Shown here one piece after another: positions 1-64,000 of a stretch of DNA of 64,000 nt. The translations under genes were made by a program, and so were the position numbers. The stretch is from Bacteroidota bacterium (GTDB lineage Bacteria > Bacteroidota > Bacteroidia > UKL13-3). How positions within the stretch are numbered: the stretch's first letter is position 1; each line of letters opens with the position of its first letter. Location of the stretch: the NCBI GenBank assembly GCA_947507965.1, contig CANNQU010000002.1, positions 1-64,000 on the forward strand, written 5' to 3'. A model generated the notes under the pieces. It had not been told where the DNA came from and did no database searches. It saw only the letters and a list, made by a program, of their open reading frames with translations.

Positions 1-189
1 ATTATTTTAAAAAACCGAACATCCGTTGTTATTGCTCATCGTTTAAGCACGATACAACATGCCGATGAAATATTGGTGATGGACGATGGAGAAATTATTG
101 AAAGAGGATCACATGAGTTTTTGCTAAACCTAAACAATGCCTATAAAAGACTTTATGATGCTCAGTTTCAGGACATAAAAAAATTATAA
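1..189 (+). CDS. ABC transporter ATP-binding protein, C-terminal fragment
   Basis: Only the last 62 codons lie in the window, so the gene begins upstream. The visible part is the end of an ABC nucleotide-binding domain. The H-loop reads [10 protein letters not shown] and is followed by the usual [21 protein letters not shown] stretch, which is the pattern of exporter-type (ABCB/MsbA-like) subunits where the membrane domain is fused upstream. The substrate cannot be told from this fragment. The stop codon is one base before the GTG start of the next gene, so the two are probably co-transcribed. ATP-binding identity is firm; assignment as a fused exporter is inference. Confidence 0.85.
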
Positions 190-190
190 C

Positions 191-817
191 GTGTTATATA
201 GAATAATTAATACCCCAAAGGCAACCATCTATCTATGGCATATAACAGAAAATGCTACAGAACTTGGATTACTCCTCGCCCCTTTCAAAGACTTAGCACT
301 GCATGGAATAGAGCAGCATACCGGTCAAAAATTATGGCATAACACCCATTTCCTTAGTACTCGTATTTTAGTGTTTAAATATGCCGCCTTAGGGTCGCCC
401 ATACTAAAGAATGAGTTTGGCAAGCCTTTCCTATTCGAAAATAATATTTCGATTACGCACTCCAATGACTTCACTGCGATTATAGTAAGCCATGATAGCC
501 GGGTAGCTATCGACCTCGAAAAAATTGATACTCGCATTCTACGTGTTGCTCATAAATTTATAAACGAAAAAGAAATATTCTTCGACAACCAAGAAAATAC
601 CACTTATAATACCCTCATTTGGAGCGCTAAAGAAACCATGTACAAACTTTATAGTGCCAACGAAGTTATCTTCAAAGAAGAACTCTTAATTCACCCATTC
701 ACCTATACGAAGAGCGGAAAATTTATTGGCGATATTCTAAAGAATCCTTCCATATTAAATATTGAATTATTTTATTTCACCTTCGAAAATTACGTTTTAA
801 CGTGGTGCGAACAATAA
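191..817 (+). CDS. 4'-phosphopantetheinyl transferase superfamily protein
   Basis: This 208-aa protein has the Sfp/AcpS-superfamily signatures. An SITHS segment lies near residue 87, the Mg-binding motif AIDLE has D108 and E110, and the WSAKETMYK motif spans about 144-152 with the conserved W, K, E and K. Such enzymes move the phosphopantetheine arm of coenzyme A onto a serine of an acyl or peptidyl carrier protein. The length is that of single-domain Sfp-like enzymes. It starts with GTG one base after the preceding ABC gene. Whether it serves fatty-acid ACP or a secondary-metabolite carrier cannot be decided here; no synthase genes are visible nearby. Confidence 0.88.
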   Translation: MLYRIINTPKATIYLWHITENATELGLLLAPFKDLALHGIEQHTGQKLWHNTHFLSTRILVFKYAALGSPILKNEFGKPFLFENNISITHSNDFTAIIVSHDSRVAIDLEKIDTRILRVAHKFINEKEIFFDNQENTTYNTLIWSAKETMYKLYSANEVIFKEELLIHPFTYTKSGKFIGDILKNPSILNIELFYFTFENYVLTWCEQ

Positions 818-846
818 AATAAACATATCACAGAATTATATTAAAT

Positions 847-1524
847 TTGCTGTTCTATATCTTAAAAATATTGGACGGCTTAGAATTAATTAAAATATTC
901 ATTTTCGGTGCCTTGGCATATCTCGTAGGTTCTATACCTACCGCTGTGATTGTAAGTAAAGGGTTTTTCGGAATTGATATCCGAGAACACGGAAGTGGTA
1001 ATGCCGGAGCTACCAATACCTTCAGGGTTTTGGGAAAAAAGTATGGGATTATCGTTATGATAATTGATGTACTGAAAGGTTTTACCGCAGCAAACTTTGC
1101 TTTTTTCATCGGATTTTACATTTATGGGGAGGAACATTTTGTAAACCTCCAGTTGCTTTTTGGGCTCCTTTCCGTAATAGGACATATTTTTCCAATTTAT
1201 ATTGGCTTTAGAGGGGGCAAGGGAGTTGCTACCTTATTTGGCATGATTCTTTCGGTGAACTTACCTGCCGCCGGCATTTGCGTTCTTTTCTTTCTTATTA
1301 TTTTGTTTACCACTCGATTTGTTTCTTTGAGCAGTATGATGGCAGCGGTGATGCTCCCGATATCTATTTTATTCATTTTTCATAATCACGAAAAATGGCT
1401 CATTGTGTTTGGCATATTAATTGCGTTGATGGTTATTCTTACACACCGCAAGAATATTGTACGTTTGTTTGGCGGTAATGAGAGCAAAGCGAATATTCTT
1501 AAAAAGCATCGAAAAGAAAGATAA
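847..1524 (+). CDS. plsY: Glycerol-3-phosphate acyltransferase PlsY
   Basis: PlsY is an integral membrane enzyme that moves an acyl group from acyl-phosphate to sn-glycerol 3-phosphate, the first step of phospholipid synthesis. The protein shows the three known blocks: the N-terminal GSIPTA segment, the HGSGNAGATN phosphate-binding loop near residues 49-58, and the FRGGKGVAT motif near 120. Several hydrophobic spans match the family topology. The open frame begins at a TTG at 847, but an in-frame TTG at 871 gives a more typical N-terminus. A TAAATTTG sequence at 842-849 resembles a -7 box, though no -33 partner was found, so it may be chance. Confidence 0.93.
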   Translation: MLFYILKILDGLELIKIFIFGALAYLVGSIPTAVIVSKGFFGIDIREHGSGNAGATNTFRVLGKKYGIIVMIIDVLKGFTAANFAFFIGFYIYGEEHFVNLQLLFGLLSVIGHIFPIYIGFRGGKGVATLFGMILSVNLPAAGICVLFFLIILFTTRFVSLSSMMAAVMLPISILFIFHNHEKWLIVFGILIALMVILTHRKNIVRLFGGNESKANILKKHRKER

Positions 1525-1554
1525 CAAATACACCTTTTAAAAGTAAAATCTATT

Positions 1555-1836
1555 ATGTCGGAAACCCAAGTAGAAGAGGCCATAGAAGTAATTATTGAGA
1601 AAGAGAAGCAATTTGCAATTGTATTATATAATGATGATGTCAATACCTTTGACCATGTGATCAATTGCTTAGTAAAAATTTGTAGTCATCAAGTAACACA
1701 AGCCGAACAATGTGCTAACATTGTTCATTTTAAAGGAAAATGCCAAGTAAATAATGGCACTTTAAAGGAAATGCAAAAACAATGTACCGCTTTATTGGAT
1801 GAGCAACTAAGTGCAAAAATTGAAGACAAAAAGTAA
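1555..1836 (+). CDS. clpS: ATP-dependent Clp protease adaptor ClpS
   Basis: This 93-aa protein matches ClpS, which binds N-end-rule substrates and hands them to a Clp unfoldase. The core signature VLYNDDVNTFDHVI lies at about residues 22-35; its asparagine and aspartates form the N-degron pocket. The C-terminal part, with a G-x-C-x-V segment and a helical tail, follows the family. Length is normal. It sits between plsY and an M48 protease, with only 10 bases to the latter's chosen start. clpX and clpP lie in this window, but ClpS normally works with ClpA or ClpC, and neither is seen here. Confidence 0.92.
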   Translation: MSETQVEEAIEVIIEKEKQFAIVLYNDDVNTFDHVINCLVKICSHQVTQAEQCANIVHFKGKCQVNNGTLKEMQKQCTALLDEQLSAKIEDKK

Positions 1837-1846
1837 GATACCATCC

Positions 1847-2653
1847 ATGACCACCCTACCATTAAAACGTTTAATTTCGTTTTTTATACTCATTATTTTT
1901 ATTGTTTCTTGTGCTAAGGTTCCAATTACCGGACGTAAACAATTGCATCTGTTACCCGAAAGCCAAATGGCTGCGATGGCACTAACAGAATACAAAACTT
2001 TTTTAAGTACGAGCAAACTTTCGGGCGACGCCACCCATACCGCAATGGTGAAACGTGTAGGTGATAGAATTTCGCGAGCGGTTACTACGTATCTGAATAG
2101 TCATCATTTCGGCAAGCGCGTTGAAGGTTATCGTTGGGAGTTTAACTTGGTGGACGATAAAATAGTTAATGCCTGGTGTATGCCTGGTGGTAAAGTAGTG
2201 GTGTATACGGGCTTGCTTCCTATAACACAAAATGAAAATGCATTAGCGGTGGTTATGGGACATGAAATAGCGCATGCGATTGCCCAACACGGTAATGAGC
2301 GCATGAGTCAAGGCTTGGCATTGTATTTGGGTGGAGTAGCCGTTGATGTAGCTGCATCAACGAAGTCGGATACGGCCCAGATGCTGTTTAACACAGCGTA
2401 TGGATTAAGTTCGCAATTAGGTCAACTTGCATTCTCCCGAAAACATGAATTAGAAGCCGATAAACTGGGGCTCGTATTTATGAGCCTCGCCGGCTATAGC
2501 CCTCAAGAGGCGGTTCCATTTTGGACACGTATGGCATCACATGGAGGTGCTCAGGTTCCTTTTTTCCTTAGTACACATCCTACCGACCAAAAACGTATAA
2601 AGGAGATACAAAGCTTTCTACCAGAAGCCATGAAATATTATATAAAGCAGTAG
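1847..2653 (+). CDS. M48 family metallopeptidase, lipoprotein
   Basis: The protein carries the HExxH zinc site as HEIAH at residues 139-143 and a downstream HELEADKLG motif that supplies the third ligand, which defines peptidase family M48 (BepA/YcaL/LoiP-like). The frame is open from 1811, inside clpS, but the start at 1847 is preferred because it gives a clean signal: two basic residues, a hydrophobic stretch and the lipobox IVSC near residue 22. It is therefore predicted to be an outer- or inner-membrane lipoprotein facing the periplasm. Relatives degrade misfolded outer-membrane proteins; that role is inferred from the family. A TTHP-type segment near the C-terminus is also typical. Confidence 0.9.
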   Translation: MTTLPLKRLISFFILIIFIVSCAKVPITGRKQLHLLPESQMAAMALTEYKTFLSTSKLSGDATHTAMVKRVGDRISRAVTTYLNSHHFGKRVEGYRWEFNLVDDKIVNAWCMPGGKVVVYTGLLPITQNENALAVVMGHEIAHAIAQHGNERMSQGLALYLGGVAVDVAASTKSDTAQMLFNTAYGLSSQLGQLAFSRKHELEADKLGLVFMSLAGYSPQEAVPFWTRMASHGGAQVPFFLSTHPTDQKRIKEIQSFLPEAMKYYIKQ

Positions 2654-2760
2654 ATGATTGGGTGATGTATAGGAAAGGAGTTAATAAAAAACCTGAAAAT
2701 AATAGTACGAAACAAAAAAAACTGAAAATCGTTTTATAATTCAATTTAAAAAAACTGAAA

Positions 2761-3891
2761 TTGTTCTCCATCTACCTTTCTCCTCCACATCTTACGGGCT
2801 TCGAAAAAAAATTTATTGACGAGGCACTGCAAAGTAACTGGGTTTCACCATATGGAAATAATATTGATGGCTTTGAGAAGGAACTAGAAGAATACCTTGA
2901 TATTCCTTACTCAGCTTTAATTACCTCAGCTACGGCCGGAATTCATTTAGCCTTAGTTATTCTTGGAATTGAAAAAAAAGACATCGTATTAGTTCCAACA
3001 TTTACATTCGCAGCCTGTGTTAATCCAATTCTATATGTGGGTGCCGAACCCGTTTTTTTAGATTCAGAATTGGATACCTGGAATTTAGATCCTGTAATAC
3101 TGCGAACCGCAATAGAGGATTTAATACGAAAACAACGCAAACCCAAAGCGCTAATTTTGGTGCATAGTTATGGTGTACCGGCAAAAATCACAGAAATACT
3201 TTCCATCTGCCGAGAGTTTGAAATTAAGGTGATTGAAGATGCCGCTGATGCTTTAGGTGCGACCTATAATTCGCAAAAGCTGGGAACTTTTGGTGATATT
3301 GGGGTAATTTCATTTAATGGAAACAAAATCATAACGACTTCAGGAGGTGGTGTAATCGTATCAAAAAACAAAGACTATGTGGAGCGTGCCAAATACCTAA
3401 GCAATCAAGCAAAAGAAAATCTACCATACTACCATCATGAGGCCGTTGGTTATAATTATCGGATGAGTAACATCCTGGCAGGAATAGGTAGAGCACAATT
3501 ACAAGTGATTGAAGAACGTGTTATTGCCCGACGGAGTAATTATGAGCGCTATGCTAAACTACTATTTCCAAGCATTGAAACGAGTTTATTCTCTCAAAGA
3601 GAGCTTTTAAATGCCTATAGTAACCGATGGCTAAGTACCTTTTATTTAGGAAAAAATGCAGTCGTTGGAATCTATAATAATTTGAAAGCCGCGCATATTG
3701 AGAGCCGATTTTTATGGAAACCGATGCACCTGCAGCCAGCATTTCTTCGCTTTGGTAAATACCTGAATGGAAATTCTGCCCTCCTCTTTGAGGGTGGAAT
3801 CTGTTTACCATCAGGGAGTCAGTTAGAAGCTACGCAAATTGAGCACATCGCAAGCATTGTAAAAAAATCCTTAAATGAAGTCCATGTGTAA
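2761..3891 (+). CDS. DegT/DnrJ/EryC1/StrS family aminotransferase
   Basis: A PLP-dependent sugar aminotransferase of 376 aa. Features include the N-terminal SPPHLTGFEKKFIDEAL block, the substrate-cofactor segment SATAGIHLAL, the VIEDAADALG motif with the aspartate that contacts the PLP ring nitrogen, and SFNGNKIITTSGGG with the Schiff-base lysine at K189. Relatives aminate keto-sugars on nucleotide carriers for capsule, O-antigen or glycan synthesis; the N-terminus resembles PglE/bacillosamine-type enzymes. The start is TTG at 2761. No sugar epimerase or glycosyltransferase lies next to it, so the pathway is not shown. It appears to be a single-gene unit. Confidence 0.9.
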   Translation: MFSIYLSPPHLTGFEKKFIDEALQSNWVSPYGNNIDGFEKELEEYLDIPYSALITSATAGIHLALVILGIEKKDIVLVPTFTFAACVNPILYVGAEPVFLDSELDTWNLDPVILRTAIEDLIRKQRKPKALILVHSYGVPAKITEILSICREFEIKVIEDAADALGATYNSQKLGTFGDIGVISFNGNKIITTSGGGVIVSKNKDYVERAKYLSNQAKENLPYYHHEAVGYNYRMSNILAGIGRAQLQVIEERVIARRSNYERYAKLLFPSIETSLFSQRELLNAYSNRWLSTFYLGKNAVVGIYNNLKAAHIESRFLWKPMHLQPAFLRFGKYLNGNSALLFEGGICLPSGSQLEATQIEHIASIVKKSLNEVHV

Positions 3892-4002
3892 TTTGAAGCA
3901 CATAATTGTTTTCAAACCTTCAACAACGTTGCCTAAAGTATAACGTGTCGTAATCCATTTTGAAAATTCTTTTCTTTTTTCCAATAATTCAATGGTAATT
4001 TT

Positions 4003-4010
4003 TATATTTG
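4003..4010 (+). promoter_or_regulatory. Candidate -7 promoter element of the barrel-protein triplet
   Basis: TATATTTG matches the Bacteroidota -7 consensus TAnnTTTG and lies 29 bases before the ATG at 4040. No convincing -33 TTG is present at the usual spacing. A start site near 4015 would give a short A/T-rich leader. Confidence 0.5.
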
Positions 4011-4039
4011 AAGTTAAATATCCAATTTCTAGTCTCATC

Positions 4040-4777
4040 ATGAAAAAACTACTCTCCTTCATAATTTTACTTTTAACCTTAGTACCGTTAGTTGCACAAC
4101 AAGAAAAACCCAATACGGTAAAACTTAACTTTTACGGTTTTTTATTTAGAACCGTCTCGCTTCAATACGAAAGAACCCTAAATGATAACTCCGCTGCTCT
4201 AGTGCATTTTGGCTATACCCTTCCACGTTCGCTACCCAAGTCGTTGTTTTCTATCGACACGCTAACGAACAATGGTAGCATCAATCAGGTGTCGAGTGCG
4301 AAATTTACCGGTGGAATTCAAATTACTCCGGAGTATCGCTATTATTTTAAAGGAGAGGGCAATAAGGGTTTTTATTTGGGAGCCTATCTCCGTTACGCCA
4401 ACTATGGCATTTCTGCATTAGCGCTGCACCGAGATGATAGCTTCTCCATGACAAAGACCTACCAATACACAGGTACCTGGAAATCAATGAATATTGGACT
4501 TATCATGGGAAATCAATGGCAGTTAGGTGAGAATTTAACGCTTGATTGGTGGATTTTAGGCTTACAATTTGGGACTAACAAAATAAGCATGACAGCTGCC
4601 GGCGATTTTAGCAGCACGAATAAATCTGAATATATCGCCGATGTAACTGCCAATTTTAAAGACACGAAATTTCTAGGAGGACTCGAAGCTGGCATGACCA
4701 ATACGGAGGCCACCTTAAAATTCGGGTTTCCATCGCCTGGATTAAGAACCGGATTGTGCCTTGGTTTTCGTTTCTAA
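4040..4777 (+). CDS. Outer-membrane beta-barrel protein, paralog 1 of 3
   Basis: This 245-aa protein has a signal peptide ending near AQQ and then alternating hydrophobic/polar strands typical of a small beta-barrel. It ends in GFRF with the terminal phenylalanine needed for outer-membrane assembly. It resembles the DUF3575-like Bacteroidota barrels, with an early VKLNFYGFLFRTVSLQYER block. The start at 4040 was chosen over an upstream ATG at 3992 because only it puts the signal peptide at the N-terminus. It shares three blocks with the next two genes: the SxQYER strand, QITPEYRYYFK, and the RTGLCLGFRF end. Function is unknown. Confidence 0.8.
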   Translation: MKKLLSFIILLLTLVPLVAQQEKPNTVKLNFYGFLFRTVSLQYERTLNDNSAALVHFGYTLPRSLPKSLFSIDTLTNNGSINQVSSAKFTGGIQITPEYRYYFKGEGNKGFYLGAYLRYANYGISALALHRDDSFSMTKTYQYTGTWKSMNIGLIMGNQWQLGENLTLDWWILGLQFGTNKISMTAAGDFSSTNKSEYIADVTANFKDTKFLGGLEAGMTNTEATLKFGFPSPGLRTGLCLGFRF

Positions 4778-4783
4778 TTTGCG

Positions 4784-5527
4784 TTGAAAATCACATTGAA
4801 AAAATGGATTCTGTTGCTTGGCATTGGCTTGGGTTACCATACGCTACCATCTCAAAGGCAAGATGCAAGGCATTCCTTAAAAGTCAACCTTTTCTCACCT
4901 TGGGTTAAAACGATTTCAGTTCAATATGAATATTCATTTAGCGCGAAAAAAAGCGTGCTTTGCCAAGCTGGATATTCGATGCCCAACTATTTATTAGAAA
5001 AATATTACGATCAATATAAATCGTTTGGAAGCAGAAAAATAATTTTCAAAGATTTTCGATTTAATGGGGGAATGCAAATATCTCCCGAATATCGTTATTA
5101 TTTTAAAGCGAAACAAAATTCAGGTTTCTTTATGGGTACCTATCTCCGATATGCTCACTATACCATTCAATCGCATGTTAATTATTCAGGAGAAACATTC
5201 AATATTGCATTTACTTTTAAAGGCACTTATTCATCTGCCAATATAGGCATCATATCAGGATACAAATGGTTGGTAGGTGAGCACTTTATTATTGAGTCGT
5301 GGTTGCTTTGCCTACATGGGGGCACCAATCGATTTCTATTGAATGCAAAGGATGAACTCGAACTCGTAGATAAACCTACTTTTCTATTGGATTTAGAAAA
5401 TGCTTTAACCGATTTTCAATGGGTGCGTAAATGGGCTTCCAATATTACCGATAGAAACATTAATATTGGGTTTGGCTATTCCTTCGTTGGCACTCGTGCC
5501 GGGCTCTGTTTAGGCTATCGATTTTAA
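4784..5527 (+). CDS. Outer-membrane beta-barrel protein, paralog 2 of 3
   Basis: This 247-aa secreted barrel protein begins at a TTG six bases after the first paralog stops, so translation is probably linked. It has a signal peptide, an ISVQYEYSFS strand, a QISPEYRYYFK block, a GTYLRYAHY strand, and ends in GLCLGYRF. The middle of the protein is more diverged than the shared blocks, as expected for surface loops. I see no catalytic motif. Duplication of one ancestral barrel gene is the simplest reading of the triplet. Confidence 0.78.
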   Translation: MKITLKKWILLLGIGLGYHTLPSQRQDARHSLKVNLFSPWVKTISVQYEYSFSAKKSVLCQAGYSMPNYLLEKYYDQYKSFGSRKIIFKDFRFNGGMQISPEYRYYFKAKQNSGFFMGTYLRYAHYTIQSHVNYSGETFNIAFTFKGTYSSANIGIISGYKWLVGEHFIIESWLLCLHGGTNRFLLNAKDELELVDKPTFLLDLENALTDFQWVRKWASNITDRNINIGFGYSFVGTRAGLCLGYRF

Positions 5528-5537
5528 TACTATTTAT

Positions 5538-6311
5538 ATGAAACCATCTACCACCCTACTCTTCTTGATACTCTTTTTTTTAGCATCAGAAGCTACTCCA
5601 CCTCAACCCTTAGGATTAATTAGAGCCGACCCGAAGAATGTTCTTAAAATAAACTTAGTGCCACTACTTTTTAAAACCTATTCGATACAATACGAAAGAA
5701 CCATTTTTAGAAATTTTTCAATTGGTGTGCAAGGAGGTTATAACTCAGAACTACGATTGGGTACCTATATCAATAAAGTACTCGATACCGTTTCCAATGC
5801 GCGCTTGATGGCGGTAAGGGCAAAAGTAACGATGACCGAGTTATCAACCTCCGGCAATGTGTACTTTACCCCAGAAATACGCCTCTACCTAAGTCGAAAA
5901 GGTGCTCCCAATGGGTTCTATATTGCCCCATATTTACGCTTTTCTACCACCAACGTTAATTCAACTTTAATTTATAAAGACAGCAATAACAACAACATCC
6001 CCATTCTCTTTACTGGACGTATGACCAGCATACACCCCGGAGTACTTTTGGGCTATCAGAAATCTATTTTGAAAAGACTGGTCGTTGATTTCTGGCTTGG
6101 AGGCATACAATTTGGAAGCTCGAAAGCCACTTTTGATGCGGAGGCCGATTTTAAAAAATTGGACCAACAAGGATTTATCGATTTTGTACACGATAACTTC
6201 AAGTATGGTAGTTCAACGTTAACCATTGCTAACGATGCGCATGCACAAATGCAATACACGGGAAAATCGAGTGGTTTTAGAATAGGATTATGTGTTGGCT
6301 TTAGATTCTAA
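5538..6311 (+). CDS. Outer-membrane beta-barrel protein, paralog 3 of 3
   Basis: The last of the three tandem barrels, 257 aa, starts ten bases after the second. The N-terminus is a signal peptide (hydrophobic run to about residue 20). The YSIQYERTIF strand, the YFTPEIRLYLS block and the RIGLCVGFRF terminus align with its two neighbours. The central part is the longest and most diverged of the three. It probably belongs to one transcript with them. No ligand or partner is indicated by nearby genes; coaD follows on the opposite strand. Confidence 0.78.
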   Translation: MKPSTTLLFLILFFLASEATPPQPLGLIRADPKNVLKINLVPLLFKTYSIQYERTIFRNFSIGVQGGYNSELRLGTYINKVLDTVSNARLMAVRAKVTMTELSTSGNVYFTPEIRLYLSRKGAPNGFYIAPYLRFSTTNVNSTLIYKDSNNNNIPILFTGRMTSIHPGVLLGYQKSILKRLVVDFWLGGIQFGSSKATFDAEADFKKLDQQGFIDFVHDNFKYGSSTLTIANDAHAQMQYTGKSSGFRIGLCVGFRF

Positions 6312-6426
6312 GAAAACTCACGTCTTAATGGAGCGGGGGGCATTGAAGCAAATAATAACACTAAAATCGCCAATCGTATTTCTTGTAAAAAATTATATCG
6401 CTTCATTAATAGATGACATTACATTA

Positions 6427-6888
6427 TTAAAGAATCCTTGATAAAGGTTTTGGAATGTATCTGCTTATATCTCCACCATTACGTTTGATATCCTTTACGA
6501 TGGTCGAACTTACTGCCGAATAGGCGGGGTTGCATACCATAAAAACAGTTTCCACCGATGGAACCATCTCCTTATTAATCTGTGCTATATTTTTTTCATA
6601 TTCAAAGTCGGTGTCACTTCGCAGACCTCGTAATATAAAGTGAGCATCAATTTCTAGGCAATAATTTACCGTTAAGCCATCATACTGTGTAATAACAATC
6701 TTCTCGTCGCCCTTGAAGCACGTATGCAGAAACTGAAGTCGTTCTTCGAGTGAAAACATACATTGTTTGGTTGAGTTTTTTCCGATGCCGATATATATTT
6801 TATCGAACAATAATTTGGCACGTTCCAAAATATCGAAATGGCCTATTGTAATAGGATCGAAGGAGCCTGGGAATAAAGCAATTTTCAT
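6427..6888 (-). CDS. coaD: Pantetheine-phosphate adenylyltransferase (CoaD)
   Basis: CoaD joins ATP and 4'-phosphopantetheine to make dephospho-CoA, the fourth step of coenzyme A synthesis, in the cytoplasm. The protein begins MKIALFPGSFDPITIGHFDI, containing the GSFDP substrate loop and the TxGH nucleotidyltransferase signature (TIGH). It has the RGLRSDTDFEYE block and ends with the YSAVSSTIVKDI segment that binds ATP. At 153 aa the length is standard. It is the last gene of a same-strand cluster with rsmD, which is a common pairing in many bacteria. Confidence 0.96.
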   Translation of the reverse strand: MKIALFPGSFDPITIGHFDILERAKLLFDKIYIGIGKNSTKQCMFSLEERLQFLHTCFKGDEKIVITQYDGLTVNYCLEIDAHFILRGLRSDTDFEYEKNIAQINKEMVPSVETVFMVCNPAYSAVSSTIVKDIKRNGGDISRYIPKPLSRIL

Positions 6889-7019
6889 TTAAGCATACGA
6901 AGTACGATTTTTTTAATTGATTAACCAAATTTCAAAGCCTACACCATTTGTTTTCCTAACGCCATGTTATCGATCAAAATTAACAACACTCCAATAACTT
7001 ACTACGACATTTAGAAAAT

Positions 7020-7562
7020 TTACTGCTGTTCGTTTTTATAAAATGTAAATGCCGACTGCCCGTAAACACGTTCATCAATAAATTTTTCATTCTTAGGTAA
7101 AATGGTTTTGCTGTGATGTTCAATAATTAAAATGCCATTTATATTTAAAAGATTATTTTCGAAAACAAGCGTCACAATGGTCTCCATGTTAGCTAAAGAA
7201 TAGGGGGGGTCGGCAAAAATGATGTCGTAACCGGCCTTCACGTGCTTTAAATATTTAAACACATCGTGTTTTATTACCATAATATTGTCAAAGTTAAACT
7301 TCAGCCGTGTTTCGTTCAAGTGTTTTACGCATTTGCTATCCATATCAACACAGCAAACCTTTGATGCACCGCGAGATGCAAACTCAAAAGCCATACTACC
7401 GGTACCGCTAAACAAATCGAGTACCTGCAAATTAGTTAACTCGCACCGTGTTTCTAAAATATTAAAAATACTTTCTTTCGCCCTCTCCGTTGTTGGACGT
7501 ACCGGTAACCCAGCTGGAACATGGATGTTCAGTCCTTTTCGTACGCCTGAAATTATACGCAA
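7020..7562 (-). CDS. rsmD: 16S rRNA (guanine(966)-N(2))-methyltransferase RsmD
   Basis: RsmD methylates G966 of 16S rRNA using S-adenosylmethionine. The 180-aa protein starts with the family MRIISGVRKGLNI block, has the RPTTERAKESIFNIL segment, the SAM-binding loop LDLFSGTGSMAFEFASRG near residues 48-65, and the catalytic DPPYSL motif. Length is typical. Its 5' end overlaps the 3' end of the upstream DUF3822 gene by 10 bases, so the two are translationally coupled. Confidence 0.95.
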   Translation of the reverse strand: MRIISGVRKGLNIHVPAGLPVRPTTERAKESIFNILETRCELTNLQVLDLFSGTGSMAFEFASRGASKVCCVDMDSKCVKHLNETRLKFNFDNIMVIKHDVFKYLKHVKAGYDIIFADPPYSLANMETIVTLVFENNLLNINGILIIEHHSKTILPKNEKFIDERVYGQSAFTFYKNEQQ

Positions 7563-8413
7563 TGTTGTAATAAAAAAAGGGTTGATGAATGAATACCGGG
7601 CGATGGAACATGCATCAATTCGATGTCTCTTATGTTTTTTATATAGGTAAAAAGCAACGCTTTAATTTCCATTAAATGGGTATTCTTCCCACTTACATAA
7701 CAATCGTAAACCTCTGGATTCAGTTGATTGCTATGATAAGCATGCATCACAAAATACAATACATCGACCGGATTGTTAAAATTATAGGTGTTACAAAAAT
7801 GCAATCCACTATTTTTAATCAACACCACATCAAAAGTCTTTTCGCATAAATTTACGTAACATACTTCTGTATTTAAATGATTCGTTTGATAGTACAATCC
7901 TGATAATAATGCATGAGCATGATGATATACTTTGAGTCGTTCGCGAATAGAGCTCTCGGTAAACTTGCTGAGTAGGAGGTTTAATATATGTTTTTGGACG
8001 GAGTAAATAATTTGTGCTCCAAAATCGGGGATACGTTGGTTTAATAATTGATCGGTTTCAACCAACGAATATTTTAAATTAAAGTATGAAGAGGCTTCAT
8101 CTTCGTCAAATAAAGCAGCAGGCATGAGTGTATAGAACGGATTTTCAAATACTATTTTAATGCTTTTAAAATCGTTTATGAAAACGTCTATTCCATCAAG
8201 AAATTCCTGGAAGGTGGTTGACCTAACCTGATAGAAATCGGGCACTTCAAAGCTATGGTACTTTACTATTTGTTTCAGGTGACCATCGAATATGGCGTAA
8301 CAAAATCCGTCGGTATAACACCCAAACCACATCTCCTTCAGATTATTTTGTGAGGGGACATAGCTATCCGAGGTATAGCTCTCGATGGGTTGTAAATTAA
8401 TTAATGATGACAA
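7553..8413 (-). CDS. DUF3822 family protein
   Basis: This 286-aa protein of unknown function is recognised mainly by context and general character: Bacteroidota genomes carry a DUF3822 gene immediately before rsmD. The sequence suggests an actin/ASKHA-like fold (alternating strands with a YAIFDGHL strand near residue 38), but I see no complete nucleotide-binding motif. There is no signal peptide and no membrane span. It starts with TTG at 8413 and overlaps rsmD by 10 bases. A link to rRNA modification or CoA synthesis would be guilt by association only. Confidence 0.7.
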   Translation of the reverse strand: MSSLINLQPIESYTSDSYVPSQNNLKEMWFGCYTDGFCYAIFDGHLKQIVKYHSFEVPDFYQVRSTTFQEFLDGIDVFINDFKSIKIVFENPFYTLMPAALFDEDEASSYFNLKYSLVETDQLLNQRIPDFGAQIIYSVQKHILNLLLSKFTESSIRERLKVYHHAHALLSGLYYQTNHLNTEVCYVNLCEKTFDVVLIKNSGLHFCNTYNFNNPVDVLYFVMHAYHSNQLNPEVYDCYVSGKNTHLMEIKALLFTYIKNIRDIELMHVPSPGIHSSTLFLLQHCV

Positions 8414-8461
8414 TTTATTTGACCTATTGAATGGAAAGCCGTTAACAGCAAATATTCGTTA

Positions 8462-9712
8462 TTATGCGGCATTCAGTGCCTTAAAATTTAACTCCCCTAT
8501 TTTCAAACTAGCATAATCGGCCGTTATGATCACTTCCTCACCTCTATGGTTTGGTGCATCGTACATATAATCAAGCATTATTGCTTCGCAGATCGTACGC
8601 AAACCACGGGCACCCAACTTATATTCTAACGCTTTGGCCACAATGATATCGATAACGTCATCATGTATTTCCAGTTTAATATCATCTATTTTAAACAATT
8701 TTTTATACTGTTTTAATAAGGCATTCTTAGGCTTGGTAAGAATAAGTTTAAGTGCAGCAGCATCGAGTGGATTGAGGAACGTAATTACAGGCAGCCTCCC
8801 AATGATTTCGGGTATCAATCCAAAAGATTTCAAATCGGCTGGAGAGACATATTGCAGTGGCTTCGACTTATCAAACATGGCTTCCTGCGAATCATTTCTG
8901 TAGCCAATGGTTTGAGCCTGCATTCTGTTGGCTATATTTCTTTCAATCCCTTCAAAAGCCCCTCCACAGATAAATAAAATATTTTGAGTGTTAACCTGAA
9001 TGTATTTTTGGTCGGGATGTTTACGCCCCCCCTGAGGTGGAATATTTGCTACTGTGCCTTCAAGCAGCTTGAGTAATCCTTGTTGAACGCCTTCCCCGCT
9101 TACATCACGAGTGATCGATGGGTTGTCGCTTTTGCGTGCAATTTTATCAATCTCATCAATAAATACGATACCCATTTCGGCCGCCTCAACATTATAGTCG
9201 GCACTCTGCAGCAGGCGTGTAATGATGGTTTCCACATCTTCACCAACATACCCTGCTTCGGTGAGAACCGTGGCATCGGCAATGCAGAATGGTACGTTTA
9301 TAAACTTAGCAATAGTCTTCGCAAGAAGTGTTTTACCCGTTCCTGTTTCACCGAGCATAATGATATTCGATTTTTCAATTTCAATTCCATCTTCTTCTCC
9401 CTGTTTAAGTATGCGTTTGTAATGGTTATAAACAGATACACTCAGCACTTTTTTTGCCTCATCCTGCCCAATTACGTAATCATCGAGATAGCTTTTTAGC
9501 TCAGATGGGGTGGGTGTCTTCTTGTTTTTGATGGCCTCCGATACGAGCTTCTTTTTCTTTCCATTATTACCATCAGATCCGAGCATTTCATGGGCTTGCG
9601 AAATGCAGGAGTCGCAAATGTTCGCATTTTCACCACTCACCAACATACCGGTCTCGTTTTGCGGCCGTCCACAAAAAGAACAAACGATTTCTTTTGTTGT
9701 TTTACCTTTCAT
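8462..9712 (-). CDS. clpX: ATP-dependent Clp protease, ATP-binding subunit ClpX
   Basis: ClpX is the AAA+ unfoldase that feeds substrates to ClpP. The N-terminal zinc-binding domain has CSFCGRPQ followed by the second pair in ICDSC. The AAA+ module shows Walker A GETGTGKT, Walker [11 protein letters not shown], and the IGRLPVI segment near the sensor-2 region. The ClpP-docking tripeptide appears as IGY in QTIGYRND, the counterpart of the E. coli IGF loop. At 416 aa it is full length. It follows clpP on the same strand with 70 bases between, which contain an inverted repeat. Confidence 0.97.
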
Positions 9713-9729
9713 ATATTTTAACTAAAGCA

Positions 9730-9762
9730 AACAGCCTCTACCATCGGTTGGCGGAGGCTGTT
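9730..9762 (-). promoter_or_regulatory. Hairpin between clpP and clpX
   Basis: A perfect 9-bp inverted repeat (AACAGCCTC / GAGGCTGTT) flanks a 15-base loop. On the minus strand it lies 20 bases after the clpP stop and 17 bases before the clpX start. It is not followed by a clear T tract, so it may be an attenuator or mRNA-processing/stability hairpin and not a full terminator. Confidence 0.45.
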
Positions 9763-9782
9763 CAAATGTAAGAATTAAAGCA

Positions 9783-10484
9783 TTATAAATTGTTCTTTTT
9801 CTCGTTTTTACTTTTTAGTAAGATTTCGTCAACCATGCCATAATCTTTCGCTTCGGCGGCAGTCATCCAATAATCACGATCACTATCCTTCGATACTTGT
9901 TCATAATCTTTACCACTGTGTTTTGAGATAATATCGTACAACTCTTTCTTTAAAATGGAAATTTGTTTAAATGAAATTTCCATATCCGTTGCTTGTCCCT
10001 GCATGCCGCCCATGGGCTGATGAATCATAATACGGGCATGTTTCAAGGCGGTGCGTTTGCCTTTCACTCCGGCACACATCAGCACGGCTCCCATGCTCGC
10101 CGCCATACCCGTGCAAATAGTTGCCACATCAGGATTAATATATTGCATGGTATCGTAAATACCTAAACCAGCATGTACGCTTCCGCCCGGGCTATTGATA
10201 TACATTTGAATGTCGCGTTTTGCATCGGCACTTTCAAGAAAAAGAAGTTGCGCCTGAACTACATTGGCGATATAATCGTCGATGGGAGTACCCAGAAAAA
10301 TAATACGGTCGGCCATTAGACGTGAGAATACATCGATTTCACGAAATGGCTGAGCGCGTTCTTCAATGATACTACGTGTCATGCCTTCCACATTTCCCAT
10401 TACCGACTTGTAATTGTGCAATGTTAAACTGCTAATGCCGTGATGCTTAACGGCAAATTTTTCGAACTCATTATTAAATATCAT
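9783..10484 (-). CDS. clpP: ATP-dependent Clp protease, proteolytic subunit ClpP
   Basis: ClpP is the serine peptidase of the Clp machine. The catalytic serine is S130 in GMAASMGAVL and the histidine is H155 in MIHQPMGG. The SPGGSVHAGLGIYDTMQ block lines the oligomer interface. The protein is 233 aa, about 30 residues longer than the mature enzyme, and the extra N-terminal stretch before EERAQPFREIDVFSRL may be a propeptide or a late-start artefact. The gene lies between tig and clpX, the classic tig-clpP-clpX order. Confidence 0.96.
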   Translation of the reverse strand: MIFNNEFEKFAVKHHGISSLTLHNYKSVMGNVEGMTRSIIEERAQPFREIDVFSRLMADRIIFLGTPIDDYIANVVQAQLLFLESADAKRDIQMYINSPGGSVHAGLGIYDTMQYINPDVATICTGMAASMGAVLMCAGVKGKRTALKHARIMIHQPMGGMQGQATDMEISFKQISILKKELYDIISKHSGKDYEQVSKDSDRDYWMTAAEAKDYGMVDEILLKSKNEKKNNL

Positions 10485-10685
10485 GATTTTTTAATTTATA
10501 TTTTGTATTTCAAGTAGAACTCAAAACTCGTGCGAAAGCGAATAAATGGAATATATACGACATTACGGCAATAAATAGCTGACAAAGTAATAATAATTCG
10601 CTCTCGATGGCATAAAACAATAAAAGTAGCTTTTGCTAGAGTCAAAGAATTAATCAACGGAAAACAATACGACCTATAGTAGAAC

Positions 10686-12092
10686 TTAAGCGTGCGTATT
10701 TTCATGATCGAGCTCCATGCCATGATCATGTTCATGTTTGCTACGTTCTAATTTTGCAGCATCTAAGCCCTTACTGTCAATGGCAACATCGTTAATGGTG
10801 ATATGACTTTTAATGTATGCTAGGGCTTTGGTGGTACGTAACATGTTTACCATGCTTTCCTGTTGATCTTCCCGCTTAAAATATTTACTCTCAAATTCTG
10901 CACGAATCGCTTCGTTTCTAGGATCATAACCAAAACGACGCATATAATTGGCAAGTAAAAGCTGGTATTGATTTTCAATATCGTTTTCTTCCAGTGTGTA
11001 TTTTTCCTGCTCAAAAATAGTATCACGGATGATACTCCATTTCAAATATTCTTTTTCATGAAGATAGTCGTGCTCAATTTCGTGCTCATTTTTGTCTTTA
11101 TTTTGTTGTTTAATCCATCGTAACAAAAAAGCATCAGGCATCGAGATATGATGAAGCTTTACTAAGCCTTTTATAATATCATCTTCCATCATTCCTTCCG
11201 CTTGCGATGCATAATAATCTTCCACTTCTTTTTTGATAATCGACTTCAAATCGTCAACCGACTTCACTTCACGCTCTTCTGTATTATATTTTGATAGTAG
11301 CTCCTCATTAAGTTCTGCCGGGATGAGACGTTGTATTTTATTGAGCGTGAACAAAAACGTGTGATTCAAATCGTTTGCCGCTTCTACGGTTATACCAAAA
11401 ATCTGCGAAATTTCTTTGGTGTCATCAGCGAAGGTCTTAAAAATGTCAAAAAGAATAATATCGCCTACCTTTTTAGATAAAAACTTAGCTTTCTCTCCTT
11501 CGTCTTTAATAGAGGAGAACAAAATGCTTTTTTCTGTTGTACTTATTCCTCCTTCAAACACCGTACCATCTTCATTACACTCCACAAAGTCGCCATTCAA
11601 CATATCGGTACTTTCTACGGCATCAACATCGCCTAGCGCACCATGACGGCGCTGAATTAATTCTAATTCATTCGCAACCTCTGTTTCACCGATACTCACC
11701 TTAAACCGATCGAAGGTAATACTTTCATCTACTTTCAACGTTATTTCGGGACGTAAACCCAGCTCAAATTTAAAATCCAGCGTATCGCCTGCCATTTTTT
11801 CTTCGGTATCGGTTATGCTCATGGGCATACCATAATACGCTAATTTTTGTTCGCCTAGATAACCACTTAAACCATCATTAACCATGTTATTTAAAGCATC
11901 GAAACGCACTGCCGCACCATACTTTTGCTCAATAATGCTCTTGGGGGCATATCCAGGGCGAAATCCCGGAAGATTTGATTTTTTAACAACGTCTTTGATG
12001 TCTTTTTGATACCTGCTTTCCACCTCCGTTTTATCTAACTTCAACGTAATAACAGCCAGATTACCTTCTTTAATTTCGTGATTTATGTTCAT
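10686..12092 (-). CDS. tig: Trigger factor
   Basis: Trigger factor is the ribosome-bound chaperone that meets nascent chains at the exit tunnel. The N-terminal domain contains the ribosome-docking signature as PGFRPGYAPKSII, matching the GFRxGxxP motif. The long helical C-terminal domain follows. I start the gene at 12092, giving 468 aa beginning MNINHEIKEG; an upstream ATG at 12125 would add a non-conserved tail. The C-terminus is rich in histidine and acidic residues (KHEHDHGMELDHENTHA), which is unusual for the family. It is first in the tig-clpP-clpX series. Confidence 0.94.
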   Translation of the reverse strand: MNINHEIKEGNLAVITLKLDKTEVESRYQKDIKDVVKKSNLPGFRPGYAPKSIIEQKYGAAVRFDALNNMVNDGLSGYLGEQKLAYYGMPMSITDTEEKMAGDTLDFKFELGLRPEITLKVDESITFDRFKVSIGETEVANELELIQRRHGALGDVDAVESTDMLNGDFVECNEDGTVFEGGISTTEKSILFSSIKDEGEKAKFLSKKVGDIILFDIFKTFADDTKEISQIFGITVEAANDLNHTFLFTLNKIQRLIPAELNEELLSKYNTEEREVKSVDDLKSIIKKEVEDYYASQAEGMMEDDIIKGLVKLHHISMPDAFLLRWIKQQNKDKNEHEIEHDYLHEKEYLKWSIIRDTIFEQEKYTLEENDIENQYQLLLANYMRRFGYDPRNEAIRAEFESKYFKREDQQESMVNMLRTTKALAYIKSHITINDVAIDSKGLDAAKLERSKHEHDHGMELDHENTHA

Positions 12093-12143
12093 GATAATGA
12101 TTTTTTTTAAAGGATGCAGCATCAATTGGTTTAACTCTTTTAT

Positions 12144-12173
12144 GAAAAAAAGAGACGCCTTTATTGCGTCTCT
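12144..12173 (-). terminator. Rho-independent terminator after tRNA-Leu
   Basis: An 8-bp perfect stem (AGAGACGC / GCGTCTCT) with a 7-base loop is followed on the minus strand by a run of T residues (plus-strand A run at 12145-12150). It lies 13 bases after the tRNA 3' end and would end its transcript before tig begins. Confidence 0.8.
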
Positions 12174-12185
12174 TGTCTTTCAATG

Positions 12186-12267
12186 TGCGCATGGAGGGAC
12201 TCGAACCCCCACGCCTTACGGCACCAGATCCTAAGTCTGGCACGGCTACCAATTACGCCACATGCGC
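12186..12267 (-). tRNA. tRNA-Leu (anticodon UAG)
   Basis: Reading the minus strand, a 7-bp acceptor stem (GCGCATG with CATGCGC) encloses a D arm, an anticodon stem CCAGA/TCTGG with loop CTTAGGA (anticodon TAG), a long variable arm (TGCCGTAAGGCG) and the T arm GGGGGTTCGAGTCCC. The long variable arm makes it a class II tRNA, as leucine tRNAs are. The discriminator is A at 12186. CCA is not encoded. Confidence 0.95.
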
Positions 12268-12281
12268 TTTTTTTAGAGGCG

Positions 12282-12289
12282 CAAAAGTA
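12282..12289 (-). promoter_or_regulatory. Candidate -7 element of tRNA-Leu
   Basis: On the minus strand TACTTTTG matches TAnnTTTG and ends 14 bases before the tRNA 5' end, a suitable distance for a tRNA promoter. The -33 region shows no clear TTG. Confidence 0.5.
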
Positions 12290-12418
12290 GTAAGAAATTC
12301 GCATAAAAGAAAAAATAAGTTAAACTTAATCGTAAAAACAATTTTTCGATAGGGCCCGACAGAATTTGCATCTCTTGATTTTTAACCAAAGCAAGCCGAA
12401 TGGTATATTTAATAGGCG

Positions 12419-12799
12419 CTAAATCAAGTTCTTCAAAACTTCAATTTCCAGTGGTTTATTCAAAATTGACTCCACCCATTTATTCTCATTTGCATTGGAA
12501 AAGTCGGCCTCATTCATGGTAGCCGAAAGCAGAAAAACTTTGAATGGCAAAACAGAGTACGTTTTTTCGAGCTCATCTACAATTTGAAACCCATCTAATC
12601 TAGGCATAATAAGATCAAGTAAGATCACTTGAGGGAGTAAATGAGCATTACCTCGATTATCTTTTAAAAATTCAAGCGCTTCCAGTGCATTTGAAAAGGA
12701 AGTAACAGAACAGTCGTTAAAAGCGTTTTGCAGCAATCGCTCGTTTACCATTAAATCAATTGGGTTATCATCGATAAGTAAAAATTTTAGCTGTGTCAT
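12419..12799 (-). CDS. Stand-alone response regulator receiver protein
   Basis: A single receiver (CheY-like) domain of 126 aa with no output domain. The acidic pocket is at DD in LLIDDNPID, the phospho-acceptor aspartate is in ILLDLIMPRLDG, the conserved threonine/serine position is LLSAT, and the lysine is in LNKPL. It overlaps the stop of the upstream kinase gene by four bases (ATGA), so the two are translationally coupled and it is likely a phosphorylation partner of one of the two kinases in the operon. Last gene of a five-gene unit. Confidence 0.9.
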   Translation of the reverse strand: MTQLKFLLIDDNPIDLMVNERLLQNAFNDCSVTSFSNALEALEFLKDNRGNAHLLPQVILLDLIMPRLDGFQIVDELEKTYSVLPFKVFLLSATMNEADFSNANENKWVESILNKPLEIEVLKNLI

Positions 12800-13890
12800 T
12801 TTTTCATCGGGTTATTTAAAAGTTTTATATTAAATGTAGTGCCTATTTCTTTTTGTGATGATAAGGTTATTTCTCCCCCCAACTTTTCCACCGTTTCTTT
12901 TACGATAAAAAGTCCGATACCGGTACCCGAACGAGGATGAAGCGAGCGATAAAACATATTGAATAACTTCTTTTGTTCCACCTCATCGATACCGATTCCA
13001 TTATCACTTACAATAAGTGTTGCTTCGGTATCATTTAACGTAAAGTCGATATTTATTTCCGATGGGGTACCATCATTTTTTTGGAATTTAATGGCATTGG
13101 TAATAAGGTTCGACATTATCATCTTAATTCTGGTAAGGTCGGAAATAAATCGCTGAGAGCTATCAATACGTACGTTATAGATTACATCTTTTGCTCCTTC
13201 AATAAACTTAAATGAAGCGATAATATCGTCGACAATTTTCTTTAAATCGACCTCTTGGAAATCCAATTCTATACCCGCATTCTTGTAAAATCCAATTAGG
13301 TTTTTCACAAAACCATCCAAATGAATTACTGACGATTCGATTAAATTGAAATAGTTTCGCAGATCTTTTAGTTCACTATCCAATCGTGAAACCTTTACAA
13401 TACCTAAGATATTGGTGAGAGGAGAACGCATCTCGTGTGATGCACTGTAGGTGAACCGTGTAAGGGCATCATTAGACTTCTGTAATTCGGCATTACGTGT
13501 TTTGAGAAGCTGTTTTGAGTTATAGAGCTCCATCGCATTTTCAAGTGAAACATGCACGATGGTTTCATTCCAAGGTTTTTCAATAAAACAAGAAATGCCC
13601 GATTTGTTTATGGCATATTCCAATACCTCTTTATCGGCAAATCCGGTAAGTAAAACTCGGATGCAATCGGGGTTAATCGTTTTTACGTTTTCAAGAAAGG
13701 TGATACCTCTTTGCTCTGGCATGCGCTCATCAGAAATCACAATAGGGATATCCTTATGTTCGTGAAGTATATCATATGCCCCAGAAACCGTAACCGAGGT
13801 AAGAACTTCATACTTTGTTCTTAACAGTGATGAGAAAATAGTTAAATTTTGGTGCTCATCATCTACATATAGAATTTTTGGTTTAATCAT
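12796..13890 (-). CDS. Receiver-histidine kinase hybrid protein
   Basis: This 364-aa cytoplasmic protein starts with a receiver domain (about 1-120: ILYVDDEHQN, VISDERMPEQRG with the phospho-acceptor, EKPW with the lysine). A linker coiled coil and a HisKA domain follow, with the phospho-accepting histidine in SASHEMRSPLTNI. The C-terminal ATPase has the N box NLITNAIKFQ, G1 DNGIGID and G2 GTGIGLFI. With no sensor or membrane span it probably relays signals from another kinase. It begins one base after the preceding 703-aa kinase gene ends. Confidence 0.93.
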   Translation of the reverse strand: MIKPKILYVDDEHQNLTIFSSLLRTKYEVLTSVTVSGAYDILHEHKDIPIVISDERMPEQRGITFLENVKTINPDCIRVLLTGFADKEVLEYAINKSGISCFIEKPWNETIVHVSLENAMELYNSKQLLKTRNAELQKSNDALTRFTYSASHEMRSPLTNILGIVKVSRLDSELKDLRNYFNLIESSVIHLDGFVKNLIGFYKNAGIELDFQEVDLKKIVDDIIASFKFIEGAKDVIYNVRIDSSQRFISDLTRIKMIMSNLITNAIKFQKNDGTPSEINIDFTLNDTEATLIVSDNGIGIDEVEQKKLFNMFYRSLHPRSGTGIGLFIVKETVEKLGGEITLSSQKEIGTTFNIKLLNNPMKK

Positions 13891-13891
13891 A

Positions 13892-16003
13892 TTACTTTTG
13901 GATTGGTAGTTTCAGTATAAATTCGGCCCCTTCTCCTGCGATACTATTTACAACGATTTCACCTTTATGGTCTTTCATAATACCATAGGATATTGACAAT
14001 CCCAATCCGGTACCTTTTCCTACTTCTTTTGTTGTATAAAATGGGTCAAATATTTTCTCGTTTTCTTCTTTAGGAATTCCTATTCCATTATCTTTAATTG
14101 AAATATGAATGGTATCGTCTTTCAGAAACGTTGTAATGGTTATCGTTTTCTGTTTTTTGGGACTACTTTGAACGGCATGAACGGCATTCGACAAAATATT
14201 TAGAAACACCTGATTTAATTTTCCAGGAGAGCAATCCAAAAAGGGAATTGTTTGATAATCCCGTATCACCGTTATTTGATCCTTAATTTGGGTGTTTAAT
14301 AAGGTAAGCGTATTCTCAATACCGTCAATTAAGTCGGCATTTTTCATAATATGTTCATCGGAGCGAGAGAATTTCTGCAGACCTCTCACGATATTTGCGG
14401 TACGCAATGCACCCTCTTCAATACCATCGAGCAGCATATTAATTTCCTCTACAATAAATGGGGTATCTAGTTTCTCCTTCATTAATTCTATCTCCCCGAA
14501 TCTCTTGGCCGTCAGACCATCACCTTTTAACGTATCATATTCATTTAATAAGTGCAAAATGTCACTGATATCACGTTTCAGAGGAGAGACGCTTGCCGAA
14601 ACAAAATTAATTGGGTTATTAATTTCATGTGCAATGCCTGCCGTTAGCAAGCCCAATGAAGACATCTTCTCACGGTTTACCAATTCCACTTCCGAACGTT
14701 TTAATTCGTGCAATGCTGACTGCAACTCTTGGGTACGAGTTTTCACTTCAGCGTCCAAAATGACATTCTGTTCTAATACCAATCTTTCATTTTCTTCCGA
14801 TGCTTCTAATGCCATCAATTGGGATGCCTCTTTCTCCTTCTTCATAATATTGATTCGGTTAGCCAAAGCAAAGGAAATGAGTACTAACTCAATAGCAGAA
14901 CCTGCCGGTAGTGTATATAGCGAGAATGCATTGTAGGGGATAAGATTATAGTCTTTACCTACAAAAATTATAACGCCTAATAAGAAAGCGAGCCAGGCGA
15001 TAAGAAAATATCGAGCCGAAGCGACCTTATTTCTCAATGCAATGATACCTGTAATGATAGCAACCACTGCACCACCTCCACCGATCACCTGCAACATATA
15101 GTAGCCTAAAATGTATTGATGAAATACAGTAGCCAAAGGAATACAAAGAACATAACCCACAATTAGAAAATCGATAATACGGTTAAGCTTCGGAACCACC
15201 TGCTTTGTATTCAGAAAATCCTTCATAAAAAAGGCAATAGAAATACCAGAGAGGCTACTAAAAATATACGTTGCATTATGTTGAAGCCAAATAAAATTAG
15301 GCCACAAAAATTTAAAGGCATAACCCAACAAGGAAACTTGGGTAATACCAATTGTTATTACATAAGCAACATAATACAAATAGGCTCTATCCCGAATACT
15401 AAAATACAGGAACAAGTTATACAAAAACATCACCAAAACAATCCCTAAATAAAGCGCTATTAACGATTCTCCATCGATATTCTTGTTTATAATATCATCA
15501 TAAGTTCCTATATATAATGGCAATTGTTGTTGCTCATGGTTTCTTACTTTCAGGTAATACTCAGCAGAAGATTGCGACGAAATACTGAGTTTAAAAATGA
15601 AGGATGGAAACCTATATTCACGACCACTAAACGACCTTTCATCACCCATCTGCTTAACCGAGAATGTGCCATCCCTATTTTTAGAATAGAGCTCAATTTC
15701 ATCGGAGAGAGGTTGCGCCACTTCAAGCAATAAGTCGGGTTGATCGGAGTTATTAAAAACAGTGAAATGCAGCCAGAAAGAAGAATTTGTTAAACCAAAA
15801 TTTGCAACATCCTTTTCATGGGATTTAAATATGGCGGAAACACTAATTTCCTCGATTTTCTTGGAATCCGTTTTGTCTTCAAAATATTCGATACTTTTCC
15901 CTATCAGTATCGGCTTGCTGTTATTACTAAAAACTACTGGTTCTATCGAAAATAAAGGAGATAATTTCAATAGTAACAGCAGCAGTACAATTATTTGTTT
16001 CAT
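13892..16003 (-). CDS. 7TMR-DISM sensor histidine kinase
   Basis: A 703-aa membrane kinase. After a signal peptide comes an extracytoplasmic beta-sandwich of the 7TMR-DISMED2 type (about residues 20-175; a FWLHFTVFN strand is characteristic), then seven transmembrane helices (about 180-385), a coiled coil, and a kinase core. The H box is GIAHEINNPINFV, the N box NILSNAVHAV, G1 DNGIGIP, F box DPFYTT and G2 GTGLGLSI. DISM sensors are thought to bind carbohydrate-like or small ligands outside the cell. It lies in one operon with a ThiF-like protein, an acyltransferase and two receiver proteins. Confidence 0.93.
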   Translation of the reverse strand: MKQIIVLLLLLLKLSPLFSIEPVVFSNNSKPILIGKSIEYFEDKTDSKKIEEISVSAIFKSHEKDVANFGLTNSSFWLHFTVFNNSDQPDLLLEVAQPLSDEIELYSKNRDGTFSVKQMGDERSFSGREYRFPSFIFKLSISSQSSAEYYLKVRNHEQQQLPLYIGTYDDIINKNIDGESLIALYLGIVLVMFLYNLFLYFSIRDRAYLYYVAYVITIGITQVSLLGYAFKFLWPNFIWLQHNATYIFSSLSGISIAFFMKDFLNTKQVVPKLNRIIDFLIVGYVLCIPLATVFHQYILGYYMLQVIGGGGAVVAIITGIIALRNKVASARYFLIAWLAFLLGVIIFVGKDYNLIPYNAFSLYTLPAGSAIELVLISFALANRINIMKKEKEASQLMALEASEENERLVLEQNVILDAEVKTRTQELQSALHELKRSEVELVNREKMSSLGLLTAGIAHEINNPINFVSASVSPLKRDISDILHLLNEYDTLKGDGLTAKRFGEIELMKEKLDTPFIVEEINMLLDGIEEGALRTANIVRGLQKFSRSDEHIMKNADLIDGIENTLTLLNTQIKDQITVIRDYQTIPFLDCSPGKLNQVFLNILSNAVHAVQSSPKKQKTITITTFLKDDTIHISIKDNGIGIPKEENEKIFDPFYTTKEVGKGTGLGLSISYGIMKDHKGEIVVNSIAGEGAEFILKLPIQK

Positions 16004-16029
16004 TATTTTGAATCGAATTTTTATTACTT

Positions 16030-16731
16030 CTACAAGACAAAAGGACGAACATTTATTATTTCCAGATCGTATTCCAATTCCAGCTCCAACGTATTGGCGT
16101 GAATTTTCTTCGCTAATCTTCTGTTTCCTCTTAATTCAAGCATCTCGGTTTTATACTGGATGGTGGACGCCACCAAGGTGATACAATTCATTCTTAAAAC
16201 ACGTGCAACAAAATTTGAGTTTGGATACGTAAACTCCCCATTATTTCCAACACTCTTATCCACTTCAAAGCCTAAACGTCTCGCTCCTGCTAAGGTATAT
16301 CCGGCAACAATAGCAAATAAGTTTTTAATGTTTAGCTGATCACAAATTGACACTGCGGCAATGGATAACAGCACCGTTATTCCCAAATTAGGAGGAAGCT
16401 TTCTGGAGTTCCATAATCCGCATAGCTCCCCTACACCATCCTCCAATCGATACTTATTTACCTGCTTATGAATATTCGCATCAAAATGACCCACCGCGTC
16501 TTCAACCGGTAAAGGAAAATCTCCATCTGCAATCTGAACCCTAATTCCCCCTATCAACTCTCCTTGATACTCACCAACCACCACATAGGTATCGGGGTGA
16601 ACAATCCACAAGGGGGTATTGGTTGAAATGTTCTCCAAATTAAATTCTTCTAAAACCTTCCGGTGCCCCTCCAAAAACCTAGCACAGGTTTGGGGTTCAT
16701 CAATAGCCCGAAAAGCTCGAATAGTTATCAT
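16030..16731 (-). CDS. GNAT-like N-acyltransferase
   Basis: This 233-aa protein looks like a GNAT-fold acyltransferase. It opens with a strand and helix (MITIRAFRAIDEP), has a central VVGEYQGELIGGIRVQI strand pair that matches the GNAT core, and later GELCGLWNSRKLPPNLGITVLLSIA and AGYTLAGARRLGFEVD, which resemble the acyl-CoA-binding and C-terminal parts. The pyrophosphate loop Q/RxxGxG/A is not canonical, so the family call is moderate. Similar proteins include acyl-homoserine-lactone-synthase-like and N-acyl-amino-acid-synthase enzymes, but the substrate is unknown. It sits 78 bases after the ThiF-like gene and 26 bases before the DISM kinase. Confidence 0.55.
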   Translation of the reverse strand: MITIRAFRAIDEPQTCARFLEGHRKVLEEFNLENISTNTPLWIVHPDTYVVVGEYQGELIGGIRVQIADGDFPLPVEDAVGHFDANIHKQVNKYRLEDGVGELCGLWNSRKLPPNLGITVLLSIAAVSICDQLNIKNLFAIVAGYTLAGARRLGFEVDKSVGNNGEFTYPNSNFVARVLRMNCITLVASTIQYKTEMLELRGNRRLAKKIHANTLELELEYDLEIINVRPFVL

Positions 16732-16809
16732 CTATATATTTTTTGTAAATTACTTATTGAAAAACAAACATTTAAGAAATCACCATAACACCATATCGCT
16801 TCACTTTTA

Positions 16810-17925
16810 TTATTCTTTTCCTATTAATTGTTCAATATCAAAATAAAACCTCCCCGAAACATGGGTTAAGTTCAATAGAATACGGCGAACGACATCGGTG
16901 CTTGCTCCTCCTCCAAGAACCACCGCTGATGCTAATTGCGGCCAAGCCGATAACGTCTTCCCAAGTTCCCCTACCGACTCCTTTAAACGTAAAGAAACAT
17001 TTTCACCACTTACCATAGGATACATATAGGCCATCTTCTGCTGTGGTGATAAATCCTTTAAATTAGTTAAATCCAAGTGGTCTAACTTTCCTTGAAACAT
17101 CTTCAAATCGGGTTCCAAATCAAATCGTTCAACATCAATCATGCATCGGTCGCTCATTTCCATAACTACAGGAATAGCGTATTGTTTTGCCTTCACTCTC
17201 GTTAGCACCTTAATTTCAACGCTATCACATTCTTCAACAATTAAATCTAATTTACCATCCTTCGTCATGAAGTCATCGATATTTTCATCGGTTATTCCGT
17301 CCATAAAACAAACGACCTTTAAAAAGGGGTCAAGTTCTGCTATTTCACGTGCCGTTATTACCGCTTTCGAAAGACCTAGATTATATACTGGGGTACGTAT
17401 TCTGTTGCAGTTGGTTAAATCCAAGGTGTCGAAATCGGCCAGCCGAATCTCTCCAAAACATCGTTCCATTGCCATCGTAACCGAAACCGATTGTCCTACT
17501 GACAAGCCAATGACACCCACCTTTTTGGTAGCCAGTAAATTTTGCTCTTCTCTTGTAATCTTATTTTTATTGCGATTTGTTCGTACTTCAATAAATTCGT
17601 CTTCATCCAGGATATGAACTAACTTATTACACCATGGATAATACACCCAAACGCCATATTCATCGATATTCAACAAGCCAATATGCTGTAATTTATGCTC
17701 GTTAATTTGCGCCTCCGATAGCTTATGCGAAGGATTTCTAAGCTTTATTAGATCACATAATTGGCTCTCTATTTCATCGTGAATAATTATTTCACTATGA
17801 GATTGAATTAGTCGGTCGAGATAGAACAAATCGTCTTCGTTGGCAATACGAAAAAACAAAGGGGTATGAATTTTCGAGGATTTATTGCTTTTATCTATGG
17901 AAGTACTATATTTGTGTTGTAACAT
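16810..17925 (-). CDS. ThiF/E1-like adenylating-fold protein
   Basis: The C-terminal two thirds of this 371-aa protein form an E1/ThiF Rossmann domain. A glycine-rich loop VGVIGLSVGQS begins near residue 135, and the D-x-D...N-x-x-R signature appears as ADFDTLDLTNCNRIR. ThiF-family enzymes adenylate a C-terminal glycine or another carboxylate. No conserved CxxC zinc pairs or clear catalytic cysteine are visible. The N-terminal ~130 residues are a separate unrecognised domain. It resembles, from memory, the Rv1355c-type ThiF proteins, which often carry a fused nitroreductase domain; that domain is absent here. First gene of the five-gene operon. Confidence 0.78.
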   Translation of the reverse strand: MLQHKYSTSIDKSNKSSKIHTPLFFRIANEDDLFYLDRLIQSHSEIIIHDEIESQLCDLIKLRNPSHKLSEAQINEHKLQHIGLLNIDEYGVWVYYPWCNKLVHILDEDEFIEVRTNRNKNKITREEQNLLATKKVGVIGLSVGQSVSVTMAMERCFGEIRLADFDTLDLTNCNRIRTPVYNLGLSKAVITAREIAELDPFLKVVCFMDGITDENIDDFMTKDGKLDLIVEECDSVEIKVLTRVKAKQYAIPVVMEMSDRCMIDVERFDLEPDLKMFQGKLDHLDLTNLKDLSPQQKMAYMYPMVSGENVSLRLKESVGELGKTLSAWPQLASAVVLGGGASTDVVRRILLNLTHVSGRFYFDIEQLIGKE

Positions 17926-17939
17926 TGCTTATTAAAAAG

Positions 17940-17947
17940 CAAATATA
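17940..17947 (-). promoter_or_regulatory. Candidate -7 element of the ThiF-kinase operon
   Basis: On the minus strand TATATTTG matches TAnnTTTG and ends 14 bases before the ATG of the ThiF-like gene. The divergent receiver gene starts at 17979, so both promoters must share this 53-base gap. Confidence 0.5.
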
Positions 17948-17978
17948 GTATAATTTGAATTGAAATAACGACCCTTTT

Positions 17979-18425
17979 ATGAGCGAAAAACCAAAAATAC
18001 AGGTGCTTTATGTGGATGACGAAAAGAATAATTTAATTTCCTTTAAGGCCAATTTCCGTATCGATTTTGATGTTTTCATTGCTGAATCGGCCGACGAGGG
18101 ACGCGAAATTTTACATAAGCGAAAAATAAATATTATTATTACAGATCAGCGAATGCCCATTAAGTCGGGAGTCGAATTTCTGGAGGAAATAATGCATGAT
18201 TTCCCTGACCCGGTAAGAATTTTACTTACCGGATATACCGATATGGAAACGGTTATTGAGGCGGTAAACAAAGGAAAAATATTCCAATACGTGCGTAAAC
18301 CTTATATCGCAGAAGATTTAAAAAAACTTATTTACGATGCTTTTCAGACCTATGAATCCACTCAAAAAATCAGACGTGATAACGAGCAATATGAATTTAT
18401 TTTGAGGCAGAAGTTACTTTCTTAA
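17979..18425 (+). CDS. Response regulator receiver protein
   Basis: A 148-aa protein with one receiver domain followed by a short helical tail. The acidic pair is in VLYVDDEKN, the phospho-acceptor aspartate in IITDQRMPIKSG, the threonine in LLTGYTD and the lysine in VRKPY. The domain is most like the receiver of the hybrid kinase at 12796-13890 (both have the VLLTG/ILLTG and DxRMP signatures typical of RpfG/HD-GYP-type receivers), but no output domain follows. It is transcribed away from the ThiF-kinase operon with 53 bases between the two starts. Confidence 0.9.
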   Translation: MSEKPKIQVLYVDDEKNNLISFKANFRIDFDVFIAESADEGREILHKRKINIIITDQRMPIKSGVEFLEEIMHDFPDPVRILLTGYTDMETVIEAVNKGKIFQYVRKPYIAEDLKKLIYDAFQTYESTQKIRRDNEQYEFILRQKLLS

Positions 18426-18470
18426 CATCCATTCAACCGCTCCTTTTTCTTTGAATCAGGAAATCTAAAT

Positions 18471-18508
18471 AACAAAAAAGGCATGCTAAGAAGCAGGCCT
18501 TTTTTGTT
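18471..18508. terminator. Bidirectional terminator between the receiver gene and rpoD
   Basis: A perfect 12-bp inverted repeat (AACAAAAAAGGC / GCCTTTTTTGTT) encloses a 14-base loop. A and T runs inside both arms mean the hairpin can end transcription from either side. It sits 45 bases after the receiver gene and 41 bases after rpoD, which converge here. Confidence 0.85.
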
Positions 18509-18549
18509 TAACCATCGGTACAAAAAACCGAACCGAGGGAAAACCTAAA

Positions 18550-19413
18550 TTACAAATAGGTTTTTAATATCTTACTTCTTGAAGATTTTCTCAAACGCTT
18601 TAAGGCATTCTCTTTAATCTGGCGTACTCTTTCGCGTGTAAGCCCAACTTTCTCGGAGATATCCTCCAAACTATACGGTGGATTACCATCTAAACCGTAG
18701 AAATATTTTAGAATATCTTTTTCTTTATCAGACAAAGAACTTAAACTAATCGAAATTTCGCGTTTAAGAGATTCATCCAGCAGATGATCATCCGGATTCG
18801 GCTCATCATTTTGGCCTAATACAGCCAATAAGGAGTTACTATCTTCACTATCACTTAACGGCGCATCCAAACTCATGGCTTTACCACTGGTTTTAAGTAC
18901 CGTTTCCACCTCTTCTAAACTCATCTCGGATCTTTCTGCAATTTCAGCAGGAGTAGGCTCACGCTCCAACTTCTGCTCCAACTCGGCATAAATTTGCATC
19001 ACTTTACTTAAAGATCCTACTTTGTTCAAAGGCAGTCGAACAATTCGAGCTTGGTCGGCGATCGCTTGCAAGATGCTTTGACGAATCCACCACACAGCAT
19101 AACTAATGAATTTAAATCCACGAGTTTCGTCGAAACGTTTTGCTGCTTTAATGAGTCCTAAATTTCCTTCATTAATAAGATCACCTAGCGTTAAACCTTG
19201 ATTTTGATATTGTTTAGAAACCGACACCACAAAACGTAAGTTTGCATTCACCAAACGTTCTAATGCGGCTTGATCGCCTTCACGAATCCGTTGAGCCAGC
19301 TCTACTTCCTCTTCTGCGTTTATCATTGGCACCCGACTAATATCACTCAAATATTTATCGAGTGATTTGTTTTCACGATTGGTAAATTGACGGCTAATTT
19401 TAAGTTGTCTCAT
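18550..19413 (-). CDS. rpoD: RNA polymerase primary sigma factor RpoD (short Bacteroidota type)
   Basis: The principal sigma factor, 287 aa, lacks region 1.1 and the long non-conserved insert, as is normal in Bacteroidota. Region 1.2 is at DKYLSDISRVPMINAEEEVELAQRI, region 2 includes LVNANLRFVVSVSKQY and the -10-binding KFISYAVWWIRQSI, region 3 is around PTPAEIAE, and region 4 has the helix-turn-helix SLEDISEKVGLTRERVRQIKENA. This factor recognises the TAnnTTTG promoters seen elsewhere in the window. The ORF ends convergently with the receiver gene, separated by a bidirectional terminator. Confidence 0.97.
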   Translation of the reverse strand: MRQLKISRQFTNRENKSLDKYLSDISRVPMINAEEEVELAQRIREGDQAALERLVNANLRFVVSVSKQYQNQGLTLGDLINEGNLGLIKAAKRFDETRGFKFISYAVWWIRQSILQAIADQARIVRLPLNKVGSLSKVMQIYAELEQKLEREPTPAEIAERSEMSLEEVETVLKTSGKAMSLDAPLSDSEDSNSLLAVLGQNDEPNPDDHLLDESLKREISISLSSLSDKEKDILKYFYGLDGNPPYSLEDISEKVGLTRERVRQIKENALKRLRKSSRSKILKTYL

Positions 19414-19872
19414 GAATTAAGAAATGGTTTATAAGTAAATGGTTAAAAAAATAAAATAGTGTATCTAATATATCATTGCAATTTATTAAGATGGTGCAAC
19501 ACAGAAAAATCCAACGGGAAGAAAAAGTAGGTCATCTACCCTACTCGGTTGACGTAAACCTGTTTTTAATGCCTAGATCAACAATCCTTGCTAACCACGA
19601 GGCAGTTTTTAAAATTTTCTGTATGCGATTGTCCATGTAGCAATTTTTATGCCGCAAGGCTTAAGATTCCATTATTTGTTCCATAAAACCTAAAATAATT
19701 GAATTTTAACGATTGCCAACAAATATCTACCCGAAAAAAGGGTGAAATCAAAAGATTATTTTCCATCGGGCCTAAATGTTTGTCCATTTCAAATTACACA
19801 TCTTCCAATATGCTATACGTTAGTTAAGCCTTTTCTCGGCAGAACTTATCCTTTCAAAACGCGTAAAATTCC
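19414..19872. other. Long intergenic region between rpoD and the dehydrogenase gene
   Basis: About 460 bases separate the divergent rpoD and dehydrogenase genes. I find no convincing coding frame; a 61-codon frame at 19742-19927 runs into the dehydrogenase start and has no family character. A 6-bp stem (AGTAGG / CCTACT) lies near 19526-19545 but is too weak to call. An rpoD promoter must lie here, but no clean TAnnTTTG was found on the minus strand. Confidence 0.5.
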
Positions 19873-19902
19873 TTGCTATGTTCATAAAATAATGTACGTT
19901 TG
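19873..19902 (+). promoter_or_regulatory. Promoter of the glutamate dehydrogenase gene
   Basis: TTG at 19873-19875, a 19-base spacer, and TACGTTTG at 19895-19902 match the full Bacteroidota consensus TTG-N19-TAnnTTTG. The expected start site near 19908 gives a leader of about 16 bases before the ATG at 19924. Confidence 0.72.
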
Positions 19903-19923
19903 CAAAAATTATTATACATTTTT

Positions 19924-21198
19924 ATGAGTAAGGCTACTGATATTCCATTAAAAGATTTACCGAATCCTTTTGAAAGCATGATGAACCGCTTTAACAAAGC
20001 AGCTCAAATTTTAGGTTTGGACTCGAACACCATTTCGGTGTTACAAGCGCCCAAAAAAATTGTTATGGTTAATTTGCCGGTTTCGATGGATAATGGCAGT
20101 GTTCAGGTATTTGAAGGATACCGTGTGATCCATAGTGACATTGTAGGCCCAAGCAAAGGGGGCATTCGCTATAGTATGGATGTAAATTTGGACGAAGTAA
20201 AAGCACTTGCCGCTTGGATGACTTGGAAATGTGCTGTTGTTGATATTCCTTATGGTGGAGCGAAAGGTGGAATCACCTGTGATCCACGCAAAATGAGTAA
20301 AGGAGAACTAGAAAGACTTACCCGTGCCTATACCGCCGCCATGTCGGATGTGTTTGGGCCTGATAAAGATATACCAGCACCCGATATGAATACCGGTCAG
20401 CAAGAAATGGCTTGGATTATGGATGAATACAGTAAAATCAAGGGTATTGAATCGCCGGCTGTAGTCACAGGGAAACCTCTTGTTTTGGGGGGGTCGCTTG
20501 GGCGCGTGGAAGCTACAGGGCGCGGGGTAATGGTTACTTGCCGTGCGGCATTGGGTAAATTGGGAATTAAACCCAACGGTGCCACTTGTGCGGTTCAAGG
20601 CTTTGGAAATGTAGGATCCATTTCTGCAAAACTTATTGCAACTCAAGGTTTAAAAATCGTTGCTGTGAGCGACATCACCGGTGGCTATTATAATGCTGAA
20701 GGGTTCGACATAGAAGATCTTATTAAATTTCGTAATGAAAACAAGGGCTCTTTGGAAGGGTTGCCAAACGCCAAGAAAATTACCAATGCCGAATTACTAA
20801 CGCTTGATGTTGATGTTTTGGTTCCGGCAGCCATGGAAGACCAAATTACAAAAGAGAATGCGGCCGACATAAAAGCAAAACTAATTGTAGAAGGTGCTAA
20901 CGGACCCGTAAACTCGAATGCCGATCAAATTTTATTCGATAAAAAAATAATGATTGTACCTGATATTCTTGCCAATGCAGGGGGAGTAACGGTTTCTTAC
21001 TTTGAGTGGGTACAAAATCGATTGGGTTATTTCTGGACGGAAGAACGTGTCAACAGAAGAGCCGACCGGGTAATGAAACAAGCCTTTGAACGCGTCTATG
21101 CGAGTGCACAATTGCACAAAATACCCATGCGTATCGCGGCTTACGTTGTAGCCATGGATAAAGTAGCTCAAACGATGAAGTTCCGTGGTAAGTTTTAA
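19924..21198 (+). CDS. Glu/Leu/Phe/Val family dehydrogenase (glutamate dehydrogenase-like)
   Basis: This 424-aa cytoplasmic enzyme interconverts an amino acid (most likely glutamate) and its 2-oxo acid with NAD(P). Conserved blocks are GPSKGGIRY and DIPYGGAKGG with the catalytic lysines, PAPDMNT with the catalytic aspartate, and the Rossmann motif AVQGFGNVGS. It ends with the usual AAYVVAMDKVA block. The start at 19924 is chosen over a TTG/ATG-like upstream frame at 19900 because the promoter -7 box covers the latter. A strong terminator follows. Its cofactor specificity cannot be judged safely by eye. Confidence 0.94.
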   Translation: MSKATDIPLKDLPNPFESMMNRFNKAAQILGLDSNTISVLQAPKKIVMVNLPVSMDNGSVQVFEGYRVIHSDIVGPSKGGIRYSMDVNLDEVKALAAWMTWKCAVVDIPYGGAKGGITCDPRKMSKGELERLTRAYTAAMSDVFGPDKDIPAPDMNTGQQEMAWIMDEYSKIKGIESPAVVTGKPLVLGGSLGRVEATGRGVMVTCRAALGKLGIKPNGATCAVQGFGNVGSISAKLIATQGLKIVAVSDITGGYYNAEGFDIEDLIKFRNENKGSLEGLPNAKKITNAELLTLDVDVLVPAAMEDQITKENAADIKAKLIVEGANGPVNSNADQILFDKKIMIVPDILANAGGVTVSYFEWVQNRLGYFWTEERVNRRADRVMKQAFERVYASAQLHKIPMRIAAYVVAMDKVAQTMKFRGKF

Positions 21199-21213
21199 TG
21201 AGTCCTATAATTT

Positions 21214-21255
21214 AAATAAAACAGCTTGCACTATTTTGCAGGCTGTTTTATTTTT
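21214..21255 (+). terminator. Rho-independent terminator after glutamate dehydrogenase
   Basis: A 12-bp perfect stem (AAATAAAACAGC / GCTGTTTTATTT) is extended inward by further pairs including one G-T wobble and is followed by a T run. It starts 15 bases after the stop codon. Confidence 0.88.
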
Positions 21256-21272
21256 AAATCTATCTTAGCGCC

Positions 21273-22649
21273 ATGCAATTATATAAAAGTTTAAGCTTTA
21301 TAACCCTTCTTTTAATTTTTATACTTTGTTCCAGAATAATTTTAATTAGGGGGCTATATAAACAAGAAAATGGGGTTATTATTCACGATATTAATTATTA
21401 TTATGCATATCTTCCGGCTACCTTCATTGAACATGACCCCACACTTCAATTTTTAGATGACTCGACGCGCGATTTTCATCATCGTTATTGGCATTTAGAC
21501 GCCCCTAATGGTGGACATGTATTGAAGATGAGTATGGGGATGAGCTATCTCTATAGCCCCTTCTTTTTAATGGGTCATGTGGTAGCTAATCTAACGAACA
21601 AACCGACCGATGGTTTTAGCAAACCATATCAATTTTTCATGAGTTTAAGTGGCTTGTTTTATATGCTCTTCGGCCTATGGTTTCTTCGAAAAATTTTGCT
21701 CAACTACTTCACGGAATTTGTTACCGCTGCCACTTTAATCATTTTAGGGCTTGGCACGAACTTGTTTTTTTATAGTGTGCAGGAAGGACCCATGACGCAC
21801 GCTCCTAATTTCTTTTTGTTTAGCCTTATTCTATACCTCACCATACGGTGGCATAATGAAGCCACGTGGTGGCAAACCATTGGTTTAGGCCTGGCTATGG
21901 GTATAGCCATCTTAATTCGCCCAACCAATGTTATTATCGGCTTAATTCCGTTTTTATATAATGTGTATAGCCGGCATTCCATTGGAGGGAAATGGCATTG
22001 GATGCTAACCTATCGCAAAAAATTAATTGGCATTGCAATATTTATTCTCCTTCCTTGGATTCCACAATTAATATATTGGAAAACCGTTACAGGCCATTGG
22101 CTCTTTTACTCCTACTTGAATGAATCTTTCTATTTTACCAACCCGCATATCTTGGAAAGTTTATTTAGTTTTAGAAAAGGATTGTTCATCTATACTCCTC
22201 TAATGTCTTTCGCTTTTTATGGGTTATTTTTGTTAAAGAAACGATTGCCTCAGTTTCGTTTTGCCTTCTGGATATTTACCGTTGCCAATATTTTTATTAT
22301 TAGCAGCTGGTGGTGTTGGTGGTATGGTGGCTCTTTTGGAATGCGAGCCTATATTGAGATGTATGCCTTATGGTCGATTCCATTGGCTGTATGCATTGAA
22401 AAGATTGTTTCGGCTCAAATGCTCCTGCGCTGGAGTGCTTTATGTTTGTTTTCCTTACTCCTATTGCTTAATATTTTTCAAAGCATTCAATACTGGAATG
22501 GCGCTCTTCATTGGGATGGAATGAATTATAAGCTATATAAAACTCAGTTTTTAAAACGCGGTTGTGCTCCTAATTATAACGACCTAATAACAGCACCTGA
22601 TTATGAAAAGGCTATGAAAGGGGAGAAAGAGTATTATTGGAATAAGTAA
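21273..22649 (+). CDS. Multi-pass membrane protein, GT-C glycosyltransferase-like
   Basis: A 458-aa protein with about ten hydrophobic spans. After the first helix comes a periplasmic loop beginning IIHDINYYYAYLPATF, which has the acidic residue and aromatic cluster typical of the first loop of GT-C (Dol-P-sugar or undecaprenyl-P-sugar dependent) transferases. A later loop has HFW/YWKTVTGHWLFYSY and WWCWWYGGSFGMRAYIE, which resembles the C-terminal part of ArnT/PMT-like Bacteroidota proteins. The family is assigned from topology and these patterns only. It follows the dehydrogenase terminator and appears to be its own unit. Confidence 0.62.
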   Translation: MQLYKSLSFITLLLIFILCSRIILIRGLYKQENGVIIHDINYYYAYLPATFIEHDPTLQFLDDSTRDFHHRYWHLDAPNGGHVLKMSMGMSYLYSPFFLMGHVVANLTNKPTDGFSKPYQFFMSLSGLFYMLFGLWFLRKILLNYFTEFVTAATLIILGLGTNLFFYSVQEGPMTHAPNFFLFSLILYLTIRWHNEATWWQTIGLGLAMGIAILIRPTNVIIGLIPFLYNVYSRHSIGGKWHWMLTYRKKLIGIAIFILLPWIPQLIYWKTVTGHWLFYSYLNESFYFTNPHILESLFSFRKGLFIYTPLMSFAFYGLFLLKKRLPQFRFAFWIFTVANIFIISSWWCWWYGGSFGMRAYIEMYALWSIPLAVCIEKIVSAQMLLRWSALCLFSLLLLLNIFQSIQYWNGALHWDGMNYKLYKTQFLKRGCAPNYNDLITAPDYEKAMKGEKEYYWNK

Positions 22650-22741
22650 TATGTTATTACGAGTTGTTTAGCGCTTGATCTTCAGCAGGCCTATTTTAGA
22701 ATATTTATCGTGTCTCTTCCGCTATCATTAAAATTTACTTA

Positions 22742-22769
22742 TTTGTATGAGTAACAACCTTTATTTTTG
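22742..22769 (+). promoter_or_regulatory. Candidate uvrA promoter
   Basis: TTTG at 22742-22745 and TATTTTTG at 22762-22769 match the Bacteroidota -33 and -7 elements; the 16-base spacer is slightly short. The leader to the GTG at 22808 would be about 34 bases. No LexA-like operator was recognised. Confidence 0.5.
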
Positions 22770-22807
22770 CACCCCCAATCTATCTAAAGAAATCCTAAAA
22801 CAAAATC

Positions 22808-25684
22808 GTGGTAAAGAAGGAAGCAGTAAGCACTAAGCAACAAGCGGAGTATATTGAAGAAGGTGTGTTAGAGGTTATCGGTGCACGCGAACACAACCTT
22901 AAAAATATAACCGTAATCATTCCTCGTAATAAACTGGTGGTCATAACCGGCTTGAGTGGCAGCGGCAAATCGTCGCTCGCATTTGATACCATTTATGCCG
23001 AAGGACAGCGCCGTTATATGGAAAGCTTCAATGCCTATGCCCGGCAGTTTATTGGAACCATGGAGCGCCCCGACGTAGATAAAATTGAAGGACTTAGCCC
23101 CGTAATTGCCATCGAACAAAAAACCGTGAGTAAGAATCCTCGTTCAACCGTAGGAACGATTACCGAGGTTTATGATTTTCTTCGATTGCTTTATGCACGA
23201 TGTGCCGATGCTTACAGTTTTGTTAATGGCAAAAAAATGGAGCGTCTGTCGGAAGAACAAATTATTGAAACCATCAATACCGATTATTTTGAAAAAAAAG
23301 TAATCATACTAGCTCCTGTGGTTAAGGGCCGAAAAGGTCATTACAGAGAGCTCTTCGAACAAATTAGAAAACAAGGATATAGCAAGGTAAGAATAGATGG
23401 GGAGGTACTCGATATTACGCCTAAAATGCAGGTTGATCGTTACAAAATTCATGATATTGAAATTGTAATTGACCGCATTGAGGTAGATGAAACGGTTCGA
23501 CTTCGCTTAACGGAATCGGCACGGAAGGCCCTAAAATCGGGCAATGGCACCTTCAGTGTGATGGACACCAAAACAGATGTCGTACGGTTCTTTAGCAAGA
23601 ATTTAATGGATGCTGAAAACGGAATTGCGTATGATGAACCTCAGCCCAACACGTTCTCCTTTAACTCTCCTTATGGAAGCTGCCCCACGTGTAACGGCTT
23701 AGGTGAGATGGCTGCCATTGATGAGAAACAAGTGATACCCGACCACAAAATAAGTATTAACCGAGGAGGCATTGTTCCGTTAGGTGAAGTAAGAGAAAAC
23801 TGGACCTTCCAACAACTGCGAGCGATTGCTAAAAAATATAAATTTTCATTGGCCGACCCCATATCAAAAATCCCAAAACACGCATTAGATATCATTTTAC
23901 ATGGAAGTGATGGGGAAACATTTGAAATAAATTACGAATACAATTCAGGATTTAAGCAGCTATATAATTCATCTTTCGAAGGAGTGCTGCCATTATTGAA
24001 AAAACAACTCACTGAAAATACCAGCGACAGTTTGGCCCAATGGGCCGAAGAATTTGCCAGCATTGAACCGTGCCCACAATGTAAGGGTGCACGACTAAAG
24101 AACGAAAGTTTGTTTTTCAAGATTGATGAGAAAAATATTGCTGAAGTATCGCAGATGGAGATCTCCGTTTTACAAAATTGGATTAATACTTTAGATGGAA
24201 AATTTGACGTAAAACGTAAGATTATTGCATTAGAGATTTTAAAAGAAATAAAAACACGAATTCAGTTTTTGACTGACGTGGGACTGCATTACATTACCCT
24301 GAATGCCCCTGCCAAAACCCTTAGTGGAGGGGAGGCACAGCGAATCCGACTGGCAACTCAAATTGGGTCGCAACTAGTGGGTGTTATGTATATTTTAGAT
24401 GAACCCAGCATCGGACTGCACCAACGTGATAATATTCGATTAATTAATTCACTTAAGGCATTACGTGATTTAGGCAATAGTATCTTAGTCGTGGAGCACG
24501 ATAAGGATATGATGGAACATGCAGATCATATTATTGATATGGGGCCCGGCGCGGGGGTGCACGGTGGACATATCATTGCAAACCTTCCGGCTGCAGCGTT
24601 TTTAAAGAGTGAAACCTTAACCGCTCAATTTATCAACGGGAAAAAGCAAATTGTCATCCCTGCTAAGCGAAGAGAAGGTAATGGTAATTTTTTAACGATG
24701 AAAGGATGCACTGGAAATAATTTAAAAAATGTGGATGTTTCTTTACCCTTAGGGAAATTTATATGCGTAACGGGTGTAAGTGGTAGTGGAAAATCATCGC
24801 TCATTAATGAAACATTATACCCCATTCTCAACGAATATTTCTACAATGCTCGTAAAAAACCACTACCCTTCAAAAAAATCGATGGTTTAAAACATCTCGA
24901 CAAGGTTATTGAAATTGACCAGAGCCCCATTGGGCGAACACCCCGTAGCAATCCGGCAACTTATGTGGGTGTATTTACCGACGTGCGTAATTTGTTTTCC
25001 GAGCTACCGGAAGCAAAAATACGTGGCTATAAACCGGGTCGTTTTTCGTTCAATGTAAAAGGTGGCCGCTGTGAGACCTGCGAAGGGGCTGGCTTGCGTA
25101 AAATCGAAATGAACTTTTTGCCCGATGTTTATGTAAAATGTGAAACCTGTAACGGGAAGCGTTATAACCGTGAAACATTAGAGGTTAAATACCGAGGAAA
25201 AAATATCAGTGATGTATTGGATATGAGTATTGAAGAAGCCGTTTTGTTTTTTGAAAACATGCCGCATATACTTCGAAAAATTCAAACACTACATGATGTG
25301 GGGCTGGATTATATTACCATGGGACAGCAAAGCACAACGCTAAGCGGAGGAGAGGCACAGCGTGTAAAACTGGCTACCGAATTAAGTAAGAAAGATACGG
25401 GACAAACCTTTTATATTTTAGATGAACCCACTACCGGGTTGCACTTTGAGGATATACGTGTACTACTCGATGTATTGCAACGGTTGGTAGATAAAGGAAA
25501 TACGGTTTTGGTTATTGAGCATAACTTAGATGTCGTAAAAGTTGCCGATTGGATTATTGACTTAGGCCCTGAAGGCGGCAAGGGAGGAGGAAATATTCTA
25601 TGTGAAGGAACACCGGAACAGGTATCCAAAAACAAAAAAAGTTTCACTGCAACATTTCTAAAAAAAGAGCTTGAGCGGCAATAA
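22808..25684 (+). CDS. uvrA: Excinuclease ABC subunit UvrA
   Basis: UvrA is the damage-sensing ATPase of nucleotide excision repair. The 958-aa protein has two ABC modules. Walker A sites are GLSGSGKSS (first) and GVSGSGKSS (second), ABC signatures are [14 protein letters not shown] and [14 protein letters not shown], and the second zinc module has CETCEGAG and CETCNGKR. The first zinc module seems to keep only one CxxC pair (CPTCNGLG), as I recall for other Bacteroidota proteins. It starts with GTG at 22808. Length is full for the family. Confidence 0.97.
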
Positions 25685-25804
25685 GTGCTTTACTTTTCGA
25701 AGAATTATTTGTCGTCAAAGATAGACACCCCAACAATTATAGGCGAAAATCGCGTAATAAGTTAGCCCATTTCCAAAGTAATTTCTTTGTTACTTTGAGC
25801 ATTG

Positions 25805-27358
25805 ATGCCTACACGAATCTCCATTTTCTTTTTCTTCTTTTTTATTTCTGTATACGTCTTCTCTCAAACAGGATGGGATGAATGGGTGCCCATTTATAGT
25901 GATGAAAATATGACCGTGGAACTTCAGATTTATTATTCTGATAACAGCTGCCAAGATGAAGGTAAATTATTTAAATATCGAACCCGCCTTACCGGGCGTT
26001 ATAAAACACGGCCCAATTATGTAAATTGGGACATGAACTATGTTGATTGCAATAATAATTTATTTTACCAACAGATCAATGCCGACCTATGGACAGTTGC
26101 CGGCGGAATGGTAGATGGATTAATATTCGAATCGTTGGATAACCGTTTTCAGGCTTCCTATTTGGTTCAACCCTTCTATAATGTACTCGCCTCAAAAACC
26201 AAAAGGTTCGACTCCGGATTAATGCCGAAATCGTATTCGGTGAAACCACTTAGAATAGACACCATCACTTTTAATAGCCTCACTTCGCTGCTTGCCACAG
26301 GTGGTTATCTTGGAGCTGAAGCAGAATGGTGCTGGCATGAAAATAGTTGTGATGGCCAATTAATTGGTAAGGGTAAAATAATAAAAGTAAGACCGGAGCA
26401 AACGACCACCTACTTTGTTAGAGCGGAAGGTGATGGTTGCATCACAAAATGCGTACAGATTACACTTCAAGGTACAGGGAAAGAAAGCCTCGTTATCACA
26501 CAAGAGCCGAAAAAAAGCAAAAGCATAGCGGCCACAGGTATTATTGCACCACACTCGATTTGCCCAAGTGATAGTGCCTTACTTAAAGTTTTTGAAGGTC
26601 ATTTAGAAGACTCGGCCGTTTGGGCTTGGTACACCGGTGATGATTTAGGAAAACGCCTTGGAACAGGAGCAACACTTTATGTAAAGCCCACACAAAAAAC
26701 AACCTATTACGTACGTGCAGAAGGCACTATGGATACCTCTGAGCACGTGCAAACAGAAATTAATATTTTAGAAACCTCCTCAGAGCGGTTTGCCATCATA
26801 TACAAAGGAAAACCAGTGGTTTGCGAAGGCGAAAAAGTGGAGATGGAAGTTGATAATTATGTAATTGACGACGATGGAATTTGGAATTGGTATTTAGATT
26901 CTAGTTCAGGAAAGATCGTTGCCTCAGGTGCTTTTGTTGAATTCTATCCGGTAAAAACTAGCACCTATATTCTCCGAAGAGATGGAACATGCAATACGTC
27001 CAATGGCACCTCGGTCACGATTTATGTCAATCAAAATTCTGACATCACCAACGCACGAATCATAACACCGGATACCTTCCATAAATGGGAAAAAACCATC
27101 TTAACCGTGACGGGTGGGATACTTGGAAATGATGCACAATGGTACTGGTATAAAGACACTTGCACGATTAATAAATACCTAGGAACAGGCGATTCCATTG
27201 CGGTAATTGTTAGAAGAAGAGCTAAATATTTTGTAATGGCAAAAGGAAAGTGCAGTGAAACGGAGTGTGTTGTACTTCGGGTAAAACCGATTAGATTGCC
27301 TTTAAAACATAGAAAATTTAAAAAATTTAAAGTGTTACTATTTAAACATGATGTGTAA
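25805..27358 (+). CDS. Secreted protein with four Ig-like repeats
   Basis: A signal peptide (hydrophobic run ending at FSQ) is followed by a ~130-residue N-terminal domain I do not recognise and four repeats of about 70-90 residues. Each repeat has a W-x-W core strand (AEWCWHENSC, AVWAWYTGDD, GIWNWYLDSS, AQWYWYKDTC), a GTG/GKG turn, and a TTYFVRAEG-like closing strand. This is the pattern of the Ig-like (Ig_7/PKD-like) modules common in Bacteroidota surface proteins. It ends with a basic tail and has no type IX sorting domain. The start was set at ATG 25805. The gene precedes an operon of other surface proteins. Confidence 0.72.
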   Translation: MPTRISIFFFFFFISVYVFSQTGWDEWVPIYSDENMTVELQIYYSDNSCQDEGKLFKYRTRLTGRYKTRPNYVNWDMNYVDCNNNLFYQQINADLWTVAGGMVDGLIFESLDNRFQASYLVQPFYNVLASKTKRFDSGLMPKSYSVKPLRIDTITFNSLTSLLATGGYLGAEAEWCWHENSCDGQLIGKGKIIKVRPEQTTTYFVRAEGDGCITKCVQITLQGTGKESLVITQEPKKSKSIAATGIIAPHSICPSDSALLKVFEGHLEDSAVWAWYTGDDLGKRLGTGATLYVKPTQKTTYYVRAEGTMDTSEHVQTEINILETSSERFAIIYKGKPVVCEGEKVEMEVDNYVIDDDGIWNWYLDSSSGKIVASGAFVEFYPVKTSTYILRRDGTCNTSNGTSVTIYVNQNSDITNARIITPDTFHKWEKTILTVTGGILGNDAQWYWYKDTCTINKYLGTGDSIAVIVRRRAKYFVMAKGKCSETECVVLRVKPIRLPLKHRKFKKFKVLLFKHDV

Positions 27359-27402
27359 TGCAATTTTATCTTTAACCAAAATAATAGTGTAAACGAATTA
27401 GA

Positions 27403-28185
27403 ATGAAACGTTTTTTTTCAAACCCATTAAACTGGTTGCTTACCGCAATGAGTATTCTAATCACTGCATTCATGATACTCGTGATAAAAATTGATTACTC
27501 CTCTGATATTCCGGTAGAGAAACCAATACAAGCCAAGGCTAACTTCAATTTATACCCACACCTGATGGAAATTGATTTGCAGCAGCTTAAAACATCATTC
27601 CCTTATGCCATCTACCTTGATTCGGCTAACCTTCATGATATTAATGCTATTCGCAATAATTTGGCGGCTCTCGACTCGATGAACCATGATAATAGAATGC
27701 TGAACCAAGAAGTGCTCTCCATTGCCTTAACCGAGAAATTGGAGGAACGAATTAAATCATCCTTTACTTCTTATAATCCTGACTCGTTGATACAAATTAT
27801 TCAATGGGCAGAAAAATTTAATTCCTATTCAGAGATCGACCAACCCAACGCGATCTTATTCCAAGTCGTTTATAGCCATTGGTTCAATTTCGTTTCCAAC
27901 AGACTTCAAACCTACTACGACAAGGAGTATTCTATTAAATACAATTACAAATTTAAGTATTTGAGCGACCGTCTTAAAGAGAAACAATTTAGTACACCCA
28001 TCAAAGGAACTTATCTTGAAAAAACAATATCCAATTTAATTCAAAAGAAGTGGTCGTATCTCTTTAATAAATTCTGGCATGCCACAACCCCTCTTTTTAA
28101 ATTGGTCATACTATTTCTTGTATTAATCATATTTTTTCCTTATATTTATATCTTCAAGAGAAGTTTAAAAAACAAACCATTATGA
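27403..28185 (+). CDS. Hypothetical protein with two terminal membrane spans
   Basis: I do not recognise this 260-aa protein. It has an N-terminal hydrophobic segment (WLLTAMSILITAFMILVI, about 12-29) and a C-terminal one (LVILFLVLIIFFPYIYIF, about 230-247) ending in basic residues. The ~195 residues between them are rich in charged helices and probably lie in the periplasm. Its stop overlaps the next gene's start by four bases, so it is first in a coupled series with the two glycosidase-like and LamG/HYR genes; a scaffold or export-accessory role is only a guess. Confidence 0.7.
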   Translation: MKRFFSNPLNWLLTAMSILITAFMILVIKIDYSSDIPVEKPIQAKANFNLYPHLMEIDLQQLKTSFPYAIYLDSANLHDINAIRNNLAALDSMNHDNRMLNQEVLSIALTEKLEERIKSSFTSYNPDSLIQIIQWAEKFNSYSEIDQPNAILFQVVYSHWFNFVSNRLQTYYDKEYSIKYNYKFKYLSDRLKEKQFSTPIKGTYLEKTISNLIQKKWSYLFNKFWHATTPLFKLVILFLVLIIFFPYIYIFKRSLKNKPL

Positions 28186-29069
28186 AACAACGATTGATGC
28201 TATTCTCGGTATTTGTATTGACGGCCTCTTTTCAATCCTCCGGGTGGCGCGATACGTCCATGGCAACCTACGACGCGAATTATATTGAGATATCCTCAGT
28301 GAAATACAAGGAAGAACAATTCAATGTAATTTATATGAAACGGGAAGGCAACCGAGTGAAGGCAAAATACTTTGCGGCTGCTGATTTCAATGGAAATAAT
28401 GTCTACAAAAGGTATCAAAAATGGGTGTCCGGAAAAAATGTTATTCTCGTCTCTAGTGGAACCTACATGGATTATGATGGTGTTCCTGTGGGGCTAACCA
28501 TCGATAACGGGGTGGTGGTAAACAAAACATTAGCAAATAATTTTGATGGGCTCGTCATTGTCAATGCAAATGGAGGAATCACTGTTACCAACCTCAAAGA
28601 CGGCGACCTTAGATTAAAGGGTGATGATGTTGACTCTACAAAAAAATATGACTTGAGAAAATCGGCGTGGGACATGCAAGCCTTCATTAAGTGGGCAGTA
28701 AGCCACGAAGCAACGGTATTTCAATCCCATCTTTTAGTATACAACAATAAATTAGACATTGCCTTTATGAACGCTTCCAATGCCATAGCCCCCAGGAGGT
28801 TTTTGGCCATTGGAAAAGACGAAAAAGGGAAAATAGTACATGCCATTATTCAATCCTCAGAATATGCGACCCTTTATAATGGCTCTAAAAAATCGTTGGA
28901 ATTCCTAAACCAGTTTAAAGATATGGAAGTAAGTTTCATGATAAACTTAGATACCGGTGATCAGGATGTTTTTAAACTCTATGAAAAAGATGGTTCCTAT
29001 AACCGAATGATAAAAGGGGAGAAAGATTTAAGTGTTGCCGTTAATCTTCTTACCTATTATTTTCAATGA
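28182..29069 (+). CDS. Secreted protein, divergent phosphodiester glycosidase-like (NAGPA) fold
   Basis: A signal peptide is followed by a ~270-residue domain that looks like the phosphodiester glycosidase (NAGPA/DUF2233) fold. The segment SSGTYMDYDGVPVGLTIDNG matches the position of the NAGxF...GL.I.NG block, and MINLDTGDQD matches the position of the LDGGxS-type block. Both are altered from consensus, so catalysis may be lost or changed. A complete-looking family member lies at 31242-32189 in the same operon. Both ends overlap neighbours by four bases (ATGA), indicating tight translational coupling. Confidence 0.6.
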   Translation: MKQRLMLFSVFVLTASFQSSGWRDTSMATYDANYIEISSVKYKEEQFNVIYMKREGNRVKAKYFAAADFNGNNVYKRYQKWVSGKNVILVSSGTYMDYDGVPVGLTIDNGVVVNKTLANNFDGLVIVNANGGITVTNLKDGDLRLKGDDVDSTKKYDLRKSAWDMQAFIKWAVSHEATVFQSHLLVYNNKLDIAFMNASNAIAPRRFLAIGKDEKGKIVHAIIQSSEYATLYNGSKKSLEFLNQFKDMEVSFMINLDTGDQDVFKLYEKDGSYNRMIKGEKDLSVAVNLLTYYFQ

Positions 29070-31234
29070 CACACCATAGAAACACGTTTCACAAGTTATT
29101 TCTCATCGTGCTTCTTGTTGCGATGATTTCTGCTTCTAGCCAGCGACTTATAGCGTATTATCCATTCGATAACAGTACAGCCGATTTTAGTGGAAACAAT
29201 AATGATGGGCGATTTATTGGAGGAGTAAAAACAATTCCCGATCGATTTGGCAATCCTTGTGGTGCATTACATTTCAACGGCAAGGGCGGCTATATTGAAG
29301 TTCCTAGTTCGCCTTCTTTAAAATCAGCTTTAAATAGCATAACGGTAACGTGTTGGTTCAAATTAGATAGCACCTCATTTACCAAGGGAAATAAATGGCT
29401 TACCCTTATTTGTAAAGGAAGTTATTTCGAAGAAACGTATAATAATCCTCAATATAGGGTACAGTTTTACCAGTCGTCGGCGCAAAGCACGGTTTCAATA
29501 AACACTGATTTTACAGAATATGACACCAACTATGTCAACAACAGATTTTCTTTCGGGCAATGGTATTTCTATGCATTAGTATTTGATGGAAGAACCGTAA
29601 AGGCATTTTTGAATAATATGAAGATTTGGGAGTTCCATTATAATAAAACTTTTTCAGCGAACGATGACCCCTTAAATATTGGAAGAGATGTACCGGGAGA
29701 TTTGGAATATTTTTGTGGAGCACTTGATGATTTACGAATTTACAATGCTGCATTGTCAGAAACAGAGATAGTTGAACAATATAAAGAGAATTCGTATGCC
29801 TTAGTAAAAGACACGGTGGAGATGACCTGTGCACAGGATATTCATGTATCGAATGACCCAGGAAGATGTGATGCGAAGGTAAATTTCAATAAAGCTTCTG
29901 TCGATTATAACTGCGGAAATGCGGGTATAAAGCAAGTTAGTGGATTGCCGCCGGGCTCACGGTTCCCCATTGGCACCTCCACCCTTGTATATGAGGCTAA
30001 AAGCAAATCGGGTATCATCAAATCGTGTCAGACACTCATTACCGTTACCGATAATGAACCTCCTGTTTTCAATTGCCACCACGATACCATCATCATAAAT
30101 GATGATTCTACATCTCATGGCATCATCTTTAATTATCGCAGTCCTATTGCAACCGACAACTGTTCACATTCGAAAATAACAATGGTAAAAGGATTATCCA
30201 GTGGATCTTTCTTCCCGAATGGTAAAACGAGTTTAACGTTTGTTGCTACCGACGAGGCGAATAATTTTTCTGAATGTAGTTTTAATGTTTTTGTTATTCA
30301 TTCTAATACACGAGTTATCTCTGACGCGGCCTTTTGTCCACCCGATATAATACAAGAGAGCAAACCGGCGCGATGCGGTGCCATCGTAAATTATTCCTTC
30401 CCCGACACCAAAGACAATGAACGTTATCAATTAATGGAAGGCATTGCCAGCGGACGATTCTTTCCTTGTGGTACTACGATAAATAAATTCCAAAAAACAG
30501 TATCCCAAAATTTGGTGCAAGAATGTTCTTTTAAAGTAACGGTGAAGGAGACGGAAGAGCCTATACTACACTGCCCTAATGACACGGTTATTTATTGTAA
30601 AGCCAATGAAAATTCGATTCGTTTTTCCTATGATACCCCAGAGGCCTATGACAATTGCGGTATTGACTCATTAACACGGGTTCAAGGATTAGTTAGTGGC
30701 GCAGAATTTCCGGTAGGCGTAACTCAAATTCGATATAAAGCCACTGACAAAAGCGGCAACAGTTCGGAATGTTCATTTAATGTAAGCGTGGTAGGTTCCA
30801 GTAAAATGACGAGTGACACACGAGAAAAGACCATAACAAAAACGTATCTGCCCGACAAAGTAGCTTATACTCCAGATTTAAAATTTAACCAATGTGAATT
30901 AACTTTATTATTATACGACGATGGGCAGCAAGACAATGATACCGTATCTGTATTTTTTAATGGCGAGGAAATTGTAAAGCGAGAGATGATTAAACTAAAG
31001 CATCATGGTACCATTAACCGTACGGTAAACCTAATACCAGGACAACGAAATGATTTCATTGTAAAAGCCTGGAACAATGGAAGCATCAGTCCGAATACGA
31101 TTAAGATAGAATTCTATGATGGGGGCTATCATGATAACTTGATAAAATTAAAAAAACAAAAACCATCCAAAGTAAGAATCCTACATTCTAAACCGGGTAT
31201 CGCAGGTGCCATCTCTATTCGTTGTAGCAAGTAA
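29066..31234 (+). CDS. Secreted LamG-HYR repeat protein
   Basis: This 722-aa protein has a signal peptide, a LamG/concanavalin-like domain (about 28-240: LIAYYPFDNSTADFSGNNND and the DDLRIYNAALSETEI end that is diagnostic), and then four HYR (hyalin) repeats of about 80-90 residues. Each HYR has a C-P-x-D-like start, an SG..FP.G turn (PPGSRFPIGTS, SSGSFFPNGKTS, ASGRFFPCGTT, VSGAEFPVGVT) and a CSFNV-type closing strand. The last ~110 residues are unrecognised and no type IX sorting signal is evident. It is likely a cell-surface adhesive or glycan-binding protein. Confidence 0.82.
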   Translation: MTHHRNTFHKLFLIVLLVAMISASSQRLIAYYPFDNSTADFSGNNNDGRFIGGVKTIPDRFGNPCGALHFNGKGGYIEVPSSPSLKSALNSITVTCWFKLDSTSFTKGNKWLTLICKGSYFEETYNNPQYRVQFYQSSAQSTVSINTDFTEYDTNYVNNRFSFGQWYFYALVFDGRTVKAFLNNMKIWEFHYNKTFSANDDPLNIGRDVPGDLEYFCGALDDLRIYNAALSETEIVEQYKENSYALVKDTVEMTCAQDIHVSNDPGRCDAKVNFNKASVDYNCGNAGIKQVSGLPPGSRFPIGTSTLVYEAKSKSGIIKSCQTLITVTDNEPPVFNCHHDTIIINDDSTSHGIIFNYRSPIATDNCSHSKITMVKGLSSGSFFPNGKTSLTFVATDEANNFSECSFNVFVIHSNTRVISDAAFCPPDIIQESKPARCGAIVNYSFPDTKDNERYQLMEGIASGRFFPCGTTINKFQKTVSQNLVQECSFKVTVKETEEPILHCPNDTVIYCKANENSIRFSYDTPEAYDNCGIDSLTRVQGLVSGAEFPVGVTQIRYKATDKSGNSSECSFNVSVVGSSKMTSDTREKTITKTYLPDKVAYTPDLKFNQCELTLLLYDDGQQDNDTVSVFFNGEEIVKREMIKLKHHGTINRTVNLIPGQRNDFIVKAWNNGSISPNTIKIEFYDGGYHDNLIKLKKQKPSKVRILHSKPGIAGAISIRCSK

Positions 31235-31241
31235 GTAAAGC

Positions 31242-32189
31242 ATGAAGCATCTCCTCTCAAAGGCATTGATAACACTCTTCGTCACACTGTGTCTTATATC
31301 TTTTGGTGCATTTAAGAAAACAGCCGGAATCAACTACATAAAAACAGCCGGAATCACCCCAGTAGATTCCTTTCAAATCTATGTAAGAGCATACAGTCGT
31401 ATAAAAAGCACGACGAAGAAAAAATCAGAATTAAAAAAGCTACTAACGAAACTTCGAAACTATACCTTAAAAATTAATGGAAGCAAATCGGTTGTTTTTC
31501 AAAATGTTACCTATCATATTTTTGTTGCTAATTTAGATAGTGATGAAATACAATTGCATCTTTATAAACCGGGAGCAGATAAAGCCAATTTCTTTAGTTT
31601 TGGGGCGTTAAAAACGCAATTAGAGGTTGATAAACGACAGCCATTGATGATTACCAATGCTGGAATGTTTACCCCAGAATATGAACCTGAGGGATTATAT
31701 ATCGAAGAAAACAGCAAAATATTTTTCCCCCTTGATACCGGAAAATCTAAGCCTAACGCCAATTTTTATTTGAAACCCAATGGCGTATTTTATATCGATG
31801 CTTCTAACATCCCACATATTGATTCGACAGAAAAACTAGGGCACATCAATGAAAAAGAACTAAAGAAATTTAAGTTGGCAACGCAATCAGGTCCAATGCT
31901 TGTTATCAACGGAAGCATTCACAAGGCTTTCAAATACGGTTCAAAGAATTTAAAAACAAGAAGTGGCGTAGGTTTGATTAGTGGAAACAAGAAAAAAATA
32001 GTCTTTGCACTTACCATCAACGGAACCAATTTTTATGATTTCGCCTCGTTTTTCAGGGAAATATTTAATTGCGAGAATGCGCTCTTTTTGGATGGTTCCA
32101 TTTCGCAAATGTACCTGCACGACTTATCACCAAAAGAACTCGACGGAGATTTCGGGCCTCTGATTTCGGTATGCCGAAAAACAAAATAA
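31242..32189 (+). CDS. Phosphodiester glycosidase family protein (NAGPA domain), secreted
   Basis: A 315-aa protein with an N-terminal signal and a phosphodiester glycosidase (DUF2233) domain. Characteristic elements are ITNAGMFTPEYEPEGLYIE, an SGPMLVINGSIH strand, RSGVGLISGNKK, and CENALFLDGSISQMYL, which hold the metal- and substrate-binding positions of this fold. The human NAGPA relative uncovers mannose-6-phosphate; bacterial members are linked to exopolysaccharide or teichoic-acid-like diesters. Near the N-terminus an 8-residue unit (KTAGIN/TYI...) is repeated in tandem. It is the last gene of the coupled surface operon. Confidence 0.82.
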   Translation: MKHLLSKALITLFVTLCLISFGAFKKTAGINYIKTAGITPVDSFQIYVRAYSRIKSTTKKKSELKKLLTKLRNYTLKINGSKSVVFQNVTYHIFVANLDSDEIQLHLYKPGADKANFFSFGALKTQLEVDKRQPLMITNAGMFTPEYEPEGLYIEENSKIFFPLDTGKSKPNANFYLKPNGVFYIDASNIPHIDSTEKLGHINEKELKKFKLATQSGPMLVINGSIHKAFKYGSKNLKTRSGVGLISGNKKKIVFALTINGTNFYDFASFFREIFNCENALFLDGSISQMYLHDLSPKELDGDFGPLISVCRKTK

Positions 32190-32215
32190 AAGAGAATCGG
32201 CGAATACCATACGCA

Positions 32216-33097
32216 TCAAAAAGAACGAATGGCTCTCACTCGGAAGATATTGTCCTTGGTTGTACCTATGGGGCCACCAGTGGGCCAAAATATAGCCAAA
32301 GCACTGAAAATGCCTCCTGTTTCAGAAGAAGTCCAATAGTTGCTATTGATGAAACCACCTATTGCAACTCGATTAGCATATAGCCGAAGGAGTTCATCTT
32401 TGCTTGGTAAATACCAATCACTATAGCCCCCTAAATTTAAATCAAGACAAATGGAAGCGGCGTAACTTCCGGCGCCCTGCATCGCTACAATCGTATTCGT
32501 ATTTGCGTTACCGGTGCCTATCGCCATTCCTGATGCACCGGTTGACATGTTGGTGCCATTATACCATTGTATTCCAGCACTTTGGTCGGTTGGGGCTGCT
32601 ATTAAGCCATGCTGAATAGCAGCATCATAACCAGGGTCGGTTGGTTGAAGAATATATGCAATAATACCCCCTAAGTAATTATCGCCTAAGGCCGTGGAAA
32701 GCGTTGTAAAATAGAGTGCACTACCGTATGCCGTTCCAATACTGTTGGTAGCATAAGCTCGTGCGTAATAACTGGTATTCGGAGATAAGTTGGTAAGAGC
32801 ACTCGTAAAACTCCCCACGCCAGCACCATCGTTGGTTTTATTGTCGGCTAAGGTAGGAGTAGCACCGGTACTCCAACATACGCCGCGGGCGATAATAGAA
32901 GATCCACCATCGGAAGTAATTTCGCCTCCGCTACTGGCAGTGCTTGATTTAATCAAACTCATTGCATTGGAAGTTAAAGTAGGTAACAAACCCGTTGGAG
33001 GAGGATTGTTGGGCTCTTCTTTTTTGCAGCTACTATAAAACACGAGAAAGAGTGATAGCACTAATACAGTAGATAAATAGTTGATTCCTTTATTCAT
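32216..33097 (-). CDS. DUF1566-type lipoprotein
   Basis: This 293-aa lipoprotein has a signal ending in the lipobox VFYSSC followed by KKEEPNNPPP, a fibronectin-like domain (ITSDGGSSIIARGVCWST... NLSPNTSYYARAYATNSIGTAYG, typical of Bacteroidota), and a C-terminal Lcl/DUF1566 domain with the signature GYSDWYLPSKDELLRLYANR and YWTSSE. Proteins of this type are surface lipoproteins of unknown role. The gene converges with the NAGPA gene, 26 bases apart. Confidence 0.85.
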   Translation of the reverse strand: MNKGINYLSTVLVLSLFLVFYSSCKKEEPNNPPPTGLLPTLTSNAMSLIKSSTASSGGEITSDGGSSIIARGVCWSTGATPTLADNKTNDGAGVGSFTSALTNLSPNTSYYARAYATNSIGTAYGSALYFTTLSTALGDNYLGGIIAYILQPTDPGYDAAIQHGLIAAPTDQSAGIQWYNGTNMSTGASGMAIGTGNANTNTIVAMQGAGSYAASICLDLNLGGYSDWYLPSKDELLRLYANRVAIGGFINSNYWTSSETGGIFSALAIFWPTGGPIGTTKDNIFRVRAIRSF

Positions 33098-33139
33098 GAT
33101 GAGTTATTTTTAAAAAAAAAACATTAGCTGATTGTCATG

Positions 33140-33147
33140 CAAACATA
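33140..33147 (-). promoter_or_regulatory. Candidate -7 element of the DUF1566 lipoprotein gene
   Basis: On the minus strand TATGTTTG matches TAnnTTTG and ends 42 bases before the ATG at 33097. No clear -33 TTG was found at the normal distance. Confidence 0.45.
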
Positions 33148-33272
33148 ACCGTTATTTGCATAAATGAAAAAAGATTTGACACTAAAAATAGGAGGCGACT
33201 ACTCCGCAATCTAATTTTTCACTTTTTTAGGCCTCAAACTAATTATTTATTGACCGCAAATAAACAACCCTT

Positions 33273-36200
33273 TCAATTTGCGTGAAATTTTCCATAATAA
33301 ACAAATGGTGCCCAGAAATAAGGGGCCTTATATTTTTCACCGTAAACACCGGATATGAATTTACGTTTCATGGCATTTAATGCTTTTAAATAATTATTAT
33401 CAACCCCTGTCAAACTATAAATTCCGGTCATGAATTGTGACGTCGATTCATCGCCAACCCTCCATAAAGATACAGCCAAGCTATTGGCACCGGCAATCAT
33501 AAAGGATTGCGTGAGACCCACCACACCATCCCCTTTATAAATCTTTCCTAAACCGGTTTCACAAGCCGACAAGGCCACAAAATCAGCATTCATTTTTAAT
33601 TTACTTATCTCATCGGCTCGCAAGTAATTATCCTCTTTGCTATTGGCTTGATCTTGTGATAGCACAAGTGCAGATAATTCCGGGACTTCTGGAACAACCA
33701 TTCCGTGGGTAGCAAAATGAATTACCTTATAGTTGAGCAATTGATTGGTTTCTGATAATTCTTTGATCTTCGCTTCATTTACCGCAGGGCCCAAATAAAC
33801 ATCGCATGATGAGATCATCTTTTTCAATTTCTCTACTTCTACTTGTGTCCCCGGCAAATTGGCCCACGAGCCATAACCTAATTTGGAATAGGTATCGGAT
33901 AAGGAACCCCGACTTGCAACTGCTTTTTCAGCTTCCTTGGTAATCACTGCCCGGGCCTCTTTGGTTTGCACTTTTGCCATTGGGGTTGTTGTATTATAAA
34001 TCGCGCCACCAAATGCAAGTAGGGTTTTCCTTTGTTTCGTATAGACCCGTTTTGCTATGGTTTGCTCAATGCTTAACGATTGAACATAACCAATATTTAA
34101 ACCTTCAGCTAAATAATGATTAGAGCTATCGAGCAATGACTCAAAAGGAAGAAAATTAATGGCACCATCGGGCACAATAATGAGTGTGTTATAGTGTGAT
34201 AATTTACCTTTTATATCCTTAAAAAAATAACTATAGAGTAATCTCGAGATTTTTTCGCGTAGCTCCGGAGATGGGGAGGGTCCAACAGAATCGAGTAAAA
34301 TACTGCCTCTCGAAGCTACTTTAGGAATAAGTAGAAGACTTCGGTAAAAGTTGAGTATTTCCTCAAGGTTGATTCCATCACCTGAAATAGATGCCGTAAT
34401 ACTTTTGAAATTATGAAGCATAGAGTCGACAGGAAATGAAATTGGCGTTATCGTTTTCTTATCAATAAGCAAACCCAGACCTTCATTCTTAAACATACTA
34501 CTAAAGAAATATACTGCCGTTGAATCGTCGAGATTCTTTTGTACCTCCGCCAAAGTCACGGGCTTGAATTCGGTAGTTCCCGAAAGTTGTTCTCCTAATA
34601 ACTTAGCCTTACTCAGCTCCATTGTTTCAAAGGCATCCTCATAATGTTTTAAACGAGTTTGGACATAGGCCAGAATCTGATAATTAAAAATCACCTGAGC
34701 TAAGTATTCCCTACGTACAACACCCGAAGCCGTCTTTCTAATTTCCTCTAAGAATTGAATTGTCTTCTTAAAATTTATTTCTCCATTGGCATAATCCTCC
34801 TTTACCAGATATACCGTGCCCAGGTTAGAATAATGATTCGCTAACCGATCCTTTCGATTCGCGCGTGTATCTAATTCAATAGCTAATTGAATATAATATA
34901 AAGCGCTATCGTATTCTTTCTTTTTAATTAGCGAGGTGCCTATATTATCATAATTCATTCCCAACTCCGCTACTCGGTTTAGTGCCAAATTAATTTGCAA
35001 TGCCTTTCGCATATAATATACGGCACTATCATCATTTTTTGTTTCAGAAAATAAGAGCGCTAAGTTATTATATCCTAGGGCCACATTATCAAGAGCTCCA
35101 AGCTGCTCACCTATTTTAATCGATTCTCGAAGCACACGAGTGGCCTGTTCATAATTACCCGAATTACGGTAACACATGGAAAGGTTGTTATAAATCGTAC
35201 CCATTTTATCAACCAAATGATATTCCTTAGCTTCAAATAGTGCTTTATTGCAATACTCGAGTGCCACCGGAAAATTGCCCCACATAATATGCAAATAAGA
35301 TAGATTATTAAAAATCGTGGCCAAGTTCGGATGGTTGTTACCGTTTAGACTTAATGCATTTAGGAAATATTTCTCAGAAACATCAAACTCCGCAAAATTT
35401 TGATAAATAATCCCTAGATTACTGTAATACAAGGTAAGATTTGATGTGTCCTTCAATTCGATAGCGTACTTCAGGGCTTCTCGATAATTTCCTTCCGCTG
35501 CTTTAAAATCACCTGTTTTCAAATAAACCATTCCCAAATTATTGAGACAAATACTTTTCGTCGTGAGGTCTTTTTTACTACATATCTGGAGTGCTTTCTT
35601 AGCATACATCTCCGCTGAATCATATTGTGTAAACGCCGCATAGATTAATCCAATGGTTGAATAAACTGCCGAGATGGAAGAGTCGAATGGCTCCTTTTTG
35701 AAATAATATTCAGACCGACGGTATGCCCAAAGGGCGGAATCATTATTAACCTGAGCATAATAAATATATCCTTGATTAGCCCATGCTTTGGCATACGGAA
35801 TATTTTCACCAATCGATTTGGCAATTTTAAATTGATAATCTAAACATATCTTCCCCCCATCATAATTCCCTGCCTGAAATGCGCTAACACCGATTATACT
35901 AAAATAGTTAAATGCAGCAAAAAGCCTAGCTCGTCGAGGAAATTGCAATTCACTTTCCACTTCAAACATTTGTGTCATCGAAAGCAATACATTGGTCCAG
36001 TCGGCCTGATCGTTATAATAATAAACGCTTAAATAAAACCGATTCGATGGGATATACGATGCATACCGCAGGTCGTATTGCAATTTGATACGTATGCCCT
36101 CTCTACCTAGTGAAGGTTTCAAAGAATCATTAAACAGATTATAGTACCTGTAAAACTCCGTAATATCATTGGAGTCGGTGAGTAAATCTAATGCCCTGTT

Positions 36201-36650
36201 ATTCCATTTCGTCATCGAGTCGAACTGGTTATTATAACCAAAAAATAGTCCTCCTGCCATCCATGAAAAATAATCCAGACTATCTAATTCAAGGGAATGC
36301 CTAATCTCATCTATGCCTTTGGAAGTATCATTATAAATAAAAAAGCTAAAACCGTATTTAGCCCAAGCCTTAGCATAGTTAGGATGTGCTATTGTTTCGG
36401 CTTTCAAATCGGCCAAAGCACTATCTGATTGGTCGGTTTGAAAATAACATTCGGCACGATTATAATACGTTAACTCGTAGCCTCCGGCCATTACTACCTT
36501 ACTATACCAATAGATGGCTTCTTTATAATGGCCACCATTTTGCAATTCCATGGCTTTTTCATAGTCTAGTAAAGATTCTTTCTTACTTTGTGCGTAGATT
36601 AAGTTCGGGCACACGATGATAAACAGCAACCATTGATAAATCGGAGTCAT
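33273..36650 (-). CDS. Secreted TPR-repeat protein with C-terminal CHAT protease domain
   Basis: This 1125-aa protein has a signal peptide (cleavage near YAQSKK), a long array of tetratricopeptide repeats (about 25-640, many with the YNNLGxxY/ALYYxxxAL pattern), and a CHAT caspase-like domain (about 830-1120). The catalytic dyad is H982 in VIHFATHGM and C1030 in ALSACETGLG, and the end has the GANSLAVSLWRV strand typical of CHAT. CHAT proteins are cysteine peptidases; some act with partners in defence or cell death. A predicted export signal points to a periplasmic or surface role here. No obvious substrate gene adjoins it. Confidence 0.92.
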   Translation of the reverse strand: MTPIYQWLLFIIVCPNLIYAQSKKESLLDYEKAMELQNGGHYKEAIYWYSKVVMAGGYELTYYNRAECYFQTDQSDSALADLKAETIAHPNYAKAWAKYGFSFFIYNDTSKGIDEIRHSLELDSLDYFSWMAGGLFFGYNNQFDSMTKWNNRALDLLTDSNDITEFYRYYNLFNDSLKPSLGREGIRIKLQYDLRYASYIPSNRFYLSVYYYNDQADWTNVLLSMTQMFEVESELQFPRRARLFAAFNYFSIIGVSAFQAGNYDGGKICLDYQFKIAKSIGENIPYAKAWANQGYIYYAQVNNDSALWAYRRSEYYFKKEPFDSSISAVYSTIGLIYAAFTQYDSAEMYAKKALQICSKKDLTTKSICLNNLGMVYLKTGDFKAAEGNYREALKYAIELKDTSNLTLYYSNLGIIYQNFAEFDVSEKYFLNALSLNGNNHPNLATIFNNLSYLHIMWGNFPVALEYCNKALFEAKEYHLVDKMGTIYNNLSMCYRNSGNYEQATRVLRESIKIGEQLGALDNVALGYNNLALLFSETKNDDSAVYYMRKALQINLALNRVAELGMNYDNIGTSLIKKKEYDSALYYIQLAIELDTRANRKDRLANHYSNLGTVYLVKEDYANGEINFKKTIQFLEEIRKTASGVVRREYLAQVIFNYQILAYVQTRLKHYEDAFETMELSKAKLLGEQLSGTTEFKPVTLAEVQKNLDDSTAVYFFSSMFKNEGLGLLIDKKTITPISFPVDSMLHNFKSITASISGDGINLEEILNFYRSLLLIPKVASRGSILLDSVGPSPSPELREKISRLLYSYFFKDIKGKLSHYNTLIIVPDGAINFLPFESLLDSSNHYLAEGLNIGYVQSLSIEQTIAKRVYTKQRKTLLAFGGAIYNTTTPMAKVQTKEARAVITKEAEKAVASRGSLSDTYSKLGYGSWANLPGTQVEVEKLKKMISSCDVYLGPAVNEAKIKELSETNQLLNYKVIHFATHGMVVPEVPELSALVLSQDQANSKEDNYLRADEISKLKMNADFVALSACETGLGKIYKGDGVVGLTQSFMIAGANSLAVSLWRVGDESTSQFMTGIYSLTGVDNNYLKALNAMKRKFISGVYGEKYKAPYFWAPFVYYGKFHAN

Positions 36651-36725
36651 ACGGCAATGGTATTAGATGTGAATGGTTGCATATTAAGTAAGAAGGATGA
36701 TCGCAACTTTACGAATTTGTGTTTT

Positions 36726-37238
36726 CTATTTTACAAGCGACTCTAATTTTTTTTTCACCTGCCCCTTAAACAAGCTGCTGTAGCCTTCAATAGTTAAGGC
36801 CGGCTTCCCTTTATTAAAAATCATGAGTGTCGGATATTCGGTAACATAATATTTCTGAGTTACATCAGAAGTCACTTGAAGTAAAGGATATTGAACGGCC
36901 ACTTTCGATTTGAAATTATTGATTTTCACCTCATCGTCGTAGGCTGTAATGCCATAAAATTTAACTTTTTTAATGCTCATTTCGTTGTAAATCTCTTCTA
37001 GTTCAGGAATTGATTTTCGGCATGAGGCACATCCGGTGAACCAAAAATCGATAACCACGATATCAGCACTTTTTATAAGACTGTCGATAGAACCCAATTT
37101 AAAAACGCAATTAAAATTTGAGTTAAATGGTACCGTATGACTAGGAATATGCTCCCGAAAAGTGGCAATATCGCAAGAATATTGTACCGTTGGCCGATGC
37201 AACAGCAATACAAGAATTACAAGAAGTTTAAGTTTCAA
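36726..37238 (-). CDS. TlpA-like thioredoxin-fold protein, exported
   Basis: A 170-aa protein with an N-terminal hydrophobic signal and a thioredoxin fold. The redox site is CASC in DFWFTGCASCRKSIPEL near residues 74-77, and the cis-proline motif is in TEYPTLMIF. The TlpA/ResA group act in the periplasm as thiol-disulfide reductases, for example for cytochrome c maturation or repair. The start follows the stop of the aminotransferase gene by only 12 bases on the same strand, so they share a transcript. Confidence 0.85.
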   Translation of the reverse strand: MKLKLLVILVLLLHRPTVQYSCDIATFREHIPSHTVPFNSNFNCVFKLGSIDSLIKSADIVVIDFWFTGCASCRKSIPELEEIYNEMSIKKVKFYGITAYDDEVKINNFKSKVAVQYPLLQVTSDVTQKYYVTEYPTLMIFNKGKPALTIEGYSSLFKGQVKKKLESLVK

Positions 37239-37250
37239 AATACCAATAAA

Positions 37251-38483
37251 TTACACACAATCCATCAATGTTTCCTCAATAATATCGCAAGCAAAATCCA
37301 TTTCCTTGCGATTGATAATTAAAGGAGGGGCGAAACGGATGGTATTTTCATGGGTTTGCTTTGCGAGCAATCCATTCTCCATCAGTTTAAGACAAATTTC
37401 ATAACCCGAAAACTTTGATTTTTCAGGATCTATTTCAATTGCATTGAATAATCCTCTTCCACGAATTTCTTTAATAAAAGGCAAATCTAGTTTTTTCATA
37501 CGTGCCCTAAATACGCTTCCCATACTCATGGAATTTTCGGCTAAGTTCTCATCTTTTAAAACCTTTAATGCAGCCATTGCAACAGCGCAGGCTAATGGGT
37601 TTCCACCATAGGTGCTGCCATGTTCACCGGGCTTTATGGTTAGCATAACTTCATCGCTAGTAAGTACCAGGCTAATTGGCAAAACACCACCACTTAATGC
37701 TTTTCCAAGAATCAGTATATCGGGCTTTACTTCTTCATAATCACAACAAAGCATTTTGCCCGTGCGACCTAATCCGGTTTGTACTTCATCGGCGATCATA
37801 AGGACTCTACTATCAGTACAAATTTTACGAACTCCCTCCAAATAGCCTTTATCAGGAACGATGACACCCGCTTCTCCTTGAATCGGTTCAAACATAAACC
37901 CACAAACATGGGGGTCCTTACAAGCGTTAAATAATGCCGTAAGATTATTGTATTCAATTACCTCAAAGCCCGGCATATAAGGTCCAAAACCATGATAGCT
38001 ACTCGGGTCGGAACTACTGGAAACAGCAGCAAGGGTACGCCCCCAAAAATTTCCTTTTACAAAAATTATTTTGGCTTTATTTTCCGGAATGCCTTTTACC
38101 TCATAACCCCATCGGCGAGCAAGTTTAAGGGCTGTTTCTCCACCCTCGACGCCCGTATTCATTGGCAATACTCGATCATACCCAAAATATTTACAGATAA
38201 ACAATTCAAATTCACCTAAGATATTATTATGAAAGGCTCGTGAAGTTAACGTAAGATTCTGTGCTTGCTTAACCAGTGCGGCAATAATCTTTGGGTGGCA
38301 GTGGCCTTGATTTACTGCACTATATGCCGACAAAAAATCATAATACTTTTTTCCCTCCACATCCCACACATTAATGCCCTTACCTCTTTCGATAACTACC
38401 GGCAAAGGGTGATAGTTATGAGCGCCGAAACGTTCTTCTAAGTCAATAGCTCTTTGGGTTTCGGTTAATCTGGTTTGTAACAT
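37251..38483 (-). CDS. rocD: Ornithine--oxo-acid transaminase
   Basis: A class III PLP aminotransferase that moves the delta-amino group of ornithine to 2-oxoglutarate, making glutamate semialdehyde. The protein begins with the ornithine-aminotransferase block [18 protein letters not shown], contains [16 protein letters not shown], the [15 protein letters not shown] motif and the Schiff-base lysine in LGKALSGG, and a [14 protein letters not shown] segment. Length (410 aa) fits. I choose ATG at 38483; the frame is open nine bases further to a TTG, but that lies inside a -7 promoter element. Confidence 0.95.
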
Positions 38484-38489
38484 ACACAG

Positions 38490-38497
38490 CAAAGATA
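38490..38497 (-). promoter_or_regulatory. Candidate -7 element of rocD, close to the start codon
   Basis: On the minus strand TATCTTTG matches TAnnTTTG and is followed by CTGTGT and then the ATG at 38483. The expected start of transcription is within a few bases of the start codon. No -33 TTG is present. Confidence 0.5.
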
Positions 38498-38637
38498 ACG
38501 ATTAACCAGATGCAGGAGGAAAAAAAAGGAAAAATCGTCCTGCTTCTTTATCAAAATTTTACGTTCTTCATTTTTTATCTTCTTAAACATTTTATCAAAC
38601 CGAGAATATCCTATTTTCGCTGTTCAATTAATGGATC

Positions 38638-39717
38638 ATGACCGATATTCAATTTAAAGATATTAAAACAAGGGTGGACGATTTGTTTCGCTACCTTGAC
38701 ATTGAAAAAAAACTGGAAGAGATTGGTGAGATGGAAGAAAAATCTCATGCTCCTGGCTTTTGGGACGATCCCAAAGCAGCCGAAACGCTACTCAGGCTAA
38801 TTAAACAGAAAAAAGTATGGACTGATGGCTATAAGATCGTAAAGGCAACCTATGAAGACATGCAGGTATTATGGGAGTTTTATATCGCCGGTGAGTTGGA
38901 TGATAAAGAAATGGATTTAAACTTCAGTAGAACCTTAGAGAAGGTAGAAGCATTAGAGTTTAAGAACATGTTACGAAATCAGGAAGACCAGCTAAATTGC
39001 ATCATCACCATTAACCCCGGCGCAGGTGGCACCGAGAGCCAAGATTGGGCTGAGATGTTAATGCGCATGTACACGATGTACGGCGAAAAAAATGGTTATA
39101 AAGTAACTCAACTCGATTTACAATGGGGCGATGGTGCCGGAATAAAAAGTTGTGCCCTGGAGTTTGAAGGCGAATTTGCTTATGGTTATCTTAAAGGCGA
39201 AAATGGGGTGCATCGCATGGTACGTCTGAGCCCTTTCGACTCGGCCAATAAACGTCATACCTCCTTTGCATCGGTGTATTGTTACCCAGTAGTTGATGAT
39301 AGTATAGAAATTGAAATTAAAGACGCCGATATCGAAATACATACTTCGCGCTCCGGAGGTGCTGGTGGTCAAAATGTAAACAAGGTAGAAACCAAGGTGC
39401 AACTTACCCATAAACCAACCGGCATTGTGGTGGTTTGCCAAGTCGATCGATCACAGATTGGCAACAAAGAACGGGCCATGCAAATGCTCCGCTCACAACT
39501 TTATGAAATCGAATTAAGAAAACAAAATGAAGCACGGGCTAAGATTGAAGCGGGTAAGAAGAAAATAGAATGGGGATCTCAGATTCGCAACTACGTTTTT
39601 CATCCGTATAAATTAGTAAAAGATTTACGTACTGCTACCGAGACAAGCGATGTTCAAAGTGTGATGGATGGCGACCTGAATCAATTTATTAAGCCCTATT
39701 TAATGGAATACAATTGA
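38638..39717 (+). CDS. prfB: Peptide chain release factor 2 (no programmed frameshift)
   Basis: RF2 ends translation at UGA and UAA. The protein has the release motif GGQ in [11 protein letters not shown] and the RF2 discriminator SPF in [16 protein letters not shown]. It is a single open frame of 359 aa starting ATG at 38638. In most bacteria prfB needs a +1 shift at CTT-TGA after codon ~25. Here the same site reads CGC-TAC-CTT-GAC (38689-38700): the T of the stop codon is missing and no Shine-Dalgarno-like stimulator precedes it. The residues RYLD align to the shift point of the E. coli gene. Confidence 0.96.
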
Positions 39718-40066
39718 AGTTGGTAAAAATTAAAACATCACGAAATAAATTAGCTCCTTAGATTGATTATAAATAATTGAAAAACATAGGAATTAACAAC
39801 TTCATCCTATATTCGCATTGGTTGACATTAAAGAACCGATAGAAGAATAGGGAATCACTTTCTTTATGATAATGAATCGTATTTCAAAACGCTAGCCAAT
39901 GAGAATTGAAGGAAATACGTATCTGTTCCGAAATGACCAACCATCGAAAGATTAAAAGTGTAGTCCAGCAAACACTCTAAACACGGGCCAGCGCTTCACT
40001 GGCATCTAAGGAAGCGGCGACACCGAAAAGCCTTATGAGTAGGAAAATTAAACTCAAAAAAAAAAA
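39718..40066 (+). other. Intergenic region without recognised feature
   Basis: About 350 bases between prfB and the DUF4190 gene. Stop codons are frequent in all frames and I see no strong hairpin, tRNA, or promoter pair. It may hold the leader of the DUF4190 gene, an A-rich stretch of which precedes the ATG at 40067. Confidence 0.5.
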
Positions 40067-40366
40067 ATGAATCAAAAAACTCCCTTACCCAATGCTACGG
40101 CGGTTCTTGTCTTGGGTATTTGCTCTATTGTTTTTAGCTGCTTTTTCGTTGGAATGGTATTAGGTATCATCGGACTTACCATGGCGAGTAAAGGGCGAAA
40201 AATGAATTCGGAAAACCCGGAATTATACGAAGGCTATGGTGCACTTAACGCCGGATGGATTATGTCATTAATTGGAACGATCCTAGGTGCGTTATATGTT
40301 ATCTACTGGATCATCATTGTGGCTATTCTCGGTGGTGCCGGTTTGACGCTCTCTACATTTCTTTAG
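40067..40366 (+). CDS. DUF4190-like small membrane protein
   Basis: A 99-aa protein with two hydrophobic segments separated by a charged loop. The N-terminal PNATAVLVLGICSIVFSCFFVGMVLGIIGLTMASKGRK is the pattern of the DUF4190 / 'CCC-motif' Bacteroidota proteins. Its job is unknown. The next gene starts eight bases after its stop and encodes a DUF2752 protein, a pairing I recall as common in this phylum. Confidence 0.72.
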   Translation: MNQKTPLPNATAVLVLGICSIVFSCFFVGMVLGIIGLTMASKGRKMNSENPELYEGYGALNAGWIMSLIGTILGALYVIYWIIIVAILGGAGLTLSTFL

Positions 40367-40373
40367 AAATTTA

Positions 40374-40664
40374 TTGGTGGAAACCTGGGTTGAACAGCAC
40401 TTATTACCCTGTGCATTTAAACAGTTGCTTGGTTTCAATTGTCCTGTTTGTGGTTCCCAAAGATCGTTTATTTTACTCCTTCATGGCAATATAAAAGCAA
40501 GTGTGGAGATGTATGCTCCTTTAATACCTACCTTAATTCTGGTGTTACTCTTCGTGGTTTATTTGTTGAATAAAAAACTTGTCAAGGAGAAATTCTTAAT
40601 TTCATATTCCGCCTTCGTTTTGGCACTTATTATGATAAATTATTTTATTACGTTCGTTGGCTAA
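40374..40664 (+). CDS. DUF2752 family membrane protein
   Basis: A 96-aa protein with the DUF2752 signature CPVCGSQRSF followed by LLLHGNIKAS and two membrane helices. The first frame codon is TTG at 40374 with a GTG at 40377 as an alternative. It is paired with the DUF4190 gene. Function is unknown; the CxxC may bind metal or take part in redox chemistry, which is inference. Confidence 0.8.
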   Translation: MVETWVEQHLLPCAFKQLLGFNCPVCGSQRSFILLLHGNIKASVEMYAPLIPTLILVLLFVVYLLNKKLVKEKFLISYSAFVLALIMINYFITFVG

Positions 40665-40745
40665 AAAAATCATTTTACTAGATATTCATAACCTCAAAGG
40701 GTTTCCCTTGTTGCCCTCTTCAAGAAAAATTTATCCCAATCTATT

Positions 40746-40803
40746 CTTAAGGGAATCTTAAGAATAGATTAACGTATTCTGAATTAAGAAAGGGGAATCT
40801 TTG
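40746..40803 (+). promoter_or_regulatory. Activator box and promoter of the DUF2231-RR-kinase unit
   Basis: CTTAAG-GGAAT-CTTAAG (40746-40762) is a direct repeat with an 11-bp period and fits the PmrA-box pattern YTTAAK-N5-YTTAAK exactly. It also forms the heart of a perfect 13-bp inverted repeat (40738-40770). Exactly 33 bases on is AATCTTTG (40796-40803), one base from TAnnTTTG, continuing as CAG. No -33 TTG lies at the normal place, as expected for an activator-dependent promoter. Compare 43362-43419. Confidence 0.62.
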
Positions 40804-40815
40804 CAGAAAAATAAT

Positions 40816-41283
40816 ATGATCTCTGCTACCCATATACACGCTATGATAATTCATTTTCCAATTGCACTACTTATGGTTGGATTTATTTTTGAGTTAATCA
40901 CCTTTCGATATAGAAAACTATTTTTCACTCAGGCTGCATTCTGTTTCCTTGTTTTGGGCACCCTTGGCACCATTGCATCGTATATTGCCGGAAAGGCAGC
41001 TGGAGATGGTATCGAAGAGGGGGCACTTGGAAAGGCCATCGAATTGCATCAACGAGCCGGCACGATTACGTTATGGCTATCTATTGCAACTACTTTTTTC
41101 TATAGTGTGTTATTTATCAGAAAGATTAATAACACGAAAATCAGGATGGTGGGCCTCATTTTGTTTGCTGTCGTACTTGGTTTTATTTCAAAAACAGGTT
41201 ATTTAGGAGGACAACTTGTTTTTAAGCATGGCGCAGGCGTTGAACTTGCACTACCCGACTTTTCCAACCCAGATGATAATTAG
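40816..41283 (+). CDS. DUF2231-like membrane protein
   Basis: A 155-aa protein with four hydrophobic helices. It begins MISATHIHAMIIHFPIALLMVGFIFE, the DUF2231 opening with HIH and IHFPIALL, and has a TGYLGGQLVFKHG segment near the end that is shared with the protein at 44222-44707. Histidines near helix ends suggest heme or metal binding, as inferred for the family. I prefer ATG at 40816 to the TTG at 40801, since the latter sits in the -7 box. The acidic end is NPDDN. Confidence 0.8.
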   Translation: MISATHIHAMIIHFPIALLMVGFIFELITFRYRKLFFTQAAFCFLVLGTLGTIASYIAGKAAGDGIEEGALGKAIELHQRAGTITLWLSIATTFFYSVLFIRKINNTKIRMVGLILFAVVLGFISKTGYLGGQLVFKHGAGVELALPDFSNPDDN

Positions 41284-41318
41284 GCTGGTAAACAAAAATA
41301 ATTATTTAATTTCCCGAC

Positions 41319-41996
41319 ATGAGAATATTCTTAGCAGAGGATGAAGCTGCCATTTCTGGCTTTTTAAAAGAAGGACTTGAAGAAGAAGGATTTGCTGTAG
41401 ATGTAGTAGGAAATGGACGTTTAGGACTCGAAATGGCATTGGCTAACATCAATGAATATGATCTGTATTTGCTCGACTGGATGCTGCCAGGAATAAGTGG
41501 GATTGAAATTTGCAGAAACATACGTAAGACCAATAAAACGGTACCTATTATTTTTTTGACGGCCAAAGATACGGTAGATGATACCGTTTTCGCACTAGAA
41601 ACCGGAGCGAACGATTTTCTGAAAAAGCCTTTCGCATTCGAAGAATTATTGGCTCGAATAAAAGTTCTCCTTCGAAATAAGACAGGAGACCAATCCATTT
41701 TTGTAACTGAAAATATTATATTAAATACCGCAGCTCATCAGGTTACCAAAAATGGTAAGCCGGTTGAGTTAACTCAAAAAGAATTTGCACTACTCGAATA
41801 CCTACTTCGCAATAAAGGCAACGTGTGTCGTCGCACTCGAATTATTGAAAAGATTTGGGATATTCATTTTGATAAAGATACTTCTGTTATTGATGTCTTT
41901 ATCAATTCACTTCGCAAAAAGCTTGATGATACGGGTGCCGAATCATTTATCCAAACGTTACGAGGGGTAGGATACCGAGTAAATAACAAGGCATGA
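41319..41996 (+). CDS. OmpR/PhoB-family response regulator
   Basis: A 225-aa DNA-binding regulator. The receiver has the acidic pair in LAEDEAA, the phospho-acceptor aspartate in YLLDWMLPGISG, FLTAKD and LKKPF with the conserved lysine. The C-terminal winged-helix domain (about 128-225) has LTQKEFALLEYLLRNKG and the recognition region TSVIDVFINSLRKKL and ends with LRGVGYRV. It overlaps its kinase gene by four bases. CTTAAG-type direct repeats upstream of both units of this locus are candidate binding sites. Which signal it answers is not known; copper/zinc (CusR/CzcR-like) or redox stress are possible. Confidence 0.94.
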   Translation: MRIFLAEDEAAISGFLKEGLEEEGFAVDVVGNGRLGLEMALANINEYDLYLLDWMLPGISGIEICRNIRKTNKTVPIIFLTAKDTVDDTVFALETGANDFLKKPFAFEELLARIKVLLRNKTGDQSIFVTENIILNTAAHQVTKNGKPVELTQKEFALLEYLLRNKGNVCRRTRIIEKIWDIHFDKDTSVIDVFINSLRKKLDDTGAESFIQTLRGVGYRVNNKA

Positions 41997-43360
41997 AATT
42001 TAGTTTTAAAAAGCGTATCGCCATCTTTAACACATCAGCCGTAGCGGTAATAACGGCATTGGTGTTCCTTGTTATTTATGCCGTTGTTTACGTCACCTCG
42101 TTCATTCATCTTGATCAAGATATAATACTCGAAAAAGAAGAGATCATTAACAACCTCGACTGGAAAGACGACCTGATTATCATTAACAAAATGCCGGAAT
42201 GGGAAGAGGCAGAACATAAAAAGGTAGAAATAAATCCAACGTTTATTCAAATAGTCGATCATAATGGCAAGCTCATTTTTAAATCGGCGAATCTAAAAAA
42301 ACAATACTTTCTATTTAATCCTTCGAATAAGAAGGAAAGCTATTTAAATACCTTACTTGAAGGACAGCGTCTTCGATTGGGACAATTCTCTATCCAAAAT
42401 GACGACGGAAAAGTAATAGGCCAATTGACGATCGGTGTTTCGCAAGAAGAATCTCATTATGTTTTAGATAATTTGCTCTTTACCCTTTGTATTGCATTTC
42501 CCGTTCTGCTATTCATACTGTACCTTGTTATTTACCTTACCGTATCAAAAGCCATTGCACCAGTACATCGCTTAATACATGCGGCAGCAGGCATTAAAGA
42601 TTCAACCATTGAGGCCCTTTTACCATTACCGGAAAATGAAGATGAAATATATCAACTGGCAAAGACGATCAATGAATTACTAAGCCGAATAGGAAATAGC
42701 ATTCAACAACAAAAACAATTTACGGCCGATGCCTCGCATGAAATAAGAACGCCACTTACGGCTATACGTGGAACCCTCGAGGTGCTGATAAGGAAAAAAA
42801 GAGAATCGGGCCAGTATGAGGAAAAAATAAGAGACGTTATCGAACAAACCGATAAACTAAACTTCCTGTTGGATCAATTGCTTCAACTTGCCCGACTTGA
42901 ATCAAGCCCTGTAAATAGGGCTGCCGTTAACTTACCAAATCTTGTTAAGGAGACCTTACAAAAATGGGACAAACAAATAACGGAAAGAGGAATACGAGTT
43001 GAATTAAATATAGAGGCCATTACGACCGTTTTTTCGGATCACTTTTTCTTATTGATGATGATCGATAATCTAATTACCAATGCCATAAAATACAGTGCTA
43101 TAAACGGTAAAATAGCCTGCCTTTGGAATGAAAAAGAGAAGACACTTTCGATAATCAATGACGGGCCTGGGATACGTAAAGAGCAGATTCCATTTTTGTA
43201 TGATCGCTTTTTTCGTACGGACCAATCGAGAAGCTCCGAGTTGCCGGGCAATGGCTTGGGTTTAGCCATCGTAAAGAAACTAGCCGACCTCCAGCAAATT
43301 GAAATTTCAGTCCAGAGCGATCCGGGTTGCACCATTTTCTCTTTGAAATTTATAGCTTAA
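41993..43360 (+). CDS. Sensor histidine kinase, partner of the OmpR-type regulator
   Basis: A 455-aa two-helix kinase. The first transmembrane span is at about 10-35, a periplasmic sensor of about 120 residues follows, then a second span (about 160-182), a HAMP linker, and the kinase core. H box: DASHEIRTPLTAIRGTLEV; N box: NLITNAIKYSA; G1 and F boxes: NDGPGI and YDRFFRTDQSR; G2: GNGLGLAI. This is the CusS/EnvZ-type organisation. The four-base overlap with the regulator gene marks them as a cognate pair. Confidence 0.94.
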   Translation: MKFSFKKRIAIFNTSAVAVITALVFLVIYAVVYVTSFIHLDQDIILEKEEIINNLDWKDDLIIINKMPEWEEAEHKKVEINPTFIQIVDHNGKLIFKSANLKKQYFLFNPSNKKESYLNTLLEGQRLRLGQFSIQNDDGKVIGQLTIGVSQEESHYVLDNLLFTLCIAFPVLLFILYLVIYLTVSKAIAPVHRLIHAAAGIKDSTIEALLPLPENEDEIYQLAKTINELLSRIGNSIQQQKQFTADASHEIRTPLTAIRGTLEVLIRKKRESGQYEEKIRDVIEQTDKLNFLLDQLLQLARLESSPVNRAAVNLPNLVKETLQKWDKQITERGIRVELNIEAITTVFSDHFFLLMMIDNLITNAIKYSAINGKIACLWNEKEKTLSIINDGPGIRKEQIPFLYDRFFRTDQSRSSELPGNGLGLAIVKKLADLQQIEISVQSDPGCTIFSLKFIA

Positions 43361-43361
43361 T

Positions 43362-43419
43362 CTTTAGCTTATTTTAAGGAATTACAAAGGCAACGCGAAG
43401 TTCATCGTTCGCATCTTTG
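43362..43419 (+). promoter_or_regulatory. Activator box and promoter of the rubrerythrin-cytochrome unit
   Basis: CTTTAG-CTTAT-TTTAAG (43362-43378) fits YTTAAK-N5-YTTAAK at 11 of 12 positions. Exactly 33 bases later is CATCTTTG (43412-43419), continuing CAG, the same -7 sequence as in the upstream unit. No -33 TTG is present. The leader to the ATG at 43454 would be about 30 bases. Confidence 0.58.
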
Positions 43420-43453
43420 CAGTATATACTATTTAATTCAAAAAAAATCCAAG

Positions 43454-44209
43454 ATGAGAAATAAACTCTTTATCCAATCCCTGTTGATGTTGTCGGGCAT
43501 TTTAATATTTACCTCATGCGGTAATACCGCTAATAATCCATCTCTGAAATCGCCGGTGCAAAGTAGTACGGATACTACCAGCTCAAAAACGAATCGAGAA
43601 AATGGGGAGCATGAAGCGAATGATAATACGAATAATGCGAGCACACCGGCCGATGCAAAAATCAAAACTACCGAAAATATACAGGCCGCATTTAAAGGTG
43701 AAACAACAGCCAGCGCCAAATATGCGGCCTACGCACAGAAGGCAGAAAAAGAAGGATATCATGAAATCGCGCTGCTTTTTAAAGCCGCATCAACGGCGGA
43801 GAATATTCATGCCAATAACCACAAGGCGGTTTTGCAGGAGTCAGGAGTTCAGGTAGCTCTTATAAAACCGGAGTTCACCGTAAAATCTACGAAAGAAAAC
43901 CTAGAAGATGCCATTGCTGGAGAAACATACGAAGCATCCATTATGTATCCTGACTTTCTAACCACTGCCAATATCGCAGGGGATCAATTGGCTCTCATAA
44001 GCCTGAACTATGCCTATAAAACAGAAAAGAAGCATAAAGTGATGTACGAAACAGCGCTCATTGCCTTGCAAAACAACAACGTCAAATCATTACCTTCCAT
44101 TTTCTATGTTTGCCCTACCTGTGGCAATACCTACGATACAAAAGCTCCGGCTCGTTGCGGTATCTCGATGACGTTTTCACAAAAATTCATATCTATTAAT
44201 TCTCTTTAA
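43454..44209 (+). CDS. Rubrerythrin-like lipoprotein with partial rubredoxin tail
   Basis: A 251-aa lipoprotein (lipobox FTSC near residue 22) with a low-complexity linker (about 25-75) and a four-helix ferritin-like di-iron domain: TTENIQAAFKGETTASAKYAAYAQKAEKEG then AENIHANNH, and a second pair around EDAIAGETYEAS. The C-terminus has a rubredoxin-like start FYVCPTCGNTYDTKAPARC, but the second CxxC is not complete (only RCG remains). Rubrerythrins reduce peroxide; being a lipoprotein puts this one outside the cytoplasm, which is unusual for the family. It is first in a unit with a cytochrome. Confidence 0.87.
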   Translation: MRNKLFIQSLLMLSGILIFTSCGNTANNPSLKSPVQSSTDTTSSKTNRENGEHEANDNTNNASTPADAKIKTTENIQAAFKGETTASAKYAAYAQKAEKEGYHEIALLFKAASTAENIHANNHKAVLQESGVQVALIKPEFTVKSTKENLEDAIAGETYEASIMYPDFLTTANIAGDQLALISLNYAYKTEKKHKVMYETALIALQNNNVKSLPSIFYVCPTCGNTYDTKAPARCGISMTFSQKFISINSL

Positions 44210-44221
44210 ACTTTAATCCCC

Positions 44222-44707
44222 ATGAACCAAGCACACTTTCATTTATTAATTACCCATTTACCGATATTCGGCTCTATCTTAGGTGGCCTTGTTTTAGGCT
44301 ATGGACTCTGGTCGAAAAGCCATCAAACAAAAATAGCAGCGTACAACCTTTTAATTATTTCCAGTATAGGGGCCGTCATTGCCTATTTAACCGGAGAAGC
44401 CGCCGAGGAGCGTGTAGAGAAAATTCAAGGTATTTCAAAAGACCTCATTAGTCAGCATGAAGATTTTGCAGTAATCGCCTTGGTTGGATTAATTATTTTA
44501 GGCGTTACCTCCATCATCGGACTTCTACTCATCTTAAAAAAATCAACTTTTTCAAGAAGCGTAGCCACAATCACCCTCATGCTTTCTTTAATAAGTTTTG
44601 GATTAATCGCTAGAACAGGGTATCTTGGTGGCCAAATCAGACATTCGGAAATGAATTCTTCCACTACAAATCCGGCACCCGGTGGGGAAGAACAAGACGA
44701 TGATTGA
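44222..44707 (+). CDS. DUF2231-like membrane protein, second copy
   Basis: A 161-aa protein with four hydrophobic helices. It resembles the protein at 40816-41283: an N-terminal HFHLLITHLPIFGS histidine segment replaces HIHAMIIHFPIALL, and ARTGYLGGQIRHSE aligns with SKTGYLGGQLVFKH. The C-terminus is acidic (GGEEQDDD). It starts 12 bases after the rubrerythrin gene. A role as membrane-bound heme or quinone-linked electron carrier is inferred from the locus, not shown. Confidence 0.75.
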   Translation: MNQAHFHLLITHLPIFGSILGGLVLGYGLWSKSHQTKIAAYNLLIISSIGAVIAYLTGEAAEERVEKIQGISKDLISQHEDFAVIALVGLIILGVTSIIGLLLILKKSTFSRSVATITLMLSLISFGLIARTGYLGGQIRHSEMNSSTTNPAPGGEEQDDD

Positions 44708-44718
44708 TTTTATTCATC

Positions 44719-45291
44719 ATGAATAAACCACTCCTGATAAAATATGTATTTCCCTTTATTCAGTGGTATGCCTTAATGATTTTTATCACCATTGCCATTG
44801 ACTATTTTCTTCATCGCTATCATTTAATTTATATTGGTCGCTATTTAGGTTTAATAGGTACCGTCGTTATCCTAATTTCTTTTATTTATTCGTTACGTAA
44901 AAGAAAAATTATTAAAACCGGTTCACCCAAAAAATTATTACTCCTACACGAGTATTTATCTTGGATTGGTGCAGTGTTACTTTTGGTGCATGCCGGCATT
45001 CATTTCAATGCAATATTACCTTGGCTAGCTATAGTTACCTTACTAATAGCAGTAGCCAGTGGGTTGGTTGGGAAATTTCTTTTGAAGAAATCAAATGAAT
45101 TACTAAAAGTAAAAAGACAACAATTACTTGATACGGGTATGAGTAAAGAAGAAACGGATAAAACACTATTCTTCGATTCGATAACCGTTGACGTAATGAA
45201 AAACTGGAGAGTTGTTCACTTACCCATTACATTTCTTTTGGGTGTATTGTCTTTGCTGCATATCATCACCATCATAATGTATAGCAAATGA
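44719..45291 (+). CDS. Membrane protein, possible b-type cytochrome
   Basis: A 190-aa protein with about five membrane helices and several histidines placed at helix positions (LLHEYLSWIG, LVHAGIHFNA, RVVHLPITFL, LLHIITII). This arrangement resembles di-heme cytochrome b membrane subunits that pass electrons from quinol across the membrane, but there is no exact family match from memory. The start at 44719 is preferred to the TTG at 44704, which overlaps the previous gene. It precedes the decaheme cytochrome by a four-base overlap, so the two are likely partners. Confidence 0.68.
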   Translation: MNKPLLIKYVFPFIQWYALMIFITIAIDYFLHRYHLIYIGRYLGLIGTVVILISFIYSLRKRKIIKTGSPKKLLLLHEYLSWIGAVLLLVHAGIHFNAILPWLAIVTLLIAVASGLVGKFLLKKSNELLKVKRQQLLDTGMSKEETDKTLFFDSITVDVMKNWRVVHLPITFLLGVLSLLHIITIIMYSK

Positions 45292-46217
45292 AGAAAATAA
45301 TGGTTTCCGGAATTATTATTAGCTGTATATGGCTCATGTATGCGTATCCTGATGTGATGATCAATCCGGGCAAGTTAGTTGAAGGCCATCAGAAAATACA
45401 TAACCAATGTCAATCCTGTCATACTCCATTTTGGGGAGTCGTAAACAGCTCGTGTATTTCTTGCCATAAATTATCAGAAATTGGAAAAGACACCTTCCCG
45501 AATAGAGATACAAGTGCCATTAAAAGCAAAATTTTATTTCACCAGAGTCTCTCCAATCAAAGCTGTACTTCCTGTCATACAGATCATAAAGGCCTAAATC
45601 CAGAGCGAACGATCTCCCAATTTAAACATGAATTATTAGCTCAAACGATGTTAAACCAATGCAATAGCTGCCATGGAAAGCCATCGGATAAGATACACCT
45701 ACAAATTTCGTCTTCTTGTAACCGTTGCCATACGACGCAAGGATGGAAATCGCAAGTTAGATTTAATCATGAAATGATTGAAGGGGTGGACCAGACGAGT
45801 TGTACTACCTGTCATCAAAAACCAAATGATTCTTATCACCTCCTATTAAAGGATAACTGTAGTAAATGTCACCGTACAAACCAGTGGGTTCCCTCATCCT
45901 TCGACCACTCTTCGTATTTTGTGCTCGACCAAAATCATAACGCCAAATGTAGCACCTGCCATACCACTGCTAGTTTTGCCTCTTACACCTGCTATGGTTG
46001 TCACGAACATTCTCAAAACAGCATACTGGAAGAGCATGCTGAACATCGCATTAACAATCTTGAAAACTGTGTAGCATGTCATAAGAGTGGCAATGAGCAT
46101 GATATCAAAAGTAATGGAAACTCAAGTAAAGAATTAAATCAACAAGATTTAAAGAATACAAAAGATTATATGAACAGGAAGGAAAGAGAGGGCAAGAAAA
46201 ATGATGACGATGATTGA
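45288..46217 (+). CDS. Decaheme cytochrome c
   Basis: A 309-aa exported protein with ten CxxCH heme-binding motifs: CQSCH, CISCH, CTSCH, CNSCH, CNRCH, CTTCH, CSKCH, CSTCH, CYGCH and CVACH. Additional histidines spaced between them can act as distal ligands, as in cytochrome c3/c7-type proteins. An N-terminal hydrophobic segment (about 4-20) acts as signal or anchor. The C-terminal ~45 residues carry no cysteine and end in KKNDDDD. Ten hemes make a wire for moving electrons through the periplasm. It overlaps the b-type-like gene by four bases and ends the unit. Confidence 0.93.
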   Translation: MKKIMVSGIIISCIWLMYAYPDVMINPGKLVEGHQKIHNQCQSCHTPFWGVVNSSCISCHKLSEIGKDTFPNRDTSAIKSKILFHQSLSNQSCTSCHTDHKGLNPERTISQFKHELLAQTMLNQCNSCHGKPSDKIHLQISSSCNRCHTTQGWKSQVRFNHEMIEGVDQTSCTTCHQKPNDSYHLLLKDNCSKCHRTNQWVPSSFDHSSYFVLDQNHNAKCSTCHTTASFASYTCYGCHEHSQNSILEEHAEHRINNLENCVACHKSGNEHDIKSNGNSSKELNQQDLKNTKDYMNRKEREGKKNDDDD

Positions 46218-46228
46218 TTTTGAAGAGT

Positions 46229-46555
46229 CTATACCTTAAATTGATCTCCCCAATCCGACATGAGTTGCATTACGGGGAGTAACTTTTTCCCCTCTTTAGT
46301 TAATGAATACTCCACTTTAGGTGGGATCACTTCAAAAACTTTTCGCTTTACCACGCCGCTCTTTTCTAGTTCTCTTAATACCTGAGTCAACATTTTATCG
46401 TTGATGCCGATCAGTATTTTTTTCATTTCACCGAAGCGTTTTTTGCCATCTCTAAGATTCCAAAAAACCAGTCCTTTCCACCTGCCTCCAATTACCGACA
46501 GGGTTAAATCGACAGGGCAATAGTAAAAGGTGCCATCTAATTTATAACGTTTCAT
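46229..46555 (-). CDS. HxlR family transcriptional regulator
   Basis: A 108-aa winged-helix regulator of the HxlR type. The signature is YYCPVDLTLSVIGGRWKGLVFWNL with the conserved cysteine, followed by LTQVLRELEKSGVVKRKVF and VEYSLTKEGKKLLPV. Members often sense redox or electrophile stress through the cysteine. The start at 46555 (MKRYKLDG) was chosen over 46594 because it lies just after a good promoter. It converges with the decaheme cytochrome, 11 bases apart; regulation of that locus is possible but not shown. Confidence 0.92.
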   Translation of the reverse strand: MKRYKLDGTFYYCPVDLTLSVIGGRWKGLVFWNLRDGKKRFGEMKKILIGINDKMLTQVLRELEKSGVVKRKVFEVIPPKVEYSLTKEGKKLLPVMQLMSDWGDQFKV

Positions 46556-46569
46556 GGGTGCTTTTTTTA

Positions 46570-46602
46570 CAAATGTAATTATATTTTTAATCACTTCCCC
46601 AA
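46570..46602 (-). promoter_or_regulatory. Promoter of the HxlR gene
   Basis: On the minus strand TTG (plus CAA at 46600-46602), a 22-base spacer and TACATTTG (46577-46570) match the TTG-N17-23-TAnnTTTG consensus. It ends 15 bases before the ATG at 46555. Confidence 0.62.
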
Positions 46603-46698
46603 TCTATAGTACTTTCTTTTTAGGTAGTATCCTATGCATCGATAGTACAAGGGATTGTGGAGTCGCTCCGAATTATAAAAATCATGGGGCGAGAGAGC

Positions 46699-47811
46699 TT
46701 AAAACCTCTTTATATAGTTATACTTTCCATTGCTAAAACTCATGGCAGCCAGGCTCCCATCATTATTGGGTATGGCTTCCGCTTTTACTTTTCCTTTGAA
46801 AGCCTTACCGGCAGCCCACGCCACAGTTTTGGCTACCCTCGTTTTCGCACTATACTTCTGGTTTTTAATTTCTCTTGCCAGTGCTGTGTCTTTTATCATT
46901 TTCGACAAGTTTTTGGTAGCGAAATCGTTGACCAAAGTTGCCGGTGTTTTTTCCGGTTTAGCTGCAATGATTGTGCTTTCCTCTTCTTCTGACATAACCG
47001 GTATGCGAATCACCTGAATAGGAATATAACTATTTACTAATCCATCCAAATAGTCATCCGGGTTACGGCTTTTACTAAAGCTATAAAAGTTTTCCGGGCG
47101 ACTTTCTTCGGTCGGGAGCATCTCGGTTCTGTTTTCTTCTGCGATGCGATGTAAGCTACCCTCTTCTTTATTGTTATGAAGTGCGTCAACCAATTTACGG
47201 GTCGGTTTTTTAACCTTGTACTTAGGCTGTACTTCGATTGTATTTCTCTCCTGATTTTTTATGACCCATTGATTTTCAACCTTCGAGTAATTCGCCATTT
47301 CATCTCCCAATTTGGGTTGACTGAACCACCATACGCCGACACCCAAGAACAAACAAGCGGCTGCCGCCACATAACGATAACGAATCCATAGTGGCGATAC
47401 CAATCTTTTTTTTAAACTACGTTTATCGGGAAAAACTAAATTTTTATTGGGGCGTACTTTCGTTAATGCATAGAGGGCTCTCTCTTTTTTATATTGAGGA
47501 TTATGGGTTAAAAATTGCAGCAGCTCTTGTTGTTCATGAGGAAGCAAATCGTTTTCTAATTCTGCAATTAAAAACGAATCCAGGGTATTCGGAGCAACAA
47601 CGTTTTTAAGAAGATTATTTTTATTTTCAAAAAACAACGTTTCTTCAGGAAGCGTGTATTGCTCTACCTCAAAAACGTGTTCTTTAAGAATTGGATTTTC
47701 ATCCAAAAAAAGCAGGAGCATCTCTTTTTGATCAGGGCTAAGAGCATCGTCCCATAAGTCCACCATATAGGCTTCATAGTTGCTACGTGTAATGAAATTG
47801 GTTGGCTTCAT
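46699..47811 (-). CDS. Putative anti-sigma factor
   Basis: A 370-aa protein with a charged N-terminal domain (about 1-140; its two repeats, DLWDDALSPDQKEMLLLFLDENP and ELENDLLPHEQQELLQFLTHNP, each with a glutamate-rich helix, resemble a zinc-less anti-sigma fold), one membrane helix (about 144-163), and a periplasmic part of ~200 residues with no known domain. It starts one base after the ECF sigma factor gene stops. Position and topology point to an anti-sigma factor; I have no family match. Confidence 0.62.
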   Translation of the reverse strand: MKPTNFITRSNYEAYMVDLWDDALSPDQKEMLLLFLDENPILKEHVFEVEQYTLPEETLFFENKNNLLKNVVAPNTLDSFLIAELENDLLPHEQQELLQFLTHNPQYKKERALYALTKVRPNKNLVFPDKRSLKKRLVSPLWIRYRYVAAAACLFLGVGVWWFSQPKLGDEMANYSKVENQWVIKNQERNTIEVQPKYKVKKPTRKLVDALHNNKEEGSLHRIAEENRTEMLPTEESRPENFYSFSKSRNPDDYLDGLVNSYIPIQVIRIPVMSEEEESTIIAAKPEKTPATLVNDFATKNLSKMIKDTALAREIKNQKYSAKTRVAKTVAWAAGKAFKGKVKAEAIPNNDGSLAAMSFSNGKYNYIKRF

Positions 47812-47812
47812 T

Positions 47813-48298
47813 TTATATTACATTTTGCATGCTTCCAATAGATTTCTTTAAAAACGTACGAGCTCTAAATATATAAACCTTTACCTGCGATTCGCTTAAA
47901 TTCAAAATCTCTCCTATTTCCTTATAATCGTAACCTTCGAAATCGCGGAGCAAAATAACTTCACGTTGTGCATCGGGGAGTTTCTCCATCGCTTTGCGAA
48001 CGATGCGTTCGGTATCGGTATATTCATATTCAACGCTATATTTACTCTCCTTCACTTCACTAAAATCGGTCTTCCGTTTCTCTTTTCTTATCTTGTCAAT
48101 CATGGAATTATGAGCAATCTGGAAAATATAACTTTTAGCACGTGAAAAATCAACCTTGTCGCAATGGATCCAGACTTTCTCAAAAGTGTCTTGCACCACA
48201 TCTTTCGCTTCCTCTTTATTGCGCATCTGGTGCGCAATAAACCGGTAAACTCCATCAGAGAACTGTTCAACACAGTGATTATATTCGGCTATCGTCAT
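47813..48298 (-). CDS. ECF-family RNA polymerase sigma factor
   Basis: A 161-aa sigma factor with region 2 (FIAHQMRNKEEAKDVVQDTFEKVWIH and the AKSYIFQIAHNSMIDKIRKEKR -10-binding part) and region 4 (LPDAQREVILLRDFEGYDYKEIGEILNLSESQVKVYIFRARTFLKK). It pairs with the following gene, a likely anti-sigma protein, on one transcript. Target promoters and signal are unknown. A TAGAATTTG sequence upstream is one base off the usual -7 spacing. Confidence 0.93.
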   Translation of the reverse strand: MTIAEYNHCVEQFSDGVYRFIAHQMRNKEEAKDVVQDTFEKVWIHCDKVDFSRAKSYIFQIAHNSMIDKIRKEKRKTDFSEVKESKYSVEYEYTDTERIVRKAMEKLPDAQREVILLRDFEGYDYKEIGEILNLSESQVKVYIFRARTFLKKSIGSMQNVI

Positions 48299-48432
48299 GC
48301 AAGAGGTCCAAATTCTACCATTCTATTTTTATTTGTTTCGTGGTACTAATACGTGTCCACCCATGTTAAAGTTACACCAAACCTCTACATTTTGTGAAAA
48401 TCCAACGGGCAGCAGGATACCCTAACAGGAAA

Positions 48433-49149
48433 CTACCTTCCAATAGCAAACACGACCGGAATTTTATGTAGATCGATAGCCATTTTTTTCCACTGAGCAA
48501 TCGATTGAGTGATGATTTTCTCCTTGGAAGAAGTAAGGGCTATGCCTGCACATAGGACTGTTTTTGAATCACAAATTTCTAACAACTCTTTTAGTAGCTG
48601 ATTATTTCGATAAGGCGCCTCCATAAATAGTTGGGTGTAGTTCTTCACCGAAGCATCTACCTCCATCTGTTTAATTCTTTTTTGACGCACTATTTTATCG
48701 TAGGGGAGGTATCCGTGAAACGTAAACTGCTGCCCTGTAAAACCACTCGCAACCAAAGTAAGTACAATGCTCGATGGTCCGGCCAATGGAACAACCGTTA
48801 TACCTCTTTCATGGCATAATCGCACGATCTGATATCCAGGGTCGGCCAGGCAAGGCATTCCGGCATCACTGAGTAATCCAATATCATATCCACGCTGTAA
48901 TGGAGCAATTAACTTTTTGAGGTCGCCTTCCGCATTATGTTCATTCAAGAGTTCAATACTTAACTCTCCTTGGATTTTTTCAGGTAAAATTTTTTTGACA
49001 AACGAACGTATATTTTTTTCTGTCTCGCCAATATAATTGTTTATGTTGCGCACTACCTCCTTTACACGCGGCTGTAGGTAATCTACCGTATTGCCTTCAT
49101 CTAATAAATTAGGAAGTAAAAAGAGTATGCCGTTTGTTTGCAATTGCAT
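48433..49149 (-). CDS. RsmI-like SAM-dependent methyltransferase (tetrapyrrole methylase fold)
   Basis: A 238-aa methyltransferase of the tetrapyrrole-methylase fold. The conserved segments are GILFLLPNLL, GYDIGLLSDAGMPCLADPGYQIVRLCHERGI with the SAM-binding loop, VPLAGPSSIVLTLVASGF, and FLEAPYRN-like FMEAPYRNNQLL. RsmI methylates C1402 of 16S rRNA, but this Bacteroidota form is diverged and may act elsewhere. I start it at 49149 (MQLQTNG); an upstream ATG at 49191 adds 14 non-conserved residues. Its 5' end overlaps a plus-strand promoter. Confidence 0.85.
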   Translation of the reverse strand: MQLQTNGILFLLPNLLDEGNTVDYLQPRVKEVVRNINNYIGETEKNIRSFVKKILPEKIQGELSIELLNEHNAEGDLKKLIAPLQRGYDIGLLSDAGMPCLADPGYQIVRLCHERGITVVPLAGPSSIVLTLVASGFTGQQFTFHGYLPYDKIVRQKRIKQMEVDASVKNYTQLFMEAPYRNNQLLKELLEICDSKTVLCAGIALTSSKEKIITQSIAQWKKMAIDLHKIPVVFAIGR

Positions 49150-49166
49150 TAAATTTGTTATTTTTG
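49138..49166 (+). promoter_or_regulatory. Promoter of the PorU-like gene
   Basis: TTG at 49138-49140, an 18-base spacer and TATTTTTG at 49159-49166 match the Bacteroidota consensus. A second overlapping -7 match, TAAATTTG, is at 49150-49157. The region overlaps the 5' end of the minus-strand methyltransferase gene, so the two promoters may interfere. The leader would be about 95 bases. Confidence 0.6.
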
Positions 49167-49265
49167 AACAATGACGTATTAAATATTCCACAAAGAAAAT
49201 TAAAAAATCGTAAACTGTGTTTATTCTTTTCGTAAAATACCATACAAAAAATTAGTTGCCTTCGA

Positions 49266-52200
49266 ATGTTAAAAAAAATTGTATTCCTCGTTGCCGTCAT
49301 TTGCTCTTTGAACGCTTTCGCTCAATTGCGCTATGGCAATGAATGGATTAACAATTCACAGCAATACTATAAAATAACGATAACCAAGGATGGCCTTTAC
49401 CGCATCTATTACAATGCGCTGCAACAGGCATCGGTGCCACTCTCCAGTATTAACCCTCAAAACTTTCAATTGTTTCATTTGGGCAAGGAAGTATCGATAT
49501 ATATTGAAGGAGAAGCGGACCTATTATTCGATCAAGGCGACTATATTGAGTTTTACGGGCAGCATAATGATGGCAAAACCGATTCCACACTGTTTGAACC
49601 AGGAGCACAGTCGAACCCATACTATAGTTTTGTTAGTGACACTTCTGTTTATTTTTTAACCTGGAACACGAGCTTCGGTAAAAGGCTTACCACCTATTCA
49701 AACACCTCCTACTCCGGCTTTACGGCTGAGAATTATTATATTCAACATCGATTAATATTTGGAACTTATAATAGTGGCTATGGTGATTTCGGATATAACT
49801 ACGGACAGCCCACTAATGCGGGTGATAATATTTATGGTTCGGAGTACTCTCCTAATGAAGGGTATGCCTTATCGGGGGCAGGACTTGGGGGCGCGCTTAC
49901 ATTGCCGCTAGCCACTGATAATTATTTTAAAGCAGGGCCAAAGCCAACGGTAAGTGCATGGTTAAGTGGCCTATCGAATGCGAAGTTAAGTTCTGGGTCA
50001 AGCTTTAATCATCATGTGCAACTATGGTTGGGATCAAACAAGCTGTTTGATGACTCTTTGTCCTCTTTCTACTCAAAACAATTAACCGACTTACCTGTAG
50101 ATACGCCGATTACCATGGGAAACACCACTTCCTTGCAATTAAAAGTCATCAACGATTTGTATCTTTTGGCCGATTGGAATACCATCGCTTATGCTAAATT
50201 GAGCTACCCCCGAAGTTTCGAATTGAATGCGCAAACTTCATGGAACTATAATTTACCACCAACCCAACAATATATAAACTGGGCTAATTATGGAACCGGC
50301 ACGAAACAGACACCCATTGTTTATGACCTTACCAATAGCTACCGAATTACGGGTACTGTTACGGGAACGAATCTGCAAATCATTTTCCCTGCGACAACCT
50401 CTAATAAAGAGATTTTCATGGCCGACACCACCGAAATCATAGCGGTTAATATCAACCCGGTTAACCTCTTAGCGATTGACCTTACTTCAAATTATACCTA
50501 TCTTATTGTAACCCACCCTAATTTCCTGCAACAGGCCTCCGATTATAAAAGTTATAATGCCACACGCTATGAGAATTTTAAGACGCTGGTGGTTACTACA
50601 GATCAACTATATGACGCTTTTTATTATGGCCTCCATCACCCTCTAGCGATTCGGAATTTTTGTGATTATCTCCTAGAAAATGCCGTGGTTGCACCGAACT
50701 ACTTGCTATTATTGGGAAAAGGAGAACAAACCAATTTATTACGCAATAGATTCAATTATGACTTAGATTTTGTTCCGAGCATTGGAGTGCCTAGTAGCGA
50801 CAATATGTTTACCGCAGGCTTAAAAGGTTCATTGTTTTATGAACCTGCAATTTCCACCGGTAGAATTGCTTGTAGAACAAGTGCAGAAGCAGCTAACTAT
50901 TTGCAGAAATTAAAAGATTATGAAAGTTTGCCTGACACCACCTGGTGGAAGAAAAATATTTTGCATCTGGTAGGAGGGGAAGATATCTCGCAGGCTAAAA
51001 CCATTGAATCGATTATGAATTCGAATGCCGTTAGGATACGTAACCCTTTTTATGGTGCGACCGTAAACACATTCAACAAAAACTCTACTTCGCCAATCGA
51101 CAGTAGTTTAGAACAAAAAATACAAACGGTTTTAAATCAAGGCGTCGGGCTGATGACTTTTTTCGGACATGGTTCATTAAATGAAACCGATATAAAATTT
51201 GGTGATGGGTGTTTATTGAATAACTATAAAAAATATCCCGTGATGTACCTTAACGGGTGTAATGTTGGAAACTGTAATATTGCCTATCAACTCAATGGAT
51301 CACAGAATAAATGCATTCAGAGCAACCCTGGAAATATAGCTTCGAAAGGGGAAGTGTTTATTTTGGAAAAAGATAGAGGAGCCATCGTATGGCTAGCACA
51401 ATCCAACACTTCATCCTTATTTACACTTGCCACTCAGGTTGATAGCATATATAGTCTTTTAGCAAAAGATAAATATGGCCAAAGCTTCGGAAATATCGTA
51501 AAACAAATGATTGTTGGAACCCAGTCCCTGAATCCTTTTAGCGCAGAAGTACGTAACCACTCGTTGCAGTTAATCTATCAGGGAGATCCCGCTCTGAGAA
51601 TATTTTCGGCTCCGCTACCCGACTACAAGATAACGAATGCCAGCTTGTATTTATACCCTTATAATGCCAATGCAGTAAGCGATTCGTTTGCGCTTGCCAT
51701 TACTATTACCAATTCCGGGAAAGCCATAAACGACACCCTGGAGATAAAATTAAAACGTACCTATGGCAGTTCGGTTATCGATTTTCCAATTGTAAAAACA
51801 AAAGCCCCATTGCGAAACGATACTTTTTATTATTATATAAAATCAAAAGACATTCGAACCACGGGCTCCAATAAATTTGAAGTATGGATAGATTCTTCAA
51901 ATAAAATTACAGAAGTGAACGAATTTAATAATTATGCCCAAATTTCAGTGTACTTGCCGGGCAATGGAGTTAACTTGATTACTCCCAGACCATATAGCAT
52001 TACCGATAGCACCAACATGGCCCTGATGGCTCAAAGCAGCAATATCACCGGTAATACCGATGCCGAATTTTATTTTGAAATTGATACAACACCTTACTTT
52101 AATAGTTTATTACTCAATCGGTCCTCTTTAATTAAAACCCGTCATCTGGCAACATGGAACTTGAGCTTAGCTCCCATAGACAGCACCGTATATTATTGGC

Positions 52201-54332
52201 GTGCCCGTTTAAATCTCGCCGACACGGCTGGAGGATATTGGCAGCAACAATCTTTTACATATATTAAAAATAGTAGTGAAGGTTGGAATCAAAGCCACTT
52301 CCTGCAATATACCGGGATCAAAACTTCCGACATGATCATTGATACACTCACCAGAGGAATTTCTTTCTATCCAATAAAAAGAAGCTTAAAGGTAAATACA
52401 CAACGTTATGCGCATTGCAATCGAGGCTTTATTTTAGACGGTTACCAAGGTGGTCTTAACTCCGGTGTCACAGGAGGACAGTCAACGAATTTAGTGGTTA
52501 TGGAGTTCAATCAATTTACCCTTGATCCACAATTGAATTATTTCAAGCCACAAATAGGATATAATATTAGTTATATGCAGTATAACACTTCCTTGCCTTC
52601 CGATCAAGACTCTTTTAAGAATTATATTAATAGAATCGATGACGGGCAATATGTAGGAATCTATACACGGTATAACCCCACCATCACGTTGTGGGATACG
52701 TCAATGTTTAGTACGATCGAGAAATTAGGATTTAGTTCTACCAAGGCTCGAGGCATTAAATGGAATTTCACATCGTTTGTTGCCGTTGGTCAAAAAGGGG
52801 GTGGAAGAAATGGCTTTGTTCCCAAAGACGACACGTTGCGTTATACCTCTGGCTTACCACAAGGATGCGGCTTTAATCCTGACAGCCTAAACCCGATACT
52901 GGAAATATCTTCTTCTTTAATTGGCAGTGATAATAAGGGAACCATGGTTTCAGAAACCATAGGGCCCGCAACTTCGTGGAGCACGGTTTACAGACGATAT
53001 ACAACGAAGGATTTGAATGCTAGAGATACCCTTTTGATTGATGTCGTTGGCATTTCATCAGACCTAGCAAATGAAACGGTGTTGTTCTCTGTTGTTGGTT
53101 ACGACTCGGTATCCATTAACACGATCGATGCCAAACAATATCCTTACTTAAAACTCATCGCTCATTTGAGTGATCCCAAAAGCCACACTGCTCCTCTGTT
53201 TTTAGGCTGGCAAGTTCGTTACGTGGGTATTCCGGAGGGAACACTCGACCTATCGAACCCTAAATATCCATTTGTTTTTACAAAAGACACACTGAATGAA
53301 GGCGATTCTCTTAAAGTGAAATTTGCTTTCATCAATATTTCCCAGCATAATTTTTCATCTCCGCTTCATATTAATTATACGTTAAGTGATATAAACAAAG
53401 GATATAAACAACCTGTAAAATTTATTACCGATAGCATCTCAAAAACGCTCACGGTAGGCGACACCCTCTATATTGAAAAGTCGATTAGCACGCTGAACCT
53501 AAGTGGTAATTGTATTCTCGAGGTGTTTGTAAACCCACAAAAGCAATTGGAGGAGACCTATGCCAATAATAATTTCAGTAATCCATTCTATATTATCAAC
53601 GACAAAATAAAACCCATACTCGATGTTACTTTCGATGGAATGCACATTCGAAATAATGATATCGTTTCTCCAAGTCCTCTGATTATCATAACCGTTAAGG
53701 ATGAAAACAAAACGCTCCTTTTGGACGACACCTCCAAATTTTTAATTTTACTTTCAAGGCCTAATTTAGCCCAAGTTGACACCATTCGCTTTTCAAATCC
53801 CGAGATTTTGTTTATCCCATCATCGAAACCCACAGCCAACAAAGCCATCATTGAATATACGCCAAAACGTTTACCCGATGGTTTGTATTCGTTAAGAATA
53901 CAAGCATACGATAGAGTAGGAAATATTTCGGGTGCCAATATGTACACTATTCTTTTTGAGGTGATAAACAAACAAACCACGACACGATTTTATCCTTACC
54001 CAAATCCATTTAGTACCGCCATGCATTTTGTATTTACCCTTACGGGGAAAATACCGGATGATATCCATGTGCAAATTTCTACCATTTCCGGCAAGGTGGT
54101 TAAAACCGTTACCAAACAAGAAATGGGGTACTTGCATATAGGAGCGAATATTACCGAGTGGGCATGGGATGGAACCGATGTATATGGTGATAAACTAGCC
54201 AATGGGGTTTATTTATACAGGGTATTCGTAAAAGAAGACGGCAAAGACGTTGAACTAAACCAGGATATCGGATTAAAGAAAAATGAGAAGTTCTTTATTC
54301 ACGATATGGGAAAAATTTATATCCTCCGATAA
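49266..54332 (+). CDS. C25-family cysteine peptidase, long PorU-type protein of the type IX secretion system
   Basis: A 1688-aa exported protein (signal ending NAFAQ). After an N-terminal domain it has a gingipain-type C25 peptidase with H635 in TFFGHGSLNE and C665 in YLNGCNVGNC, two CARDB-type domains (about 790-900 and 1330-1430), and a C-terminal FlgD-like Ig domain (about 1590-1670: YPNPF, SGKVVKTV and LANGVYLYRVFV). PorU is the sortase that removes type IX sorting domains at the outer membrane. The extra CARDB domains make it longer than classical PorU (~1150 aa). Confidence in C25 is high; the sortase role is inferred. Confidence 0.85.
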   Translation: MLKKIVFLVAVICSLNAFAQLRYGNEWINNSQQYYKITITKDGLYRIYYNALQQASVPLSSINPQNFQLFHLGKEVSIYIEGEADLLFDQGDYIEFYGQHNDGKTDSTLFEPGAQSNPYYSFVSDTSVYFLTWNTSFGKRLTTYSNTSYSGFTAENYYIQHRLIFGTYNSGYGDFGYNYGQPTNAGDNIYGSEYSPNEGYALSGAGLGGALTLPLATDNYFKAGPKPTVSAWLSGLSNAKLSSGSSFNHHVQLWLGSNKLFDDSLSSFYSKQLTDLPVDTPITMGNTTSLQLKVINDLYLLADWNTIAYAKLSYPRSFELNAQTSWNYNLPPTQQYINWANYGTGTKQTPIVYDLTNSYRITGTVTGTNLQIIFPATTSNKEIFMADTTEIIAVNINPVNLLAIDLTSNYTYLIVTHPNFLQQASDYKSYNATRYENFKTLVVTTDQLYDAFYYGLHHPLAIRNFCDYLLENAVVAPNYLLLLGKGEQTNLLRNRFNYDLDFVPSIGVPSSDNMFTAGLKGSLFYEPAISTGRIACRTSAEAANYLQKLKDYESLPDTTWWKKNILHLVGGEDISQAKTIESIMNSNAVRIRNPFYGATVNTFNKNSTSPIDSSLEQKIQTVLNQGVGLMTFFGHGSLNETDIKFGDGCLLNNYKKYPVMYLNGCNVGNCNIAYQLNGSQNKCIQSNPGNIASKGEVFILEKDRGAIVWLAQSNTSSLFTLATQVDSIYSLLAKDKYGQSFGNIVKQMIVGTQSLNPFSAEVRNHSLQLIYQGDPALRIFSAPLPDYKITNASLYLYPYNANAVSDSFALAITITNSGKAINDTLEIKLKRTYGSSVIDFPIVKTKAPLRNDTFYYYIKSKDIRTTGSNKFEVWIDSSNKITEVNEFNNYAQISVYLPGNGVNLITPRPYSITDSTNMALMAQSSNITGNTDAEFYFEIDTTPYFNSLLLNRSSLIKTRHLATWNLSLAPIDSTVYYWRARLNLADTAGGYWQQQSFTYIKNSSEGWNQSHFLQYTGIKTSDMIIDTLTRGISFYPIKRSLKVNTQRYAHCNRGFILDGYQGGLNSGVTGGQSTNLVVMEFNQFTLDPQLNYFKPQIGYNISYMQYNTSLPSDQDSFKNYINRIDDGQYVGIYTRYNPTITLWDTSMFSTIEKLGFSSTKARGIKWNFTSFVAVGQKGGGRNGFVPKDDTLRYTSGLPQGCGFNPDSLNPILEISSSLIGSDNKGTMVSETIGPATSWSTVYRRYTTKDLNARDTLLIDVVGISSDLANETVLFSVVGYDSVSINTIDAKQYPYLKLIAHLSDPKSHTAPLFLGWQVRYVGIPEGTLDLSNPKYPFVFTKDTLNEGDSLKVKFAFINISQHNFSSPLHINYTLSDINKGYKQPVKFITDSISKTLTVGDTLYIEKSISTLNLSGNCILEVFVNPQKQLEETYANNNFSNPFYIINDKIKPILDVTFDGMHIRNNDIVSPSPLIIITVKDENKTLLLDDTSKFLILLSRPNLAQVDTIRFSNPEILFIPSSKPTANKAIIEYTPKRLPDGLYSLRIQAYDRVGNISGANMYTILFEVINKQTTTRFYPYPNPFSTAMHFVFTLTGKIPDDIHVQISTISGKVVKTVTKQEMGYLHIGANITEWAWDGTDVYGDKLANGVYLYRVFVKEDGKDVELNQDIGLKKNEKFFIHDMGKIYILR

Positions 54333-54345
54333 CCAACAACTCGAA

Positions 54346-55320
54346 TTACTTCCAACCTTGATTCTTTGTCGCCATATGCTCTCTCAGGGTTTTCTGAGTA
54401 GCCGTATTTACCGGGTGTTTTTTAAAGAACACACTACGCGATGAAAAAACGCCATAGCCGTTGGTGATATTTGAAAACTCCGGCTTTTTTTGTACAATAC
54501 CGATGGACGGTTTGCTCACATCCAAATATACATTTAAATCGTCGGCCGCACCGGCATAAAAGGCATCTAAGAAGGTGGCCACTCGTTTAATTCCTGGAGA
54601 TACCGGAATGGAATTGCCGATAAACCGTATTAAATCCTCTGATTCAATTATTTGCTCTATATCTTCTCCCCCATTTAGTGTAGTGGTGAGGCCACTTCGT
54701 TGAACATAATAATCAATTTGTTTCTGTGCATTAAGAATGCCGGTAATAGAGTCGAACTCATCATATTTAAAACGATAGAAAACATCATACGCTCTGGCAT
54801 TAACGCCACTTCTAAAGATGGCTCTGATTTTTTTGTTAGGCAAAATATCAAAGGTGTCACCTGGAGGGCTGGTTATTTGTTGAGGATTACCCACAATGAC
54901 CGTTTCGGAACTTACCCTATTATCGGTATAACTATTTTTAATTAGCAGTGAGTAACGGTGTTCTGAAGTAAGAATGCCTGTAAAACGATACAAAATATTT
55001 AATTTGTTTTGAAAATAACCAGTATCCTTGATGACACTTATATCCTTTGTAAGGATATAACTCTGCGCTGTAGTTAAATCGGTGATTTTCACTTCCAGGC
55101 TATCAAAATAAAGAGAATCGGGTTTTTGACTGATACTTTGAGCCGTTACATTGGTGTTCTGAAATGCACGTTGAATCCGAATATAATGAACCGTGTCGTT
55201 TTTATCGAGTAGTCCATACACCACCATGATCTCCTTATAATCAGCATTAAGTTTTACATCGTTTTTACACGAAGTGAAGATTGTTAAAATTAGAACCAAT
55301 ACAATGAATATGTTTTTCAT
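54346..55320 (-). CDS. DUF4249-like lipoprotein
   Basis: A 324-aa lipoprotein with signal and lipobox IFTSC. It has MVVYGLLDKNDTVHYIRIQRAF near residue 33 and a closing FSNITNGYGVFSSR segment, both typical of DUF4249-like Bacteroidota surface lipoproteins. The function is unknown. Its stop is 13 bases from the end of the PorU-like gene, which converges with it. No terminator was seen between them. Confidence 0.75.
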   Translation of the reverse strand: MKNIFIVLVLILTIFTSCKNDVKLNADYKEIMVVYGLLDKNDTVHYIRIQRAFQNTNVTAQSISQKPDSLYFDSLEVKITDLTTAQSYILTKDISVIKDTGYFQNKLNILYRFTGILTSEHRYSLLIKNSYTDNRVSSETVIVGNPQQITSPPGDTFDILPNKKIRAIFRSGVNARAYDVFYRFKYDEFDSITGILNAQKQIDYYVQRSGLTTTLNGGEDIEQIIESEDLIRFIGNSIPVSPGIKRVATFLDAFYAGAADDLNVYLDVSKPSIGIVQKKPEFSNITNGYGVFSSRSVFFKKHPVNTATQKTLREHMATKNQGWK

Positions 55321-55367
55321 TTAGAATCCGTGAAAATAAAGATTAGCAAATCCGTGAATAAAAAAAA

Positions 55368-57269
55368 TTACGATTTAAGATTCTTTAGCCTTCCCACCTC
55401 TGCTGGCGTAAGAAAACGGCATTCGCCACGCTTCAATCCTTTTTTAGACAAGCTGGCGAAAGAAGTACGGTCCAGCTTGAGTACACGATAGCCAAGACTC
55501 TCGAAGATACGACGTACGATACGGTTGCGACCACTATGCAGCTGCACTCCTATATTATTTTTATCCATGCCTTCGATATAGGCCACATCATCCACCTTAA
55601 TCTCTCCGTCATCGAGGGTGAGGCCCTCTTTTATTTTAATATAATCCTCCTGGCGTAGCTTTTTATCCAATTCGGCAGCATACACTTTAGTAATGCCAAA
55701 TTTAGGATGCGTAAGTTTTAAGGTTAAATCACCATCATTCGTAAGCAATAATACGCCTGTAGTGTTGCGGTCGAGACGACCTACCGGATATACCCGTGCA
55801 CTTGTAATACGTTCTACTAAGCTTGTTACCGTGCGTCGTTCCTGAGGATCGTCGGTGGTTGTTATGAAATCTTTCGGCTTGTTCATTAGCACGTATTGTA
55901 GCCTCTCTTTGCGCACCGGCTCATTGTTATAACGTACCTCATCATGCTCCTTATGTACTTTCGCTCCGAGTTCCGTCACATGTTCTCCGTTAACCGTAAT
56001 AACACCACTAATAATTAAATCATCCGCTTCACGACGACTGCATATTCCTGCATTGCTCAAGTAGCGGTTCAAACGCACATAATTCGGATCGCTGTCATCT
56101 TTTGAATTTTTCGATTTCGTGAAAGGCTTTTTGTCGAAGCTGTCCTCACGTTTAGTGAAGGTACGTTTTGGAGCCTCGGTATATACTTTGCTTTTATAAG
56201 GTTTGCCAAAATCACGAGCATCACGGCGTTCTTCTGGATTACGATCACCCCCCTCACGTTCAAATTTTGGTTTCGTATCGAAACCGCCTTCTAGACGTTT
56301 GGTATAAGGACGTTTTTCGGGAGAGTCGCTACTTCTGTCACCATAGGGTTTGCGCGTAAATGGCTTATCGTTGCTACCTTCCGTGCGTTTGGTATAAGGC
56401 CGTTTTTCGGCACCTTCGTTATTTCTATCTCCATACGGCTTGCGGGCAAATGGCTTATCGTTGCTACCTTCCGTGCGCTTAGTATAAGGCCGTTTTTCGG
56501 CACCTTCGTTATTTCTGTCACCATATGGCTTGCGGGCAAATGGCTTATCGTTGCCTCCTTCCGTGCGCTTAGTATAAGGCCGTTTTTCGGCACCTTCGCT
56601 ATTTCTGTCACCATACGGCTTGCGAGTAAATGGCTTATCGTTGCTTCCTTCTGTGCGTTTGGTATAAGGCCGTTTTTCGGCACCTTCGTTATTTCTGTCA
56701 CCATACGGCTTGCGCGTAAATGGCTTATCGTTGCTACCTTCCGTGCGCTTGGTATAAGGCCGTTTTTCGGCACCTTCGTTATTTCTGTCACCATACGGCT
56801 TGCGCGTAAATGGCTTATCGTTGCTACCTTCCGTGCGCTTGGTATAAGGCCGTTTTTCGGCACCTTCGTTATTTCTGTCTCCATAAGGTTTACGAGTAAA
56901 TGGCTTATCGTTGCTACCTTCCGAACGTTTAGGATAGGATCGATGATCCGAGTTGGTGCGGTCTCCGAATGGTTTACGAGTGAAGGGGGTGTCGTTGCCG
57001 CTTTCGCTTCGCTTGGTATAAGGCCGTTTTTCGGCACCTTCGTTATTTCTATCTCCATACGGTTTCCGAGTAAATGATTTATCACTCGTATCATCAGTAC
57101 GTTTCGAATACGGACGTTTTTCGAAGTTGCCGGTATCGGTTGATGAATAGGTTCTTTTAGGGTTGTCGCTAGTGCGCGGGGTAAAAGAGTTTGATGATTT
57201 TGGGGGAGAGATGCGTTTTCTTCCTCCGCTTTTTTTGTCGTCATCCCGACGAGGCTTGCGTGAGTTCAT
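55368..57269 (-). CDS. RluB/RsuA-type rRNA pseudouridine synthase with long repeat-bearing N-terminus
   Basis: The C-terminal ~240 residues form a normal pseudouridine synthase: S4 RNA-binding domain (VRLNRYLSNAGICSRREADDL), catalytic GRLDRNTTGVLL, and RNRIVRRIFESLGY. The N-terminal ~390 residues are disordered, rich in K, R, G, D, N and P, and contain nine repeats of a 30-residue unit beginning KPYGDRNNEGAEKRPYTKR. The tail is strongly basic, like RNA-binding RG-rich tails of some Bacteroidota enzymes. I start at ATG 57269; a TTG at 57275 lies within a promoter element. Family specificity (RluB, RsuA or RluF-type) is not settled. Confidence 0.88.
   Translation of the reverse strand: MNSRKPRRDDDKKSGGRKRISPPKSSNSFTPRTSDNPKRTYSSTDTGNFEKRPYSKRTDDTSDKSFTRKPYGDRNNEGAEKRPYTKRSESGNDTPFTRKPFGDRTNSDHRSYPKRSEGSNDKPFTRKPYGDRNNEGAEKRPYTKRTEGSNDKPFTRKPYGDRNNEGAEKRPYTKRTEGSNDKPFTRKPYGDRNNEGAEKRPYTKRTEGSNDKPFTRKPYGDRNSEGAEKRPYTKRTEGGNDKPFARKPYGDRNNEGAEKRPYTKRTEGSNDKPFARKPYGDRNNEGAEKRPYTKRTEGSNDKPFTRKPYGDRSSDSPEKRPYTKRLEGGFDTKPKFEREGGDRNPEERRDARDFGKPYKSKVYTEAPKRTFTKREDSFDKKPFTKSKNSKDDSDPNYVRLNRYLSNAGICSRREADDLIISGVITVNGEHVTELGAKVHKEHDEVRYNNEPVRKERLQYVLMNKPKDFITTTDDPQERRTVTSLVERITSARVYPVGRLDRNTTGVLLLTNDGDLTLKLTHPKFGITKVYAAELDKKLRQEDYIKIKEGLTLDDGEIKVDDVAYIEGMDKNNIGVQLHSGRNRIVRRIFESLGYRVLKLDRTSFASLSKKGLKRGECRFLTPAEVGRLKNLKS
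56280..57065 (-). repeat. Tandem 90-bp coding repeat (nine units)
   Basis: Nine units encode the KPYGDR...KPFTR motif: units 1 and 3-8 are 90 bp (30 aa), unit 2 is 84 bp and unit 9 is 72 bp. Units 3-8 (56352-56891) are nearly identical at the DNA level, which points to recent copy-number change. Because 90 is a multiple of three, copy changes keep the reading frame. Confidence 0.92.
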
Positions 57270-57272
57270 AGG

Positions 57273-57303
57273 CAAAGATAGGCAATTAGAGGCGAGTTAT
57301 CAA
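57273..57303 (-). promoter_or_regulatory. Nearly leaderless promoter of the pseudouridine synthase gene
   Basis: On the minus strand TTG (plus CAA at 57301-57303), a 20-base spacer and TATCTTTG (57280-57273) match the consensus. The ATG follows the element by three bases, so the mRNA may begin at or within a few bases of the start codon. Confidence 0.6.
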
Positions 57304-57403
57304 CATTTTGGAAAGGGTTGATATGGGTTCTACCTCAAAAGAATACCTCAATAAACTCGATTTTGTGAAATCATTTTCTATATTGCAACAATTTCTCGTG
57401 AAT

Positions 57404-60196
57404 ATGAAGTATTTTTTATCTCTTTTATTACCATTTGTTCTTACCTCGTCATCAGCACAAACCTTGCTTTTGGGGAGTGTGAAAGACAGTAAAACAAATG
57501 AGGAAATCATTGGTGCCACTATTTTAATACACAGTACCTTGAACGGTGTGACCACCGATATCAAAGGAAATTTCAAACTGGTATTAAAAGAAGAGAACAA
57601 ATTGCCCCTGACACTCGACGTTAAATCGATAGGCTATGAGAAGCAAACCGTTATTGTAAAAGACCTGACAAAAAAGGTAATCATAAAACTCGCTCCACTC
57701 AAAGTAGACCTTACGGGGGTTGATGTCGTGGGAGAACGAATTAGAGAAAAACAGAAACTCAACCCCCTAACTGTAGAGCAGATGGACCTTGCCGCCATAA
57801 AAGAAACCCCGGCTGCCAATTTCTATGATGGCTTAGGGCAGATGAAAGGAGTTGATATCACGGCAGCCAGCATCGGTTTTAAAGTTATCAATACCCGCGG
57901 GTTCAACAGTACTTCTCCGGTAAGAAGCCTTCAGGTTATTGATGGTGTTGACAACCAAGCTCCTGGATTGAATTTTTCATTGGGCAACTTTTTAGGGGCT
58001 TCTGAAATTGATGTAAAAAGTGTTGACCTGGTGATGGGTGCGAGCAGCGCTTATTTTGGCCCCAATGCATTTAATGGCGTTATCAGCATGAACTCTAAGG
58101 ACCCTTTTACCTTTACGGGCTTGAGTGTGCTGGAAAAAGTAGGAGAGCGCAATTTGAATGAGACCGCGATACGTTATGCGCAGAAATTTAAGAATAAAAA
58201 GGGAGATGATCTCTTTGCCTATAAATTCAATATTTATTATATGAAGGCACACGACTGGGAAGCCTTAAACTATAATGCTACCGAGAATAGTAAAGTGGGT
58301 AAAGATAATCCGGGAGGATATGATGCAGTAAACCGTTACGGAGATGAATATGTAGGTGCTTTACAAAATTTCTCCGACAAGAGAGGGCAGAGAGATGCTC
58401 CTGGATTAGGTGTTTTTTACCGTACCGGATATCTTGAAAAAGATTTGGTTGATTATAACAGTCAAAACCTGAAATTAGGAGCCTCCTTCCATTATCGTTT
58501 TAATCCTAAACTTGAACTAATCTATTCTTCAAACTTTGGATATGGAACCACCGTTTATCAGGGAGAGAATCGTTTAAGCTTAAAAGACATCACCTTCTAT
58601 CAAAACCGCGTTGAATTAAAAAAAGAGAATAAATGGTTTGTACAGGCCTATGCTACCAACGAAAATTCAGGTAAAAGTTTCGATGCTGTATTCACCGCTA
58701 ATCTAATTCAAAGTTTGTCGAGCAATTTTGAAAACTGGGCACTTACCTATTATGCCTATTGGGCAACCTATGTAATTCCAAAAGTAAAGGCGTTACCCGG
58801 CTTCCCGGCTGAACCGGTTTGGCCCAATCCGTATGACTATGATGGTGCCAATGCAGCCATAAACGCCAATCGCGATTTAATCCAGCAATGGCATAAGGAT
58901 GCAGCAGCGAAAGCAAATACGGGAAGCCCTTTATTAAGAACCTCCAATTATTATGAACCTGGCACACCCGCATTTGATTCCTTGTTCAAGTTGATTACAA
59001 CACGAAACTTTTCTACCAACAAAGAAAGTTATGGCTCTCGCTTTTACGATCGATCGGCGCTCTATCATTTGCGAGGGGAATACAAGTTCACACCAAAATT
59101 TTGTGATATTAACACAGGAGGTAACGTACGAATCTATGCCCCAGTATCGAAAGGCACCGTTTTTATCGATACCGGAACCCGTGTTATTCATAATTATGAG
59201 TTTGGATTATTCGCAGGTTTAGAGAAGAAGATTATAGATGAGAAGCTAAAAATAAATGCAACCGCTCGTCTCGACAAAAATCAAAACTTTAATTACAATG
59301 TTTCACCAGCCCTTTCGGCTGTATTTGCGCATGATAAAAATAATGTTTTCCGTGTTTCTATGTCGTCAGCCATTCGGAATCCTACGTTACTCGATCAATA
59401 TTTTAACTATAATGTAGGGCCTGCGATTTTGAAAGGAAATGTTGATGGGTTTACGTATCTGTGCACCATCCCTTCGCTTCTTAAATCGCTTGACAACCAA
59501 GATACCACGATACTAGTGCATTTTGATGTAGCCCCTATTCAACCTGAAAAAGTAAAAACGGTGGAGGTAGGATATAGAGGCACACTATTTAACCGTGTTT
59601 ATGTAGATGCCAGTTACTACTATAGCTTTTATCACGATTTCATCGGGTATAAACTGGGAGCCGATGCCAAATTCGACAATACCAGCCGACCTATTGCTGT
59701 TCAGGTTTATAGAGTTGCGGCCAATGCCAAGGACAAAGTAACCACCCAGGGTTTTGCGATGAACTATAATTACTATTTCGCGAAGTACTTTACGTTTGCA
59801 GGCAACTATTCATGGAACCGATTGAACCAAATAAAAGAAAGCGATTCTATTATTCCGGCGTATAATACGCCTGAAAATAAATTTAATATTAGCATCAGTG
59901 CTCGCGATTTGGAAGGGAAATTATTTAATAAAATAAATATTACCGGTTGGGGTTTTAATATCAATTATAAATGGGTACAAGGATTCATATTCGAGGGCTC
60001 CCCTCAATTCACTGGGTTTGTGCCGGCTTATGATATGGTGGATGCACAGATAAATTATCACTACCAAAAATGGAAAACGACGTTTAAGCTTGGTGCCTCT
60101 AATCTATTCAATAAAAAATTCTTCCAGGTTTATGGTGGCCCATACATCGCACGTCTTGCCTATTTCTCTATTCTAATCGACTTAAAAAAACAATGA
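57404..60196 (+). CDS. TonB-dependent receptor with N-terminal carboxypeptidase-like domain
   Basis: A 930-aa outer-membrane receptor. A signal peptide is followed by a CarboxypepD_reg-like domain (about 18-100: GSVKDSKTNEEIIGATILIH), a plug domain (VINTRGFNSTSPVRSLQVIDGVDNQ and SSAYFGPNAFNGVISM), and a long beta-barrel ending ARLAYFSILIDLKKQ. Such receptors import nutrients with TonB energy. The ligand is unknown and no SusD-like partner follows; a type IX-secreted esterase-like protein gene comes next on the same strand. ATG at 57404 was chosen because it starts the signal peptide. Confidence 0.92.
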   Translation: MKYFLSLLLPFVLTSSSAQTLLLGSVKDSKTNEEIIGATILIHSTLNGVTTDIKGNFKLVLKEENKLPLTLDVKSIGYEKQTVIVKDLTKKVIIKLAPLKVDLTGVDVVGERIREKQKLNPLTVEQMDLAAIKETPAANFYDGLGQMKGVDITAASIGFKVINTRGFNSTSPVRSLQVIDGVDNQAPGLNFSLGNFLGASEIDVKSVDLVMGASSAYFGPNAFNGVISMNSKDPFTFTGLSVLEKVGERNLNETAIRYAQKFKNKKGDDLFAYKFNIYYMKAHDWEALNYNATENSKVGKDNPGGYDAVNRYGDEYVGALQNFSDKRGQRDAPGLGVFYRTGYLEKDLVDYNSQNLKLGASFHYRFNPKLELIYSSNFGYGTTVYQGENRLSLKDITFYQNRVELKKENKWFVQAYATNENSGKSFDAVFTANLIQSLSSNFENWALTYYAYWATYVIPKVKALPGFPAEPVWPNPYDYDGANAAINANRDLIQQWHKDAAAKANTGSPLLRTSNYYEPGTPAFDSLFKLITTRNFSTNKESYGSRFYDRSALYHLRGEYKFTPKFCDINTGGNVRIYAPVSKGTVFIDTGTRVIHNYEFGLFAGLEKKIIDEKLKINATARLDKNQNFNYNVSPALSAVFAHDKNNVFRVSMSSAIRNPTLLDQYFNYNVGPAILKGNVDGFTYLCTIPSLLKSLDNQDTTILVHFDVAPIQPEKVKTVEVGYRGTLFNRVYVDASYYYSFYHDFIGYKLGADAKFDNTSRPIAVQVYRVAANAKDKVTTQGFAMNYNYYFAKYFTFAGNYSWNRLNQIKESDSIIPAYNTPENKFNISISARDLEGKLFNKINITGWGFNINYKWVQGFIFEGSPQFTGFVPAYDMVDAQINYHYQKWKTTFKLGASNLFNKKFFQVYGGPYIARLAYFSILIDLKKQ

Positions 60197-60268
60197 AATA
60201 CTTATAATTTGGTAATTCTAGATTATAATTATAGATTCGCTAAAATTAATATCACTACCTTATTTATC

Positions 60269-61777
60269 ATGAAAAGAAATTTACTCTCAACCATTATCTT
60301 ATTATTTGCTGCTTCGAGCATTTTCGGACAGCGTTATCTCACGGAAGTTTTTCCCACTTACCAAAAAATAAAAGACTCGGTATATGCGATAAACTATGAA
60401 ATTCTTACAGGATCACCTGTACTTAAAAACCTCAAATGCGATATCTATTTACCTCCTGCGGGCGATACTGCACAAAAAAGGCCGTTGATTGTGATGTTGC
60501 ATACCGGTAGTTTCTTACCTCGTTATGTAAACCAAGGTCCCACTGGCGATAAAAACGACAGTGCTACCGTTGAAATGTGCAAACGTTTCGCGATGAGAGG
60601 CTATGTTGTTTGTGCTGCTGCCTATCGTCAAGGATGGAACCCACAAGGAACCACTGTTGATATACGACGTGGTACTATTATGCAAGCGGTTTACCGTGGC
60701 ATGCAAGATGCAAAAGCAGCGATACGTTACATGCGTATGAATGCCGCATTGTATAAAATTGATACCGGGAAAGTTGTTTTAGGCGGGCAAGGCACTGGCG
60801 GGTATATCGCTTTGGGTTGCGCGTATGTTGATCGTATTGGTGAGACCCGATATTCGAAATTTATTGATGGTGGAACAGGTAAGCCTTATATCGATACCGC
60901 TGTACTAGGGGATATCGATGGTTTGGTAGCGGCTACATTAAACAATGTAAACAACCCAGGATATAGCTCAAAAGCTAATATGATATTTAACTTAGGTGGC
61001 GCTATTGGCGATATTAACTGGATGGAAGCAGGCGAACTTCCTGTGGTAGGATTTCATAGTTATACCGATCCTTTCGCACCGGACACCAGCGGTATCGTAT
61101 ATGTACCGGGCACCACCCCTCAACCCGTAATTCCGGTTGATGGAAGCCGTAACATTTGCAGAAAGGCAAATACTATCGGTTTAAACAATCAATGGAAGCT
61201 TGCCTCGTTTCATGATGCCTATTCTGCTGCATCGAAAATCAACAATGAAAACATTGAAGGTTACTTCCGTTTCAAAATTGCTCCGGGAGGCATGCAGGCA
61301 GCACCGTGGGAATGGTGGGATTCAACAACGACCATTACCGTTGCAAACTTAACGTTATTGGCCATCGGTTATCCTGCAGCTCAAGCCGCAGCAGGAGCTC
61401 AACAATGTCATATTAATGGTTTAAGCACCAATCCGAATATGAGCAAAACAAAGGCAATGGCTTATATCGATACCATGCAAAACTACCTTGCCCCACGTAT
61501 GATGATTGCGTTAAAAATAAATGGTTATATGCAATTTATGGGTATCGATCAAGCAAAAGGAGCAGCAAAATTTGGAATGTATCCAAACCCTGCCAACCAT
61601 CATTTAACCATTACTACGGAAGAAGAAATACAGCAGGTTCAATTATTTGATATGGCTGGCAGAAATGTTCTAAACAGCACATCTTCAAACTTTGATTTCA
61701 ACCTTAATACCGGTGTTTATATTGTAAAGGTAATCACCAACAAAGGAGAAGCAGTTCAGAAGTTGATTGTTAATTAA
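60269..61777 (+). CDS. Secreted alpha/beta-hydrolase-fold protein with type IX sorting domain
   Basis: A 502-aa protein with a signal peptide, an alpha/beta hydrolase domain and a C-terminal type A sorting domain (about 430-502: FGMYPNPANHHLTI, MAGRNVLN, NTGVYIVKV). The hydrolase resembles carboxylesterases: LIVMLHTGSFLPRY in place of the HGGGF oxyanion region. The nucleophile elbow reads GGQGTGG, where G175 stands at the serine position, so ordinary esterase catalysis looks lost. It is secreted by the type IX pathway and anchored or released at the surface. The start at 60269 gives the signal peptide. Terminator follows. Confidence 0.85.
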   Translation: MKRNLLSTIILLFAASSIFGQRYLTEVFPTYQKIKDSVYAINYEILTGSPVLKNLKCDIYLPPAGDTAQKRPLIVMLHTGSFLPRYVNQGPTGDKNDSATVEMCKRFAMRGYVVCAAAYRQGWNPQGTTVDIRRGTIMQAVYRGMQDAKAAIRYMRMNAALYKIDTGKVVLGGQGTGGYIALGCAYVDRIGETRYSKFIDGGTGKPYIDTAVLGDIDGLVAATLNNVNNPGYSSKANMIFNLGGAIGDINWMEAGELPVVGFHSYTDPFAPDTSGIVYVPGTTPQPVIPVDGSRNICRKANTIGLNNQWKLASFHDAYSAASKINNENIEGYFRFKIAPGGMQAAPWEWWDSTTTITVANLTLLAIGYPAAQAAAGAQQCHINGLSTNPNMSKTKAMAYIDTMQNYLAPRMMIALKINGYMQFMGIDQAKGAAKFGMYPNPANHHLTITTEEEIQQVQLFDMAGRNVLNSTSSNFDFNLNTGVYIVKVITNKGEAVQKLIVN

Positions 61778-61797
61778 GAACCAACTATTTTATATAA

Positions 61798-61828
61798 AAA
61801 AAGCGGAAGATCAACACTTCCGCTTTTT
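61798..61828 (+). terminator. Rho-independent terminator after the esterase-fold gene
   Basis: A perfect 12-bp stem (AAAAAGCGGAAG / CTTCCGCTTTTT) with a 7-base loop, ending in a T run. It starts 21 bases after the stop codon. Confidence 0.88.
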
Positions 61829-62068
61829 CTATGCCCTTTCTAATTGCATTGGATGGATTATTATGCTGCAAAATGCGGTCGCTGGATTTAAAAACGAGAT
61901 AACCTGTTTACTCTTCTTACCCATCTTATCATTTGGTTCCCCCGTTATATTTCTAACCTTGGGTGTATTCTTTTATACTTACCAAATAGATAGTACTTTC
62001 ATTATAGGTAGTATATTGTGTATGTAAAGTACTTGATGCATTTTTGCATCCTAATTAAAAAAGAAAAA

Positions 62069-62575
62069 ATGACCAAAGTATTTTTTAGCATGCTTTTAAT
62101 AGCATTATCCACCAATGCAATTTTTGCACAATCAAAAAAAGAAGTTAAAATGGAAACAACACACAACAAAGAGACGGCTTTAAACGTATCAAAAGCTATT
62201 ATGACGGGTCAATGGAACAAAGTTAATGAATTATTGGATGACAGCTTTCAATACATTGGCGATGGCCAACCTGCAATTAACAAACAACAGTACATTTATT
62301 TTATGAAGGAAGTGCTTTGTACGGCCATGACCAATATGGATATGAAGTTTCCAAGAGTAATTGCGGAAGGCGACTTCGTATCCGTCGATTATACTAATGA
62401 AATGACCAACTCCGGTGCGTTTTATGGCATTCCTGCAACAGGAAAAAGAATTTACGCCACGGGTCAATTTATCCGAGAAGTAAAAAACGGCAAAGTAGTA
62501 GCCGAATGGCAAACAACAAATATGTACGGCATGATGGTACAATTAGGAGTAATTCCAGCACCACAAGGAAAGTAA
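62069..62575 (+). CDS. SnoaL/NTF2-like exported protein
   Basis: A 168-aa protein with a signal peptide (about 1-20, ending FAQ) and one SnoaL/NTF2-like cone-shaped domain. Signs are ALNVSKAIMTGQWNKVNELLDDSFQYIGDGQPAINKQQYIYFM and ATGQFIREVKNGKVVAEWQTTNMYGMMVQLG, the typical closing motif of ester-cyclase-like members. Such folds hold polyketide cyclases and many non-enzymatic binders. The ATG at 62069 was chosen for the signal peptide. The surrounding genes give no pathway. Confidence 0.85.
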   Translation: MTKVFFSMLLIALSTNAIFAQSKKEVKMETTHNKETALNVSKAIMTGQWNKVNELLDDSFQYIGDGQPAINKQQYIYFMKEVLCTAMTNMDMKFPRVIAEGDFVSVDYTNEMTNSGAFYGIPATGKRIYATGQFIREVKNGKVVAEWQTTNMYGMMVQLGVIPAPQGK

Positions 62576-62593
62576 TTTTCACACAAGTTAAAT

Positions 62594-62630
62594 ATGCCAT
62601 CTTAAGCCAACGCTTTTGGTGGCATTTTTG
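62594..62630 (+). terminator. Probable terminator after the SnoaL-like gene
   Basis: ATGCCA and TGGCAT pair to form a 6-bp stem containing an inner CCAA/TTGG stem, followed by a T run (TTTTTGC). It begins 18 bases after the stop codon. Confidence 0.6.
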
Positions 62631-62733
62631 CTTTATTGCCAACTCAAAAGTTAACTAAATAATTTAGGTAGCTATATACTCTTTTTAGTTTTACACGTTC
62701 TTATAATCCGCAAATCCTTTATTTAAAGATGGC

Positions 62734-63999
62734 CTATTGTTCCTTCAAATTCACCCTAAAATTATTTATTAACGGAAGCGTTTGTTGAAAATACGTATTA
62801 AAAACAACTCTAAAGGTATTGATGTTTTGCAAGCTATCGTTCAGTAATTCGTAATTTTTATCCGGGAAATAGTAAGCATGTAAATTTCGAAACTCATCAT
62901 CTGCGGTTATACCCAGGAAGTCGCGAATGCCATGATCACCTTGAAGTATGATAATTGAGTTGGGGTTATGTTGTAAAATCTTGTTCACGTAGTTAACGAC
63001 CAAACCGTTGCCATATTCAAGCTGGTTAATAAACTTAGCATTAAATACGTTTACCTCACTCATCATCGCATTTTCAAAGCTATCGATAACCATTGTTTCA
63101 TGTGGAACCAGCAGATGTAAATATACAAATTTTGGATTTTTACCAGCAATCGCCTTCTCCGCTTCCTTATCATTCATTTGATTATCTTTAACGGCTTGAA
63201 GATAGTCTTCCATTAATGCAGGTGCTATTTTATCATTCTTATTTTTCGAATGTTCAATATGGCGAATATCCCTCAGTAATCGATTCGGCAGCATAATATT
63301 ATCTGTCATTTGAGTATATAAAAAGCTAAATGCTGGTGTAGTGGCTGGTTTCTTCTGAAGAAGATCGAAGATCGAAAAATTATAAATTTCATACCCTTGT
63401 TCTTCAAGAAACTTACAAACGTTATTGCTTTTAATATTTCGTAAACATCTTAAATACTCCAAATTAGAAACTTCATTCGGATTGAATCTGATATCCGGCG
63501 GCAACATATTCAAGGTGGAGAGAATGGAGAAGCAGGTATTCTTATAACTGCTCGAGCTTTCTTTTACCATATAGAAATTATTTTTATTAAGAAAGGAGTC
63601 CAAGGCATTCACATACCCAAATCGATGCAACAATACCGACGACGACGGGTAACCATCCATCACGATGAAATATACATCAGGCTTTTCATTTACAGAGGGG
63701 TGGTTCAACGTAAGTGAATTGCTTGGAGAATACATGCTCTCATTCATGCCTGAGAATGACTTCATCGTAAAATATATCCCACTGGAAGCCCACCATAAAA
63801 GTGTTAGCATATTAAAAAAATAATTCATCCTATAAGCGCTTTTCCACTTATAGAAAAAACAAGCAATACCGCCCAAACAGCATGCAAATAAAGGCAAGAG
63901 CAAACTATAATGCATAAAATAGGCAGAGAAAGGCAGAAGCTTCAGACTATCGACAATCGATCCAAAGAAAAGAACAAGTACAAATGCCGGGAATAACAT
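62734..63999 (-). CDS. Membrane-anchored sulfatase/alkaline-phosphatase-superfamily protein (5' end at window edge)
   Basis: The visible 421 aa include several hydrophobic helices at the N-terminus and then an alkaline-phosphatase-superfamily domain. Metal-site motifs are PDVYFIVMDGYPSSSVL (first aspartate), HLLVPHETMVID, and IIILQGDHGIRD (the GDHG pair). LTA-synthase or phosphoethanolamine-transferase-like enzymes have this layout; which one is not clear. The first in-frame Met is at 63999, at the window edge, so the true start may be outside the window. Confidence 0.82.
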   Translation of the reverse strand: MLFPAFVLVLFFGSIVDSLKLLPFSAYFMHYSLLLPLFACCLGGIACFFYKWKSAYRMNYFFNMLTLLWWASSGIYFTMKSFSGMNESMYSPSNSLTLNHPSVNEKPDVYFIVMDGYPSSSVLLHRFGYVNALDSFLNKNNFYMVKESSSSYKNTCFSILSTLNMLPPDIRFNPNEVSNLEYLRCLRNIKSNNVCKFLEEQGYEIYNFSIFDLLQKKPATTPAFSFLYTQMTDNIMLPNRLLRDIRHIEHSKNKNDKIAPALMEDYLQAVKDNQMNDKEAEKAIAGKNPKFVYLHLLVPHETMVIDSFENAMMSEVNVFNAKFINQLEYGNGLVVNYVNKILQHNPNSIIILQGDHGIRDFLGITADDEFRNLHAYYFPDKNYELLNDSLQNINTFRVVFNTYFQQTLPLINNFRVNLKEQ

Positions 64000-64000
64000 A

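Follow-up and report, generated by a model that had tools for sequence, protein, structure and literature searches.

A conserved acyltransferase, ThiF-type cyclase and 7TMR-DISM kinase cassette of Bacteroidota as a candidate system for making and sensing N-acyl amino acid derivatives

An operon in which two putative biosynthetic enzymes are encoded together with a sensor kinase, a second kinase and lone receivers raises the question of whether the relay reads the product of the enzymes or controls its synthesis. The first-pass annotation of the window, by which we mean the whole 64,000-nucleotide stretch of Bacteroidota DNA that was analysed, had left both possibilities standing: it suggested a phosphorelay that controls or reads an adenylation/acylation product, perhaps a small signal. 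This suggestion fits all of our findings, and published homologues now allow the class of product to be named (PMC12856293, PMC10404671); between the two possibilities, covariation favours reading over controlling, as opposed to proving it. Our preferred reading, in which we place a little more than even confidence, is that the cassette combines a signal synthase with a receptor relay of the autoinducer type, where the chemistry is deduced from homology and the role as receptor is argued from linkage, module swapping and covariation.

Gene content and surroundings of the locus

ORF calls place five genes in a minus-strand operon (12419-17925), in the order ThiF, GNAT, 7TMR-DISM kinase, REC-kinase and REC (Table 1). 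The intergenic gaps are 78 bp between ThiF and GNAT, 26 bp between GNAT and the DISM kinase, 1 bp between the DISM kinase and the hybrid kinase, and -4 bp between the hybrid kinase and REC1, while 53 bp separate the ThiF operon from the divergent lone receiver REC2. All six ORFs lie where the first-pass annotation had put them, in the same arrangement, and Pfam confirms the assigned domains except for that of the GNAT. Pfam likewise bears out its statement that the receivers are without an output domain, since all three REC domains match Response_reg and no DNA-binding or enzymatic output domain was found on any of them. The operon contains neither a transporter nor a known output gene. The phosphorylation residues of REC1 are preserved in its relatives, and the closest NCBIfam receiver to REC2 (REC part only) is NF053512 (1.4e-36), the REC of NosR-family c-di-GMP phosphodiesterases.

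Table 1. Features of the cassette and its divergent receiver, with positions in the window
Feature	Position	Strand	Basis and remarks
ThiF/E1-like adenylating cyclase (predicted), 371 aa	16810-17925	-	Pfam ThiF 4.8e-15; NCBIfam NF005901 2.5e-133; standalone, without flavin-oxidase (nitroreductase-type) domain
Putative GNAT-fold N-acyl amino acid synthase, TrzA/FeeM/LuxI-like, 233 aa	16030-16731	-	AlphaFold model, Foldseek and profile
7TMR-DISM sensor histidine kinase, 703 aa	13892-16003	-	DISMED2 outer domain, 7TM, long helix, HisKA and HATPase_c
Receiver-HisKA-HATPase hybrid, 364 aa	12796-13890	-	Pfam REC 7.8e-13, HisKA 1.1e-07, HATPase 2.8e-24; SHEMRSP H-box; 4-bp frame overlap with REC1
Lone receiver REC1, 126 aa	12419-12799	-	Pfam Response_reg 7.9e-14 alone; no output domain
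Divergent lone receiver REC2, 148 aa	17979-18425	+	Pfam Response_reg 2.7e-16; no output domain
Shared divergent promoter region of operon and REC2, 53 bp	17926-17978	.	Position from ORF calls

Promoter and terminator scans gave a signal no higher than that of shuffled sequence, and no promoter was identified in the shared divergent region. A search for RNA families near the locus returned nothing apart from one tRNA-Leu. The flanks hold nothing unusual: one has tRNA-Leu and the genes for trigger factor, ClpP and ClpX, the other that for an RpoD-type sigma factor (proteins named by inspection). Elsewhere in the window, three tandem paralogues of ~250 aa (3992-6311, plus strand) have signal-peptide-like starts and a common C-terminal motif of the GLCLGFRF type and are probably outer-membrane or secreted proteins; at 191-817 (plus strand), a protein resembles, by eye, a 4'-phosphopantetheinyl transferase.

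Predicted chemistry of the two enzymes

Related enzymes have been characterised in actinobacteria and proteobacteria. Rv1356c is TrzA, an N-acyltransferase that acylates L-tryptophan, and Rv1355c is TrzS, in which a flavin oxidase is fused to a cyclase that acts on N-acyl-tryptophan and depends on ATP; TrzS cyclises with ATP, a step that needs D217, the Asp in the ThiF adenylation motif, and then desaturates by means of its oxidase domain (PMC12856293). In M. tuberculosis, TyzA/TyzB/TyzC provide the acyltransferase, cyclase and oxidase activities for tyrazolones, and OxzA/OxzB of Pseudoalteromonas rubra, which are grouped with them, yield acyl tyrazolones/phenazolones (PMC10404671).

The window ThiF matches the Rv1355c family, NCBIfam NF005901, with 446 bits; the curated cut-off, 476 bits, was set for the whole fused protein. 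The match spans profile positions 3-340 of 722, which is the cyclase half alone and agrees with the absence of a nitroreductase domain remarked on in the first-pass annotation. The protein is 40-46% identical to Rv1355c-family and ThiF proteins encoded on actinobacterial plasmids. Eight of its residues (G140, D164, D166, N172, N174, R175, K187 and D234) are invariant among 34 relatives and are those expected for ATP/Mg binding in ThiF/MoeB-type enzymes, and together with the family match they point to an ATP-dependent cyclase of the TrzS/TyzB/OxzB group with an intact adenylation site. From the numbering, rather than from an alignment, we infer that D217 of TrzS is the Asp of the EECD motif and corresponds to D234 of the window ThiF. 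The nearest solved structure is that of the tRNA t6A dehydratase TcdA. TcdA, itself E1-like, activates a carboxylate and then closes a ring. On a Streptomyces plasmid (L195:5914-7712), a standalone ThiF of the same family adjoins a GNAT that the profile does not assign to the TrzA/FeeM type.

With the window GNAT, single-sequence searches of PDB, Pfam and NCBIfam returned nothing useful, and a profile search of PDB gave marginal GNATs only. Because these sequence searches were weak, we used structure prediction. The AlphaFold model, built from 69 sequences (pLDDT 93.3, pTM 0.91), has a GNAT fold of the FeeM/AHL-synthase type, as the first-pass call of a GNAT-like acyltransferase would lead one to expect despite the lack of a Pfam match. 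Foldseek placed FeeM (2g0b) and the AHL synthases BjaI, EsaI, MesI and RpaI ahead of any other GNAT, and FeeM and BjaI are also the closest structures of TyzA (PMC10404671). Furthermore, the GNAT profile matches, with 28 bits, the protein encoded beside an Rv1355c-family gene (TrzS) on Rhodococcus plasmids. These results suggest that the gene adjacent to the cyclase encodes an amino acid N-acyltransferase of the FeeM/TyzA/TrzA fold.

In the proposed pathway, the GNAT would acylate an amino acid at its amino group, with acyl-CoA or acyl-ACP as donor; the ThiF protein would then use ATP to adenylate the carboxylate of the resulting N-acyl amino acid, and ring closure through the amide oxygen would give a 5-oxazolone. 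Given the homology to TrzA/TrzS, TyzA/TyzB and OxzA/OxzB and the conserved catalytic residues, we consider acylation followed by ATP-driven activation/cyclisation of an amino acid quite probable. We file the locus as apparent cyclase-acyltransferase kin rather than as a proven oxazolone producer.

The nature of the product depends in part on the flavin oxidase (FDO). Searches with PF00881 and with a profile of the fused domain found this oxidase, fused or adjacent, neither in the window protein nor in the locus or the genome. Because PF00881 alone detects this oxidase type poorly (only 0.00097 for L170), the absence was rechecked with our own profile and positive controls. With no flavin oxidase in the genome, the product is predicted to be an N-acyl amino acid cyclised to a saturated oxazolone, or a related activated N-acyl amino acid; it would stay saturated or serve as a further reactive intermediate, and relatives with a fused oxidase would desaturate it. 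The oxidase domain is present on 71 of the 99 ThiF proteins in our tree and in 54 of the 77 ThiF-bearing loci of the full-context set described below.

It is possible, and we hold it as a minority view, that the end product of ThiF here is not an oxazolone at all, the N-acyl amino acid being activated instead for an amide or ester, a lactone, or transfer to protein or lipid, with the relay reading that product. This alternative overlaps with the synthase-receptor reading on the role of the receptor and differs on the product. It gains from the finding that none of 15 further genomes with a standalone ThiF has such an oxidase elsewhere, when the same profile found both positive-control genomes, and from the at least five gains or losses of the oxidase that well supported branches force on the ThiF tree; in addition, stieleriacine producers have ThiF genes, yet oxazolone was not seen (PMC12479983). 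However, TrzS cyclises before it desaturates, and when its oxidase is impaired the cyclised, saturated intermediate is seen and released; therefore, a cyclase needs no oxidase to make a saturated oxazolone (PMC12856293).

Linkage of the cassette and its exchangeable enzymes

Among 247 genomes of the class, ThiF is present in 43 and GNAT in 46, and both occur in 41, compared to ~8 expected from these frequencies. The two genes lie within ~2.5 kb of each other in 38 of the 41 genomes and at contig ends in two more. In the one true separation, genome G213, a ThiF-oxidase is located elsewhere and the GNAT, kinases and receivers are still together (L088, L089). A phylum-wide draw of 296 genomes contained the GNAT in 12, a search of the GTDB representatives with the GNAT alignment gave 290 relatives, and the viral contigs searched held no relative.

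For the neighbourhood survey, we used a full-context set of 80 distinct Bacteroidota loci with at least 5.5 kb on both sides. ORF calling missed genes in high-GC loci, and tblastn recovered the cassette in L074, L081 and L085. The first-pass annotation had proposed checking the ThiF-like and GNAT genes for co-occurrence with DISM kinases, and we found a DISM kinase on the GNAT strand in 79 of the 80 loci (78 by ORF calling and the 79th, L074, by tblastn), that is, a stable linkage of the synthase gene to a candidate receptor kinase. In L098, the sole locus without it, the GNAT is just 22% identical. The kinase was used in no locus-collecting query, so its presence is unselected; how often ThiF accompanies the GNAT in this set depends in part on how the loci were collected, and for this reason the whole-genome counts are given above. 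ThiF was found in 77 of the 80 loci, the hybrid kinase in 69, and a divergent lone REC directly upstream in 68, and the gap between GNAT and DISM kinase has a median of 2 bp across loci. The linkage holds although the genome of the window encodes just two DISM proteins in all. Scattering of the genes in relatives, named by the first-pass annotation as the observation that would speak against it, was looked for and not seen, because the cassette genes stay together across ~30 family- or higher-level groups. We conclude that the arrangement is far beyond chance.

Outside Bacteroidota, linkage was viewed in plasmid records only. Four actinobacterial plasmid loci have the synthase without a kinase directly beside it, and two of them have a GGDEF protein instead. 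These loci count against a receptor role for the kinase, since the molecules cannot need this receptor everywhere. The Rhodococcus plasmid loci with TrzA/TrzS beside a GGDEF protein (L193:3714-7962 and L194:3829-7977) compare with rv1354c in M. tuberculosis, where trzAS adjoins c-di-GMP genes (PMC12856293), and show a second, unrelated signalling partner.

The tailoring enzyme, by contrast with the rest of the cassette, can be exchanged. The ThiF slot is occupied by a SAM methyltransferase of 254-255 aa in L108, L109/L189, L110 and L112, and by an FAD_binding_4 oxidase in L185 and L192. The GNAT and the DISM kinase are retained in these loci, as the lone REC usually is, and the replacement sits between the same GNAT and DISM kinase. 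Because the tailoring enzyme is swapped while the rest stays, the constant core consists of acyl synthase, DISM kinase and receiver. By analogy, the methyltransferase variant would be compatible with N-acyl alanine methyl esters, which are a known natural product class (PMC11580390). In L170, ThiF, oxidase and GNAT are fused in a single protein of 1006 aa.

The sensor kinase as candidate receptor

In Pfam, the DISM kinase matches DISM_7TM (5.9e-51) and DISMED2 (4.7e-32). Its HisKA domain scores under the cut-off (20.3 vs 26.9 bits), but the H-box, AHEINNP, is present, and with a DISMED outer domain, a DISM 7TM region, and HisKA and HATPase domains bearing H, N and G boxes the protein is a 7TMR-DISM histidine kinase. 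An AlphaFold model of residues 1-410 (pLDDT 91) shows a beta-sandwich, then membrane helices and a long signalling helix. For the modelled outer domain, the RetS sensor domain (2xbz/3jyb) was the only convincing match, and carbohydrate-binding modules matched weakly.

Pairwise distances over 86 loci gave correlations of r=0.63 between 7TM and GNAT and r=0.51 between 7TM and ThiF, compared with 0.28 between the 7TM region and its own kinase core; the kinase core and the hybrid kinase correlated with r=0.64 (68 loci). Partial correlations controlled for kinase divergence ranged from 0.30 to 0.59, and 0 of 999 permutations were as high. With tree distances for 28 loci thinned to <60% GNAT identity, the ordering was the same (7TM-ThiF 0.55, 7TM-GNAT 0.52, 7TM-kinase core 0.33, kinase core-hybrid kinase 0.70), and the 5-95% range of the difference over subsamples stayed above zero. 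The sensor, meaning the 7TM and outer domains, co-varies more with the enzymes than with its own catalytic core, in a comparison whose matrix tests are inflated by shared descent and whose top-value genes are also neighbours, so that block transfer could give the same pattern. The pattern fits a ligand-matching block joined to a phosphotransfer block.

Under the synthase-receptor reading, the 7TMR-DISM kinase would bind the product in its 7TM or outer domain, with a resulting change in autokinase activity, and phosphate would be handed on to the lone receivers, to the REC domain of the second kinase, or to both; as none of these carries a DNA-binding or enzymatic output, they would act on other proteins in trans. 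Such a relay to lone receivers is likely in outline, with the hybrid kinase as its presumed second step. That the DISM kinase senses the product is suggested by linkage, module swapping and covariation, and we regard this part of the reading as evenly balanced.

The chief rival holds that the relay senses an outside cue, such as a sugar, envelope stress or an antibiotic, and merely controls synthesis by setting the amount of N-acyl amino acid or oxazolone, the product being a membrane lipid, antibiotic or stress metabolite rather than the ligand. Because the modelled DISMED2 domain resembles the RetS sensor and, weakly, sugar-binding modules, the primary ligand could be a sugar; sub-inhibitory antibiotics, moreover, increase oxazolone output in proteobacteria, for which the authors favour a stress role (PMC12856293). 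We nevertheless think this rival unlikely. With receivers that have no DNA-binding output, it is not evident how they would control the operon directly; the sensor domains co-vary with the enzymes above the kinase core; and the kinase is retained although the tailoring enzyme changes.

A role in protein conjugation or anti-phage defence, with ThiF as the E1-like enzyme of a bacterial ubiquitin-like or CBASS system, is very improbable and was dropped: PADLOC matches to E1-E2 models are weak (best 2e-06), as is common for ThiF folds, the Rv1355c family matches far better (2.5e-133), the operon is without an E2, JAB or ubiquitin-like gene, and the candidate Cys233 is not invariant, being Ser in 4 of 34 relatives. 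Accidental adjacency of unrelated genes, whose probability we take to be negligible, found no support in the neighbourhood survey and is refuted by it, GNAT-DISM order and strand being kept in the same 79 loci and ~30 groups.

LuxM-LuxN, AinS-AinR, CqsA-CqsS and LqsA-LqsS are autoinducer synthases beside multi-TM sensor kinases, and the window resembles them in encoding a putative small-molecule synthase beside a polytopic histidine kinase and receivers. It is unlike them in its kinase family, 7TMR-DISM, in its synthase families and in its predicted ligand. RetS, LadS and SagS of Pseudomonas share the DISMED2, 7TM and kinase architecture but have another output chain than the window kinase. 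To our knowledge, RetS, LadS and SagS have no link to an acyl-amino-acid synthase.

TrzA/TrzS of mycobacteria and Rhodococcus combine, like the window, a GNAT N-acyltransferase with a ThiF cyclase of the same NCBIfam family; unlike them, the window ThiF is without the oxidase, and its operon further encodes a 7TMR-DISM kinase and a receiver-kinase, with lone receivers besides. TyzA/TyzB/TyzC and OxzA/OxzB have the same three activities, and TyzA, like the modelled window GNAT, best matches FeeM and BjaI, but they belong to a different ThiF subcluster of the published network, and the accessible part of PMC10404671 does not mention kinase linkage. FeeM and the N-acyl tyrosine clusters for stieleriacine, thalassotalic acid and kyonggic acid similarly combine an N-acyl amino acid synthase with tailoring genes, namely ThiF, nitroreductase and, in some cases, methyltransferase; in contrast to the window cassette, the stieleriacine-type clusters are treated as metabolite clusters, and the terms 'histidine kinase' and 'response regulator' are absent from the text (PMC12479983). 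In Streptomyces scabies, a ThiF-nitroreductase ORF is co-transcribed with the coronafacoyl regulator (PMC4380410).

The enzyme chemistry is already known from mycobacteria, Rhodococcus and Pseudoalteromonas, and the two oxazolone papers describe the neighbouring genes as oxidase and acyltransferase genes (PMC12856293, PMC10404671). The more recent of them (PMC12856293, 2025) describes what oxazolones do physiologically as "a major unresolved question" and raises signalling solely as a structural analogy; its main text contains none of the terms 'histidine kinase', 'sensor' or 'two-component'. Our full-text literature searches, with subscription papers and supplements outside their scope and a prior mention therefore possible, returned no report of the synthase-kinase link.

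We tentatively propose, at somewhat below even confidence, that N-acyl amino acid derivatives (oxazolones and methylated or oxidised variants) are an autoinducer family of Bacteroidota. Each would be the product of a synthase resembling LuxI/FeeM and of a tailoring enzyme that can be exchanged, and a co-evolving 7TMR-DISM relay would detect it. If true, this would be a quorum-sensing type of its own in Bacteroidota, would give them a LuxI-like signalling system and would assign oxazolones a physiological role, in cell-to-cell signalling. For heterocycles derived from N-acyl amino acids, the cassette also offers a first family of candidate receptors. Its conserved pairing of synthase and kinase makes the question of the role of oxazolones directly testable, as it occurs in culturable Pedobacter, Mucilaginibacter and Sphingobacterium, and the swapped tailoring enzymes predict which strains make which chemical variant.

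Two cassettes are of more elaborate composition. In L154 (2358-5465), ThiF-oxidase and GNAT are separated by genes for a methyltransferase, a glycosyltransferase of family 2 and an NAD-dependent epimerase, which may either decorate the product further or have been inserted recently. Tandem GNAT paralogues, two in one cassette, occur in L117 (8225-9675) and may make two different acyl amino acids.

Follow-up and report, generated by a model that had tools for sequence, protein, structure and literature searches.

The 64,000-nucleotide stretch of DNA analysed here (hereafter the window) comes from a Bacteroidota bacterium of the UKL13-3 lineage and carries two adjacent gene units on its forward strand. 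Unit 1 opens with a DUF2231 membrane protein (40816..41283, ATG at 40816; Pfam PF09990, alignment A4), followed by an OmpR/PhoB-type response regulator (41319..41996), the proposed activator of both promoters described below, and a sensor histidine kinase (41993..43360; Pfam HisKA and HATPase_c). Unit 2 opens with a rubrerythrin (43454..44209; Pfam PF02915) whose N-terminus looks lipoprotein-like by eye, and continues with a second DUF2231-like membrane protein (44222..44707; PF09990 at 26.2 bits, just below the 26.4 cut-off), a membrane protein in which six histidines are the same in all 8 aligned sequences (44719..45291; alignment A3) and a multihaem c-type cytochrome (45288..46217) recognized by Pfam and by a count of 10 CxxCH motifs. 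The membrane protein at 44719..45291 has no significant Pfam match of its own; a Ferric_reduct match was found in one of eight relatives and not in the window's own protein. Fold searches with the models of this protein (mean pLDDT 70.0) and of the DUF2231 protein (mean pLDDT 83.6) returned nothing at E <= 0.001. The putative haem-b reading of the membrane protein therefore rests on its conserved histidines and on the Ferric_reduct match in that one relative.

The regulator combines a PF00072 receiver (Response_reg) with a PF00486 winged-helix domain (Trans_reg_C), both above cut-off, and is thus of the OmpR/PhoB type; the 11-bp direct repeats at its own promoter, described below, also fit that family. 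Its best curated model is TIGR01387 (cztR_silR_copR; 223.3 bits, under the cut-off of 279.2), and the best curated match of the kinase is also of the heavy-metal type (TIGR01386; 201.1 bits, under the cut-off of 292.55). As judged from these matches, the regulator is closest to the heavy-metal CusR/CopR type, though under the curated cut-off. Identity with PmrA/BasR was rejected, as the regulator scores 156.2 bits against the PmrA model, whose cut-off is 330. The recognition-helix region, VIDV-IN-LRKKL, is nearly identical throughout the regulator relatives among the matches listed.

Upstream of each unit lies an array of four CTTAAG-like repeats with an 11-bp period, which starts 54 bp ahead of a TTTG and reaches the -33 region. 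At promoter 1, repeats 1 and 2 (40746..40762, forward strand) read CTTAAG (40746-40751) and, after N5, CTTAAG (40757-40762); the weaker repeats 3 and 4 (40768..40784), ATTAAC (40768-40773) and CTGAAT (40779-40784), keep the same 11-bp register, and the -7 element AATCTTTG (40796..40803), followed by CAG, predicts a start at about 40808. The array of promoter 2 starts one base past the stop codon of the kinase gene, on the same strand. Here repeats 1 and 2 (43362..43378) are CTTTAG (43362-43367) and, after N5, TTTAAG (43373-43378), the weaker repeats 3 and 4 (43384..43400) read directly as ACAAAG (43384-43389) and GCGAAG (43395-43400), and the -7 element CATCTTTG (43412..43419), again followed by CAG, predicts a start at about 43424. 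Relative to these putative starts, repeats 1 and 2 lie at about -62 to -46 and repeats 3 and 4 at about -40 to -24. The -7 consensus of the phylum and its position, as given in the available text of PMC7366714 and PMC9723704, are TAnnTTTG and, in the latter, -12 to -5; AATCTTTG and CATCTTTG agree with it at all fixed letters except the first T.

The first-pass annotation had described two PmrA-like, two-part boxes with an 11-bp period at exactly the same distance from matching -7 elements, neither promoter having a TTG at -33. The geometry was borne out by direct reading: the spacers (40763-40795 at promoter 1, 43379-43411 at promoter 2) are 33 bp each and are followed by AATCTTTGCAG or CATCTTTGCAG, the direct repeats have the 11-bp period at both promoters, and neither spacer contains a TTG, repeats 3 and 4 sitting at the place of the -33 element. 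Parts of the description had to be revised. Both boxes are present, but each is the left half of a four-repeat array; repeats 3 and 4 were revealed by comparison with G043 and G047, whose regulators are 62% and 56% identical. The likeness to PmrA concerns the box and not the protein: box 1 fits YTTAAK-N5-YTTAAK, box 2 departs from it in its first half-site, CTTTAG, and the regulator falls below the cut-off of the PmrA model.

In the window's whole genome (3,356,716 bases), the pattern YTTWAK-N5-YTTWAK-N30-36-ATCTTTG has two matches, both of them these promoters, and its reversed control has none. Looser patterns are not enriched in the same genome: the box followed by N30-45 and TTTG gave 15 matches versus 29 for the reversed control, and the box alone (a YTTWAG pair) 16 versus 28. 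The box alone is therefore not rare, and the combination of box, distance and -7 element is rare. Profile R1, built from 49 promoters of other species with the window and G002, a genome of the same genus, excluded from training, scored promoter 1 at 34.9 bits and promoter 2 at 26.3 bits; the next matches in the window reached 15.2 bits (box 1 on the other strand) and 6.9 bits. With a matrix trained on other lineages, none of 300 dinucleotide shuffles reached either window promoter, and three other promoter regions of the window, used as controls, had no array site. The suspicion that the motif might be common at random sites was thus not confirmed, the full architecture being rare both in its own genome and elsewhere. 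No wider regulon emerged in the window's genome, where the looser patterns show no excess and R1 at E <= 1e-4 gives only the two promoters; six other R1 matches at E <= 1 occurred there in the search of 64 genomes described below, outside the matches listed (to 0.235).

Relatives of the regulator were taken as the 80 best matches listed from the regulator search, and all counts refer to these. Cultured species among the carriers include Flavobacterium frigoris, Halpernia frigidisoli and Maribacter polysiphoniae. Upstream boxes were counted at 78 of the 80 listed loci, L092 and L111 being too short upstream. Among these matches, the 700 bp ahead of the regulator contain a strict box at 27 of the 38 loci that are 60% or more identical (0 of 38 for the reversed pattern), namely 4/6 at 70% or more and 23/32 at 60-69%, and at 7 of the 40 below 60% (4/23 at 55-59%, 3/17 below 55%); the reversed pattern is found upstream of the regulator at none of the 78 loci. 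A TTTG follows these listed upstream boxes at +53 in 11 cases and at +54 in 9, any other offset occurring at most three times. Elsewhere in the listed loci there are 93 strict boxes versus 13 reversed, with palindromic boxes counted on both strands. In a separate count of box matches beyond the regulator-upstream sites, 102 fall between genes and 4 inside reading frames; TTTG stands at +53/54 in 33 of these 106 (palindromes again counted on both strands). At 33 of the 80 listed loci, no strict box was found in the two stretches examined. A Chlorobiaceae or Chlorobaculum label applies to 10 of the 80; six loci so labelled (L080, L081, L082, L084, L085, L089) have a best array score of at least 17 and no TTTG at 53/54, and carry TAnnTT (TACATT, TACCTT or TATCTT) at +50, which is where TAnnTTTG begins in the +54 promoters.

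Alignment A2 consists of 49 promoters from other species, drawn from 53 candidates that were selected for YTTWAG pairs with TTTG at 53/54; one candidate each from L103 and L107 and two from L127 were left out because these loci are distant. The YTTWAG and TTTG columns, having been used for selection, are invariant by construction, so only the other columns are evidential. Among these unselected columns, A occupies position 5 of repeat 3 in 92% of the 49 promoters and position 5 of repeat 4 in 94%; the linker ahead of repeat 2 ends in A (92%) followed by T (88%), and 98% retain the A of TAnnTTTG.

R1 was then applied to 64 genomes of the order. Its top four matches are promoter 1 of G000, the window's own genome (5.0e-8), promoter 1 of G002 (3.8e-7), promoter 2 of G000 (2.7e-5) and promoter 2 of G002 (3.4e-5); G000 and G002 are the only two of the 64 genomes with the regulator at E <= 1e-68. 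The margin for promoter 2 is small, 2.7e-5 versus 7.4e-5 for the next match, which lies in G064, a genome without the regulator, and no regulator gene was found within the 3-kb locus of that site (L189). G009, G081, G030 and G077 follow, and later G021; in each, the array is flanked by a histidine kinase gene on one side and an outer-membrane efflux gene on the other, the families being confirmed for G009 and read from gene order in G081, G030, G077 and G021. This arrangement suggests that the array type is probably common to a wider regulator group. Among 295 genomes of the class, R1 at E <= 1e-4 matched 12 of the 14 with the regulator (the window's own included) and 3 of the 281 without it, a comparison whose Fisher value is nominal because the genomes are related to one another. 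The two regulator-bearing genomes that R1 missed are G116 and G302. Most R1 matches in regulator-bearing genomes are no more than about 4 kb away from the regulator gene, and none of the nine R1-matched loci compared (L199-L207) has an exact training core. The bare box-plus-TTTG pattern is not specific, having at least one match in 35 of the 64 order genomes and 135 of the 295 class genomes. One candidate scoring used 10 candidates per genome; the R1 searches of 64 and 295 genomes used stricter filters.

Many relatives of the regulator carry arrays ahead of the regulator unit or behind the kinase gene, and these precede rubrerythrin/DUF2231 genes, like those of the window, or a CusA-type efflux pump. 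Gene order also recurs among the relatives. The order DUF2231-regulator-kinase-rubrerythrin is found at 12 of the 80 listed loci (L049-L053, L055-L058, L062, L063, L077), and L054 has the window's gene order minus the first DUF2231 gene. When these 13 loci were scored with the matrix trained on other lineages, the array with its TTTG at 53/54 outscored all 300 shuffles at 9/13 first and 8/13 second promoters, as it did at promoters 1 and 2 of both the window and G002. The shuffle test missed L051, L062, L063 and L077 at the first promoter and L052, L053, L058, L062 and L077 at the second; the boxes present at L051, L052, L058, L062 and L077 lack a TTTG at 53/54, and in L053 an array with TTTG at +54 is present, but farther upstream. 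At 34 of the 80 listed loci, the regulator has a CusA-like pump gene downstream of it in the same orientation. In Maribacter polysiphoniae (L060), the order is regulator-kinase, array, DUF2231-rubrerythrin, array, pump. In L085, L088, L089 and L115, genes related to those for the membrane protein and cytochrome of the window come after the kinase gene; of these four loci, only L085 and L089 showed an upstream array.

Among four other genomes of the same genus, the regulator was found in one, G002 (83% identical), whereas G001, G003 and G004 have no regulator at E <= 1e-40. Both promoters are preserved in G002, array and distance to the -7 element included; ACAAAG and CAGAAG stand at the positions of repeats 3 and 4 of its promoter 2. 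The boxes and their spacing are thus conserved, as the first-pass annotation required of close relatives, in the sole same-genus genome that has the regulator, and also in many more distant ones. In G002, however, the membrane protein and cytochrome genes are located elsewhere, and no box was found before the pair (best score -14.0, matched by 13 of 300 shuffles). The conserved target in G002 is therefore the rubrerythrin-DUF2231 pair.

We consider it likely that the encoded regulator activates both promoters, and hence its own unit and the rubrerythrin-cytochrome (redox-defence) unit. What we observed is the sequence, its spacing and conservation, the co-occurrence with the regulator gene and the gene content; binding and activation are read from these. 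Conservation and rarity support the earlier proposal that one regulator serves both units, and the unboxed cytochrome genes of G002 weaken its cytochrome part. We hypothesize that two phosphorylated regulator dimers bind head to tail along the four 11-bp repeats, repeats 1 and 2 forming the strong site and repeats 3 and 4 a weaker one over the place of the -33 element. The bound dimers would stand in for the -33 contact and make transcription by the housekeeping sigma factor dependent on the regulator, as suggested by a -7 element that lacks a -33 partner and by an array starting 54 bp before TTTG. Taken alone, a missing -33 element counts for little, because PMC7366714 reports a -33 motif that was found in B. 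fragilis and could not be identified in F. johnsoniae. Unit 1 (DUF2231-regulator-kinase) would thereby activate its own transcription, and unit 2 (rubrerythrin-DUF2231-membrane protein-multihaem cytochrome) would be induced. The signal may be a metal or an oxidant in the envelope; such stress is suggested by the heavy-metal type of the regulator and kinase, by the pump found in relatives and by the rubrerythrin and cytochrome of unit 2. Unit 2 might then carry electrons to a peroxide-reducing rubrerythrin. For this predicted function, the control of msrPQ by CusSR/HprSR in E. coli (PMC9302797) is a working parallel and not a demonstration. In ten relatives among the matches listed (L059, L060, L061, L065-L070, L106), the predicted start falls on the A of the regulator ATG; leaderless mRNAs make up 5.5% in F. 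psychrophilum, according to the available text of PMC9723704.

It seems unlikely that a different OmpR/PhoB-type regulator binds the arrays or that several paralogues share them. The similar kinase/efflux arrays of G009, G081, G030, G077 and G021, whose best regulators are weaker than 1e-68, would fit such sharing, as would the single recognition sequence used by HprR and CusR in E. coli (PMC9302797, as far as its available text goes); against it, R1 matches are concentrated in regulator-bearing genomes (12/14 versus 3/281), mostly within about 4 kb of the regulator gene. That the encoded regulator binds the arrays and chiefly represses, or has opposite effects at the two promoters, we regard as improbable. 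A protein bound to repeats 3 and 4, which do extend over the -33 region, could impede polymerase, but the strong repeats occupy about -62 to -46, their spacing to the -7 element is constant within one base pair, and there is no -33 TTG. In promoters of the PhoB/PmrA type, such upstream repeats, fixed spacing and a missing -33 element are expected of activator dependence.

Box 1 lies within a 14-bp perfect inverted repeat, which could make it a terminator hairpin or an inverted-repeat operator whose resemblance to box 2 is accidental. This is very improbable: the corresponding arms measure 0 bp at box 2 and, at promoter 1 of G002, do not go beyond the 6 bp that CTTAAG itself supplies; of the 34 CTTAAG-N5-CTTAAG boxes on the plus strand of the 80 listed loci, 18 stop at 6 bp and no arms exceed 11 bp; and the conserved feature is the direct-repeat spacing. 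A hairpin or palindromic operator at box 1 was rejected, since the arms are not common to relatives. Activation of both units by the encoded regulator remains the reading that we prefer.

A box of this form for this phylum was not found in the open-access literature, subscription papers lying largely outside this coverage, nor was any account of an array of four repeats, of its constant phase to a Bacteroidota -7 element, of this regulator group or of these targets; the available text of a Bizionia copper-gene paper (PMC11213822) holds no such motif. It is not a new kind of operator, because the half-site and the 5-bp gap are already those of the PmrA box (PMC3973317). Taken together, the data may point to a promoter code across Bacteroidota and related phyla, a reading to which we give slightly less than even weight. 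A CusR-like system would act at -33-less promoters through four phased repeats and link metal efflux to an undescribed envelope redox-defence module (lipoprotein rubrerythrin, DUF2231 proteins, haem-b-like membrane protein, decahaem cytochrome), some regulator mRNAs starting at AUG. Two-component regulator motifs in Bacteroidota seem little described, and the array, with four repeats in fixed phase to the -7 element, is precise enough for regulon annotation across many genomes. It also allows one to ask how an activator works with a TAnnTTTG-recognising sigma factor without a -33 element, and it connects DUF2231, lipoprotein rubrerythrin and decahaem cytochrome genes, whose roles are unclear, with a stress system of the metal type.

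Several known systems resemble this one in part. The Pho box of PhoB consists of tandem 11-bp repeats that replace the -35 element; the arrays share the tandem 11-bp repeats, but their letters differ and a Bacteroidota -7 element serves as the core promoter. The PmrA (BasR) box, YTTAAK-N5-YTTAAK, is bound head to tail by an OmpR/PhoB-type regulator (PMC3973317) and has the same half-site letters and 5-bp gap. Unlike it, the sites described here have up to four repeats in fixed phase to a Bacteroidota -7 element, and their targets are DUF2231, rubrerythrin, cytochrome or efflux genes. CusR/CopR/CzcR and HprR are alike in the best curated models of regulator and kinase and in the efflux-pump neighbours among relatives. 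The available text of PMC9302797 describes a common recognition sequence of E. coli CusR and HprR, the palindrome CATTACAAAATTGTAATG, which is absent from both window promoters; these carry CTTAAG-like repeats. The likeness to CusR/HprR would extend to function, with envelope repair genes under control, as in E. coli, where CusSR and HprSR control the periplasmic repair system msrPQ (PMC9302797).

Among the four other genomes of the same genus compared (G001-G004), the regulator was recovered at E <= 1e-40 from only one, G002, and the system is patchily distributed. Gene order also differs. In G002, the genes for the membrane protein and the decahaem cytochrome (locus L033, 11168-12657) lie upstream of the DUF2231-regulator-kinase unit and adjoin prfB, whereas in the window they follow the rubrerythrin gene (44719-46217). 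The membrane protein-cytochrome pair of G002 lacks a box. In the window, box 1 forms part of a perfect inverted repeat of 14 bp with a 5-nt centre (40735-40773), which is absent from the relatives compared.

At loci L059, L060, L061, L065-L070 and L106 of related genomes, the array, the -7 element and the regulator ATG stand in a fixed register, and the inferred transcription start coincides with the A of that ATG. From this sequence arrangement, the regulator mRNA at these loci is predicted to be leaderless and autoregulated. The same Bacteroidota-type regulator, together with a CTTAAG box and a TTTG at +53 from the box start, is also encoded on a metagenome-assembled contig labelled Klebsiella pneumoniae (L107); this label is probably a binning error.

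Beside the regulator of genome G043 lies a CusA-like pump gene (L034, 1861-6219), whose product is a single chain of 1452 aa with an ACR_tran domain and, at its C-terminus, an outer-membrane efflux (OEP) domain. In genomes G009, G081, G030, G077 and G021 (L190-L193 and L196), an array of mixed 11- and 12-bp periods is flanked by a kinase gene on one side and an outer-membrane efflux gene on the other, and these arrays likely represent a paralogous efflux regulon.
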